41,715 nt of DNA from assembly GCA_017482205.1 (NCBI GenBank), contig JAFUNK010000011.1, positions 1-41,715 of the forward strand, given 5' to 3'. Position numbers and translations under genes: made by a program. This document shows positions 1-41,715 of this stretch, in pieces. Position 1 is the stretch's first letter. Every line of letters starts with the position of its first letter. Source of the stretch: Lachnospiraceae bacterium. GTDB taxonomy: Bacteria > Bacillota > Clostridia > Lachnospirales > Lachnospiraceae. The notes under the pieces are model-generated. The model saw only the letters and a list, made by a program, of their open reading frames with translations, did no database searches and was not told the origin of the DNA.

Positions 1-123
1 ATTTGTTACTCTGAAAAGCCTGGTTTTGACTTTTCGGCAAACGAAAAATCAAGTATAAGCCATTCACAGAAAAACCTGTGAAGACAGATTCCCAATGCTA
101 CAACGCAGAGCAAACTGCATTTA

Positions 124-355
124 TGGGCATATATAGCATATTTTTTCATGGTAATGCCCAAATTTAAGGGATTTTTACGGTTATTTTAGTGGTTTTGGGC
201 ATAGAGTGCCAAAAAGGCACAACCCATGCCCACATTTTGGAAATTTTGTGGGCAGCAGACAGGTAAATCTACTCCGTAATGCCCAAAACAGACTTTTTTA
301 ATGATAAAATCCAATTTTTTGGGCATTGGAACAGAAAAAAAGCCATTTATGCCCA
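124..355. repeat. Array of four TGGGCAT-N22/23-ATGCCCA inverted pairs
   Basis: TGGGCAT and its reverse complement occur at 124, 154, 196, 226, 249 (one mismatch, TGGGCAG), 279, 320 and 349. They alternate in orientation and form four inverted pairs of 36-37 bp: 124-160, 196-232, 249-285 and 320-355. The neighbouring halves of adjacent pairs also form hairpins: 154-202 (9-bp arms), 227-254 (8-bp arms) and 278-327 (11-bp arms). Unit 2 contains a further perfect dyad at 206-220. Copy-to-copy spacings are 30, 42, 30, 23, 30, 41 and 29 bp. It may be a protein-binding array or a palindromic repeat element. Confidence 0.75.
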
Positions 356-440
356 TTTCAAAAAAAGTGCTGTTTTTCCATATGTGCCGCAGTTGGCTAA
401 TAGCAAGCTCACTCAATTTTAATCTATTTAATATTCCCAT

Positions 441-463
441 ACAATTGAACTGCGTTCAATTGT
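441..463. repeat. Perfect short hairpin
   Basis: ACAATTGAAC, loop TGC, GTTCAATTGT: 10-bp arms with no mismatch. There is no adjacent U tract in either direction, so it is not a standard intrinsic terminator. It lies about 110 bp past the stop of the XRE regulator gene. Confidence 0.5.
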
Positions 464-575
464 CATCGCTCGCTCTAAAGAACTCGCTCAATTCAAATTT
501 ATCTCTGTCTTATAACTCGTCCCTATTAACAACATCATTCCGAAGAGAAATTTATTTTACAACAGTCCCTTAACT

Positions 576-770
576 TTACTCATCCCAGAACAACTCATCC
601 AACGTTTTCCCCAACACCTTACAAATACTTTTACACAACTGGATAGTAGGGTTATAATCTCCCTTTTCAATGGCATTGATAGTCTGTCTGGAGACTCCTA
701 CTTTATCGGCCAGCTCCTGCTGGGACAAATCCATGGCTGCCCGGGCGGATTTTAATTTTAAATTCTTCAT
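576..770 (-). CDS. Small XRE-family HTH transcriptional regulator
   Basis: A 64-residue protein that is essentially one Cro/CI-type helix-turn-helix. The HTH covers about residues 12-35 (LSQQELADKVGVSRQTIN), followed by the usual IEKGDYNPT turn and the LGKTLDELFW helix. Stand-alone regulators of this size commonly sit beside a membrane protein whose expression they control. Here the membrane gene ends only 3 nt before this ATG, and the ribosome site GGGAGG lies inside the end of that gene, so the two are cotranscribed and probably translationally coupled. The perfect TTACA-CTT-TGTAA dyad at 1960-1972, next to the operon promoter, is a plausible operator for autoregulation (inference). Confidence 0.9.
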   Translation of the reverse strand: MKNLKLKSARAAMDLSQQELADKVGVSRQTINAIEKGDYNPTIQLCKSICKVLGKTLDELFWDE

Positions 771-773
771 ATA

Positions 774-1826
774 TTAGTCATCCTCCCTGTTTTTCACCCA
801 TTCCACGCATCCTACCACAATAGCAACAAGCAATATAAAAATGCCGCACAACAGATTGATACAACGGAACGTCAAAATACCGTCCTCAATCATACTACCC
901 GTAATACAATGCATAACGCCAATAAATATGTTCACAATTCCTATTATGACAAACGCTATATTCACTTTCTTTACATTTTCATTTAAAGCAATATAAGCCT
1001 CTTTCCAAATACAGTATATCACATATACCGCCATACTGAGTATGATACCGAAAAATAATAGCACTTCTATTGCCACAGGCAGATGAATACCGGACATGTA
1101 ACACAAACACAGAAATCCCGTATAAACCAGTTCCGTAAAAAATCCCAGTTTAAAAGCGGTTCCTCTTTCCTTCACCTGACGCTCATCATACTTTAGTTCT
1201 AAAGACTTATCATCTTTCGTAACAATCATCAACAACATGACTACCACTAACCCTATGCAAAGCCCTACCACAAGTGAACCGGCTACAAACCAGTTTAATG
1301 CATCTCCCTGTTTCACTTTAAAATGATATTCCATTTCAAACACACCATTCTCGGCATATGTATATTCGGAGCTGTCATAAACCGTCGCATCACTTTCTGC
1401 TATCAGTGCCTGCAATCCCTCATCATTTGTCAGATAACGATATTGTGCAATATATTCTCCTGCTACCAATTCCATCTCCACAGACTCTGCCTGAACGCCT
1501 TCTCCGGTTATGGCAAATACAATTTCACCTGTCGGACCATATACCACAAGTCCTGACATTAAACCGGCATCGGCGATATCCTCTCCTTCCTGTGTTGCAT
1601 ATTTGTCCGCACTCCACTCGGTATAAAACGTATAGAGACCGGACTTTTCTAATGTAAAGGGAAACTCTGTACTCTCCACATCTGCCACACCGTCTGTTAC
1701 CACAATGTTTTCTTCAAAACTAAATTGCGTAATAACCTTTTCATGCTCTCCAAATAATATAAACAACGTTATAAACGCCGCAATACAAAAAATAGTAATC
1801 AAAATTCCTGCAAATTTTTTCTTCAT
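774..1826 (-). CDS. Multi-TM membrane protein with extracytoplasmic domain, partner of XRE regulator
   Basis: A 350-residue protein of unknown function. An N-terminal membrane segment (about 5-27) is followed by an acidic, Thr/Ser/Tyr-rich extracytoplasmic region (about 28-175). Five further hydrophobic segments lie at about 180-203, 225-247, 250-272, 285-305 and 322-343. After the second TM comes a LKYDERQ...RGTAFKLGF stretch. Short D-E-R-rich linkers like this occur in several small DUF membrane families that travel with XRE regulators, but I cannot name the family. The start is ATG with GGAG 7 nt upstream. It is the first gene of the two-gene operon driven from the promoter at 1924-1952. 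Its role is unknown; sensing or self-protection at the envelope would fit. Confidence 0.8.
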   Translation of the reverse strand: MKKKFAGILITIFCIAAFITLFILFGEHEKVITQFSFEENIVVTDGVADVESTEFPFTLEKSGLYTFYTEWSADKYATQEGEDIADAGLMSGLVVYGPTGEIVFAITGEGVQAESVEMELVAGEYIAQYRYLTNDEGLQALIAESDATVYDSSEYTYAENGVFEMEYHFKVKQGDALNWFVAGSLVVGLCIGLVVVMLLMIVTKDDKSLELKYDERQVKERGTAFKLGFFTELVYTGFLCLCYMSGIHLPVAIEVLLFFGIILSMAVYVIYCIWKEAYIALNENVKKVNIAFVIIGIVNIFIGVMHCITGSMIEDGILTFRCINLLCGIFILLVAIVVGCVEWVKNREDD

Positions 1827-1923
1827 GCTTTTTCTCCTTCATTAACTTAGATTTTGTGATAGAGTCAAAAAGTAGGCTTGCACTTAAGCCTAACAATTTC
1901 AAAATGTACTTCTCTCTAATCAC

Positions 1924-1952
1924 AAAATATCATTTGTTTTACTTTTTGTCAA
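1924..1952 (-). promoter_or_regulatory. Sigma-A promoter for membrane protein/XRE operon
   Basis: On the minus strand, -35 TTGACA (1947-1952), a 17-bp spacer and -10 TATTTT (1924-1929), about 100 bp upstream of the ATG at 1826. The consensus match and spacing are good, and this is the only strong promoter in the gap. Confidence 0.75.
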
Positions 1953-1959
1953 CTATATT

Positions 1960-1972
1960 TTACACTTTGTAA
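1960..1972. promoter_or_regulatory. Perfect dyad, possible XRE operator
   Basis: TTACA CTT TGTAA lies 7 bp upstream of the -35 box of the operon promoter. Its position suits a regulator of that promoter. Assignment to the XRE protein encoded at 576-770 is inference. Confidence 0.4.
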
Positions 1973-1982
1973 TATAATTTTA

Positions 1983-2026
1983 CCGGTAGCGATATCAGGG
2001 AATACAAATACAGATATCAGTACCGG
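1983..2026 (-). terminator. Hairpin downstream of the ROK/Cys-rich gene operon
   Basis: The arms CCGGTA..GATATC (1983-1996) and GATATC..TACCGG (2013-2026) pair with a 2-nt internal mismatch and a 16-nt loop, 20 bp beyond the stop of the gene ending at 2048. The following sequence is A/T rich but has no clean U run, so this may be a weak terminator or a binding site. Confidence 0.4.
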
Positions 2027-2047
2027 CAAGTTTACCCTATTTCCGTC

Positions 2048-2521
2048 TTAAATTATATACCCGGCAAATGCCTTTAACTGCTGCATTGCCTGCTCATAAT
2101 CTTTTTTCGCAAATCGAAAAGAAATATCATAGTCCCATTTCCTGTGATTATTTTTAAAACGCTCCCAGTAAACATAGTCTTCATCTTGCTTTATCATTAC
2201 CAGAACAGACCAGCAACCCCTGTCTCCACAGTCGTTACAACAGAGCAGTTCCACACCCTTCTCTTGAAAATAACTCCCTTCTGTCATTGCTTCTGCTAAA
2301 TCCTCATACAATTCTTTTGCATAGTTGTGGCCGTAAGCACCTGCCAGGCTGGGATGTCCCTCTTCCTCAGCATACGGGCTTTCCAGCTCTTTCAGAATTT
2401 CTACGATTTCTCTTCCGTTAAGATATATTTCAACTACTTTTTGCGTACTTTTAAGCTCTAATGCCCACTCTTCTTTCTTTTCTATGGGGTCCACCAATTT
2501 GAACTCTAATTTGTCTGCCAT
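2048..2521 (-). CDS. Small acidic protein with a Cys cluster, function unknown
   Basis: About 157 residues from the preferred start. I prefer the internal ATG at 2521 over the longer frame from 2542, because AAGGAGA (2530-2536) lies 8 nt upstream of it and nothing suitable precedes the outer ATG. The protein is soluble and acidic. Its one striking feature is a cluster reading LLCCNDCGDRGCWS, which could bind a metal or form disulfides, followed by aromatic-rich strands (YVYWERF, HRKWDYDISFRF). It follows the ROK kinase gene at a distance of about 26 bp and is probably cotranscribed with it. I do not recognise the family and infer no function. Confidence 0.75.
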   Translation of the reverse strand: MADKLEFKLVDPIEKKEEWALELKSTQKVVEIYLNGREIVEILKELESPYAEEEGHPSLAGAYGHNYAKELYEDLAEAMTEGSYFQEKGVELLCCNDCGDRGCWSVLVMIKQDEDYVYWERFKNNHRKWDYDISFRFAKKDYEQAMQQLKAFAGYII

Positions 2522-2547
2522 CAGCAAAATCTCCTTATACATTAAAA

Positions 2548-3426
2548 CTATCCATTTTCTCTCATCGCCTGCAATGCCAGTCCGATACAGCCCATGACCC
2601 CTTGGTTGTCATTTAAACTTGCTCCTACGATATAATTTTCTACATCTGTCACTTCCTTGGTGCGGATATAGCCTGCCAAAAGCTCTGTGAATTTTTCGCG
2701 TACCAAAGGTAAAAGTGCCTGCTGCTTCATTACACCGCCGCCTAATACAATTCTCTCGGGAGAAAGTATCATACAGTAATTGACGCATGCCTGTGCAATA
2801 TAATAGCTCTCCATTTCCCAGACTTCCGCTCTGTCAGTCAGGGTATCCCCTTTTGCACCCCAGCGTTTTTCCAGTGCGGGGCCTGCCGCCAAGCCCTCTA
2901 AACAGTCTTTATGAAAAGGGCACCAGCCTTCATAGGTATCTGCCGGATGTCTGTGAAGCAGAATATGTCCTGCCTCAGGGTGCATCATACCATGTAATAA
3001 TTTTCCTTCTGCCAGTACACCTACACCGATACCTGTACCAATCGTGATGTAAATACTGTTTTTAAGCCCTTTTGTGATGCCATAGGTAGCTTCTCCCAAT
3101 GCTGCTGCATTCACATCGGTATCAAAACCTACCGGACACTGCAAAGCCTTTTCAAATTCGCCCACGATATTGTAATTCTGCCATGCCAACTTAGGGGTAG
3201 AGGTAATATATCCGTAATCTGCACTGTCTCTAGCCGGACTGATTGGCCCAAAACAACCTATTCCCAGTGCTTCTATTTCTTCATCCTTAAAAAAAGCAAT
3301 CATTTTCGGCATGGTTTCCTCCGGCGTGGTAGTAGGGAACACCTCCCTTTTTACTATTTCACCGTTTTCATTACCAATGGCACATACCATTTTTGTACCG
3401 CCTGCCTCCAATGCTCCAATTCGCAT
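2548..3426 (-). CDS. ROK-family sugar kinase, fructokinase-like
   Basis: A 292-residue ROK kinase that phosphorylates a hexose with ATP in the cytoplasm. Seen: the N-terminal phosphate loop GALEAGGTKM (4-13), the glycine-rich ITIGTGIGVG segment near 127-136, the sugar-binding HPEAGH stretch, and the ROK zinc motif H-R-H-P plus CPFHKDCLEG. The short LEAGGTK N-terminus and CPFHxDCLEG zinc loop resemble the ScrK/GmuE fructokinase/mannokinase branch more than glucokinases or NagC-type repressors, and there is no DNA-binding N-terminus. The substrate is inferred. A good promoter lies at 3510-3538, about 85 bp upstream. Confidence 0.88.
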   Translation of the reverse strand: MRIGALEAGGTKMVCAIGNENGEIVKREVFPTTTPEETMPKMIAFFKDEEIEALGIGCFGPISPARDSADYGYITSTPKLAWQNYNIVGEFEKALQCPVGFDTDVNAAALGEATYGITKGLKNSIYITIGTGIGVGVLAEGKLLHGMMHPEAGHILLHRHPADTYEGWCPFHKDCLEGLAAGPALEKRWGAKGDTLTDRAEVWEMESYYIAQACVNYCMILSPERIVLGGGVMKQQALLPLVREKFTELLAGYIRTKEVTDVENYIVGASLNDNQGVMGCIGLALQAMRENG

Positions 3427-3509
3427 AAATATGACCTCCCTGCATTTTCCATAAATAAGCTTTTTTGTGCCGATAGTTCTTCTCTGACACGCTCTTTTTG
3501 ATTGCTTTC

Positions 3510-3538
3510 AGTATAGCATACCGCCCCTCTGCATACAA
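3510..3538 (-). promoter_or_regulatory. Promoter of the ROK kinase operon
   Basis: On the minus strand, -35 TTGTAT (3533-3538), a 17-bp spacer and -10 TATACT (3510-3515). The -35 box and the spacer lie inside the left copy of the 34-bp direct repeat that is found again at 5783-5816. Confidence 0.65.
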
Positions 3539-3549
3539 TAAAAAAAGGC
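3517..3549 (+). repeat. Left copy of a direct repeat flanking the Zn-ribbon/Abi island
   Basis: Positions 3528-3549 are a 22-base stretch identical to 5795-5816, with similarity extending left (CATACC, CCC) for about 34 bp in all. The two copies are 2.27 kb apart in the same orientation and bracket the plus-strand zinc-ribbon and Abi genes. This copy contains the -35 region of the ROK kinase promoter. Confidence 0.85.
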
Positions 3550-3593
3550 AATGATACCTGCACATACATTTTAGTAAATTATGAAACTTTTTG

Positions 3594-3622
3594 TTGGATA
3601 TTATCCATTTATGTGATATTAT
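3594..3622 (+). promoter_or_regulatory. Promoter of the zinc-ribbon gene, with GATATTATC repeats
   Basis: -35 TTGGAT (3594-3599), a 17-bp spacer and -10 TATTAT (3617-3622), upstream of the G6 ribosome site at 3640-3645. The nonamer GATATTATC occurs at 3597-3605 and 3615-3623, and a partial copy, TATTATC, follows at 3646-3652, so a regulator may bind here. Confidence 0.55.
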
Positions 3623-3652
3623 CAAAACCAAAAATCATAGGGGGGTATTATC

Positions 3653-4480
3653 ATATCACTTATTATTTGTAGAGAATGCGGAAAGGAATTTTCTAACCAA
3701 GCTGTCGCTTGTCCAAATTGTGGTTGTCCTACTATAATAACACAACAGCAATCTATAAGTTCTATTCCACCTGTAGCCTATTCCTCTCCAATACAACCAG
3801 TGTCACCATTACCAAAGAAAACGGAATCTGTTGTGGGTATAATCGGATTGATTTTTAGTTGTTTTTTCTGTATTCCAATATTTGCCTTTGTAGGTTTAAT
3901 ATTATGCATTGTTGCATTATGTAGCAAAAAAACCAAAAGTGTTTGTGGTGCAGTTGGTATCGGCATTGCAATTTTTTCAATTCTTCTCGGCATTCTCGCT
4001 CCCCAGTTCATGAAATATGTTGACGAAGTAAAAAAAGACTCAGCGACTAATACCACAATCGAAACATCTTCTGTTGAAAGTACAGAAGCATCTACATCAA
4101 CTACCATACATCCCGGTGAAACCGTAGAAACAGACGACCTTAAGATCACATTCATATCTTGCGGTGATTATGAAACTGATAATTCTTTCCTTACTCCTGA
4201 GGAAGGTTATAAATATGTCATCGCCACCTTTGAATTTGAAAATATAGGAACCTCTGATGAGTTTGTTAGTTGCTGGGATTTTGACTGCTACGCCGATGGG
4301 TACGCTATTGAACAATCTTATTTGTCTGATGATAACTTAAGTGCAACTATATCTGCTGGCAAAAAAGCAAAAGGTTCAGTCACTTTTGAAGTTCCTACAG
4401 ATGCAACAGAAATAGAATTAGAATACACTGTAAATATTTGGACAGAAGAAAAGATAATATTTTTATTAAGCGATAACTGA
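3653..4480 (+). CDS. Zinc-ribbon, two-TM, DUF4352-like protein with apparent ATA start
   Basis: From 3653 the frame reads an N-terminal zinc ribbon (CRECGKEFSNQ...CPNCGCP, four Cys in CxxC pairs). A Gln/Ser/Pro linker follows, then two hydrophobic segments joined by a short LysThrLys turn, a Thr/Ser-rich linker, and a beta-rich C-terminal domain of the DUF4352/DUF5067 type (VETDDLKIT, YVIATFEFENIG). The first ordinary start codon is GTG at 3800, which would remove the whole zinc ribbon. The ribbon frame opens at 3641 after a TAG and has no ATG, GTG or TTG before 3800. The codon where homologues have Met is ATA (3653), 7 nt after a strong GGGGGG ribosome site. So either ATA is used, or the start has been lost by mutation or a sequence error. 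This is a membrane-anchored protein with its C-terminal domain outside; its function is unknown. Confidence 0.7.
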   Translation: MSLIICRECGKEFSNQAVACPNCGCPTIITQQQSISSIPPVAYSSPIQPVSPLPKKTESVVGIIGLIFSCFFCIPIFAFVGLILCIVALCSKKTKSVCGAVGIGIAIFSILLGILAPQFMKYVDEVKKDSATNTTIETSSVESTEASTSTTIHPGETVETDDLKITFISCGDYETDNSFLTPEEGYKYVIATFEFENIGTSDEFVSCWDFDCYADGYAIEQSYLSDDNLSATISAGKKAKGSVTFEVPTDATEIELEYTVNIWTEEKIIFLLSDN

Positions 4481-4676
4481 ACTCCATAGATTGCATGATT
4501 TTGGCAGACAACGATAGTTATACTTAATCTGTTATCTATTTTGCTCCTAATAGAGGTGCGAATTAATATAAAATGTATGTAACGCTGTCACACACGACTT
4601 AAAATAAATCCCTCTAACACTTTTTAAGGCCTTTTGAGATACTTTTTAACATTTTGTGAATTTTTCATCAGACTTA

Positions 4677-4704
4677 TTGACTTTTGAGGGCTTTGGGATA
4701 TACT
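4677..4704 (+). promoter_or_regulatory. Promoter for the Abi leader RNA and gene
   Basis: -35 TTGACT (4677-4682), a 16-bp spacer and -10 TATACT (4699-4704). The predicted start is near 4711, immediately before the hairpin at 4718-4753. Confidence 0.65.
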
Positions 4705-4710
4705 AAAAGT

Positions 4711-4765
4711 AACAGAAGCTCCCACACCTCTCAACGATGTGTCCAATGGGAGCACTTTTTATTTT
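4711..4765 (+). ncRNA. Short hairpin RNA with terminator directly upstream of the Abi_2 gene
   Basis: Between the promoter and the Abi ribosome site lies one compact hairpin. The outer stem GCTCCCA/TGGGAGC is 4718-4724 with 4747-4753, and the inner CAC/GTG is 4725-4727 with 4739-4741, with an 11-nt loop and a CCAA bulge. CACTTTTTATTTT follows, an intrinsic-terminator U tract. Transcription from near 4711 would give an RNA of about 50 nt, and readthrough would give the Abi mRNA. From memory, a conserved 'abiF' RNA motif has been described upstream of genes of this family; whether this hairpin fits that model needs a covariance search. An attenuator is the alternative. Confidence 0.55.
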
Positions 4766-4777
4766 ACAGGAGAAAAA

Positions 4778-5641
4778 ATGGAACTAAAGAAACCTACAAC
4801 CTTCGAAGAACAAGTTACTTTACTGGAACGAAAAAACATCATAATCAAGGACAAAGACGCTTGTATAAATTTTTTGTCAAAGACAAATTATTACCGCATC
4901 ACTGGTTATTACCTGCCCTTTATTCGGAAAGAAGAAAAAAAATGCTTTATTGCATTAGAATTTCAACGAATCCAGAACATATATGCCTTTGATGTTGAAT
5001 TAAGAAATTTAATTTCCTTTGCAATTGAAAAAATTGAGGTATATGTCAGGACGCAGCTGGCTTATCATCATGCCCACACTTATGGAGCAGAGGGCTATAT
5101 GCAATCATCCTCTTTTAATGAACGCCACAATCATACTACCTACTTAAAACATATCAACACATGCATTTCAGAAAATTCAAATACGCTTGTCGTAAAACAC
5201 CACAAAAAGATTTATGACGGTCACTTCCCTATTTGGGCAATTATAGACTTCTTTTCTGTGGGAATGCTGTCCTATTTTTACCGTGGAATAAAGAATCCCG
5301 ACAAAGCAAAAATTGCAGAAAATGTATATGGTGTAAACTATCAAATCCTAGAAAGTTGGTTACGTTGTCTTACCGACCTTCGAAATCGATGTGCTCATTA
5401 CTCCAGATTATACTATTGGATTTTTCCTGCTATACCTAAAATGCCCTCTAAGGAAAACTATATTCCAACAAGGCGATTATTCGCCCAATTATATATGCTC
5501 AAACTTATGTATCCAAATAAGGAAGACTGGAATAATGAATTCTTAAAGCCACTGATAAAGTTAACAAAAAAATATAAAAATGACATATCCTTAAAGCATT
5601 TAGATTTTCCATATCGTTGGAAATCATTGTTAAAATACTAA
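4778..5641 (+). CDS. Abi_2 (AbiD/AbiF-like) abortive infection protein
   Basis: A 287-residue Abi_2-family protein. The family includes lactococcal AbiD/AbiF, which stop phage growth, and carries a HEPN-type RNase fold. Seen: the N-terminal KKPTTFEEQVTLLERKNII segment typical of the family, the YYRITGYYLPF motif, the FDVELRNLI...AIEKIEVYVRT helix, and the HEPN active-site motif RNRCAH (R-X4-H) at about residue 213 in a LRNRCAHYSRLY context. Start: ATG at 4778 with AGGAG 5 nt upstream, rather than the frame opening at 4739, whose sequence is the leader hairpin. It sits in the small direct-repeat-flanked island with no other phage genes. The upstream hairpin RNA may act as its antitoxin or attenuator (inference). 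Confidence 0.9.
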   Translation: MELKKPTTFEEQVTLLERKNIIIKDKDACINFLSKTNYYRITGYYLPFIRKEEKKCFIALEFQRIQNIYAFDVELRNLISFAIEKIEVYVRTQLAYHHAHTYGAEGYMQSSSFNERHNHTTYLKHINTCISENSNTLVVKHHKKIYDGHFPIWAIIDFFSVGMLSYFYRGIKNPDKAKIAENVYGVNYQILESWLRCLTDLRNRCAHYSRLYYWIFPAIPKMPSKENYIPTRRLFAQLYMLKLMYPNKEDWNNEFLKPLIKLTKKYKNDISLKHLDFPYRWKSLLKY

Positions 5642-5645
5642 AAAA

Positions 5646-5669
5646 TTGCTCTGGCACCAACCGGAGCAA
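5646..5669 (-). terminator. Hairpin at the 3' end of the Abi gene
   Basis: TTGCTCTGG (5646-5654), loop CACCAA, CCGGAGCAA (5661-5669), one G-U pair. Read on the minus strand the stem is followed by TTTTTT, so the U tract would stop transcripts entering the Abi gene in antisense. On the plus strand there is no U run. Confidence 0.6.
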
Positions 5670-5782
5670 CAAGCGATATGCCACTAAGATACAATCACCC
5701 TAAGCAAGCACATTGTATCACCTTTCCCGATATATCACAAACACAAATGCAGTTTACAGCTACGTTCATGTAACCTTTATCA

Positions 5783-5816
5783 CATACCCTCCCTTCTGCA
5801 TACAATAAAAAAAGGC
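5783..5816 (+). repeat. Right copy of the direct repeat flanking the Zn-ribbon/Abi island
   Basis: Matches 3517-3549, with 22 identical bases (5795-5816) plus a left extension. It lies immediately upstream of the GH18 gene's ribosome site and includes TACAAT (5801-5806), a possible -10 box for that gene. Confidence 0.85.
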
Positions 5817-5833
5817 TTTCTAAAGGGAATGTC

Positions 5834-6994
5834 ATGCTTATTTACACCGTAAAAGCCGGAGATACCGTAGACACCATCGCTACCTCCTACAATATCTCCG
5901 CCTCTTCTATTATTTACAACAATCAATTACCCTGGCCGTACCGCCTGACCATCGGACAGTCCTTGCTGCTTTCTACGGATTCAGCTTCAGCAGCCAAACG
6001 TAGTTTTTATACCGGGGGCTATGCCTATCCATTTATCAGCGAGTGGGTACTTAACGAAACACTCCCCTATCTGTCCTACCTCTACATCTTTTCCTATGGT
6101 TTTACCACCGAAGGAGAACTGCTTCCGCCCCTTTTAGACGATACCTTTATGATTACTGCTGCAAAAAACCATGGTACTTCCCCTATTTTGACTCTGACCC
6201 CCTTTGGCCCAGACGGACAATTTAACAACTATCTGATTTCCCAGATTGTGAACAACCTGGACGCACGCCGCGTTTTAAAAGACAATCTTGCCGAAGAGAT
6301 TATAAACCGTGGCTTTGAAGGTGTGGACATTGACTTTGAATTTATTCTTGCCTCCGACAGGGATGCTTTTGTAGACTTTGTTGCCTATATGCAGCAAAGC
6401 CTCTCTCCGTTAGGGGCCACGGTTTCTGTTGCTCTTGCTCCCAAAACCTCCGATACACAGGTGGGACTTTTGTATGAGGGCAAAGATTATGCGAGGCTTG
6501 GGGCTGTGGCTGATTATGTGTTGCTGATGACGTATGAGTGGGGATATACCTACGGTCCACCTTTACCTGTGGCCCCCTTAAACAAAGTCCGTGAAGTGGT
6601 CGAATATGCCCTGACCGTTATCCCCGCCGATAAAATACATCTCGGTATTCCCAACTACGGCTACGACTGGACGCTCCCCTATATCAGAGGGCAGTCCCAA
6701 GCGGTCACGTTGGGTAATGTGGAAGCTACCCAGTTAGCCATTTCCTATGGCGTTCCCATCCAATATGACGATGTGGCTCTTTCCCCCTTCTTCCGCTACA
6801 ATACTGACACAAACGGTGTTACCGCAGAACATGAAGTCTGGTTTGAAGATGCCCGCAGCATCAACGAAAAACTCGCCCTTGCAGAAGAATACAATCTCCG
6901 CGGTTTTAGCTGCTGGCAAATTATGGAACTGTTCCGACCTTTATGGCTCCTGTCCGCAGACAGATTCTCTATCAACAAAACTCCCTTCATCTAA
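5834..6994 (+). CDS. LysM-GH18 spore-cortex type glycoside hydrolase
   Basis: A 386-residue protein. Residues 2-47 are one LysM peptidoglycan-binding repeat (YTVKAGDTVDTIA...YRLTIGQSLLL), and about 55-380 are a GH18 barrel. The catalytic DxxDxDxE-type motif is GVDIDFE, with D165, D167 and the general acid E169; downstream YGYDWTLP and GFSCWQIM also fit the fold. There is no signal peptide, as in SleL/YaaH-type cortical-fragment N-acetylglucosaminidases that act on spore peptidoglycan. Those usually have two LysM repeats; this one has one. The start has AAGGG 7 nt upstream. The gene stands alone and its stop abuts the palindromic element at 6997. Confidence 0.88.
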   Translation: MLIYTVKAGDTVDTIATSYNISASSIIYNNQLPWPYRLTIGQSLLLSTDSASAAKRSFYTGGYAYPFISEWVLNETLPYLSYLYIFSYGFTTEGELLPPLLDDTFMITAAKNHGTSPILTLTPFGPDGQFNNYLISQIVNNLDARRVLKDNLAEEIINRGFEGVDIDFEFILASDRDAFVDFVAYMQQSLSPLGATVSVALAPKTSDTQVGLLYEGKDYARLGAVADYVLLMTYEWGYTYGPPLPVAPLNKVREVVEYALTVIPADKIHLGIPNYGYDWTLPYIRGQSQAVTLGNVEATQLAISYGVPIQYDDVALSPFFRYNTDTNGVTAEHEVWFEDARSINEKLALAEEYNLRGFSCWQIMELFRPLWLLSADRFSINKTPFI

Positions 6995-6996
6995 AA

Positions 6997-7189
6997 AGAC
7001 TGTTGCAAAACGGTTTGTGATAGCAATTTGTTATAAAAAGTTTTCCGTCGCAGACCTTTGGCGGACGTCGGCACTTATGCACCGTATTTTGGTGCATTAT
7101 GTGTCCGCTACGTTCGCCACGAGTGCAAGCGCGTCTGCAAGGAAACTTTTTATAACAAATTGTCTACCACGACCATTCTGCAACAGTCT
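6997..7189. repeat. 193-bp palindromic element (MITE-like) between convergent genes
   Basis: The outer arms AGACTGTTGCA (6997-7007) and TGCAACAGTCT (7179-7189) are perfect. Inside them is a 19-bp perfect match, AATTTGTTATAAAAAGTTT (7025-7043 region) against AAACTTTTTATAACAAATT. Then come GCAGAC/GTCTGC, GCGGAC/GTCCGC and a tip ATGCACC-GTATTTT-GGTGCAT (7077-7097). Several differences between the arms are transitions that keep G-U pairing, which suggests selection for RNA folding. It fills the gap between two convergent stop codons. It may be a non-autonomous mobile element now serving as a bidirectional terminator; no clear target duplication is visible. Confidence 0.75.
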
Positions 7190-7206
7190 CTTTAAACTTC
7201 ATATTC

Positions 7207-9099
7207 CTAATCCAACTCTATAATCTCATTATACAAATCTGCATAGCGACCATTTAAAGCAAGCAGTTCTTCATGGTTGCCACGTTCAATAATCCTGCCA
7301 TGCTCCAGCACCATGATAGCATTGGACTGGCGGACAGTGGACAAACGGTGGGCAATTACAAAGGTGGTACGGTTCTGCATAATGGCATCCATACCGGCTT
7401 CAATATGCCGCTCCGTTCTGGTATCCACGGAGCTGGTAGCCTCGTCCAGTATCAGTATCGGTGCCTTAGAAATCGCGGCACGGGCAATATTTAAAAGCTG
7501 CCTCTGTCCCTGCGACAGATTTGCACCATCATTTTCAAGCAAGGTGTCGTAACCGTTTTCCAAATGAGTGATAAAGGAATGGGCAGAGGCCACTTTTGCT
7601 GCCTCTATTACCTCTTCATCAGTTGCATCCAGTCTGCCGTAACGGATATTTTCCCGCACCGTACCGGTAAATAGGTGGGTTTCCTGCAATACCATGGCTA
7701 TATTGCTTCTAAGGAAGCCCCTACTGATTTTTTCAATAGGAATACCATCAATGGTAATAGTTCCCTCCTTAATATCATAAAAGCGGGACAACAAATTAGT
7801 GACAGTTGTTTTTCCTGCACCGGTAGAGCCTACAAAGGCAATCTTTTGCCCCGGCTTTGCATATAAGGAGATATTGTGGAGCACCGTTACCTCCGGCGTA
7901 TAGCCGAAGCTTACATTATCCAACACAATGTGACCTTTGATTTCACTGACCTCGGCCAGCTCTTCCTCGTCCTTTTCAGGTTCAGTATCCATTACCTCAA
8001 ACACACGCTCCGCACCTGCCAGTGCCGCAAAAATGGTATTTACCTGCATGGAAATCTCATTGATGGGACGATTAAACTGTCTGGTATAATTTAAGGAAAT
8101 CGTAAGTCCACCGATATCAAATCCCCGCAACACTACCAAAAGTCCACCCACACAGGCAGTAACCGCATAAATCATGTTACAAAGCTGATGGGTAATGGGC
8201 CCCATGATGCCGGCTCTGAACTGGGCTTTAATCTGTGCCTCACAAAGTTGCTCATTTAAATAATTGAACTCATCCGTTGCAATCTCTTCGTGTCCGAATA
8301 CTTTTACTACCTTTTGACCGGTTATGGTCTCCTGTGCAAAACCGTTTAGCATACCCAATACTTTTTGTTGTCTGGCGTATGCACCCCTGCCTTTTTTCAC
8401 AATCATTTTACTTAAAAAAATCAGTACCGGTGTCATCACAATGGTAATACCGCCTAAAATCACATTGGTATACAACATGAAGAAAATAGTTCCCACAATG
8501 GTAATGGCACCGGAAATAATTTTAATCAGTGTTGTATTTAACATTTCACCAATGGTATCAATATCATTGGTAAAACGGCTCATAATATCGCCTGCCGGAT
8601 TATTGTCAAAATATTGAAGAGGCAAGGTCTGCAGCTTGTCAAAAAGCTCCTTACGCATTCTGCAAAGGGAACGCTGGGACACACTCAACATAATTCTCTG
8701 CTGCAACCACTGGGAAAGTACTGCTGCCCCATATACACATGCCAGTACCATTAACCCTTTTGCCAAGCCTGCCAAACGCGCTGCCATGTCGCCCGGTTCA
8801 GGTGCATACTCAATAAACTCGTTGATAAGAGGACGCAGCATATAAGAAGCTGCCAGTGAAGCCATCGTATAAATCAATGCACAACAAAGTGCCACAATAA
8901 ACATAACCCTCTCATGTGCCAGATAACGCACCAGACGCACAATGGTTTTCTTCATATCCTTGGGTTTACCCGTCATCCCCATTGCCATGCCCCTGTTACG
9001 CCCGCCGGGACCTGCAATATTCAGTTCCTTTTTCGTATTCTGCGGTGCAGAATGTCCGCCGTATTTTTTCTGTAAACGTTCTGCTCTCTGACTATTCAT
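7207..9099 (-). CDS. ABC exporter subunit (TMD-NBD), canonical ATPase half of a heterodimer
   Basis: About 630 residues: a cytoplasmic, Gly/Arg-rich N-terminus, six TM helices (about 45-335), then the NBD. Walker A GSTGAGKTT starts at 424, the signature is LSQGQ at about 528, Walker B LILDE ends in the catalytic Glu at about 553, and the H-loop is IAHRLST. Start: the ATG at 9099, which overlaps the upstream stop (ATGAATAG) and has GGAGGG just upstream; the longer frame from 9150 runs inside the upstream gene. With the upstream subunit it forms a heterodimeric type IV exporter of lipids, peptides or drugs (TM287/288, BmrCD or YheI/H type). The substrate is unknown. It is the last gene of the operon, ending at the 6997-7189 palindrome. 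Confidence 0.92.
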   Translation of the reverse strand: MNSQRAERLQKKYGGHSAPQNTKKELNIAGPGGRNRGMAMGMTGKPKDMKKTIVRLVRYLAHERVMFIVALCCALIYTMASLAASYMLRPLINEFIEYAPEPGDMAARLAGLAKGLMVLACVYGAAVLSQWLQQRIMLSVSQRSLCRMRKELFDKLQTLPLQYFDNNPAGDIMSRFTNDIDTIGEMLNTTLIKIISGAITIVGTIFFMLYTNVILGGITIVMTPVLIFLSKMIVKKGRGAYARQQKVLGMLNGFAQETITGQKVVKVFGHEEIATDEFNYLNEQLCEAQIKAQFRAGIMGPITHQLCNMIYAVTACVGGLLVVLRGFDIGGLTISLNYTRQFNRPINEISMQVNTIFAALAGAERVFEVMDTEPEKDEEELAEVSEIKGHIVLDNVSFGYTPEVTVLHNISLYAKPGQKIAFVGSTGAGKTTVTNLLSRFYDIKEGTITIDGIPIEKISRGFLRSNIAMVLQETHLFTGTVRENIRYGRLDATDEEVIEAAKVASAHSFITHLENGYDTLLENDGANLSQGQRQLLNIARAAISKAPILILDEATSSVDTRTERHIEAGMDAIMQNRTTFVIAHRLSTVRQSNAIMVLEHGRIIERGNHEELLALNGRYADLYNEIIELD

Positions 9100-10828
9100 C
9101 TGCACCCTCCTTATCTGTCTGTGAGTAATAAATCTCCTGATAAGGTACACAGCTCTTAATCAGCTCTGCATGAGTACCGCAGCCCGCCACTTTACCGTCA
9201 TCCATAACAATAATTTTATCTGCTTCTTTAACGGAGTTAATACGCTGGGCAATAATAATCTTGGTCATGCCCTTAAGTTCCTCCAAAAAAGCCTTGCGGA
9301 TGCGGGCATCCGTAGCCGTATCCACTGCACTGGTAGAATCATCCAATATTAAAATGTGGGGACGCTTTAACAATGCTCTTGCTATACAAAGTCTCTGTCT
9401 TTGTCCACCGGATAAATTACTGCCGCCCTGTTCCAGTTCTGTTTCATACCCGTCAGGAAACCTGCTTACAAATTCGTCAGCCTGTGCAATTTTACATGCC
9501 CATACCAGCTCTTCATCCGTAGCATCTTCTTTTCCCCAACGCAGATTTTCTGCAATAGTACCTGAGAATAGCGTATTTTTTTGCAAAACTACCGCAACAC
9601 TTTCTCTCAGATTTTGCAAAGATAACTCCTTGACATCCACACCGTCTACGCTGACACAGCCTTCGTCCGCATCATACAGTCTGGGAATCATTGACACAAG
9701 TGTCGTTTTTCCGCTGCCGGTAGAACCCACAATGCCCACTGTTTCTCCTGCACAAATATGTAAACTAATATTTTCCAACACCCAATCCGTATTCTTTTTG
9801 AAATATCTGAAACTTACATTGTGAAAGATAATATCCCCTTTTTCAATCTCTTTTTCCTTCATGGAGGCATTCCTGTCGTGCAAATCAATATCTGCATGAA
9901 GCACCTCGGAAATACGACGGTCCGAAGCTGCCGCACGGGTTCCCTGCAAAAAGATATTTGCCAAAAAGTCCAGTGCCGTCAATACCTGCGTCAGATAGGT
10001 AATAAAGGCTGTGAGAGTCCCCAGTTCCATGCTTCCTATCATAATCTGTTTACCGGCAATCCACACCACTGCTAACGTTGTCACATTGATGGCAAGTGCT
10101 GAAAGGGGCTGTAACAAAATCATCATCTTTAAGGCTCTGGTGCTTTTCTCCAATAGTTCTTCGTTAATAAAACCAAACTTTTTCTTCTCATGCTCCTCAC
10201 GCACAAAGGACTTAATCACATACTCATTGGTAATGGTCTCGTTAATATTGTTGTTCAGAGCATCTATCTGCTTCTGCATAAGGGTATAACGTGGCGATGC
10301 CACTCTTATAATGCAGGCAATAGCAATTGCCAAAATCGGCACCACAATACAAATAATGATTGCCAGACTGGGGTTTAGCGCAAAGGACATACAAATAGCA
10401 CCGATTAACATAACCGGACTTCTGAACACGCCACGCAAAAGTGTCTGGGCAAAGGTCTGAATTTGTGTAATATCATTGGTAATTCTCGTAATCAGGGAAC
10501 CTGTTGAAAAATCATCAATATTGGCAAAAGAAAATTTTTGAATCTGCACAAATGTTTTCTGCCGTACATCTGCTGCCAGATGTGCCGAACCTTTCACTGC
10601 AAAATGTGCCCCCAGCACACCGGTAATCATCATTCCCAGCGCAACCAACAGCATCAGCAGCCCATTTTTTATAATATAATCCACATCTCCCGTTGCCGCA
10701 CCCTTATTGATGATATTCACATTCAAAAACGGCAGTATAAATTCACCGCATGCCTCCAGCACCATAAAAAACGGTCCCAGTATAAAGCAGTAAAAATACT
10801 TTTTAATCGAGTCCCTGTATTTGCTCAT
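9092..10828 (-). CDS. ABC exporter subunit (TMD-NBD) with degenerate catalytic site
   Basis: About 578 residues, six TM helices (about 15-310) and an NBD with Walker A GSTGSGKTT at 368 and signature LSGGQ. Two catalytic positions are changed: Walker B reads LILDDS (Asp in place of the catalytic Glu, about 497), and the H-loop reads IAQRINS (Gln in place of His, about 528). This is the known pattern of the non-hydrolysing half in heterodimeric exporters. It fits the intact partner encoded immediately downstream with an 8-nt overlap. Start: the ATG at 10828 lies 5 nt after GGAGG; the frame-opening ATG at 10840 overlaps that ribosome site. Confidence 0.92.
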   Translation of the reverse strand: MSKYRDSIKKYFYCFILGPFFMVLEACGEFILPFLNVNIINKGAATGDVDYIIKNGLLMLLVALGMMITGVLGAHFAVKGSAHLAADVRQKTFVQIQKFSFANIDDFSTGSLITRITNDITQIQTFAQTLLRGVFRSPVMLIGAICMSFALNPSLAIIICIVVPILAIAIACIIRVASPRYTLMQKQIDALNNNINETITNEYVIKSFVREEHEKKKFGFINEELLEKSTRALKMMILLQPLSALAINVTTLAVVWIAGKQIMIGSMELGTLTAFITYLTQVLTALDFLANIFLQGTRAAASDRRISEVLHADIDLHDRNASMKEKEIEKGDIIFHNVSFRYFKKNTDWVLENISLHICAGETVGIVGSTGSGKTTLVSMIPRLYDADEGCVSVDGVDVKELSLQNLRESVAVVLQKNTLFSGTIAENLRWGKEDATDEELVWACKIAQADEFVSRFPDGYETELEQGGSNLSGGQRQRLCIARALLKRPHILILDDSTSAVDTATDARIRKAFLEELKGMTKIIIAQRINSVKEADKIIVMDDGKVAGCGTHAELIKSCVPYQEIYYSQTDKEGADE

Positions 10829-10892
10829 TCCTGCCTCCATTTAATCATCTTTCTCTCTTTGATAAAATTAAAACAGCACTAATCCCTCTATA

Positions 10893-11756
10893 TCAACAGC
10901 TGCCCGCTTCCTTCCGTAAAAACGCCGCAGACCGCTTCATGCACTCTTCCTGCTCCTTTGCATCAAAGTGCTCTATTGCCAGATACCCGTCATAGCCCAC
11001 ATTTTTAAGCTTGCCAATAAGCTCTGCAATGGGCATATATCCTTCCCCTGCTGCCACAGGTAAAAGTCCCTTGTTAAGTCTGCCACAGGTTACATCTTCT
11101 CCCCTGTCCTTGCAGTGTACATGGGACACATAATCTTTTAATAACTCCCATGCTTCCAGTACATCTTCGTCACTGTATACAAAATTTCCCATATCCAGTG
11201 TGTATCGCAAGCCGGGCACATTTTTAAGGAACCACAAAATCCCCTGCATACCGGACACCGGAGATTTGTAATCATCAAAATCCTCTACTGTCACAATTAC
11301 CCCTTCTTTTTCTCCAAGTGCCACAATGTACTGCATACCTTCTTTTATACGCTGTATCTTTGCATTACTTTCCATAAATGCAGACATCTGCACATAATCT
11401 GCACACTTTTTCATCTCCTGTGCTTCCTCATCTGCCAAAAAGCCGGGCACTACCAAAATACGCTTTGCCCCCACACGCTTTGCCATGGCAATATGTCTCC
11501 GAGCCTTTTCACGCTCTTTCTGCTGTACTTTCTCATCTGCCGCATCCATTTCATAAAATTGATAAATGCAGCTTACTTGAAGTCCTGCTTCCCGCAAAAG
11601 TGTATGGGTTTCTTCATAGCTTTCCAAATAAGCCAGTTCCATTTCTACTGCTTCAATACCTGCTTCTCTTACTCCCAAAAGCAATTCGGGCAGAGCTTTC
11701 CCTGTCTGCTCTGCCGCTTGTAAAATATGTGCATAAAATACGGATATATTCATCAT
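10893..11756 (-). CDS. Sugar phosphate isomerase/epimerase (xylose isomerase-like TIM barrel)
   Basis: A 287-residue AP-endonuclease-2/xylose-isomerase-like barrel. Expected metal ligands are visible on successive strands: VTVEDFDD (Glu), YTLDMGNF (Asp), VHCKD (His) and LAIEHFD (Glu), with RILVVPGF preceding them. Such proteins isomerise or epimerise sugars, inositols or keto acids; the substrate is not readable from sequence. The gene overlaps the ThuA-like gene by 4 nt (ATGA), with GAGGAG upstream, so the two are translationally coupled. ThuA-like proteins and these barrels frequently co-occur in sugar-catabolic operons. Confidence 0.85.
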   Translation of the reverse strand: MMNISVFYAHILQAAEQTGKALPELLLGVREAGIEAVEMELAYLESYEETHTLLREAGLQVSCIYQFYEMDAADEKVQQKEREKARRHIAMAKRVGAKRILVVPGFLADEEAQEMKKCADYVQMSAFMESNAKIQRIKEGMQYIVALGEKEGVIVTVEDFDDYKSPVSGMQGILWFLKNVPGLRYTLDMGNFVYSDEDVLEAWELLKDYVSHVHCKDRGEDVTCGRLNKGLLPVAAGEGYMPIAELIGKLKNVGYDGYLAIEHFDAKEQEECMKRSAAFLRKEAGSC

Positions 11757-12457
11757 TTTATCTCCTCATTGTCAGGGCTCTTTCTCTCCCTAAGTGCGGG
11801 TGCACAAAAACGTACACCGTTTTTTATAATCTGCTGGATTTCAGGGATACGGTAAATAGGATATTCCTCATGCCCCGGCTGAAAGTAAAAAATCTTGCCA
11901 TACCCCCTGTTAAAAGTACAACCGCTGCGGAACACATAACCGTTGGAAAACCAACCTGTAAATATTACATCATCAGGCTTGGGAATATCAAAAAACTCCC
12001 CATACATTTCCTCCTCAGGAATATCGATCACCTCCGGGATTCCTGCTGCAATGGGGTGCGTAGGTGCGATACACCAAAGGCGCTCGCTCTCCCCATGTTT
12101 CCACTTTAAGGTCATGGAAGTGCCCATCAGATTTTTCATAATTTTACTGTAATGGGCGGAATGCAGTGCTATCAGTCCTATACCTGCCAGTACATGCTTC
12201 TGTACTCTCTTTGCCACTTCGTCTGAAAACTCATCCTGCAAAGCGTGGCTCCAGATAATCAATACATCTGTATCATTTAGTACCTCTTCTGTAAGCCCAT
12301 GCTCTTCCATATCAAAGGTAGCGGTACGTACCGTAAAATCCTCTTCCTCTTTTAAAAATGCTGCTATGCATCCATGAATACCTTCCGGATACACCTTACG
12401 GATTTCTTCCAGTTCTCTTTCATGTTTAAATTCATTCCATACGGTTACCTTAAGCAT
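11753..12457 (-). CDS. ThuA-like domain protein
   Basis: A 234-residue protein with the ThuA (trehalose utilisation) class-I glutamine-amidotransferase-like fold. Seen: KVTVWNEFKHE at the start, DVLIIWSHALQDE, the LIALHSAHYSKIMKNLMG motif and ThuA-type THPIAAGIPEVIDIPEEEMYG. The C-terminus has VFRSGCTFNRGYGKIFYFQPGHE, where family members place their conserved His. ThuA proteins take part in disaccharide use by keto-sugar or related routes; the exact reaction is unsettled. It is the first gene of the operon that continues with the isomerase and the ABC exporter. The start has GAGGAGAAGGT upstream. Confidence 0.88.
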   Translation of the reverse strand: MLKVTVWNEFKHERELEEIRKVYPEGIHGCIAAFLKEEEDFTVRTATFDMEEHGLTEEVLNDTDVLIIWSHALQDEFSDEVAKRVQKHVLAGIGLIALHSAHYSKIMKNLMGTSMTLKWKHGESERLWCIAPTHPIAAGIPEVIDIPEEEMYGEFFDIPKPDDVIFTGWFSNGYVFRSGCTFNRGYGKIFYFQPGHEEYPIYRIPEIQQIIKNGVRFCAPALRERKSPDNEEIK

Positions 12458-12496
12458 ACCTTCTCCTCACATTTCCCTATAATTTGTACTTCCTAT

Positions 12497-12526
12497 ATTT
12501 TACCTGCACATCTGACGCTTTTGCAA
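12497..12526 (-). promoter_or_regulatory. Possible promoter of the ThuA/isomerase/ABC operon
   Basis: On the minus strand, -35 TTGCAA (12521-12526), an 18-bp spacer and -10 TAAAAT (12497-12502), about 40 bp upstream of the ThuA start. The match is moderate. Confidence 0.4.
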
Positions 12527-12534
12527 GCCGCCTA

Positions 12535-13332
12535 TTAATATTTTTCCGCCTGCATACAGGATACACTGTAACTTATTAACATAACCAACCAGATAACACC
12601 GATACAGATAACGGGAAATATGCCCGTATCAAACATAAGCTGTGACACAAAAGAAATTATCCACAGTACCACACATACTTTGTTACCTGCTTTATACGCT
12701 TTAAAACCTGCTTTGTAGGAAATCTGCTTTTCTAATTCGTCACAACTGTTTTCCCACTTTTTAGCAAACTGCATATCAAATATGCTTCCCTGCTTTTCGG
12801 GGTTTAATTTCTTTTCCAAATCAACCACCAGCTTGGTAATAATAATTTCAAATACATAGCTGATTATAAAAGTCGCCATCACGACAAAATTCAATATTTC
12901 AGCAATATTTTCCTGTAACTCCGGTAACTCACAAACTTCCACACCAACAGAGAAAAAGATAAAATTGCAAATCATCATCACATTGGCAAATAGCAGTGGC
13001 CAGTTCAGCTTATACTCAATTTCACAGATGGTTTTTTCGTCATCTCCATCCCATGCCTTTACCATCTTCTTTATTTTAAAGAACTGAAGCAGTGCTATCA
13101 CAAAAACAATCACATTGATTACAACCGCCGCAACAGGTACTATGTATGCCAGTCCCAGCTTAACCTCTGCTAATACCTCGTCCGATATCTGCACGTTGTC
13201 TGTTAAAAATCCGGATATTACCCCCATCAGTAAACCTGCCGCAATCCCTACCACCAAAATTGCCAAAAATATCAGAAAATGTTTCTTTTCAGATTTTTCT
13301 TTTACATTTTTTGTTTTCTTTATATCACTCAT
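12535..13332 (-). CDS. DUF3169-like membrane protein, partner of XRE regulator
   Basis: A 265-residue protein. A short Lys-rich cytoplasmic N-terminus precedes about six TM helices (near 20-42, 60-85, 110-130, 145-165, 220-238 and 242-258). The soluble loop between TM4 and TM5 carries KKLNPEKQGSIFDMQFAKKW. Length, topology and this loop resemble the DUF3169 family, which almost always follows a small XRE regulator. The ATG directly abuts the stop of the XRE gene (TAGATG), so translation is coupled. Function is unknown. Confidence 0.75.
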   Translation of the reverse strand: MSDIKKTKNVKEKSEKKHFLIFLAILVVGIAAGLLMGVISGFLTDNVQISDEVLAEVKLGLAYIVPVAAVVINVIVFVIALLQFFKIKKMVKAWDGDDEKTICEIEYKLNWPLLFANVMMICNFIFFSVGVEVCELPELQENIAEILNFVVMATFIISYVFEIIITKLVVDLEKKLNPEKQGSIFDMQFAKKWENSCDELEKQISYKAGFKAYKAGNKVCVVLWIISFVSQLMFDTGIFPVICIGVIWLVMLISYSVSCMQAEKY

Positions 13333-13539
13333 CTATGTATCCTCCTCATAGGTAAAAATATCTTCTACTTTTGCATCGCAAACCTTAGCAATTTTTAATG
13401 CCAGTGTTACGGACGGAGAATAATCTCCTCTTTCAATCTGACTGATTGTCTGTCGGGAGGTATCTACCAAAGCCCCCATTTCCTGCTGGTTGACGCCAAG
13501 CCTTGCCCTATATTCTTTTAATCTGTTATAAAGCGGCAT
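13333..13539 (-). CDS. Small XRE-family HTH regulator
   Basis: A 68-residue Cro/CI-type regulator. The HTH is VNQQEMGALVDTSRQTISQIE (about 18-38), then RGDYSPSVTLALKIAKVCDAKVEDIF. It is the middle gene of a three-gene operon (repeat-tailed protein, this regulator, DUF3169). The TTGACAA-N6-TTGTCAA dyads over the operon promoter are candidate operators for it (inference). Confidence 0.9.
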   Translation of the reverse strand: MPLYNRLKEYRARLGVNQQEMGALVDTSRQTISQIERGDYSPSVTLALKIAKVCDAKVEDIFTYEEDT

Positions 13540-13550
13540 CTGTTTCCTCC

Positions 13551-14297
13551 TTATTCCTCCGCATCATTTTCAGTTGTCTCTGCGTCATTCTCACTTATCT
13601 CTCCGTCATTTCCGGTTGTCTCTGTGTCATTCTCACTTATCTCTCCGTCATTTCCGGTTGTCTCTGCACCATTCTTAATATCCTGTGCAGGTTTCAGTTC
13701 TCTTACTTTAGCAGAAGAAAAAATCGTCCCGAAGCAGACTCCCCACATCATCCCCAGACAAATACCTAATGCAAGGTTATCAAATAACATACCATAGGAA
13801 AGGGCAAACAACAGTCCTATTCCCATACCGCCAATCCCTCCGAACCCGGAGCCTTTTTTCTCCTCCAGCACAAGGGCTTCTTTATTCCAGATAATGGCTT
13901 TTATCTCATAAAATACCATATTCTCTTTCAGTTCTGCTTTTATATCCTTTTCCAATCCTTCCCGCATGCCTTCACACGCAGGCAGCATATCGCTTTCTAT
14001 CAGTCTGTATACATTTATTTCCTCCTTTTTATTGCCAAACAAAGCAAAAACAGATTTTTCAAAATCATACTCAATCTGCTCTTTCTTCAACACCTCTTTG
14101 GAAAAAATATAGTAGCCTTTCAACTCTTTTTTGTAATACAGACCGTACACTCTGCCCCCGGTATCCAGTGCCTTCTGCATCTTCTCCTGTAATACAGTGA
14201 TATCCGTAACCGCCTTTATTGCCTCTCCAAACGCAGCTTTCTTTACCATTCCCTTGGAAATCACTTTAATGCCGTATCCCTTTTCGTATTTTGTCAT
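13551..14297 (-). CDS. Membrane-associated protein with tandem-repeat acidic tail, function unknown
   Basis: About 248 residues from the ATG at 14297, chosen because GGAGG lies 6 nt upstream; the frame from 14456 runs through the promoter region. The N-terminal half is soluble (YGIKVISKGMVKKAAFGEAI, GRVYGLYYKKELKGYYIFSK). The middle has two hydrophobic Gly-rich segments (about 160-205). The C-terminus is an acidic tail of about 40 residues made of repeats of ETTGNDGEISEND, encoded by a 42-bp tandem repeat. I do not recognise the family. It is the first gene of the operon with the XRE regulator 11 bp downstream. Confidence 0.75.
   Translation of the reverse strand: MTKYEKGYGIKVISKGMVKKAAFGEAIKAVTDITVLQEKMQKALDTGGRVYGLYYKKELKGYYIFSKEVLKKEQIEYDFEKSVFALFGNKKEEINVYRLIESDMLPACEGMREGLEKDIKAELKENMVFYEIKAIIWNKEALVLEEKKGSGFGGIGGMGIGLLFALSYGMLFDNLALGICLGMMWGVCFGTIFSSAKVRELKPAQDIKNGAETTGNDGEISENDTETTGNDGEISENDAETTENDAEE
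13574..13668. repeat. 42-bp tandem repeat inside a coding region
   Basis: Two full copies (13574-13615 and 13616-13657) and a partial third, nearly identical, encode a 14-residue acidic repeat at the C-terminus of the 13551-14297 gene. The unit length is a multiple of three, so copy-number changes would keep the frame. Confidence 0.85.
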
Positions 14298-14376
14298 CTT
14301 TTTCCTCCCATAATACCGCTTTCCGAAAACCATTTGCGTTTCATTGTCAGTAAAAAACCTTGTCAAAAACCTCCTG

Positions 14377-14442
14377 CTGTCAGACAGTACAATTTCAGTA
14401 TAGTGACAGGTTTCATTTGCATTTTGACAAGTTTTTTTGTCA
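14377..14442. promoter_or_regulatory. Further TGACA/TGTCA dyads downstream of the promoter
   Basis: TGACAA-N6-TTGTCA (14425-14442) is centred exactly 42 bp (four helical turns) from the dyad at 14466-14485 and lies just past the start site. A compact CTGTCAGACAG palindrome lies at 14377-14387. More TTGTCA copies occur at 14344 and 14360. Together they look like a multi-site operator in the leader of the gene starting at 14297. Confidence 0.5.
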
Positions 14443-14456
14443 TTATGAATAAGCAC

Positions 14457-14485
14457 ATATTATCATTGACAAGGAAAGTTGTCAA
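14457..14485 (-). promoter_or_regulatory. Consensus promoter overlapped by a TTGACAA/TTGTCAA dyad
   Basis: On the minus strand, -35 TTGACA (14480-14485), a 17-bp spacer and -10 TAATAT (14457-14462). The perfect dyad TTGACAA-N6-TTGTCAA (14466-14485) covers the -35 box and most of the spacer, a classic repressor placement. Confidence 0.7.
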
Positions 14486-14504
14486 CATGCGTTTACTTAT
14501 TATT

Positions 14505-15251
14505 TTATAGGATAAACCAGTATACAAAAAAAAGTACACCATAAATAACGGGCTGATGCAGCATATAAATAATCAACGATTGCCTTCCAAGCAGGCTCAG
14601 TCCTCTTATTTCCTTTGTCTGCAAACGCTCCAACAAATGATACTTTACAAAAATGCCATGCAGAAAATATCCCGTCATAAACAAAAATACCCACGGAAAG
14701 AGGGAAAAATAATCCGTAGAAAAAAATCCTCTGGGCTTAAAGCCTATGTAAGCGGTAAATAAATTAGCATACAAAGCCTCCGGAAGCCTGCAAATCTCCC
14801 ACGGTCCAAAACCCAGTACACCTTTATTGATATTTCTGGTAATTCCAAACAAAACAAACATTACAAAAAATCCAATCATGGGATTGCATTTTACTAATAT
14901 CTTTTCAAGCGGTATCATCAAAAGCATTGCCGAGCCCAGCATGGTCAGCACACCAAATATAACTATATTTTCAGGCATCGCCACATAGGTAACCAGACTG
15001 ACTAATGCCCCTGCCCCGAACACGGTAAGCCCCCTTTTCAGCTTATGTTTCCCTAACGGAAAGCAAAAGCCGGACAACAGGATAAAACCCCAGCAGATAC
15101 TTTGCTGCCATAAGAACGCAATGTCTGATTCATACCACTTCCAGTCATTGTTAAAGATATATACCAAATCCCAGACTGTATGATACACAATCATACTAAT
15201 CAGTATCAGCCCTCTTAAATTGTCCAATATCGCATATCGTTGTTTTATCAT
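14505..15251 (-). CDS. DUF1624 / HGSNAT-type membrane acyltransferase
   Basis: About 248 residues, seven or so TM helices. The N-terminus RYAILDNLRGLILISMIVYHTVWD is the DUF1624 (heparan-alpha-glucosaminide N-acetyltransferase catalytic domain) signature: Asp-x-Leu-Arg-Gly, then a His in the first helix pair. The family transfers acyl groups to sugars at the membrane; the substrate here is unknown. I prefer ATG 15251 (M-I-K-Q-R-Y) because homologues start shortly before the R-x-x-x-x-D-x-L-R-G motif; 15281 is possible. It follows DUF2264 and may be cotranscribed with it. Acetylation of a surface or glycosaminoglycan-like glycan would fit the adjacent GH88. Confidence 0.82.
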   Translation of the reverse strand: MIKQRYAILDNLRGLILISMIVYHTVWDLVYIFNNDWKWYESDIAFLWQQSICWGFILLSGFCFPLGKHKLKRGLTVFGAGALVSLVTYVAMPENIVIFGVLTMLGSAMLLMIPLEKILVKCNPMIGFFVMFVLFGITRNINKGVLGFGPWEICRLPEALYANLFTAYIGFKPRGFFSTDYFSLFPWVFLFMTGYFLHGIFVKYHLLERLQTKEIRGLSLLGRQSLIIYMLHQPVIYGVLFFVYWFIL

Positions 15252-15324
15252 CTTGTTTCTTGTCTCCTGCCAACCGTGCATTTTCCTAATTGTTTCAAAT
15301 ACCTGCTATCGGATTCCGTCACCT

Positions 15325-17382
15325 TTATAATGCCAGATGCGCTTCCATTTCTTCAAAGTTAATTTCTTTTTTGCTGCCGTCGCACATGGTAAGCACTGTT
15401 GTACCAAAATTGCCTGCCCCTGCCTCATCCGCATATGTAACAGCCTTAACAGCGAATAATTCCTCGTCCGAAAAATCCTCAAGGTCTTCCTTGGTAATTA
15501 CCTGGGAAATCAGCAAATGAGGCTCATAACCGCCATACTGCTTTTCCCTTTTGGTAACTGCATATATCACTATGGATTTTTCGGAATCGGGGTTCGTACC
15601 GGTACTGTTGACATATTGTATATCACTCCAGCCGTCATAAACAGTCATTGCCAGCTGCTTTTCTTTACCGGTAAAATCTTTTCCTTTCAAAATAATTGCC
15701 TTGGCATTTCCTTTTTGTCTGCGGATAATTTCTGTACCGTTGTCAGGAAATCCATATGCTCCCAATGTTAATTCAACCGGGCGTCCCCACAATCGTATCT
15801 TATCTGCTCGCACAATGCCGTGGGCAATCGGGAAATCCGCCAGATTTATCGCCTGAAACCAGTGGGATTCCGTAGCCAATTCATAATCAAAAAACTGCCG
15901 GCGGTACAATACCCCATTCTTTTCGCCATGCCAAAACGTTACATTTGCCCGCATGCCGTCTTCGTACCGCATATCTCTCAATATGTACTGCTGGGATTCG
16001 ATATTAGGTGCAGGTGTTGCTTCCCACGGATACTTGGTATTAAAACACAGTTTAGAATAGTTCCACATACCGTGGATATCCCCTTTGTTTTTTACCACCT
16101 TTCCGGTTCTCAAGATAGTTTCACCATTTGCTTTGTGATTGGTAAAACAAAGTGCCGGACCATTTAACACAGTCTCCTTTACCTGCCCTGCTGTCAACTT
16201 TTCCCAAGAGCCGTTGCTTTCCTGTGCTGTCCAAAAGGGGTGAGTCTCAGGCAGACAAAGGCATAAAAATGCCTTCCCCAGCCAGAAGGGTGACTCTGCA
16301 CAGGAATATCCCTGTACTAAAGGGGCAAACTGCCCATAAAAGCCAAGGCTTGGAACACCCTTTATCAAGAAGTCTTCTCTGGATAAAAACTGCATCAGTG
16401 AACCGGCTACAATGCGCCGTGCCAGTCCCGGATTGCCCTTAGAATTTTTAAGAAGCATATTGGCTGCAAAAGCCGCAGTTGACGCATTGCGGTAAATATT
16501 GCTTCTGCCCCACATATTTGTAAAACCGTCACTATCAAAGAAATCCCCGTAGGTTTCCATCAGTTTGTTGGAATGCTCCTCAAACCGTGCTGCCAGATAG
16601 GGTTCATTTTCATAGCCATACCACAGGTTCCACAAGGGTGCATACACATTAAACGCCCAGCATGAATAATAATCAAAGGAATGTCCGTCCCGATACCAGC
16701 CACCCCCCGCATAATAGTGCAGAATTTCCTGTGCATGCTCCAACATAATCTCTTTATCAATAGGATAGCCTTCCATATATAAGAATGCCAAATCCAACAT
16801 ATTAAAAAGCCGCCAGTTCTGGGGTACTGTATTTCCATGGGCAAAACCACTTAAAAACTCTGCCACTGTATCTTTTTCCGCTTTGGTATAGGTATCCCAG
16901 ATTTCGCCTTTACACATCCAAAGTCCGATTACCAATGCACAGGTTTCTACAGTCTGCTGGAAGCACTGAAATGCATCTTTGTATCCCGACAATTCCTGCA
17001 AGTCCCTGTAACTTCCCACATAACAGGCATCTCCTTTTGTACAGACACGCAATATCTGATTTTTGTAGTAATCACGCATATTGTAACCGCAGACTATAAG
17101 CTCCGGCTCATTGTGGATTAAAGGTGCTGCGATAAAAAAGGATCTGGTCAGACCCTCAAAAATCTCTGCCCTCCGTTCCTTTGCATAAACGTCCGCAGGG
17201 GCATCCCCATGGGGATATGTAATCTTTGTCTCACTGCGAGCCACAATTACAGGGTCATCAAAGCTTTCGATATTGTTAAAAATCCCCTGCAACAAATATT
17301 CTCCCGCCTCTATAAAACTTTCTCTGGTAAGTCCTGTGTAGGGGCTTTTTTCAAAATCCGTCATCTTCGGTTGAAATACCAT
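15325..17382 (-). CDS. DUF2264 domain protein (glycan-processing)
   Basis: A 685-residue soluble protein without a signal peptide. The N-terminal three-quarters match the alpha/alpha-toroid style of DUF2264: NPY-like start, HGNTVPQNWRLFNMLDLAF, a GGGWYRDGHSFDYYS motif, WGRSNIYRNAS and ESPFWLGKAFLCL. The C-terminal part is beta-rich. DUF2264 proteins occur beside polysaccharide lyases and GH88/GH105 enzymes, and I infer a role in degrading a uronate-containing glycan. The start ATG has AGGTGAG upstream. It lies 71 bp downstream of GH88, likely the same operon. Confidence 0.85.
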   Translation of the reverse strand: MVFQPKMTDFEKSPYTGLTRESFIEAGEYLLQGIFNNIESFDDPVIVARSETKITYPHGDAPADVYAKERRAEIFEGLTRSFFIAAPLIHNEPELIVCGYNMRDYYKNQILRVCTKGDACYVGSYRDLQELSGYKDAFQCFQQTVETCALVIGLWMCKGEIWDTYTKAEKDTVAEFLSGFAHGNTVPQNWRLFNMLDLAFLYMEGYPIDKEIMLEHAQEILHYYAGGGWYRDGHSFDYYSCWAFNVYAPLWNLWYGYENEPYLAARFEEHSNKLMETYGDFFDSDGFTNMWGRSNIYRNASTAAFAANMLLKNSKGNPGLARRIVAGSLMQFLSREDFLIKGVPSLGFYGQFAPLVQGYSCAESPFWLGKAFLCLCLPETHPFWTAQESNGSWEKLTAGQVKETVLNGPALCFTNHKANGETILRTGKVVKNKGDIHGMWNYSKLCFNTKYPWEATPAPNIESQQYILRDMRYEDGMRANVTFWHGEKNGVLYRRQFFDYELATESHWFQAINLADFPIAHGIVRADKIRLWGRPVELTLGAYGFPDNGTEIIRRQKGNAKAIILKGKDFTGKEKQLAMTVYDGWSDIQYVNSTGTNPDSEKSIVIYAVTKREKQYGGYEPHLLISQVITKEDLEDFSDEELFAVKAVTYADEAGAGNFGTTVLTMCDGSKKEINFEEMEAHLAL

Positions 17383-17453
17383 ATTGCCTCACCTTCTGCC
17401 ATCTGCGGCTTCTTGCCGTCAGCAATCCCTGTCCGGCAAACTGTAATTAAGTC

Positions 17454-18617
17454 TTACCAGATAAAAAATTCTTCTCCGGTCAGTTTAAAGATAGCTTCTA
17501 TAAAATAGTAGTCACCGTAAATAATGGTAAACTCATGCTCTTTGTCATGGAATGCGGCAGTACACTTCTCCAACAGATTATCACAGTCCATAGACCAGTT
17601 ACATCTCTTTTCAGCCAATGCATGTAACATCTTCAGGGCTGCGTTGTGATACGTTGTCTTGCCATTTTCTTTCACCGCTGCATCTGTCAAGTCATTGGTT
17701 AGCTCCGCCCCCTCCATACACTTTGCCAGTTCCAACAAACCGCAGGAAGCAATGGCTGCTGCCGTAGAATCCTCCCACGTACAGTCCGCAGGCTGCCTGA
17801 AATCCACAGGAAGCAGCCCTGTTTGGGGTATCTGACTTAAAAAGTAGTCTGCAACCTTCCTTGCACACTGCAAATATCGATCCTCTTTTGTATGCATATA
17901 ACTGAGTGTAAAACCATAAAGCGCCCATGCCTGTCCTCTAGTCCATGAAGAACCTTCCCCGCAGCCCTGTCCACCATGGGATTTTACATATTCTCCAGTC
18001 TCGGGATTAAATTCTACAATATGATTTACGGAACCATCTTCCCTGACAAAATATTTTGCAGCAGTATCGGCATGCATTTTTGCAGTATGCAGATACCGAT
18101 AGTCCTCTGTCTCTTCATAAGCCCAGTATAAAAGCGGCAAATTCATCATACAGTCAATAATTGCCCATCCTGTTGTAACACGTCCGTCTCCCCAGTCATT
18201 CCACGCCCGGATAAATTTGCCCACAGGATTAAATCTGCCCGCCAAATTGTCTGTTGCCAATCTGCCACGGTTATAGGATGCCTTATTTCCGGTCAAACGG
18301 TAATTGGCAACGGCTGTTGTCAACCACTTAAAACCGCTGTCATGGTCCATTCCCTCATAACGCATCAGATTTTCATCCAGCTTTTCTTCCAGTTTTTCTG
18401 CATTTTCACGGTAAATTTCTTTTCCTGTGGCATGGTATAACTGCCACATCATGCCTCCCCAAAAGCCATTGGTCCACCAGCAGATGTTGTTACTTTGGTC
18501 ATCAAAGATTCCGTCCTTCGTACCATAGGGAACCTTATCTTTGCTCCGTGTCGCCACTACTTCCAGCTTTTCTTTTATCTTTTCAGAAATTTCCTCTGCC
18601 CATATTTTTTCACTCAT
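17454..18617 (-). CDS. GH88 unsaturated glucuronyl hydrolase
   Basis: A 387-residue alpha6/alpha6-barrel enzyme that hydrates and releases the 4,5-unsaturated uronic acid left by polysaccharide lyases. Family landmarks: WWTNGFWGGMMW (48-58), DHDSGF (Asp near 93, the nucleophile-side Asp of UGL), IIDCMMNLPLL (Asp155, general acid/base equivalent) and SSWTRGQAWALYG. There is no signal peptide, so it acts on imported oligosaccharides in the cytoplasm. The start has AAGGAAG upstream. Its substrate could be glycosaminoglycan, gellan/xanthan or rhamnogalacturonan fragments; no lyase or importer lies in the window, so those would be encoded elsewhere. Confidence 0.92.
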   Translation of the reverse strand: MSEKIWAEEISEKIKEKLEVVATRSKDKVPYGTKDGIFDDQSNNICWWTNGFWGGMMWQLYHATGKEIYRENAEKLEEKLDENLMRYEGMDHDSGFKWLTTAVANYRLTGNKASYNRGRLATDNLAGRFNPVGKFIRAWNDWGDGRVTTGWAIIDCMMNLPLLYWAYEETEDYRYLHTAKMHADTAAKYFVREDGSVNHIVEFNPETGEYVKSHGGQGCGEGSSWTRGQAWALYGFTLSYMHTKEDRYLQCARKVADYFLSQIPQTGLLPVDFRQPADCTWEDSTAAAIASCGLLELAKCMEGAELTNDLTDAAVKENGKTTYHNAALKMLHALAEKRCNWSMDCDNLLEKCTAAFHDKEHEFTIIYGDYYFIEAIFKLTGEEFFIW

Positions 18618-18648
18618 AATAATCTTCCTTTTGACTAACCGACATTTT

Positions 18649-18678
18649 ATCCGGGCCTGTTTTTCAACCAGCCCGGAT
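18649..18678. terminator. GC-rich hairpin between ABC exporter and GH88
   Basis: ATCCGGGC (18649-18656) and GCCCGGAT (18671-18678), a perfect 8-bp stem with a 14-nt loop, directly after the exporter stop. There is no U tract, so it may reduce rather than stop readthrough into GH88, or protect the exporter mRNA. Confidence 0.5.
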
Positions 18679-18684
18679 TCTTAC

Positions 18685-20337
18685 TTATGAAATCCTGCAC
18701 TCCCTGTCCGCCAAAGCTATGGTAGAAGGTCTGTGTGCAATCATCACTATGGTTTTTTTGTTTTTCAGAGACTTAAGTGCCATGTTGATATAGTTCTCCG
18801 ATTCATTATCCAATGCGGAAGTTGCTTCATCCAAAAGCAGTATGGGCGCATCCTTTAAAATGGCTCTGGCTATTGCAATACGCTGTCTCTGTCCTCCGGA
18901 CAGATTGTTGCCACGCTCCCCTACATTGGTCTCATACCCCTCTTCCAGATTGATAATAAAGTCATGGGCATAAGCCAGTTTTGCTGCACTTTCCACCTCT
19001 GCATCCGTAGCCTCCGGTTTACCCATACGGATATTTTCACGTATACTGCAGCTAAACAGATAAGGCTCCTGCGGTACATAGGCAATCCGCTCTCTGAATG
19101 TAGAATTTGCGTATTCCCTGTATGACTTTCCTAATATCTTAATATCGCCTTTTTCTACAGGATACAAGCCCAGCAAAAGTTTGGAAATAGTTGTCTTTCC
19201 GCAACCGGAAGCACCTGTTATGGCAACACTCTCTCCCTTCATCACTTTCATGGAATAGTCATGAAGCAGTGGCTTATCCTCTCTGTAACAAAAACTGATA
19301 TTGTCAATTTCAATGGCAGTGTCTCCGTACCAGTTTGCTGACTCCTTAACTGGTTCTCCGTACCAATTTGCAGGTTCTTCCTTTTCTTCCAGAAAATCAA
19401 AGATATTCTGTGCATTCACCATACAACCGATTAATTCAGGCAAATATCTGCCCAACTGTAAAAACTGGAAAGAAAAACTGCCGTACAATGCATAAATCGC
19501 AGTTAAGGAACCCAGCGTGGTAAAACCTTTCTGCACAAAGTAAATTCCCAACATCAAAAACGCCAGTGCACACAACAAATCAAAACCTGTACTGCAGCTT
19601 TCCAAGATTGCCGTAAACATCATCTTTTTGTTGCTCTTCTTGGCATATGTATGATTTTCTGTCACAAATTCGTCCACGGTACTCTTTCCTGCACTGTACA
19701 TCCTTGCCTGCTCCATGCCCTGTAAAAGGTTGGAAAGCTTCTCTGTCATGGTACTGTTACTCTTGGACAGTTCCTTGGACACCTTTTTAATAGGTTCAAT
19801 CAACAAACCGTTTATCAAAAGCATAATCAGATTTACCGCAATCAGACACAGGGTAATCTGCCAGCTCAACATTAACATCGGCACCAGAAAAACCACTACC
19901 TGCAAAATCGGTGCTACGGTTCTTCTCAATCGCGATCCATATATACTGCCCGTCTTTTCCAAGTCATAAGAAAGCTTGGACATAAAATCACCGCTGTGGT
20001 TTTCTTCGTAATAGGTATAAGGCAGACGCACTTCATGGTGAAATACTTTTTTACAAAGTGTACCATACGCCCGCTTTGCCTCCACATTGTAGGTAATGGC
20101 TGCAGCCCTGTAAATCAGCATGGAAATCAGACCACCTACCACATTTCCTGCAATAATCACAGGTATCCTGTCCGCATTACCGCTTCCTGCCGCATCTACC
20201 ACATCCTTTAAAAGAATGGAACTCATTACGGAGAAAAACGCCCAGCCCGTACTCATAAAAAAGATTCCCAACAGATACGGTACACAGTGTTTTCCCATAA
20301 TTCCCATGGTTTTAGTAAATATCTTCCACTGTTTCAT
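18685..20337 (-). CDS. ABC exporter subunit (TMD-NBD), C-terminally short
   Basis: About 550 residues from ATG 20337, which has GGAGG 9 nt upstream inside the preceding gene (26-nt overlap). Six TM helices are followed by a linker with an 11-residue tandem duplication (ANWYGEPVKES / ANWYGD..). The NBD has Walker A GASGCGKTT, signature LSGGQ, Walker B LLLDEA and H-loop IAHRPST. The protein stops about 12 residues after the H-loop, lacking the usual final strand-helix (VL.dG.I.E.GtH.eLl). No frameshift in other frames restores it. It pairs with the upstream subunit as an exporter of unknown substrate. Catalytic residues are intact despite the missing end. Confidence 0.88.
   Translation of the reverse strand: MKQWKIFTKTMGIMGKHCVPYLLGIFFMSTGWAFFSVMSSILLKDVVDAAGSGNADRIPVIIAGNVVGGLISMLIYRAAAITYNVEAKRAYGTLCKKVFHHEVRLPYTYYEENHSGDFMSKLSYDLEKTGSIYGSRLRRTVAPILQVVVFLVPMLMLSWQITLCLIAVNLIMLLINGLLIEPIKKVSKELSKSNSTMTEKLSNLLQGMEQARMYSAGKSTVDEFVTENHTYAKKSNKKMMFTAILESCSTGFDLLCALAFLMLGIYFVQKGFTTLGSLTAIYALYGSFSFQFLQLGRYLPELIGCMVNAQNIFDFLEEKEEPANWYGEPVKESANWYGDTAIEIDNISFCYREDKPLLHDYSMKVMKGESVAITGASGCGKTTISKLLLGLYPVEKGDIKILGKSYREYANSTFRERIAYVPQEPYLFSCSIRENIRMGKPEATDAEVESAAKLAYAHDFIINLEEGYETNVGERGNNLSGGQRQRIAIARAILKDAPILLLDEATSALDNESENYINMALKSLKNKKTIVMIAHRPSTIALADRECRIS
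19322..19371. repeat. 33-bp imperfect tandem duplication in the ABC exporter linker
   Basis: TCTCCGTACCAGTTTGC at 19322 recurs with one change at 19355, giving two copies of an 11-residue unit in the linker between the TMD and the NBD of the 18685-20337 gene. Confidence 0.7.
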
Positions 20338-22057
20338 GCGTGTTTTCCTCCTTTCCGTACAGTCCGGCATATACACCGCCATATTGTATCAATTCCCGGT
20401 GGGTTCCGCTTTCTGCAATCTTTCCGTCCTTCAATACCATAATGGTATCCGCACTCTTAATGGTAGACAAACGGTGGGCAATGGTAATACAGGTTCTGTT
20501 TTCTGCCAGTTCATCAAGCGCCTCCTGTATCAGGCTCTCCGTTTCCACATCCACCGCAGAGGTGGGCTCGTCCAAAAGCAGTATGGGTGCATTTTTAAGG
20601 AAGGCTCGCGCCATGGATATTCTCTGTCTTTCACCACCGGATAAAAGAATACCTCTCTCCCCTACAATACTGTCATAGCCTTCTGGAAGTCCTGCAATAA
20701 ATTCATGGATTCTCGCCTTTTTACATGCCTCCACAATCTCTTCATCCGTTGCACTCTGATTGCCATAACGCACATTTTCCCTGATAGTGGTAGGGAATAA
20801 AAAGACATTCTGGGACACCAGTGCAAACTGCTCTCTTGCCGCCTCAATATTCCACTCCAAAAAAGGTCTGCCAAACAGACTGTATGTACCCTTATCCAAC
20901 CGGTAAAATCCGCAGAGCAGATGGAATATGGTACTTTTTCCGCCACCGGAATCTCCTACAAAGGCTACGCTGCTTCCCTTTCTTATCTCAAAAGCAAGGT
21001 CTGACAATACCTGTTTACCTTCGGTATAAGAAAAATCCACACCGTTAAAAGTAATTGCCGCATCCGTATCCATTCCTGTTGTTTCTGTTCCACAGGGTTC
21101 ATCCTCCTCACAAAGGATTTCTTCCACTCGTTTCACACAGACCAGATTTTCCTTGGCATCCACAAAATTAAAAGGTATGCCTATGTATGCGTCTACAAAC
21201 TTTTGTAAAATCATCAGGAAAACAACCAGTTCTCCCAGACTGATATTGCCTTTTATTACCAGAAAATAAGCATATACCGCACAGATAATATTGGGAAGCC
21301 ACTGTAACATTCTTCTCACTAAAATGGCATTGTTGGATATTCTGGTACGCTTCGCTTCATTATCCACCAAATCATCTGCTGCGGCACTTAGTTTTTCCTG
21401 AAAATGTGCTTCTGCCCCAAAGGTTCTGAGCACCATAATACCGCTGACACAGTCCTGGGAAATCTCTGTTATAATGTCCGATTTTTGTCTGAACACCTTT
21501 CGCAGACTTTCCAGTTTCCGCACCACCTTATTGGTAAAATAAAACAATACCGGATAGCAGACCATGATTAGGACTAAAAGCTGCCAGTTAATACTACCCA
21601 CATAGACCGCATAAGTAATCATGGCAACAATATTGGTGCAGACCTCCGGCATATTCTGGTTTAACAGCCCGTCCAATGCCGCAATATCCGAATTTACTTT
21701 ATTGATAACGGACGCGGAACTGTTTTTATCAAAATACTTATATTCCAGATGATACAGCTTCTTTACCACCATCTCCTTGTACTTTGTCTGCACACCGATG
21801 GCAAATCTGGATATGCAGATACTTTTCAAAAATGCCAGTATAAAGCCAAGCGCCGTCATTGCCAAAAGAATTACAATAAAACCCTTAAAATCTACTTCCA
21901 CACCGCTAAGCAGGGTATCAATGGCATCCCCGATAAGTGTATTTCCCCTGACCATAACCAATGACAAAATATACGCCAACAGCAGTTCTGCCACAAAATA
22001 CCAGCCGTATTTCAGACAACACCTTGTAAAATTTCTTAATTTGTTCTTCACCCTCAT
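20312..22057 (-). CDS. ABC exporter subunit (TMD-NBD)
   Basis: 581 residues with six TM helices (about 20-310) and a full NBD: Walker A GDSGGGKST, signature LSGGE, Walker B LLLDEP with catalytic Glu, H-loop IAHRLST, and the complete C-terminal VLKDGKIAESGTHREL. The start ATG has AAGGAG upstream. It is the first gene of a run continuing with the second exporter subunit, GH88 and DUF2264. Unlike the exporter at 7.2-10.8 kb, both halves here keep catalytic residues. The substrate is unknown. Confidence 0.9.
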   Translation of the reverse strand: MRVKNKLRNFTRCCLKYGWYFVAELLLAYILSLVMVRGNTLIGDAIDTLLSGVEVDFKGFIVILLAMTALGFILAFLKSICISRFAIGVQTKYKEMVVKKLYHLEYKYFDKNSSASVINKVNSDIAALDGLLNQNMPEVCTNIVAMITYAVYVGSINWQLLVLIMVCYPVLFYFTNKVVRKLESLRKVFRQKSDIITEISQDCVSGIMVLRTFGAEAHFQEKLSAAADDLVDNEAKRTRISNNAILVRRMLQWLPNIICAVYAYFLVIKGNISLGELVVFLMILQKFVDAYIGIPFNFVDAKENLVCVKRVEEILCEEDEPCGTETTGMDTDAAITFNGVDFSYTEGKQVLSDLAFEIRKGSSVAFVGDSGGGKSTIFHLLCGFYRLDKGTYSLFGRPFLEWNIEAAREQFALVSQNVFLFPTTIRENVRYGNQSATDEEIVEACKKARIHEFIAGLPEGYDSIVGERGILLSGGERQRISMARAFLKNAPILLLDEPTSAVDVETESLIQEALDELAENRTCITIAHRLSTIKSADTIMVLKDGKIAESGTHRELIQYGGVYAGLYGKEENTHETVEDIY

Positions 22058-22128
22058 ACTCCTTTTTATTTAAAAACACTGCGGCAAAGTGGAAAATGTC
22101 GTAAAACGCCCACCCGCCGCAGGTGCAG

Positions 22129-22146
22129 GAGTCCGCAAGCGGACTC
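22129..22146. terminator. Hairpin downstream of the M3 peptidase gene
   Basis: GAGTCCGC-AA-GCGGACTC, a perfect 8-bp stem with a 2-nt spacer, 8 bp past the peptidase stop. TTTATT follows on the plus strand, while on the minus strand a second CACC/GGTG stem and TTTT follow. It probably terminates the peptidase transcript ahead of the exporter operon. Confidence 0.6.
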
Positions 22147-22153
22147 TTTATTC

Positions 22154-23827
22154 TTATTCCGTATCAAAAATATCTGACAATATCAGATATGCCTCTTCCT
22201 CAAAAACACTGGGAATACCTGCATTCTCCAAGGTAACCATAAAGGTATGTTCTTCATCTACCTCTTCCTGAATTTTACGGTACGCTTCAACTGCCGCATC
22301 ATAGTCCTCCACACTTTGACCGTATATATTTAAGGATGCCATTGCAGAAGTTGCATAGCTTAAATAATAAACCGGACTGCTGACACCAATATTCCTCCAA
22401 AGCCATGCCACACATTCATGCATATATTCATCTGAAGCATCAATACCGTAATCCGCAAGCACTTCCGCCACAATCCCGTCAAAATCCTCTGTGGTATAAG
22501 ATGCTATGTCAGGTGTGGTGTAAACACGTTCTTCAAAGTCATCCACTAAGGTTGCCTGTACAATCAGCTCTGCAAAATAGTATAACTGATAATACATTAT
22601 TGCATCATAAACATCCTCCGGCAGCTCGCCTTCCAGATATTTTAAGTACAACATCTCATTGCCCTGTGAATGGGTTTCGCACAAATCGTAGGACACCCAA
22701 CTTGTGTCAGAACACAGTTCCGCATAATAATGTCCGATTTCATGGATAACGGTAAATACATTCTGATAACCGGGTCCAAAATAACAGAAAGGGTCATCAT
22801 ATACGCTGACGGTAAATGCACCGTCATAAGACTTGCGTGAACTTGTTACTACATAGTTGTCATTGACAAACATATGCTGCATACCTTCCGTTACACTGGG
22901 ACTTAAAGAGGCAAAATATTCATCCAAATAGTCTTCTTCCAGTTTTTGATAATCATCAAACATCAAATCCCTGAAAAGACCTTTTCCTTCCCTATCCAAT
23001 GCATTATACGCATCCTGATACCACTGGTAGGAGTCATTGTATATGGGCACAATATATTCTGCCACATAACCTCTGAAGGCTTCCCGTTCTGCCTTTTCAT
23101 AATCTCTTACGTAAACCAGTTCGGAAGCATATTCATAATAATTGTTATAGCCTGACAATTGTGCAATCTGATTACTGTTGACTACAAATTCACTGTAAAG
23201 AGGGCCAATCTGGGTTTCAAAGTCCGCTCCACTCAATGCATAGGTCTCTGTCATAATTTCTGCATTCCTAAGTTCCAGTGCTGCCGCCTCTTCCGAACCG
23301 GAATCCAGATATTTCAGTTCTACTTCACTCCACTCCGCAAAAAATGCCTCATACTCCGGTATTCCTGAATTATAAACCTCCTGCAAAAAGGTAATGTATC
23401 TGTTACCGAGTTCGCTGGACACTTCCGTAGCATACAGATAATTATTTTCCAGTGTTTCATCTTCCATATCGTAATAATAAAATACTTCTGCCACCAGACT
23501 CTGTGTCTGAATCTCTGACACCAAATCATCCAAACGATCCACTGCCGCTTCAAAAATTGCCGCATTGGTGTTTCTCGCAAGCATTCTCTCACAAATACCC
23601 AGCTGTTTCTCAAACAGCTTAATATCTGCCTGTGTCAGTGTATATGCCGGAAACACTTCTGAAATATGATTTGTCTCATCAGCAGATGCCGGTGTCATAT
23701 CCCCAATATTATCAAAATATTCTGTTGCATTTCCGCTCTCCGGTGCTGCTGCCCCACACACAAACAGGGACATCGCCGCCAGATTCATTACCAGTATAAA
23801 CGAAAGAATTCTCCTTGATATTTTCAT
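22154..23827 (-). CDS. Secreted M3-family metallopeptidase (oligoendopeptidase-like)
   Basis: 557 residues. An N-terminal signal peptide (KISRR, then a hydrophobic stretch to about 24, with an Ala-rich cleavage region CGAAA) directs export; the Cys lacks a proper lipobox. The mature part is the all-alpha M3 fold. The zinc site is HEIGH (H362, E363, H366), with the third ligand in CETHSQGNE (E384), as in PepF/oligoendopeptidases. Typical PepF enzymes are cytoplasmic and about 600 residues, so the exported form is less common. It likely trims peptides outside the cell. The gene lies 9 bp after the methyltransferase/MTHFR stop, with GTGAGG as ribosome site, so it is probably cotranscribed with that gene. 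Confidence 0.88.
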   Translation of the reverse strand: MKISRRILSFILVMNLAAMSLFVCGAAAPESGNATEYFDNIGDMTPASADETNHISEVFPAYTLTQADIKLFEKQLGICERMLARNTNAAIFEAAVDRLDDLVSEIQTQSLVAEVFYYYDMEDETLENNYLYATEVSSELGNRYITFLQEVYNSGIPEYEAFFAEWSEVELKYLDSGSEEAAALELRNAEIMTETYALSGADFETQIGPLYSEFVVNSNQIAQLSGYNNYYEYASELVYVRDYEKAEREAFRGYVAEYIVPIYNDSYQWYQDAYNALDREGKGLFRDLMFDDYQKLEEDYLDEYFASLSPSVTEGMQHMFVNDNYVVTSSRKSYDGAFTVSVYDDPFCYFGPGYQNVFTVIHEIGHYYAELCSDTSWVSYDLCETHSQGNEMLYLKYLEGELPEDVYDAIMYYQLYYFAELIVQATLVDDFEERVYTTPDIASYTTEDFDGIVAEVLADYGIDASDEYMHECVAWLWRNIGVSSPVYYLSYATSAMASLNIYGQSVEDYDAAVEAYRKIQEEVDEEHTFMVTLENAGIPSVFEEEAYLILSDIFDTE

Positions 23828-23836
23828 ATTTGTACC

Positions 23837-25654
23837 TCACTTTAAAATTTTCTCAAGCATACTTACTCTGTTGAACGGAAATGAGAAATAGTACCCGTCC
23901 ACAAAATCTTCTGTCAGTGCCATCATTTCTTTTGCCAAATCAATACCCGCCTGTTCCCCTTCTTCGCGGGTCATATCTTCACGGTAACGTGCCAATACTT
24001 CTTCGGTTACGTCAATACCGGTCATCTCATTTTTCATAAAAGTGGCATTCTTTAAACTGACAAAGGGCATGATACCACATAAAATACGTGCTCCCGTTTC
24101 CTCTTTGATTTGTCTTAACCGCTCTGCTCCTGCCTTTGTTGAAACCGGCTGGGTTAAGAAAAAGGCAGCACCTGCCTCCATTTTCTTTTTAACACGTCCA
24201 ATCTCCACATCCAGATTTCTGCGCCCCTGATTGATGGCTCCGCCGAAGCATACCGGTGCCTGCGCAAACTGTTCCTCATTCATATCATTCATAATCCGCA
24301 TCAGTCCCACTGAGTCGAAATTAAATACGCTCTTTACGCTGGCTCTTGCCATGGTAGGTATTGGGTCACCCGTAATCACCAAAAAGTTACGTATCTGATT
24401 GATATGTGCACCCAATAGCTGGGAACGCATGGCAATGGCATTTTTGTCACGACAACAGATATGGGGCATGACACACATACCGGTTTCTCTCGCCACCTTT
24501 TCTGCCATAAGAATGGAATCCGCTCTGGTTCTGCCGGAAGGCGAATCCGGAAATGTCAATACATCCACTCCTGCTTTTAACAACAGATGTGCCGCATCCA
24601 TCAGCTTTTCGTCATCACTTCCCAAAGGCGGTGCCAGTTCCACTGCAATCAGCTTCTTACCTGTTTTTCCTGCAAAAAAGGCACTATCCTGCTTTGATAT
24701 TGTCTCTTTTGCATCAACAGCCTCCAAACTTTCCTTTTGGGGTTGCGTAAGGGATACCTTTTCACACATCTTTTTTATGTATGCCGGTGTTGTACCGCAG
24801 CAACCTCCTACGATATCCACACCGTCCGCCGCAATGTCGCTGATTTTATCTGCAAAATACTCTATATTGCCGTTATCAAAAATCATACGATTCTTAATAA
24901 TCTGAGGATACCCCGCATTGGGCAGTGCCGTCAATATCTTTTTCCCCGAAAAACGTATACTTCTGATAATCTGCTGCATATGTCCGGGACCCACGCCGCA
25001 GTTAAAGCCCACTGCATCGACCCCTGTTATTTTTTCGGCACGCTCTGCCAATTTACGGGCACTTAATCCCAAATGGCTGTAACCAAACTGGTTCACCGAA
25101 AACTGTACCATCACAAAAGCCTTATCCCCGATAAAATCTATGGCCTCTCTGATATCGTCTATATCGGAAAAGGTTTCGAATACAAAAACTTTTGCACCCT
25201 CTTCCAAAAATGTACGGCAGATTTCCACATATTCTTTTACTATACTTTCCCTATCCGTCTGACTGTCATAGGGAATCTGTCCGATATCGGCAGCAATGTA
25301 TATGGGGTGAGCCTGTGATACTTGATTATCGGATTCTGCCACTCCCTGTGTCGCCTCACCTGTCCCGGCAGCCTGTGCCTTTTTCACAGCCTCGACTGCC
25401 AGCCGATACCCTGCACGGATATTTTCCTGTACTTCTGCCCAAGGCTTATCCATGGAAAATGAATTACACGCAAAGGTATTGGTACGGATAATCTGTGCTC
25501 CTGCCTCTATATATTCTGTATGAATCTTAAGCACACGCTCAGGATGCATAAGATTTGCCAGCTCCGGCAGTTCCTTTGTATCATAAAGCTGTGCGTAGTA
25601 GGTGCCGAAAGCACCATCCGCTATAATTTTATGTTTTTGTAAATATTGCTTCAT
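23837..25654 (-). CDS. Bifunctional homocysteine S-methyltransferase / 5,10-methylenetetrahydrofolate reductase
   Basis: About 605 residues. The N-terminal half (about 1-300) is the homocysteine-binding barrel: IADGAFGTYY start and zinc-ligand cysteines in GFNCGVGP and GGCCGTTP. The C-terminal half (about 330-605) is a MetF-like reductase: KLIAVELAPP, RNFLVITGDP, FDSVGLMRIM and AAFFLTQPV. This YitJ-type fusion makes 5-methyl-THF and uses it, or another methyl donor, to remethylate homocysteine to methionine. Start: ATG 25654, 10 nt after AAGGGAGA, rather than the GTG at 25678, which precedes that ribosome site. No S-box riboswitch fits the 51 bp upstream. Confidence 0.92.
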   Translation of the reverse strand: MKQYLQKHKIIADGAFGTYYAQLYDTKELPELANLMHPERVLKIHTEYIEAGAQIIRTNTFACNSFSMDKPWAEVQENIRAGYRLAVEAVKKAQAAGTGEATQGVAESDNQVSQAHPIYIAADIGQIPYDSQTDRESIVKEYVEICRTFLEEGAKVFVFETFSDIDDIREAIDFIGDKAFVMVQFSVNQFGYSHLGLSARKLAERAEKITGVDAVGFNCGVGPGHMQQIIRSIRFSGKKILTALPNAGYPQIIKNRMIFDNGNIEYFADKISDIAADGVDIVGGCCGTTPAYIKKMCEKVSLTQPQKESLEAVDAKETISKQDSAFFAGKTGKKLIAVELAPPLGSDDEKLMDAAHLLLKAGVDVLTFPDSPSGRTRADSILMAEKVARETGMCVMPHICCRDKNAIAMRSQLLGAHINQIRNFLVITGDPIPTMARASVKSVFNFDSVGLMRIMNDMNEEQFAQAPVCFGGAINQGRRNLDVEIGRVKKKMEAGAAFFLTQPVSTKAGAERLRQIKEETGARILCGIMPFVSLKNATFMKNEMTGIDVTEEVLARYREDMTREEGEQAGIDLAKEMMALTEDFVDGYYFSFPFNRVSMLEKILK

Positions 25655-25705
25655 TCTGAAAAAATCTCCCTTATACACTTCTCCACCGGATAACTGTCAC
25701 AAATT

Positions 25706-27733
25706 TTATCCCCGCAGCCTTCTGTATTTTTCTTCTGCATGCTGTTTAAGCACCGGTTCACCGAATATCTCTATCAGACCGCCAATATTGTTATTGTCAC
25801 CCCAATACCGTTCTTCACTTTTGAGGTATCTGAATACATATTTCATTACATCTTTTGCAAACAAACCTATACTGCCTTCCTCCAGGAAAAAAGAATTGCA
25901 ATACAGAGAAATAATATTAGCTCCAAAAGTTTCCGGAATCTGCTCATATTCATCGCTATTTTTCTTTACTATCCTGCATACTCCGCTATCATCCCTTTTC
26001 ATAAAGATGATGTTCTGCTTCGGAATATCAGAAAGCAGTAACGGAGAATGGGTTGACAGAATAATAGATACCTTTTTATCTGCATAATAAGTATTCACAA
26101 ACCGGTACAATCCTCGTATGTATTCCTGTTGTAAGGAAGGGTGTAAATTCACATCCGGTTCATCTAATAACAATACCACATTATCATATCTGTTTAACTC
26201 TTCTTTCGCCGCATATAATCTGGCATAAAAATTCAAAACAGCAGCCTCTCCTGCACTCATTTTCCACTGAAAATTAAGGAATTCAAATTCAAAGGGAAGC
26301 CCTGCGATGTATTCTGTATACATATCATACAAAGCCGCTGCCTCTGCAAAGCCAAGCTCTTTCTGCTTTGCCCTTTCATTCCTTTCAAACATACGCTTAA
26401 CCCTGCCCCAAAAACACTCTGTCTGCTCTATTGCAGTATGATATCCGCTGTAACCATGTAGATATCCTTCCATTATATTTAAATACTCTTCCTTCTCCAT
26501 CTGTTTTTCAATATAATACAAAACAGACTCTGCCATATATGCATAATACTCTTCATGGCTTTTCTTTTCTTCCAGTGCCCCATTGTTAAAATACTGGGAA
26601 CGTCCATTATGATAATATTGTCTTTCCAGATGCTCGTATATTCGCCGCAGTTTCCTGTCATCAGGCTGGTATGTCATCAACTTTTCACAGTCTGATGCAG
26701 TAATGCTTTCATCTTCCAGCATTTTTGACAGATTTTCATAAAGTATAGCATGAATCAGTCTGCCCACTATTTCATACCGGATGGTCCTGTTTTCCTCATA
26801 ATCCTGATTTACATACCCCCATTCTTCATCTTCACCGATTTTATACCTCGTCAGGGCACATAAATCATATACGATTCCACATCGCAGAATGTGGGAATAA
26901 AGGTCTTGATACCGTACATTACTCAAAGCTGATACAAACCAGATATAAATATCCTGTTCCCTGTCTGCATTACTTCTTCTGGTTTTTCGTATTTTCTCCT
27001 CTATTCCTTTCAGATTTGCTATGGACATAGTCATAACCCGACTGTTATTGTTCCTTATCTGCTCAATAAATGTCTCTAAAAAAGTAAGGGGCATTTTTTC
27101 TTTTGCACCGGCTTCCCAAATAAATCTCATCTGACGTTTCATTTCTTCGCCCCAGAAAATATCCCGCCTTTTGCTTCCCATAAGTCCCATGGTAGAAATA
27201 TCAAATTTGGTGTTCAACGACTCTATTTCATTGGCAAAGATACTGGAATAATACAAAAAGGCAACCTGTTTCAAACCGTTTATCCGCCTATCAACGTCTA
27301 CCAACTTCTCTCTTCCGTCCGCCCGGTCAATAAACCTGATTTTCTTTTGAAAATTGTACTTGCTGAGATAAATAAATTTAAGGCCCTCTTTTTCGTCCTC
27401 GTACACCGCCAACACTGCACCATACCGTTCGTTAAAGTCATCCATATTGGCACGCTCGTTCAAATCGTGTAACAGCTTTAATACTGTAGTTTTTCCCACT
27501 CCGTTATTGCCTGCCATTGCTGTGGTGTACAAAATATTAGGCTGTTCACACTCTAAGGAATTACAAATAGTTTTTGCAATTCTGTTTTCTGCAAAATTCT
27601 TCAGTATAAGAGTTCCTACAATATCCGGCTCTTCGTTTTTTTCTTCAAAGGCAAACTCATACTGTGTGTCTAAATTGATTCCTTCCCTGCTTAACACTCC
27701 ATTATCTCTTGCCCAAACATATAATAAACGCAT
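25706..27733 (-). CDS. SMC/ABC-like AAA ATPase, PtuA-like, partner of HNH nuclease
   Basis: About 675 residues. The N-terminal Walker A is GNNGVGKTT (near 76-84). A long helical, charged insertion (about 100-480) follows, with few recognisable motifs. Then come an ABC-type signature SAGE (about 494), Walker B VVLLLDEPDVNLHP (Asp near 525) and the STHSP switch (about 561-565), the layout of AAA_21/AAA_15 OLD-like ATPases such as Septu PtuA. There is no TOPRIM domain; the C-terminus is short. The ribosome site AGGGG overlaps the stop of the HNH gene 8 bp upstream, so translation is coupled. I infer that it senses invading DNA or its replication and gates the nuclease. Confidence 0.85.
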   Translation of the reverse strand: MRLLYVWARDNGVLSREGINLDTQYEFAFEEKNEEPDIVGTLILKNFAENRIAKTICNSLECEQPNILYTTAMAGNNGVGKTTVLKLLHDLNERANMDDFNERYGAVLAVYEDEKEGLKFIYLSKYNFQKKIRFIDRADGREKLVDVDRRINGLKQVAFLYYSSIFANEIESLNTKFDISTMGLMGSKRRDIFWGEEMKRQMRFIWEAGAKEKMPLTFLETFIEQIRNNNSRVMTMSIANLKGIEEKIRKTRRSNADREQDIYIWFVSALSNVRYQDLYSHILRCGIVYDLCALTRYKIGEDEEWGYVNQDYEENRTIRYEIVGRLIHAILYENLSKMLEDESITASDCEKLMTYQPDDRKLRRIYEHLERQYYHNGRSQYFNNGALEEKKSHEEYYAYMAESVLYYIEKQMEKEEYLNIMEGYLHGYSGYHTAIEQTECFWGRVKRMFERNERAKQKELGFAEAAALYDMYTEYIAGLPFEFEFLNFQWKMSAGEAAVLNFYARLYAAKEELNRYDNVVLLLDEPDVNLHPSLQQEYIRGLYRFVNTYYADKKVSIILSTHSPLLLSDIPKQNIIFMKRDDSGVCRIVKKNSDEYEQIPETFGANIISLYCNSFFLEEGSIGLFAKDVMKYVFRYLKSEERYWGDNNNIGGLIEIFGEPVLKQHAEEKYRRLRG

Positions 27734-27744
27734 CACTTTTTCCC

Positions 27745-28968
27745 CTAACGGAACACATATCCTCCGCCGCTCTTTCTTTCAATAATTTTTAAGTCTTCCA
27801 TAATATCTCTTTCCAGTTTGGAAAAGGGCTGATTTACCAAATCATCATCTTCTACAATTTTACCAAAAATCTGCTCCTCTATCTGTATGGCACTTACTTC
27901 CCCCTCAATACCCTCAATGGTTTTCTTCCACTCCTTGATATACCATTTATTATTTTCAATAATTTTTTCTATTTTATCATAACGTGCAGTGTAAAATGCC
28001 GCTATTTTCATCCCCACCAGATTTTGAGCTATCGGTGGATTTTTCCGGCGGCTATTTACCCACTTCTCTAACCTACTCTTAGAATATGGTATACCATCAA
28101 TTGCAAATTGTAATTCAAAGTCACAATCCGAACTGATATAGTCTTCATCAATATCCAGCTTAAATTTAAAAGAATCTAATTTATATTTTTCATCATAGGG
28201 GGATTGATATTTCTTTGGACTATCCAGCTTAATTTTATTACAGTTACTACAGGACGGCACTAAATTGTACAGGCACAGTGCCAAATGCGGATGCAGTGCC
28301 TTGGCAAATAAATGGTCTAATTGGGCAACTACCGTATCATCCCTATTGTCAATATACTGCCCATTACAATAAGGACAACCTTTCACCCCCTGCATCCCTA
28401 AAATAAGGTTATTTATTTTTAACTTTCCCTTACTATTCAAATATTTCTTTATTTTCGTATATGATATCGTGCAGCTTTTCCAAGAGCCTTCCTCCTGCAG
28501 ATTTACTCCTTTAACCAATGCATCATACAAATAGTCTGCCATTAATTTCTTCAAAAAAGCCACTTCTTTTTCCCAATAAACCGGATCTGCTTTCTTTCTG
28601 TTCTTCAAAAAAGCCCTAAGCTTTTCAATCTCTTCATACGGCAAACATACGAATTTTTCCAGATAAAGAATATTTTTATCTTTCACGGAACCAAACGTTT
28701 TATTAGTTACATCATTTATGTTGTCCAGTTCCTTTATGCCTGTATTTTTAAAAATCTCTCTGAGCAATCTCCCTACCCTGCTTGCATTTACCACAAGGGA
28801 AGCCTTTTCCTTGACCTCCTCTTTAGCATCAGTAGTTTTACTGCTCTTTTTGTCTTTTGGAGCAGGTGCATATATTTCTCTGAATGTCTTCTCTAAATTA
28901 TCCAGTTTGATTTTTAAACAAACTGCATATGCCTCTTCCAAGTCCTTGTTTTTCTTAAGTAATAACAT
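27745..28968 (-). CDS. HNH endonuclease with long N-terminal region, PtuB-like
   Basis: About 407 residues from ATG 28968 (AGGGG 7 nt upstream; the TTG at 28992 precedes it). The N-terminal 190 residues are helical and highly charged, with no domain I can name. The HNH core is CPYC (about 198-201), QLDHLFAK (Asp218-His219), CLYNLVPSCSNCNKIK (second Cys pair near 240 and 243, plus the Asn). This gives a zinc-stabilised beta-beta-alpha-metal nuclease. A C-terminal region of about 150 residues follows. It is first in a two-gene unit with the AAA ATPase. Classical Septu PtuB is much shorter and encoded after PtuA, so this is a variant or a different system. There is no strong promoter in the 57 bp upstream. 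Confidence 0.85.
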   Translation of the reverse strand: MLLLKKNKDLEEAYAVCLKIKLDNLEKTFREIYAPAPKDKKSSKTTDAKEEVKEKASLVVNASRVGRLLREIFKNTGIKELDNINDVTNKTFGSVKDKNILYLEKFVCLPYEEIEKLRAFLKNRKKADPVYWEKEVAFLKKLMADYLYDALVKGVNLQEEGSWKSCTISYTKIKKYLNSKGKLKINNLILGMQGVKGCPYCNGQYIDNRDDTVVAQLDHLFAKALHPHLALCLYNLVPSCSNCNKIKLDSPKKYQSPYDEKYKLDSFKFKLDIDEDYISSDCDFELQFAIDGIPYSKSRLEKWVNSRRKNPPIAQNLVGMKIAAFYTARYDKIEKIIENNKWYIKEWKKTIEGIEGEVSAIQIEEQIFGKIVEDDDLVNQPFSKLERDIMEDLKIIERKSGGGYVFR

Positions 28969-29025
28969 GTCTTTTCCCCTATTTATTTTCAAAATTGATA
29001 TATCTTCTTTACGATACTACTTTTC

Positions 29026-29751
29026 TCAAACTGACCATGGTAAAAACGCAAAAATCACCGCTATCACTATCGCCGGCAACAAATTCGCCACCCGGATTTT
29101 TTTGCCCCATACCAGATTGATTCCTACACAGAATATCAAAATGGAACCTACCAGTGACAAATTATCCAGTGCCGCGTCCGTCATAATGGGCTTGATAAAC
29201 CTTGCAAGGCAGGTAATTAAGCCTTGAAAACACGCTACGGGAATGGCTGAAAATACACAGCCTTTTCCCAAGGAACTGGTCATTACCAGAATAATAATAA
29301 AGTCCAAAACCGCTTTGGTCGCCAGTATGGAATAGTCTCCAAAAATACCGTCCTGAATAGAGCCTACTATTGCCATGGCACCGATACAAACCGTAAGAGA
29401 CGCCGTCACAAACCCGTCCACAAAATTCTTCTCTTTGGAGTTGCCGGTTTTTACTTTCAGCCATTCTCCAAACCGTTCCATTTTATCTTCTAAATTCAGC
29501 AGTTCACCCAAAAAAGCACCCATAGCAAAGGATATTACAATCAGCATGGAACTGCCACTCACTATGGCATTGTCACTGATACTGAGCATCCCTTCCAATG
29601 CACCTGCCATTCCGATAAACAATACAGATATTCCGCATGCCTTACTCAAAGTATCCTGATACCGCTCTGCCAAAAATCTGCCGAACAATTTACCAAACAG
29701 ACCGCCCGCTATAATTCCTGCTACATTTATAATTGTTCCAAGTCCAGCCAT
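29026..29751 (-). CDS. DUF554 membrane protein
   Basis: 241 residues with about seven hydrophobic segments and the DUF554 (YdfK-like) pattern: GTIINVAGIIAGGLFGKLFG at the start, ISVLFIGMAGALEG, MGAFLGELLNLEDKMERFG, FVTASLTVCIGAMAIVGSIQDG and KAVLDFIIILVMTSSLGKG. It is a predicted transporter or channel of unknown substrate. The start has GAGGTAACGA upstream. The HNH-ATPase pair begins only 57 bp downstream. Confidence 0.9.
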   Translation of the reverse strand: MAGLGTIINVAGIIAGGLFGKLFGRFLAERYQDTLSKACGISVLFIGMAGALEGMLSISDNAIVSGSSMLIVISFAMGAFLGELLNLEDKMERFGEWLKVKTGNSKEKNFVDGFVTASLTVCIGAMAIVGSIQDGIFGDYSILATKAVLDFIIILVMTSSLGKGCVFSAIPVACFQGLITCLARFIKPIMTDAALDNLSLVGSILIFCVGINLVWGKKIRVANLLPAIVIAVIFAFLPWSV

Positions 29752-29815
29752 TCGTTACCTCGTTGTCAAAATCTGACACTTTTATCCTTTATCGTAAATC
29801 CTTATCTTATCATAC

Positions 29816-29866
29816 AAAAAAACTTACCAACTTTCAATTTTTATCATTGAAAATCAGTAAGTTTTT
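29816..29866 (-). terminator. Intrinsic terminator of glutamine synthetase
   Basis: On the minus strand a long stem (10 bp, 29857-29866 with 29818-29827, then 7 bp TTTCAAT/ATTGAAA after an internal mismatch, with a 7-nt loop) is followed by TTTTTTT (complement of 29816-29822), about 50 bp past the glnA stop. Confidence 0.85.
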
Positions 29867-29916
29867 ATTGTTTATTTTAAAAAAAGTTTTTCTTTACAAG
29901 CTAAAGCGCAATCAGA

Positions 29917-31341
29917 TTATAAATTGAAATATTTGTCAAATTCTGCGGGGTGCGGAATCTTGGACATTTCCATGCATTCTTTTCTCTTAAGAGCAATAAA
30001 GTTCTTTATCAGATGCTCGGGGAATACGCCGCCTGCGGTCAGATACTCATGGTCTGCTTCCAGTGCATCCAATGCATCCTCCAGACGGGTAGGCAGGGAG
30101 GTTAACTTTGCCTTTTCTTCATCTGACAAATGATACAGGTTTACATCGTAAGGTCCCCAACCGTTTTCATGAGGGTCAATCTGGTTTTTAACACCGTCCA
30201 GACCTGCCATTAACAGTGCTGCATAACAAAGGTAAGGATTACAGGTCGCATCAGGGTTACGGATTTCAAAACGTCTCAAATTGGGAGTCTTTGCATATGC
30301 AGGAATACGGATAACCGCACTACGGTTGGAGGTCGCATAGCCTACCGTTACAGGTGCTTCAAAACCGGGCACCAGACGCTTGAAGGAATTGGTGCTGGGA
30401 TTGGTAAGTGCACACAGGGACGCAATATGCTTTAAAAGACCGCCCATAAAATAGTGTGCCGTTTTACTCAGGTGGGAATAGCCTTCATCATCAGAGAATA
30501 CCGGTTCTCCATCCTTTAACAGCAACATATGTACATGCATACCGTTTCCTGCTTCGCCGTAAACAGGCTTAGGCATAAAGGTAGCTACTTTGTCATATTT
30601 TAATGCAGTATTGCGAACCACATATTTAATCATCATGGACGCATCTGCCATCTTGGACATCTGCCCCAGCATAGGCTCGATTTCAAACTGTCCTGCAGCC
30701 CCTACTTCAGGGTGATGATACTTAATCTGTATGCCCATCTTTTCTAACTCAAGACACATTTCGGAACGGCACTCATAGGTCTGGTCAAAAGGCTTTGCCA
30801 CGTGATAATTCTTCTGATGTGCCACTATACAGCCCTGCCCCTGCAATTCACTGTTCCAGTAAGCCTGTTCGGCATCCACGGAAACACCGATGGCATTAGG
30901 CTGTACTGCCCAACCTACCTGGTCAAACAGATGAAATTCAAACTCCGGTAAAATCAACATGGTATCTGCAATACCACTGTCCTTCATATACTGCTCCGCA
31001 GCCAGTACAATATTTCTGGGATACTGATCTAAGGGCCGATTTTCGGGATAGTCGATTACCATTGCATTACCGGTAATGGATAAGGTCTTAACCTCACAAT
31101 ACGGATCAATAATTGCCGTATCCAAATCCGGAATGAAAACCATATCGCTCTTCTCAACTACTGCATATCCGTAGTTAGAAGCGTCAAAGCCGATACCATT
31201 TTTCATGGTATCCTGTGTAAACTGTGATGCCGGAATGGTTACATGACGGAACTGACCGTTGATGTCAACAATTTTAAAGTCAACCATCTTAATGTCCTGT
31301 TCCTGAATGAGTTTCATAATGTCTTCTGCGTTTCTTGCCAT
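29917..31341 (-). CDS. glnA: Glutamine synthetase, type I
   Basis: 474 residues, close to the usual length of GSI. It makes glutamine from glutamate, ammonia and ATP. Seen: the beta-grasp N-terminus (FKIVDINGQFRHVTIP), LPEFEFHLFD metal-ligand strand, HHEVG-like YHHPEVGAAGQFEIE, NGMHVHMLL, the loop NPSTNSFKRLVPGFEAP, and RIPAYAKTPNLRRFEIRNPDATCNPYL. The C-terminal NLYHLSDEE sits where the adenylylated Tyr occurs in enteric GS, but that alone does not prove adenylylation. It is monocistronic, with its own promoter (31388-31416) and terminator, and the ribosome site is AGGAGG. Confidence 0.96.
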   Translation of the reverse strand: MARNAEDIMKLIQEQDIKMVDFKIVDINGQFRHVTIPASQFTQDTMKNGIGFDASNYGYAVVEKSDMVFIPDLDTAIIDPYCEVKTLSITGNAMVIDYPENRPLDQYPRNIVLAAEQYMKDSGIADTMLILPEFEFHLFDQVGWAVQPNAIGVSVDAEQAYWNSELQGQGCIVAHQKNYHVAKPFDQTYECRSEMCLELEKMGIQIKYHHPEVGAAGQFEIEPMLGQMSKMADASMMIKYVVRNTALKYDKVATFMPKPVYGEAGNGMHVHMLLLKDGEPVFSDDEGYSHLSKTAHYFMGGLLKHIASLCALTNPSTNSFKRLVPGFEAPVTVGYATSNRSAVIRIPAYAKTPNLRRFEIRNPDATCNPYLCYAALLMAGLDGVKNQIDPHENGWGPYDVNLYHLSDEEKAKLTSLPTRLEDALDALEADHEYLTAGGVFPEHLIKNFIALKRKECMEMSKIPHPAEFDKYFNL

Positions 31342-31387
31342 TTCTACCTCCTATAGTAACTTAATATTATTAACCCAATACATAAAT

Positions 31388-31416
31388 ATTATAAGCTATC
31401 ATAGCTTCATTCTCAA
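31388..31416 (-). promoter_or_regulatory. glnA promoter
   Basis: On the minus strand, -35 TTGAGA (31411-31416), a 17-bp spacer and -10 TATAAT (31388-31393), about 46 bp upstream of the glnA start. No riboswitch-like structure fits in the short leader. Confidence 0.75.
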
Positions 31417-31433
31417 CCGGAAATTGTCACCTG

Positions 31434-33494
31434 CTACACTAAGGTTGTCCTTTCCGTCATATGGTGAACTACTTCTTTGACCAGTATAGGCAGGAGCGGC
31501 TTTGTAATATAATCATCACAAGCCAATTCAGCAAACTCTCTTGCTTCAGCCAATGTCTTATCACCTGTCATAAGAATAACCGGTGTCTGATATTTTTCCC
31601 TGATTAGCCGCAAGGTTTCCAAACCGTCCATTTCCGGCATCTGCACATCCAGCATGATTAAATCAAAGGTTTCTTTTTCAAGTACTTCCAGTGCCTGTTT
31701 TCCTCCTTCAGCATAAAAAATTTCATACATGGGCTCACCCTGTAGAATACCTACAATAATCCTACTGTTTATTATTTCGTCATCTATGATGAGGATTTTT
31801 CTTTGTGCAGACACATTCTGTTTCATGGTATACTGCTCGTCCTCATCAATCATTCGCAATATAATGTCTGCCATGTCGGGATCAAACTGACTGCCTTTTC
31901 CTTTTTCGATTTCAGCACGTACCATGTCCTGGGGCAATGCCTTACGATAGCTTCTGTCACTTGCCATTGCATCATAAGCATCTGCCACGCCTAAAATCCT
32001 TGCCACTTCCGGGATCTTTTCTCCCGCAAGTCCATTCGGATATCCTGTACCATCATATCTTTCATGGTGATACTTTGCTGCATTTGCAATATAACCGCTT
32101 CCTGTAATGCCACGTAAAATATGATATCCAGTAACCGGATGAATCTTAATCATATTATATTCCTCATCCGTAAGTCTTCCGGGCTTGTTGATGATTTCAG
32201 CAGGAACACGTATTTTTCCTATATCGTGTAAAAGTCCGGCACGATATATCTCCTCCTGTTCTTCTCTGCTTTTTCCCAGTCTTTGGGCAATCAACCGCGA
32301 ATACTCTGCCACTCGTTTGGAGTGTCCACTGGTATATCTGTCTTTTGCATCCACCGCTTCACTGAGGGCAGTAACCGTTTGGACAAACATCTCCTGTATC
32401 ATTTTTTGTTTTTCCCTGAGTTCTTCCGTCTGTTCTTCTACTGCTTTTTCCAAACGAATATTGTATTCCTCAATTGCATTATAATATTTTGTTTCCAATG
32501 TCCGATCCACAAATTCCAACAGATATCCCACACTCTCTTTACTACCATATGAAATACGTCGGATGTCCAATTGAAAAAATCTCCCCTCTGACTCTACAAT
32601 TTTTTCGGAAGACTCTTCACCATTCCAATCCATCAGATATTGTACTACTTCTTTATATACATAACTGTTTTCATCCTGCACTACCCTGTCCACAAACCAT
32701 GTCTTAATTTCAGGAAAAACTTCCTTTATCAAATCATTTGCATTGACATACCGATATTTATAATCAAATACGATATAACCATATTCTTTCATCTTTTCCA
32801 CAGCGTTGGCAATATTTGACGATATATCATACATATTCAGGCGTTCAAAGTATTTAATGAGCAGTGCAATACCAACTAAATAACCCACTGACAAAAAGCT
32901 GATGCTGGAACCGATTATGCGTTCCAAAATATATACAAAAAAGCATGAGAAACCCACTCCGCTTATGGTCATAACCAAACGGAACGACAACAACTTTCTC
33001 CTTCTTACGGCATATATGCAGTAATAAACCATTATGACAGCATATAGTATCATCATTACCGGATATAAAATGTGTCCCGGACCATATTCTTTAATCAGAT
33101 AATTGTAACCATTGCCATATCCCATTGCAACGGACTTATAATAAATTTGTGATTTACCGATTGTCATAACCAAAAACATCACAACCGTGGAATACAATGT
33201 TAAAACACCCAATAAAACTTTGGATAACTTTAAGTTACACAATCTTGCCAAAATCACCAGCATTACTAACGGCACATAACAGCCACCAATATACAAAAAT
33301 TTATTTGCCCAAATTGCCATTTCCAGACTTTCAGAAGCAGCAAGCAAGTACCTTCCCCATGCATTAATGGTAACCAGTATACTGAACAACAAAAAACCGT
33401 ATCTACATTGCGGTTTTTCGCCAGAAATCCCCCTGTCATGACCAGTGCCAATATGAATACGATAAAATAGAACCACGTTACCACAACTTACCAT
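31434..33494 (-). CDS. 7TM sensor - PAS-like - HD-GYP - REC protein with apparent N-terminal frameshift
   Basis: A 686-residue open frame. The N-terminal membrane sensor resembles the 7TM region of Lachnospiraceae kinases (WANKFLYIGGCYVPLVMLVILARL, IYYKSVAMGYGN, LIKEYGPGHILY). A PAS-like segment (about 230-330) and a coiled coil follow. Then comes an HD-GYP c-di-GMP phosphodiesterase domain (SGHSKRV, LLHDIGK, HHERYDGTGYPNG) and a C-terminal receiver domain (LIIDDEIIN, phospho-acceptor Asp in IMLDVQMPEMDG, TKPL). The first 30 residues are out of frame: another frame from GTG 33484 encodes a perfect first TM (WFYFIVFILALVMTGGFLAKN) that would join at a T6 tract (A6 at 33391-33396) if it held one more T. 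It follows the hybrid kinase, a likely phosphorelay partner. Confidence 0.85.
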   Translation of the reverse strand: MVSCGNVVLFYRIHIGTGHDRGISGEKPQCRYGFLLFSILVTINAWGRYLLAASESLEMAIWANKFLYIGGCYVPLVMLVILARLCNLKLSKVLLGVLTLYSTVVMFLVMTIGKSQIYYKSVAMGYGNGYNYLIKEYGPGHILYPVMMILYAVIMVYYCIYAVRRRKLLSFRLVMTISGVGFSCFFVYILERIIGSSISFLSVGYLVGIALLIKYFERLNMYDISSNIANAVEKMKEYGYIVFDYKYRYVNANDLIKEVFPEIKTWFVDRVVQDENSYVYKEVVQYLMDWNGEESSEKIVESEGRFFQLDIRRISYGSKESVGYLLEFVDRTLETKYYNAIEEYNIRLEKAVEEQTEELREKQKMIQEMFVQTVTALSEAVDAKDRYTSGHSKRVAEYSRLIAQRLGKSREEQEEIYRAGLLHDIGKIRVPAEIINKPGRLTDEEYNMIKIHPVTGYHILRGITGSGYIANAAKYHHERYDGTGYPNGLAGEKIPEVARILGVADAYDAMASDRSYRKALPQDMVRAEIEKGKGSQFDPDMADIILRMIDEDEQYTMKQNVSAQRKILIIDDEIINSRIIVGILQGEPMYEIFYAEGGKQALEVLEKETFDLIMLDVQMPEMDGLETLRLIREKYQTPVILMTGDKTLAEAREFAELACDDYITKPLLPILVKEVVHHMTERTTLV

Positions 33495-33524
33495 CCCTTT
33501 TATGTAGAATCTTATTGCTTTCCA

Positions 33525-35393
33525 TTACTCATTTACACCAATTGTCACCTTATCCTCCGGCAAATACTGCATAATCATTTTATCCAGTTTGTCCGGCATA
33601 ATCGGTTTGGAAAGAAAATCATCAAAACCTTCGTTAATATATTTTTCCTTATCTCCCATAATAGCATTTGCCGTCAGCATAATAATAGGGGCACCATTCC
33701 CTAAATTATTGGCACGGATTTCATGCATGGTCTCAATGCCGTCCATTTCCGGCATCATATGATCTATAAAAATCATATCGAAAGTCTGCTGCCCCAATAT
33801 ATGCAGACATTCTCTTCCGCTTTCTGCTTCACAAATCTGTATCTGCGTTCTCTTTAATAAGTTTGCAAAAACCTTTAAATTTATGATGGAATCGTCTACT
33901 ACCAAAATCTTTGCTTTCGGCGCAATATAATCGTTGTTCTCTTTTTCTTTACTTCCCTCCAGAATCCTTTTCCTAAAATCTCCCAAAGGTGATGCATCCA
34001 CTACTTTCTGCACCAGTACAAAAGAAAATTCACTACCTTTCCCGTACTCACTTTGCATCTGTAATTCACTTCCCATCAGTTGTAAAAGCTGACGGGCAAT
34101 ATTCATTCCCAAACCGGTTCCTTCCACATGTCTGTTTCTCTCTAATTCGAAACGACTGAATGCATCATATATTTTTCCGATATCTTCCTCTTTAATACCT
34201 ATACCGGTATCTTTAACCGTATAATAAAATTGTGCCGTATCTCCTTCCGTCTTACAGGTAACCTTTAACGTAACAGTTCCTTCATTGGTGTATTTTACTG
34301 CATTGGACAATAAGTTTAAGAGTATCTGACGGATACGCTTATCATCCCCGAAACATGCTTTGGGGAGAGTAGGCTCCACCTCAAATACCAGTTGCAGATT
34401 TTTCTCTTTGGCCTTAAACCCTATCATATTGTATAAATCATTTAAGAGGCTGCCCAGCTCATAATTGTCCATAACCAGTTCCATCTTACCGGATTCAATT
34501 TTGGACGAATCCAAAATCTCATTGATAATGTTAAGAAGTAATTCTGAAGATGTCTTTACATCATACGCATACCCCTGAATCATTTCCTCACTGCTTTCAC
34601 GCCGTATCATCTCATTCATACCAATAATGGCGTTAATCGGAGTTCGTATTTCATGGGACATCCTTGCCAAAAACTGGGATTTTGCATTGTTTGCATTTTC
34701 CGCTTCAATTTTTGCTTTTTCCAATTCTGCCGTAAGCTTTGCCTTTTCCAGACTTCCGCTTACAATCCTAAAAATACTGTTACAGATTGTCATAAATGCC
34801 ACATATATCAAACATCGGGGCACTACATAAAACAACATAAGCGTAAAATGGGGATTGGAATTCACTGCTGACAATGCAAACTGGCCGTCTACAACATGAT
34901 CTGCCAATCTGGCCGTTGTCAGCAGTGCCATATTGGCATCACACAGGCCGAAGGCATAGCCTCCATACACGATAATAACCGTGCTGATTACCGTCAAAAT
35001 ATAAACATACCGCATTACCTTTTTAGAGGAATACAATGTTGCATACAAAAACGGTAATAAAGATACCAAAACCACATGATAGGTAATGGATACTCCCAAA
35101 ATTGTAAATACCACTATAACATTGAACAAAATAAAATATTTTGTTCTTTCATCAGATAACGATATCTTCTTTAACGCAAGATATACTGCCAAATATATAA
35201 TCAATGACGGAATAAATCCCTGCCACATCAACCTCTGGTCAATAACAAATATCCCCAAAATATTCAGTAGAAAAGTGATAAAGTAAATTATCATCGTTAC
35301 GGAAAAACAGCGTAACACGTATGTATTGGCTATATATTCCCTGTCTTCAATATAAACGGATATATCATCATTCTTGGGTGTAAATAATTTCAT
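33525..35393 (-). CDS. Membrane hybrid histidine kinase with receiver domain
   Basis: 622 residues. Six hydrophobic segments (about 28-205) form a MASE-like membrane sensor. A coiled coil ([21 protein letters not shown]) follows, then HisKA with SHEIRTP (phospho-His), HATPase_c (N-box [11 protein letters not shown]1 DTGIGI, F-box FSRFELER, G2 [10 protein letters not shown]) and a C-terminal receiver ([26 protein letters not shown]). Such proteins feed phosphate through their own receiver to partners. The HD-GYP-REC gene begins 30-40 bp downstream and probably shares the transcript. The start ATG has GGAGA upstream. The promoter TTGAAT-N18-TATAAT lies at 35453-35482. Confidence 0.92.
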
Positions 35394-35401
35394 AAAAAAT
35401 C

Positions 35402-35482
35402 TCCGTCAGGTAAATTGCATTGTTTAACGTACATCATTAGTACATTTTTTAAATTATACCACAATTCTCCTGACGGATTCAA
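35402..35482 (-). promoter_or_regulatory. Promoter and inverted repeat spanning promoter and ribosome site of the hybrid kinase gene
   Basis: On the minus strand, -35 TTGAAT (35477-35482), an 18-bp spacer and -10 TATAAT (35453-35458). A perfect 9-bp inverted repeat has one arm in the spacer (35469-35477) and the other overlapping the ribosome site (35402-35410), with a second inner pair AATTG/CAATT (35413-35417, 35462-35466). Two direct copies of CTATATAATTTA lie just upstream (35494 and 35509). Confidence 0.6.
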
Positions 35483-35567
35483 TATTTTGCTTACTATATA
35501 ATTTACCCTATATAATTTAACTGATAAACACGCCTCCGGTGTATTTAGGGGACTGTTTTCTTCCTTT

Positions 35568-36473
35568 TTAATTCTTCTTGGCAAATAAAAGCCTGATATA
35601 CAACTTTTTATCTTCTAAATCAGCCTCAATACTTCCCTTCATCTTTTCAACAAACTCTTTTGCAATGGTCAGCCCCAAACCGGTGGAACCGCTGTTTCTG
35701 GAACTGTCTAAGGTATAAAAACGTTCAAAAAGCCGTTCCACATCATAGGTATCCATGTCCTCTACATCATTGGCAAAGCAAATCTCCAGCTTTTCATCCT
35801 CTGCTTTCACGGATACATCAAGCCTGCTTACCGCATACTTTCCGGCATTCTGCAACAGGTTTTGGAACACTCTCTGCAAAGCCTTTTCATTCGCCATGAT
35901 ACAAACTGCTTTTTCCGGTATATCTGCCCAAACTTCCAACTGCCGGCCTGCCAGTTCCCCATACGCATCTGCCAAAGCCTCTCTCAAGGTCTTTGTCACA
36001 TCTACACTTTCCAAGTCCAAAGGATAGTCCTGTGCCGTCAGTCTGGAAAAATCATAAAACTGGGTAATAAGCTCCTGTAACCGCTCCGCTTTTCGCAACA
36101 CAGTCTGCAAGTCTGCCTGTTCCTCTTCGTTAAGACCGCTTGCATCCATAATCTTTAAATAGCCAATCATGGAGGTCAACGGTGTACGCAAATCATGACT
36201 GATATTTTCTATCTGCTGCTTAAACTCTTTTTCCCGTTTATCATACATGACTCTTTCCAGTCTGACTTCCTGCAAAGTATGATTGATTTCTACCAGCAGT
36301 GCTTCAAATTCTTTATCAGGTGCAGAAAGTGTTACAATCCGGTTCTCCTCCAGATACTGATTGATTTCTTCCAACTGCTTTTTGGTATCTTTCACAGATT
36401 TTTTCAAAAACAGCAGGCGTGCGGAAAGATAACATACGCCCATCGCCAATATTGCAGTGATAATATAAATCAT
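35568..36473 (-). CDS. Sensor histidine kinase of an ABC-linked two-component system
   Basis: About 301 residues. One N-terminal TM (about 2-22) and a coiled-coil linker are followed by HisKA with NISHDLRTPLTSMIGYL (phospho-His) and HATPase_c with NLLQNAGKYA, FERFYTLDSSRNSGSTGLGLTIAKE. There is almost no extracytoplasmic sensor, as in intramembrane-sensing kinases such as BceS-type partners of peptide-antibiotic ABC systems. ATG 36473 is preferred over GTG 36479, since GGAG lies 9 nt upstream of the former. It is the last gene after regulator, ABC ATPase and permease. Confidence 0.92.
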   Translation of the reverse strand: MIYIITAILAMGVCYLSARLLFLKKSVKDTKKQLEEINQYLEENRIVTLSAPDKEFEALLVEINHTLQEVRLERVMYDKREKEFKQQIENISHDLRTPLTSMIGYLKIMDASGLNEEEQADLQTVLRKAERLQELITQFYDFSRLTAQDYPLDLESVDVTKTLREALADAYGELAGRQLEVWADIPEKAVCIMANEKALQRVFQNLLQNAGKYAVSRLDVSVKAEDEKLEICFANDVEDMDTYDVERLFERFYTLDSSRNSGSTGLGLTIAKEFVEKMKGSIEADLEDKKLYIRLLFAKKN

Positions 36474-36537
36474 TTCCACACGCTCCTTCCTTATTTGCTA
36501 ATGTACTTTAGCATTCTACTGCCTATTTTTACCAGTT

Positions 36538-37314
36538 CTATACTTCCATCTTTTTGGAGATTTTCAATCCCATGGCACCAAAGACTACCAGTGCGATTAC
36601 ACCTGAAATCAAGCACTTGGCAACTCCCTGGGGTGTATCCCACAGACATTCCCAGCCACTCATATTGACTATCACTTCATTACTTAAGTAATTGTAAGGC
36701 ATCCATGCCGCAATCTTACCGACCACATCAAATTTCAAACCTATTATGGCACTGAGGCGCGGAATGGCTGCCATTATGACATACCACAAAAGATACGTAA
36801 GTATTTCTTTTTCATAGAAATTATAAGCAGCAATCAATAAAACCTCAAAAGCAACTGCCATGATAAGCATACATGCAATCCCTTTTAACAGACTGGGGAC
36901 TGCATCCGGCACCACTCCCTGTTCCAAAAGTAACACTGCACTTCCTATATAAACAACCAGTACCACAACCAGACTGCAAACGGATACGACTGCACAAACT
37001 ATACTTTTTCCTATGAATAATTTTTCTCTGGAAATTCCATACGCAACTGCATTTTTCAGGATTCCTTTCTTGCGGTCCTGAGCAAACAAAACGCTCACTA
37101 CAACAGCTCCCACAAAAAACAGCAGCGTTAAGCCACAGGCTAAGTTACTGAGGGAAAAAGAAACTGTAGCATATGGAAAGCTTTTATCCGCCTTTCCTGC
37201 AAGAAACAAGACGATATTGACAAGCAGTGTTAAACCCGCCAAAATAGCAGTCAGCACATAAATATCCTTTGTATGTGTAATGCGATACCATTCGCTCTTT
37301 ATATAATTCATCAT
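36538..37314 (-). CDS. ABC-2 type permease
   Basis: 258 residues with six hydrophobic segments, beginning YIKSEWYRITHTKDIYVLTAIL, the usual start of BcrB/LanE-G-type permeases. GIL/KNAVAYGISREKLFIGKSI is the coupling-loop stretch found in this family. The start directly follows the ATPase stop (TAA-A-ATG), with GGAGG inside the ATPase gene. With the ATPase it likely exports or removes a peptide antibiotic or lantibiotic; the substrate is inferred from family and two-component context. Confidence 0.88.
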   Translation of the reverse strand: MMNYIKSEWYRITHTKDIYVLTAILAGLTLLVNIVLFLAGKADKSFPYATVSFSLSNLACGLTLLFFVGAVVVSVLFAQDRKKGILKNAVAYGISREKLFIGKSIVCAVVSVCSLVVVLVVYIGSAVLLLEQGVVPDAVPSLLKGIACMLIMAVAFEVLLIAAYNFYEKEILTYLLWYVIMAAIPRLSAIIGLKFDVVGKIAAWMPYNYLSNEVIVNMSGWECLWDTPQGVAKCLISGVIALVVFGAMGLKISKKMEV

Positions 37315-37315
37315 T

Positions 37316-38230
37316 TTATTTGCCCTCCTTCGCTAAATTCATGTAGTAATCTTCCAAACTATTCTGCTTCAAGGTCATAGCCCGGAGACCGATTCCGTTT
37401 TCACTTGCGAGGGCACTGTACTTTTCAGGCTCCTGCTGCAAATCAAAAATTCGAACAGTGCCGTCCTCCAGTACCAGATAATGATTATGACTAAACTGTT
37501 TCTCCAAAAGCATGGTATACATTTCTGCATCCGATACCATAATATCCAGATAATTGCCGCATTTCTCATGGAGGGCCTTTGCTGAAATCTGTTCCAAAAG
37601 AGTTCCTTTACCAAGAAAACCATAAACTGTTGCCAGCTGCTCCAGCTCACTTAAAATGTGACTGGAAATAATAATAGTGATATTCTTTTCCTGATTCAGC
37701 TTCTTCAACAGATTTCTCACTTCAATAATTCCACTGGGGTCCAGTCCGTTAATGGGTTCATCTAAAAGCAATAATTCCGGCTCGCCCATCAGCGCTATGG
37801 CAAGCCCCAGACGCTGTTTCATACCTAAGGAAAGTGTTTTTCCTTTCTTTTTTCTTACTTCCCACAGTCCGACTGTTTTTAAGGTTTCCTCAATAACTGC
37901 CTTTCCGGGGATTCCTTTTTGTAAACGGTAATATTCAAGGTTTCCCTCAATACTAAGCTGGGGATAAAAGCCCGGTTCTTCAATAATAACCCCTGTACGC
38001 TTTCTTTGATTTTCCTGCTCTCTCTGCTGATGTGCACCGAACAATACAAGTTCACCTTCAGTAGGAAATATCTGTCCTGCCAGTATTTTTAAGAAGGTGG
38101 TTTTCCCCGCACCATTGGCACCAACCAGTCCGTAGATTTCCCCACGCTTTATATTCAGGCTGACCTGCTTGAGTGCTGTACATGTCTTGTAGCTTTTTGT
38201 CAGATTCTTTACTTCTACTATGTTTTCCAT
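37316..38230 (-). CDS. ABC transporter ATPase, BcrA/lantibiotic-immunity type
   Basis: 304 residues. Walker A is GANGAGKTT (about 38-46), Q-loop region GVIIEEPGFYPQLS, signature LSLGM, Walker B LLLLDEPINGLDPSG and switch His in IISSHILSELE. A C-terminal domain of about 90 residues is typical of BcrA-like subunits. It pairs with the permease downstream and is preceded by an OmpR regulator gene and a 157-bp gap with candidate regulator repeats at 38356-38372. The ribosome site is AAGGAAG. Confidence 0.92.
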   Translation of the reverse strand: MENIVEVKNLTKSYKTCTALKQVSLNIKRGEIYGLVGANGAGKTTFLKILAGQIFPTEGELVLFGAHQQREQENQRKRTGVIIEEPGFYPQLSIEGNLEYYRLQKGIPGKAVIEETLKTVGLWEVRKKKGKTLSLGMKQRLGLAIALMGEPELLLLDEPINGLDPSGIIEVRNLLKKLNQEKNITIIISSHILSELEQLATVYGFLGKGTLLEQISAKALHEKCGNYLDIMVSDAEMYTMLLEKQFSHNHYLVLEDGTVRIFDLQQEPEKYSALASENGIGLRAMTLKQNSLEDYYMNLAKEGK

Positions 38231-38355
38231 ATTGACTTCCTTTCGTCTTACTTGTGTGTTTTCACACCCTGCTGATGTATTACCGCAGGCAGAAATTTAT
38301 ATGTGTTATGCATTTCACACTGTTATCTTACCTTTTCATCCATTAATAAGTCCTC

Positions 38356-38372
38356 AAGAAAGTTTAAAGAAA
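38356..38372 (-). promoter_or_regulatory. 11-bp-spaced TTTCTT repeats, candidate OmpR-type binding site
   Basis: On the minus strand TTTCTT occurs at 38367-38372 and again 11 bp on at 38356-38361, followed by TTGAGG. OmpR-family regulators bind direct repeats of about one helical turn, and the encoded regulator lies just upstream. This is a plausible activator site for the ABC operon; no good -10 is obvious (TAAGAT at 38325-38330 is one option). Confidence 0.4.
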
Positions 38373-38387
38373 TCATAAAGATTACTC

Positions 38388-39092
38388 TTAAGCCATTTTA
38401 AATCCAATTCCCCACACTGTCTTGATATATTCTTCGTCTTTATCCACCGCCCCAATCTTTTTACGAATATTGCTCACATGCACATTTACGGTATTGTCTT
38501 CCCCCAGATAACCGCTACTCCATACCTGCTCATAAAGGGTATCTCTTGAAAATACTTTTTCCGGCTGCTTTAACATAATAAATAAAATTTCATACTCATA
38601 GGGTGTGAGGGCAATTTCCGTTCCTTTGACGGTCACTTTTCTGGATACGGAGCTTAACGTCAGATTCTTATATGTATATGCATCTGCTGCATTATCTTTT
38701 GTATTCTGCTTATCCGCTCCTGCCATGCCTGTTCTTCTCAGTGCTGCCATTACCCGCACCAAAACCTCCTGCGGCTCGAAGGGCTTTGTAATATAGTCAT
38801 CCGCTCCCAATGTAAGCAGCTCCACTTTATTTTCCAATGCATTCTTAGCTGATAATATGATTATGGGCACATTGCTTTTCTTTTCCCCTCGAATGTATTC
38901 CGTAATCTCTTCGCCTTTCATGCCGGGCAGCATCAAATCCAGCAAAATCAAGTCCGGTACTTCCTGCTCCAGTCTAAGTTTCGCTTCCGTACCCGAATAT
39001 GCCGGTGTTACTTCATAACCTTCTTTCTTTAATATCCTGCAAAGAAGCTGATTGATATCCTCATCATCTTCAATTACTAATAGTTTGCTCAT
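38388..39092 (-). CDS. OmpR/PhoB-family response regulator
   Basis: About 234 residues. The receiver domain has LLVIEDDEDINQ (acidic pocket), phospho-Asp in LILLDLMLPGMKGEE, Thr/Ser switch IIILSAKNA and Lys in YITKPFEPQE. The winged helix has LTPYEYEILFIML, VFSRDTLYEQVW, NTVNVHVSNIRKKIG and VWGIGFKM. Start: ATG 39092, 5 nt after GAGGTGA; the GTG at 39101 overlaps the previous stop. It presumably responds to the kinase encoded at 35568-36473 and controls the ABC genes between them. Confidence 0.94.
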   Translation of the reverse strand: MSKLLVIEDDEDINQLLCRILKKEGYEVTPAYSGTEAKLRLEQEVPDLILLDLMLPGMKGEEITEYIRGEKKSNVPIIILSAKNALENKVELLTLGADDYITKPFEPQEVLVRVMAALRRTGMAGADKQNTKDNAADAYTYKNLTLSSVSRKVTVKGTEIALTPYEYEILFIMLKQPEKVFSRDTLYEQVWSSGYLGEDNTVNVHVSNIRKKIGAVDKDEEYIKTVWGIGFKMA

Positions 39093-39097
39093 GGTGA

Positions 39098-39847
39098 TCA
39101 CCTCAATTCTACGCTAAATTTTCCTCTGCTCCACAACCACATGGGTGTATGAACATCTATTGGCACCAACTCCGTTCCCTTTAAAACCTCCTGCCAGCGC
39201 TTTGCTACAATTTCCTGCACATTACCTTGTACTGCCTCTTCTGCAGAAATGATACCTAACCTCTCACTTGCCTGAATCACATGAGTATCCGGAGCCACCG
39301 TTATATTCTCTCTGTCAACAAATTTCACATCTGTATATTGTTCCATCACATATAACCAATAGTTGCAAATTTTATTGCCACCCAGATACGGAAACTTCTT
39401 TTTATTTTTTGATATGTACTCTTTTATTTGACAAACAGAATAACTATTTTCACTAAATAACCTGCGAATATCTCCCGCAAAATCTTTTTCTATGGTTTGA
39501 CATAAAGTTCTCCATATGATTGGCTGCTTGTTGGACTGCAAAGCAACTTTATACTTTAATAATTTTTCTCTTAATTCCTGTTCAGCCATATTGACTACTG
39601 CTTTTGTTTCAAAAACATCTGCGGTATCCGCATCTTTATATGTCTTGTTCGCACATTCCCATAGCATATAAGAATTCCTTTGATAATTAAGTGCCATAGG
39701 TAATGTGAAATATAAATAATTTTCCTTTGCCGATTTGTCTAACGCCGGTTTTTCATCTTCTGGCATTTTTTCACCGCCAAGACTGCCGGATTTGTATGCC
39801 TCTAATAGGGCATAGACTTTATTTATATCAAATGTTTCCAATCTCAT
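39098..39847 (-). CDS. HhH-GPD/DNA-glycosylase-like protein, function unknown
   Basis: About 249 residues, soluble. The C-terminal part reads like the helix-hairpin-helix region of DNA glycosylases: FPYLGGNKICNYWLYVM as hairpin-helix, then VAPDTHVIQASERLGI, which matches the VDTHVxRxxxRLG motif carrying the catalytic Asp. I see no catalytic Lys in the hairpin, so it would be monofunctional or not a glycosylase at all. The N-terminal half (YLYFTLPMALNYQRNSYMLWECA) is unfamiliar. ATG 39847 overlaps the upstream stop (ATGA), giving tight coupling with the HAM1-HD gene. Assignment to the superfamily is tentative. Confidence 0.6.
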   Translation of the reverse strand: MRLETFDINKVYALLEAYKSGSLGGEKMPEDEKPALDKSAKENYLYFTLPMALNYQRNSYMLWECANKTYKDADTADVFETKAVVNMAEQELREKLLKYKVALQSNKQPIIWRTLCQTIEKDFAGDIRRLFSENSYSVCQIKEYISKNKKKFPYLGGNKICNYWLYVMEQYTDVKFVDRENITVAPDTHVIQASERLGIISAEEAVQGNVQEIVAKRWQEVLKGTELVPIDVHTPMWLWSRGKFSVELR

Positions 39848-41100
39848 CTTTCCCCTTCCCACTCTGCTACAAATTCTTCAAGATACGCCTCCATAACGAC
39901 ATGTCTATGCTCAGCCATTTTTCTTGCGGTCTCCGTATTCATCATTTCTTTCAGCAGCAACAGTTTTTCATAAAAGTGATTGATACTGGTAGAATTTTGA
40001 TTTTGACGATACGCCTCTTTATTCATATTAAGCAGCGGTCTTATATCCGGGTCATAGATTTTTCTTCCCTTCCTTGTGCCATATGCAAACGTTCTTGCGA
40101 TGCCAATTGCTCCCATTGCATCCAGTCTGTCCGCATCCTGTACGCATTTCCCTTCAATCGTACCGGGCACAACCGAATCCTTCCCTGCAAAAGAAACCGC
40201 ATCTATAATGCTACACACAGAAGCTATGATTTTATCCTCCAAGCCATTGCTTCTCATAAAATCAACTGCATTTTTCTTAGTCTTATGTGTTTGGGGCGAA
40301 AGCTTAATATCATCTACATCGTGTAATAATGCAGCCAACTGTACTATCAGCATATCCGCATTTTCTTTTTCCGCAATCTGCATAGCCAACCGATAGACCC
40401 TCATGGTATGATGATAGTCATGTCCACTGCAGTCATCCGCAAATATTTGTTTTACATATTTTCTGGCATTTTCTATTACCAATTTAAAATTTAAAACTTT
40501 CTCAAAGAACTGCAAAACCCCGTCTTCCACCGCAAACTGTTCCAATTCCTCAGCCGACAAATCGTAATAGTACCTATTGGTTTTTATATCTATCGACATA
40601 CTATCCAACGGAAATCCTTTTTTTCTGATTGCACTATGGGGCTTATCTGTTAAAATAAACTTTTCACTAGCCATAGACAAATCCATGGATTCGAAAATAT
40701 TCTTTTCATCCATTACAAAACAAATCGCATTTCTATACCGTGCAATAAGATTGCCATACTGCCTTGCAAGCCCTGTGTAGTATGCCAGCATTTCTTCATC
40801 TGATAAACATTTTCCATTCACATTGCGTACATGGACTCCCGGCTGGATTTCGTCCGGCACATTATCAAAATATAATCCTGAATCACAGGAAAAAACAGGT
40901 ATCTGAAAGGCTTCATAATATGCTAATGCTTTTAACCTTGCATTTTCAAGCGGTGTATTACCATTTTCTAAAACTTCCGGAATACACTTTCCTTCTGCCT
41001 TCAAATCACTTAATCCAATCAATTCTATTCCCAGTTTCTCAAGCCTGCTTTTCATTACAGATAATTTTGCCTGATTGCCTGTTCCAAATAATAATTTCAT
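39844..41100 (-). CDS. HAM1/RdgB-like nucleotide pyrophosphatase fused to an HD hydrolase
   Basis: 418 residues with two enzyme domains. Residues 1-200 resemble non-canonical purine NTP pyrophosphatases: GTGNQAK (GNxxK), ENARLKA, and CDSGLYFDNVPDEIQPGVH (DSGL), then KGFPLDSMSI, where GFGYDPIF is usual. Residues 225-410 are a YedJ-type HD domain: GHDYHHTMRV, LLHDVDDIK and QDADRLDAMGAIGIARTF. The fusion suggests hydrolysis of a modified nucleotide in two steps. The gene is first in an operon with the HhH-like gene (4-nt overlap), then the response regulator. Promoter at 41121-41150; ribosome site AGGTGATG. Confidence 0.85.
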   Translation of the reverse strand: MKLLFGTGNQAKLSVMKSRLEKLGIELIGLSDLKAEGKCIPEVLENGNTPLENARLKALAYYEAFQIPVFSCDSGLYFDNVPDEIQPGVHVRNVNGKCLSDEEMLAYYTGLARQYGNLIARYRNAICFVMDEKNIFESMDLSMASEKFILTDKPHSAIRKKGFPLDSMSIDIKTNRYYYDLSAEELEQFAVEDGVLQFFEKVLNFKLVIENARKYVKQIFADDCSGHDYHHTMRVYRLAMQIAEKENADMLIVQLAALLHDVDDIKLSPQTHKTKKNAVDFMRSNGLEDKIIASVCSIIDAVSFAGKDSVVPGTIEGKCVQDADRLDAMGAIGIARTFAYGTRKGRKIYDPDIRPLLNMNKEAYRQNQNSTSINHFYEKLLLLKEMMNTETARKMAEHRHVVMEAYLEEFVAEWEGER

Positions 41101-41120
41101 TTTAACATCACCTATTATTC

Positions 41121-41150
41121 AGCATACCACAACATACAACCTTTTTTCAA
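41121..41150 (-). promoter_or_regulatory. Promoter of the HAM1-HD/HhH/regulator operon
   Basis: On the minus strand, -35 TTGAAA (41145-41150), an 18-bp spacer and -10 TATGCT (41121-41126), about 20 bp upstream of the ATG, so the leader would be very short. Confidence 0.5.
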
Positions 41151-41214
41151 TAAACCCGCGTAGTTCTTACGCCTGTGGTCGGCTTTGATTCATAGGTAAT
41201 TTATATGAATTAAA

Positions 41215-41253
41215 AAAGTCCGGGAACGCCCTTTACAAGGCTTTCCGGACTTT
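41215..41253. terminator. Bidirectional intrinsic terminator
   Basis: AAAGTCCGG (41215-41223) pairs with CCGGACTTT (41245-41253). The stem continues inward by about 6 bp with one bulged C, and the loop is 41231-41238. An A run precedes it and TTT follows, so it works for the minus-strand helicase gene ending at 41379. The rest of the 41101-41378 gap shows no gene. Confidence 0.8.
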
Positions 41254-41374
41254 AAGTTGTTATTCAAACTCGTTTCATGCAAGAATATTTTGGGTTTATT
41301 CTATTGGGATATTCCTACTTTTCGTTACATTATTTGCTGATTTTGTAGGGATTATTTTAAGTCGCATATTTTTT

Positions 41375-41391
41375 GTACTCAAGGTGTACTC
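41375..41391. repeat. GTACTC direct repeat at the helicase stop
   Basis: GTACTC at 41375-41380 and 41386-41391, 11 bp apart, overlaps the stop codon of the partial helicase gene. It is too short to call an attachment site. Confidence 0.3.
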
Positions 41392-41715
41392 ACCAAATCC
41401 CTATTATCCTCATCTAAATTAACACAATTTTCTTCACCAAATAATTCTTCTGCTCCTTCTAATACTCCGTCAGTTGGATTAGGATAAAAAACAACCAAAT
41501 TATCCTTCGCACGAGTACAGCACACATAAAACAGTTTTTTGGTTCTTTCTAATATTCTCGGATATGTCAATTGTTTTGCCTTTGATAGTGTAGAACTAAT
41601 ACTTTTATCAAACAAATATTCAAAATTATAATTTGACCACCCACCATTTTCAAGAAATACCAAAACATTCTCATATTCCAAACCCTTAATTTTATGTTGT
41701 GTCGAAAAGGGGGTA
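41379..41715 (-). CDS. UvrD-like superfamily 1 helicase, C-terminal fragment
   Basis: Open at the window edge; only the last 111 or so residues are visible. It reads STQHKIKGLEYENVLVFLENG (helicase motif V, the H-K-x-K-G-x-E of UvrD/PcrA), then WSNYNFEYLFD and RTKKLFYVCCTRAKDNLVVFY (motif VI, with its Arg), and ends EELFGEENCVNLD plus a short tail. This compact ending resembles UvrD-like helicases that partner OLD/TOPRIM ATPases, as in Gabija GajB, more than housekeeping PcrA, which has a longer C-terminus. The partner would lie beyond the window. There is no internal start: the TTG at 41681 is mid-motif. Confidence 0.8.
   Translation of the reverse strand, partial: TPFSTQHKIKGLEYENVLVFLENGGWSNYNFEYLFDKSISSTLSKAKQLTYPRILERTKKLFYVCCTRAKDNLVVFYPNPTDGVLEGAEELFGEENCVNLDEDNRDLVSTP

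Follow-up and report, generated by a model that had tools for sequence, protein, structure and literature searches.

A Septu-like HNH-ATPase gene pair with reversed gene order in a Lachnospiraceae bacterium is best filed under the candidate defence family PDC-M62

Results

The gene pair and its conserved residues

The DNA analysed here (the window) is a 41,715-nucleotide stretch of contig JAFUNK010000011.1 from a Lachnospiraceae bacterium (assembly GCA_017482205.1), in which positions 25706..28968 carry two minus-strand genes between two flanking genes on the same strand:

29026..29751, minus strand: DUF554 membrane protein, 57 nt upstream of the pair (Pfam DUF554, 1.9e-74); flanking gene, outside the system
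27745..28968, minus strand: HNH nuclease gene, first of the pair, 407 aa from ATG 28968; PDC-M62B family, PtuB-like
28390..28968, minus strand: residues 1-193 of the HNH protein, its N-terminal part, mostly helical in the AlphaFold2 prediction, with mixed confidence
28213..28377, minus strand: HNH core, residues 198-252 (CPYC ... DH ... YNLVPSCSNCNKIK), from alignments and the AlphaFold2 model
25706..27736, minus strand: ABC/OLD-type ATPase gene, second of the pair, 676 aa from GTG 27736; PDC-M62A family, PtuA-like
23837..25678, minus strand: homocysteine S-methyltransferase/MTHFR, 27 nt downstream of the pair (NCBIfam PRK08645, 8.7e-173); flanking gene, outside the system

Open reading frame calling confirms the intact pair described in the initial annotation, with both frames adjacent on one strand and a gap of only 8 nt separating the HNH stop codon from the ATPase start codon, and the profile matches of the flanking genes bear out the homocysteine methyltransferase and DUF554 assignments made there. 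An alternative HNH start (TTG 28992) would give a protein of 415 aa. The motifs previously listed are all present (CPYC 198-201, DH 218-219, and CSNC 240-243 in the HNH protein; GNNGVGKTT 76-84, SAGE 494-497, DEPD 525-528, and STHSP in the ATPase, including Walker residues K82, D525, and E526), and their conservation in aligned relatives places them above chance. Residues C198, C201, D218, H219, N235, C240, C243, and N244 are invariant among 71 aligned HNH proteins (alignment of 70 of 77 listed HNH loci, with near-duplicates and short or very long rows dropped). Among 67 aligned ATPases (66 of 76 ATPase loci, filtered in the same way), S494, E526, H532, and G624 are invariant, and G76, N78, G79, G81, K82, G496, E497, and D525 are at least 90% conserved. 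The AlphaFold2 model of the HNH protein (mean pLDDT 81.5) places strands at 216-219 and 236-239 and a helix at 241-247 within the core, while pLDDT in the N-terminal part ranges from 53 to 90 by ten-residue block.

Family assignment

Among the PADLOC models, the best match of the ATPase is PDC-M62A (4.4e-66; next family PtuA, 2.5e-18), and that of the HNH protein is PDC-M62B (1.2e-30), followed by PDC-M01B (5.1e-12) and PtuB1 (2.5e-6); PDC-M01, the second-best family for the HNH protein, is much weaker than PDC-M62 for both proteins. The ATPase also matches Pfam AAA_21 (2.5e-15). Searched against solved structures, the family ATPase profile matches PtuA of retrons Ec78 (3.4e-25) and Ec83 (6.7e-25), PtuA 8ee4 (1.4e-21), and AriA (5.1e-21), with OLD and SMC chains lower and Rad50 also matched; as a single sequence, the ATPase matches PtuA 8ee4 at 3.5e-4. 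The HNH family profile matches 9n69_F, a TIGR02646 protein, at 0.0011, and chain A of the same entry is an AAA ATPase matched by the ATPase family profile at 9e-23. These results support the earlier view of the pair as a Septu-like HNH enzyme with a PtuA-like ATPase. The HNH protein nevertheless does not reach the curated thresholds of TIGR02646 (23.7 versus 52.15 bits) or Ec78 PtuB (NF041761; 17.2 versus 150), the ATPase falls short of that for Ec78 PtuA (41.8 versus 500), the Pfam HNH match is also below cut-off, and the HNH family profile, searched at E<=1, misses the PtuB chains that belong to the Septu PtuA entries. Because the HNH protein scores below its cut-offs and its family profile misses these chains, any transfer of the PtuAB mechanism to this pair is a distant one. 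A search for canonical PtuB matched none of 250 family genomes, but the controls likewise gave no match, so this result is no evidence that PtuB is absent.

The pair resembles PDC-M62 in the best match of both proteins, in adjacent genes, and in protein lengths (407 aa against 328-401 aa for the M62B models, and 676 aa against 597-746 aa for M62A); it differs in having the HNH gene first and an HNH N-terminus among the longest. The initial annotation had pointed to an HNH N-terminus of about 190 residues as a peculiarity, and with 197 residues before CPYC it does stand out in length within the family (median 122.5, range 87-257; one of 70 relatives is at least as long), but a large nuclease as such is normal in PDC-M62. 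It had also credited the ATPase with a helical insertion approaching 400 residues. The distance from the Walker A lysine to the signature (412 residues) is longer than in most relatives (median 349, range 199-518; six of 66 at least as long), but in ABC-type ATPases this gap takes in part of the ATPase fold, so "insertion" overstates the case. On these sequence matches the pair is best filed as a member of the catalogued PADLOC candidate PDC-M62, as neither a new system nor canonical Septu. The suggestion of a new subtype or distinct system thus finds no support, since the pair matches PDC-M62, large proteins are usual in that family, and other members also have the HNH gene first.

Gene order among relatives

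Single-sequence scans of genome and viral contigs with the window proteins returned no relatives; an alignment-based scan gave 483 HNH loci, of which the best 80 were named, so the named sample leans toward window-like loci. Within it, the most alike HNH proteins are 89.7% identical, and an adjacent same-strand ATPase is present at 78 of the 80 loci, the other two being contig ends. Among distinct relatives with determinable order, 95 of 99 have the ATPase first and four have the HNH gene first (contig-end loci L120, L123 (named), L021, L058, L059, and L172 were left out, and L047, at the same place as L057, and L022, identical to L140, were treated as duplicates). The reversed order noted initially is therefore real and uncommon. 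The pairs of all four HNH-first relatives best match PDC-M62, and thus the ATPase-then-HNH order is not required for this family. Plasmids with adjacent matches, read by hand, had the ATPase first in 14 of 14 cases among the matches listed, several of them similar enterobacterial plasmids; this tally derives from 18 records, without Segatella copri, whose matches lie far apart, and without three others.

The window and its four HNH-first relatives are all Bacillota, and the window's branch in the trees is long and has no close relatives beside it. In the best careful tree, gene order has to change three times, and none of 200 bootstrap trees (0%) join the five HNH-first rows. A single origin of the HNH-first order gave an AU p of 0.138 in the 45-row joined tree (45 of the 87 pairs) and 0.584 with 87 rows, where the tree joining the HNH-first rows scored better. 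The four order changes in the first HNH tree were discarded as a count of origins, because the 87-row test showed that tree to be under-searched. One origin of the HNH-first order is, as far as these sequence trees indicate, neither demonstrated nor rejected (AU p 0.14).

Neighbourhood and distribution

The flanks of the pair are non-syntenic in the relatives compared. None of the 14 other DUF554 loci compared within the genus has a match to the MTHFR, GlnA, peptidase, HNH, or ATPase genes beside DUF554 (up to 1.5 kb on each side, less at contig ends), and the MTHFR gene was detected at E<=1e-40 in one of ten relatives searched; for these reasons no conserved empty site for the window was found. 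The best ATPase match in 36 same-genus genomes is 5.2e-9 and covers only part of the protein, and PDLC04735 occurs at E<=1e-25 in seven of 299 family genomes, a count that includes the genome of the window. These searches support a patchy occurrence of the pair, which in the sampled relatives is therefore not the core operon, present at one place in all of them, that would have spoken against a defence role.

Neighbours of the relatives (a random 110 of 270 flanking ORFs, none >900 aa) matched 225 PADLOC models at E<=1e-15, a count of models rather than proteins that includes many overlapping type I restriction models, whereas 88 control ORFs, taken from other genomes near matches to DUF554, MTHFR, and the peptidase and not matched by species, hit one model. 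Each neighbour model was matched by at most five proteins, led by type I restriction-modification, and the control's one model by two. This comparison suggests that defence models are matched more by neighbours of the relatives than by control neighbours. In one relative (L025), a 263-bp direct repeat flanks the pair plus one additional ORF on both sides, a layout that fits an inserted unit. The window's own neighbours of the pair are metabolic genes. An AbiD gene is also present within the window, 20 kb from the pair.

The GC content of the pair (0.355 and 0.385) is below that of the four surrounding genes (0.410-0.450), but is weak evidence for recent transfer because window genes farther off are equally low (0.375-0.390) and codon usage of the pair is ordinary (relative CAI 0.742 and 0.723). 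Promoter-like sites (16 versus 13.9 in shuffles) and terminator-like sites (2 versus 2.9) show no excess, and there is no terminator-like site between DUF554 and the pair on the pair's strand.

Discussion

The pair is probably a two-gene anti-phage module of the PDC-M62 (Septu-like, PtuAB-like) family in the rarer HNH-first order, with an HNH nuclease gated by the ATPase. By analogy with published PtuAB work, the PtuA-like ATPase (M62A) would form a complex with the PtuB-like HNH protein (M62B) and silence it as long as the cell is free of phage. Upon infection, the ATPase would change state and the zinc-supported nuclease site (H219, N235) would be released to cleave nucleic acid, either tRNA or DNA, so that the infected cell might be halted or the phage genome destroyed. 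The 16-residue spacing of H219 and N235 is the same as that of H75 and N91 in PtuB of Septu EcB88; according to the published study of that system, mutation of these residues abolishes defence, PtuA Walker mutants do likewise, and the system cleaves tRNA-Tyr (PMC13096335). Cleavage of tRNA is also the activity of retron Eco7, and loss of DNA is described for the Septu system of E. coli ATCC 25922 (PMC11555353). No phage test under the name PDC-M62 was found in the literature searched.

It is unlikely that the pair is simply canonical (type I PtuA-PtuB) Septu with inverted gene order. Like Septu (e.g., PtuA 8ee4, Septu EcB88), it consists of two genes, an ABC-type ATPase beside an HNH nuclease with no reverse transcriptase, both proteins match the PtuA and PtuB models, and a Bacillus cereus group survey records 203 PDC-M62 calls that duplicated Septu and were removed in Septu's favour (PMC11811056), so that the two labels overlap to this extent. 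However, the PDC-M62 models are far better for both proteins, the curated PtuB and TIGR02646 thresholds are not reached, and the listed PtuB (195-250 aa) and PtuA (289-545 aa) models are shorter than those of M62B and M62A; the HNH protein here, at 407 aa and encoded first, is about twice as long as the short, second-placed PtuB and has a predicted helical N-terminal part, and the ATPase is also longer. Also quite doubtful is the view that HNH-first members form a separate subfamily under control logic of their own, with the nuclease made first and bearing an enlarged helical sensor domain. The shared Bacillota membership, the long branch of the window, and both AU values are compatible with this reading, but the best careful tree and its bootstraps separate the five rows, ATPase-first L159 and L170 find their nearest named matches, at 37% identity, in HNH-first L070 and L080, and long N-termini occur in ATPase-first members (L075, 190 residues; L142, 190; L096, 181) while that of HNH-first L080 is short (117). 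The fuller conjecture that the four HNH-first loci form, together with the window, a Bacillota PDC-M62 lineage that is a functional subtype rather than a chance order swap, with the N-terminus as a sensor or brake, is improbable to a similar degree.

A housekeeping pair for nucleic-acid repair (SMC/Rad50-like ATPase plus nuclease) that shares an operon with DUF554 and MTHFR is very unlikely: the common strand, the short gaps on both sides, and the lack of terminator-like sites on that strand would suit it, as would the SMC and Rad50 matches of the ATPase family profile, but the pair is sporadic and largely missing from nearly all relatives in the samples searched, its flanks are unconserved, and both proteins best match defence-candidate models. 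Hardly credible is a type I-A (Ec78-like) retron effector pair whose reverse transcriptase has been lost or separated. The PtuAB effectors of such retrons (Ec78/Eco7, Ec83/Eco4) combine the same two enzymes and include the closest solved ATPases by family profile, but the locus has neither a reverse transcriptase (none among the 17 window proteins by Pfam) nor an msr-msd, for which the 57-nt and 27-nt flanking gaps leave no room; no Rfam match reaches the gathering score within the window, and retron-type curated models stay below cut-off. Gabija and OLD systems differ in that the ATPase (GajA, OLD) is fused to a Toprim nuclease, whereas the HNH protein here is separate and the Pfam search gives no Toprim match at E<=10.

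As a PDC-M62 member, the pair extends a catalogued family of candidate defence systems by a divergent clostridial representative. Because gene order varies among PtuAB-like pairs, order alone should not define subtypes. The pair may also help to show whether the larger PDC-M62 branch shares the tRNA cutting reported for some PtuAB pairs.

Identity and size of the two proteins

Two minus-strand genes, separated by 8 nt, make up the nuclease-ATPase pair in the window:

27745..28968, minus strand, HNH nuclease gene, 407 aa from ATG (415 aa if an upstream TTG is used)
25706..27736, minus strand, ATPase gene, 676 aa, GTG start

The initial annotation described a Septu-like HNH enzyme with a PtuA-like ATPase, and PADLOC agrees: the best models are those of the candidate defence system PDC-M62 (PDC-M62A for the ATPase, 4.4e-66, with PtuA second at 2.5e-18; PDC-M62B for the HNH protein, 1.2e-30, then PDC-M01B at 5.1e-12 and PtuB1 at 2.5e-6). 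Pfam finds AAA_21 and AAA_15 in the ATPase and an HNH match under the cut-off in the nuclease, which also scores below the NCBIfam cut-offs for TIGR02646 (23.7 versus 52.15) and Ec78 PtuB (17.2 versus 150). Searched against solved chains, a profile of 67 family ATPases has retron Ec78 PtuA (3.4e-25) and Ec83 PtuA (6.7e-25) among its best matches, together with PtuA 8ee4 (1.4e-21) and AriA (5.1e-21), with OLD and SMC chains lower; as a single query, the window ATPase matches only the Ec83 ATPase (1.9e-4) and PtuA 8ee4 (3.5e-4). The corresponding profile of 71 HNH sequences matches the TIGR02646 chain 9n69_F (0.0011) and no other convincing solved chain up to E 1. Because of these model scores and profile matches, we classify the pair as a predicted PtuAB-like system of the PDC-M62 branch, and not as canonical Septu by curated cut-offs.

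Both proteins had been considered enlarged, which holds only in part. The 197 residues N-terminal to the CPYC motif of the nuclease form a longer stretch than is usual in the family (median 122.5, range 87-257; at least 197 in 1 of 70), but its total size is near that of the PDC-M62B models (328-401 aa). Members with the ATPase gene first exist with stretches of 190, 190, and 181 residues before CPYC, and among the loci from relatives' genomes four HNH ORFs reach 424-512 aa (upper bounds, counted from the first possible start). Similarly, the Walker A-to-signature distance of 412 residues in the ATPase exceeds the median of 349 (range 199-518; at least 412 in 6 of 66), but PDC-M62A models are already 597-746 aa long.

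Gene order and its origin

The claim that the gene order is reversed relative to known Septu is confirmed. Amongst the 80 named HNH loci (the best of 483 relatives), 74 are ATPase-first, four are HNH-first (L070, Lachnospiraceae; L080, Enterocloster; L108, Streptococcus oralis; L134, S. cristatus), and two at contig ends allow no call. The relatives' genomes are ATPase-first in 22 of 22 distinct determinable places, one of them identical to a named locus (the L022 and L140 HNH proteins, Clostridium sp. MCC353, are the same), and the combined sets are ATPase-first in 95 of 99. PDC-M62A and PDC-M62B are the best models for all four HNH-first pairs, and inspection of ORF lists by eye revealed no extra gene common to these loci.

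A carefully searched tree, built from the concatenated HNH and ATPase alignments of 45 out of 87 pairs, needs three order changes to place the window and the four other HNH-first rows, and these five group together in 0% of 200 bootstrap trees. ATPase-first loci L159 and L170 have the HNH-first L070 and L080 as their nearest named matches (37% identity). Our reading is that the order was probably swapped repeatedly. A single HNH-first lineage is possible: constraining the five rows together lowers the log-likelihood by 29.3, a grouping that is not rejected (AU p 0.138; 0.143 without L080), and with 87 HNH rows the joined arrangement scored better (p 0.584) than an earlier, under-searched tree. 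The window branch is long (1.5 changes per column), with a top identity of 26% in the 45-pair alignment.

Separately, the aligned L080 ATPase (L080:8649-10478) has degenerate motifs (GEDGAEKT at Walker A, TNSP for THSP) and is possibly inactive. The streptococcal HNH-first ATPases also match AbiLi (L108:4903-6666, 1.5e-15; L134:914-2611, 4.3e-19), a hint that PDC-M62 and AbiL may be connected.

Genomic context and distribution

The pair lies 57 nt downstream of a DUF554 gene and 27 nt upstream of a homocysteine methyltransferase/MTHFR gene, all on the same strand. A pattern scan of positions 25400-30000 found a terminator-like site 3' of GlnA (29865-29819) and no same-strand site within the DUF554-pair-MTHFR stretch, the number of such sites being no higher than in shuffles; transcription may read through into the pair from DUF554. 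The window is a complete contig of a 2.16 Mb genome assembly that is 73.7% complete and probably comes from a clostridium within or close to Lachnospiraceae. Elsewhere on it are an AbiD/Abi_2 abortive-infection gene (4739..5641, plus strand; PADLOC AbiD 5.3e-93, Pfam Abi_2 1.1e-46; GC 0.336) ~20 kb from the pair, and a single ORF combining a Ham1-like domain with an HD domain (39844..41100, minus strand).

A close homologue of the window ATPase is absent from 36 same-genus genomes (best match 5.2e-9, 37% over residues 492-639), PDLC04735 occurs at E<=1e-25 in 7 of 299 family genomes, and 6 of 81 same-genus genomes have a match to the HNH protein at E<=0.001 (next best 2.1e-12), the window's own genome being counted in both cases. 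The pair is therefore a sporadic accessory unit, and a core operon shared by all relatives was not seen in the sampled same-genus and family genomes. The genus carries distant HNH relatives and not this pair; three of them adjoin an ATPase in ATPase-first order (L048, L056, L057). In the relatives compared, the genes on either side of the window pair are not syntenic.

In L025:4731-10014, a 263-bp direct repeat (86% identity between its copies) occurs on both sides of a stretch with the ATPase gene, the HNH gene, and one additional ORF (5213..6244, 343 aa); the second copy is the start of what we take to be a UvrB-like gene. The arrangement resembles three genes inserted together as one unit in a site-directed manner. 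L059 also carries the additional ORF (93% identical), beside its HNH gene. The neighbours of relatives (110 proteins of 270, from 61 loci) match 225 PADLOC models at E<=1e-15, headed by type I restriction-modification with at most five proteins for any one model, versus one model (two proteins) for 88 control proteins. A defence-gene neighbourhood is only suggested by this enrichment, since 225 counts models and not matched proteins, many of those models overlap within type I, and the control was drawn without species matching.

Proposed mechanism

The AlphaFold2 model of the HNH protein (71 sequences; mean pLDDT 81.5, pTM 0.81) has helices of mixed confidence at residues 8-153 (pLDDT 53-90 in ten-residue blocks), a core of strand 216-219 with D218-H219, strand 236-239, and helix 241-247, laid out as in a ββα-metal core, and then strands and a helical C-terminus at high confidence. 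H219 and N235 are invariant in the family alignment, and their spacing of 16 residues equals that of catalytic residues H75 and N91 in Septu EcB88 PtuB (PMC13096335). That system cleaves tRNA-Tyr, and its defence is lost when H75 or N91 of PtuB, or the Walker motifs of PtuA, are mutated. Published accounts of PtuAB describe loss of tRNA-Tyr for retron Eco7, a target for Eco4 that is likely not tRNA, and nicked DNA as the cited target of the ATCC 25922 Septu (PMC11555353); a review gives a PtuA:PtuB stoichiometry of 6:2 and, for Ec83, release of PtuAB upon loss of msDNA (PMC12948488). Because of this published work and the matching, invariant H/N pair, the best-supported proposal is that the ATPase would gate cleavage by the HNH protein.

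Relation to catalogued systems

Among the papers searched, PDC-M62 is named in a Bacillus cereus group survey, where 203 of its calls coincided with Septu calls and were removed, the Septu label being kept (PMC11811056). PMC8565338 describes Septu type I and an RT-bearing type II in passages that do not name PDC. The literature searched, mostly without subscription papers and preprints, yielded no experimental test of PDC-M62 under its own name. The suggestion of a new Septu subtype or distinct system is not upheld, as both proteins match catalogued PDC-M62 best, as do the four other HNH-first pairs. This kind of system is already catalogued, and the window pair adds to PDC-M62 a divergent member with the rarer, HNH-first gene order.
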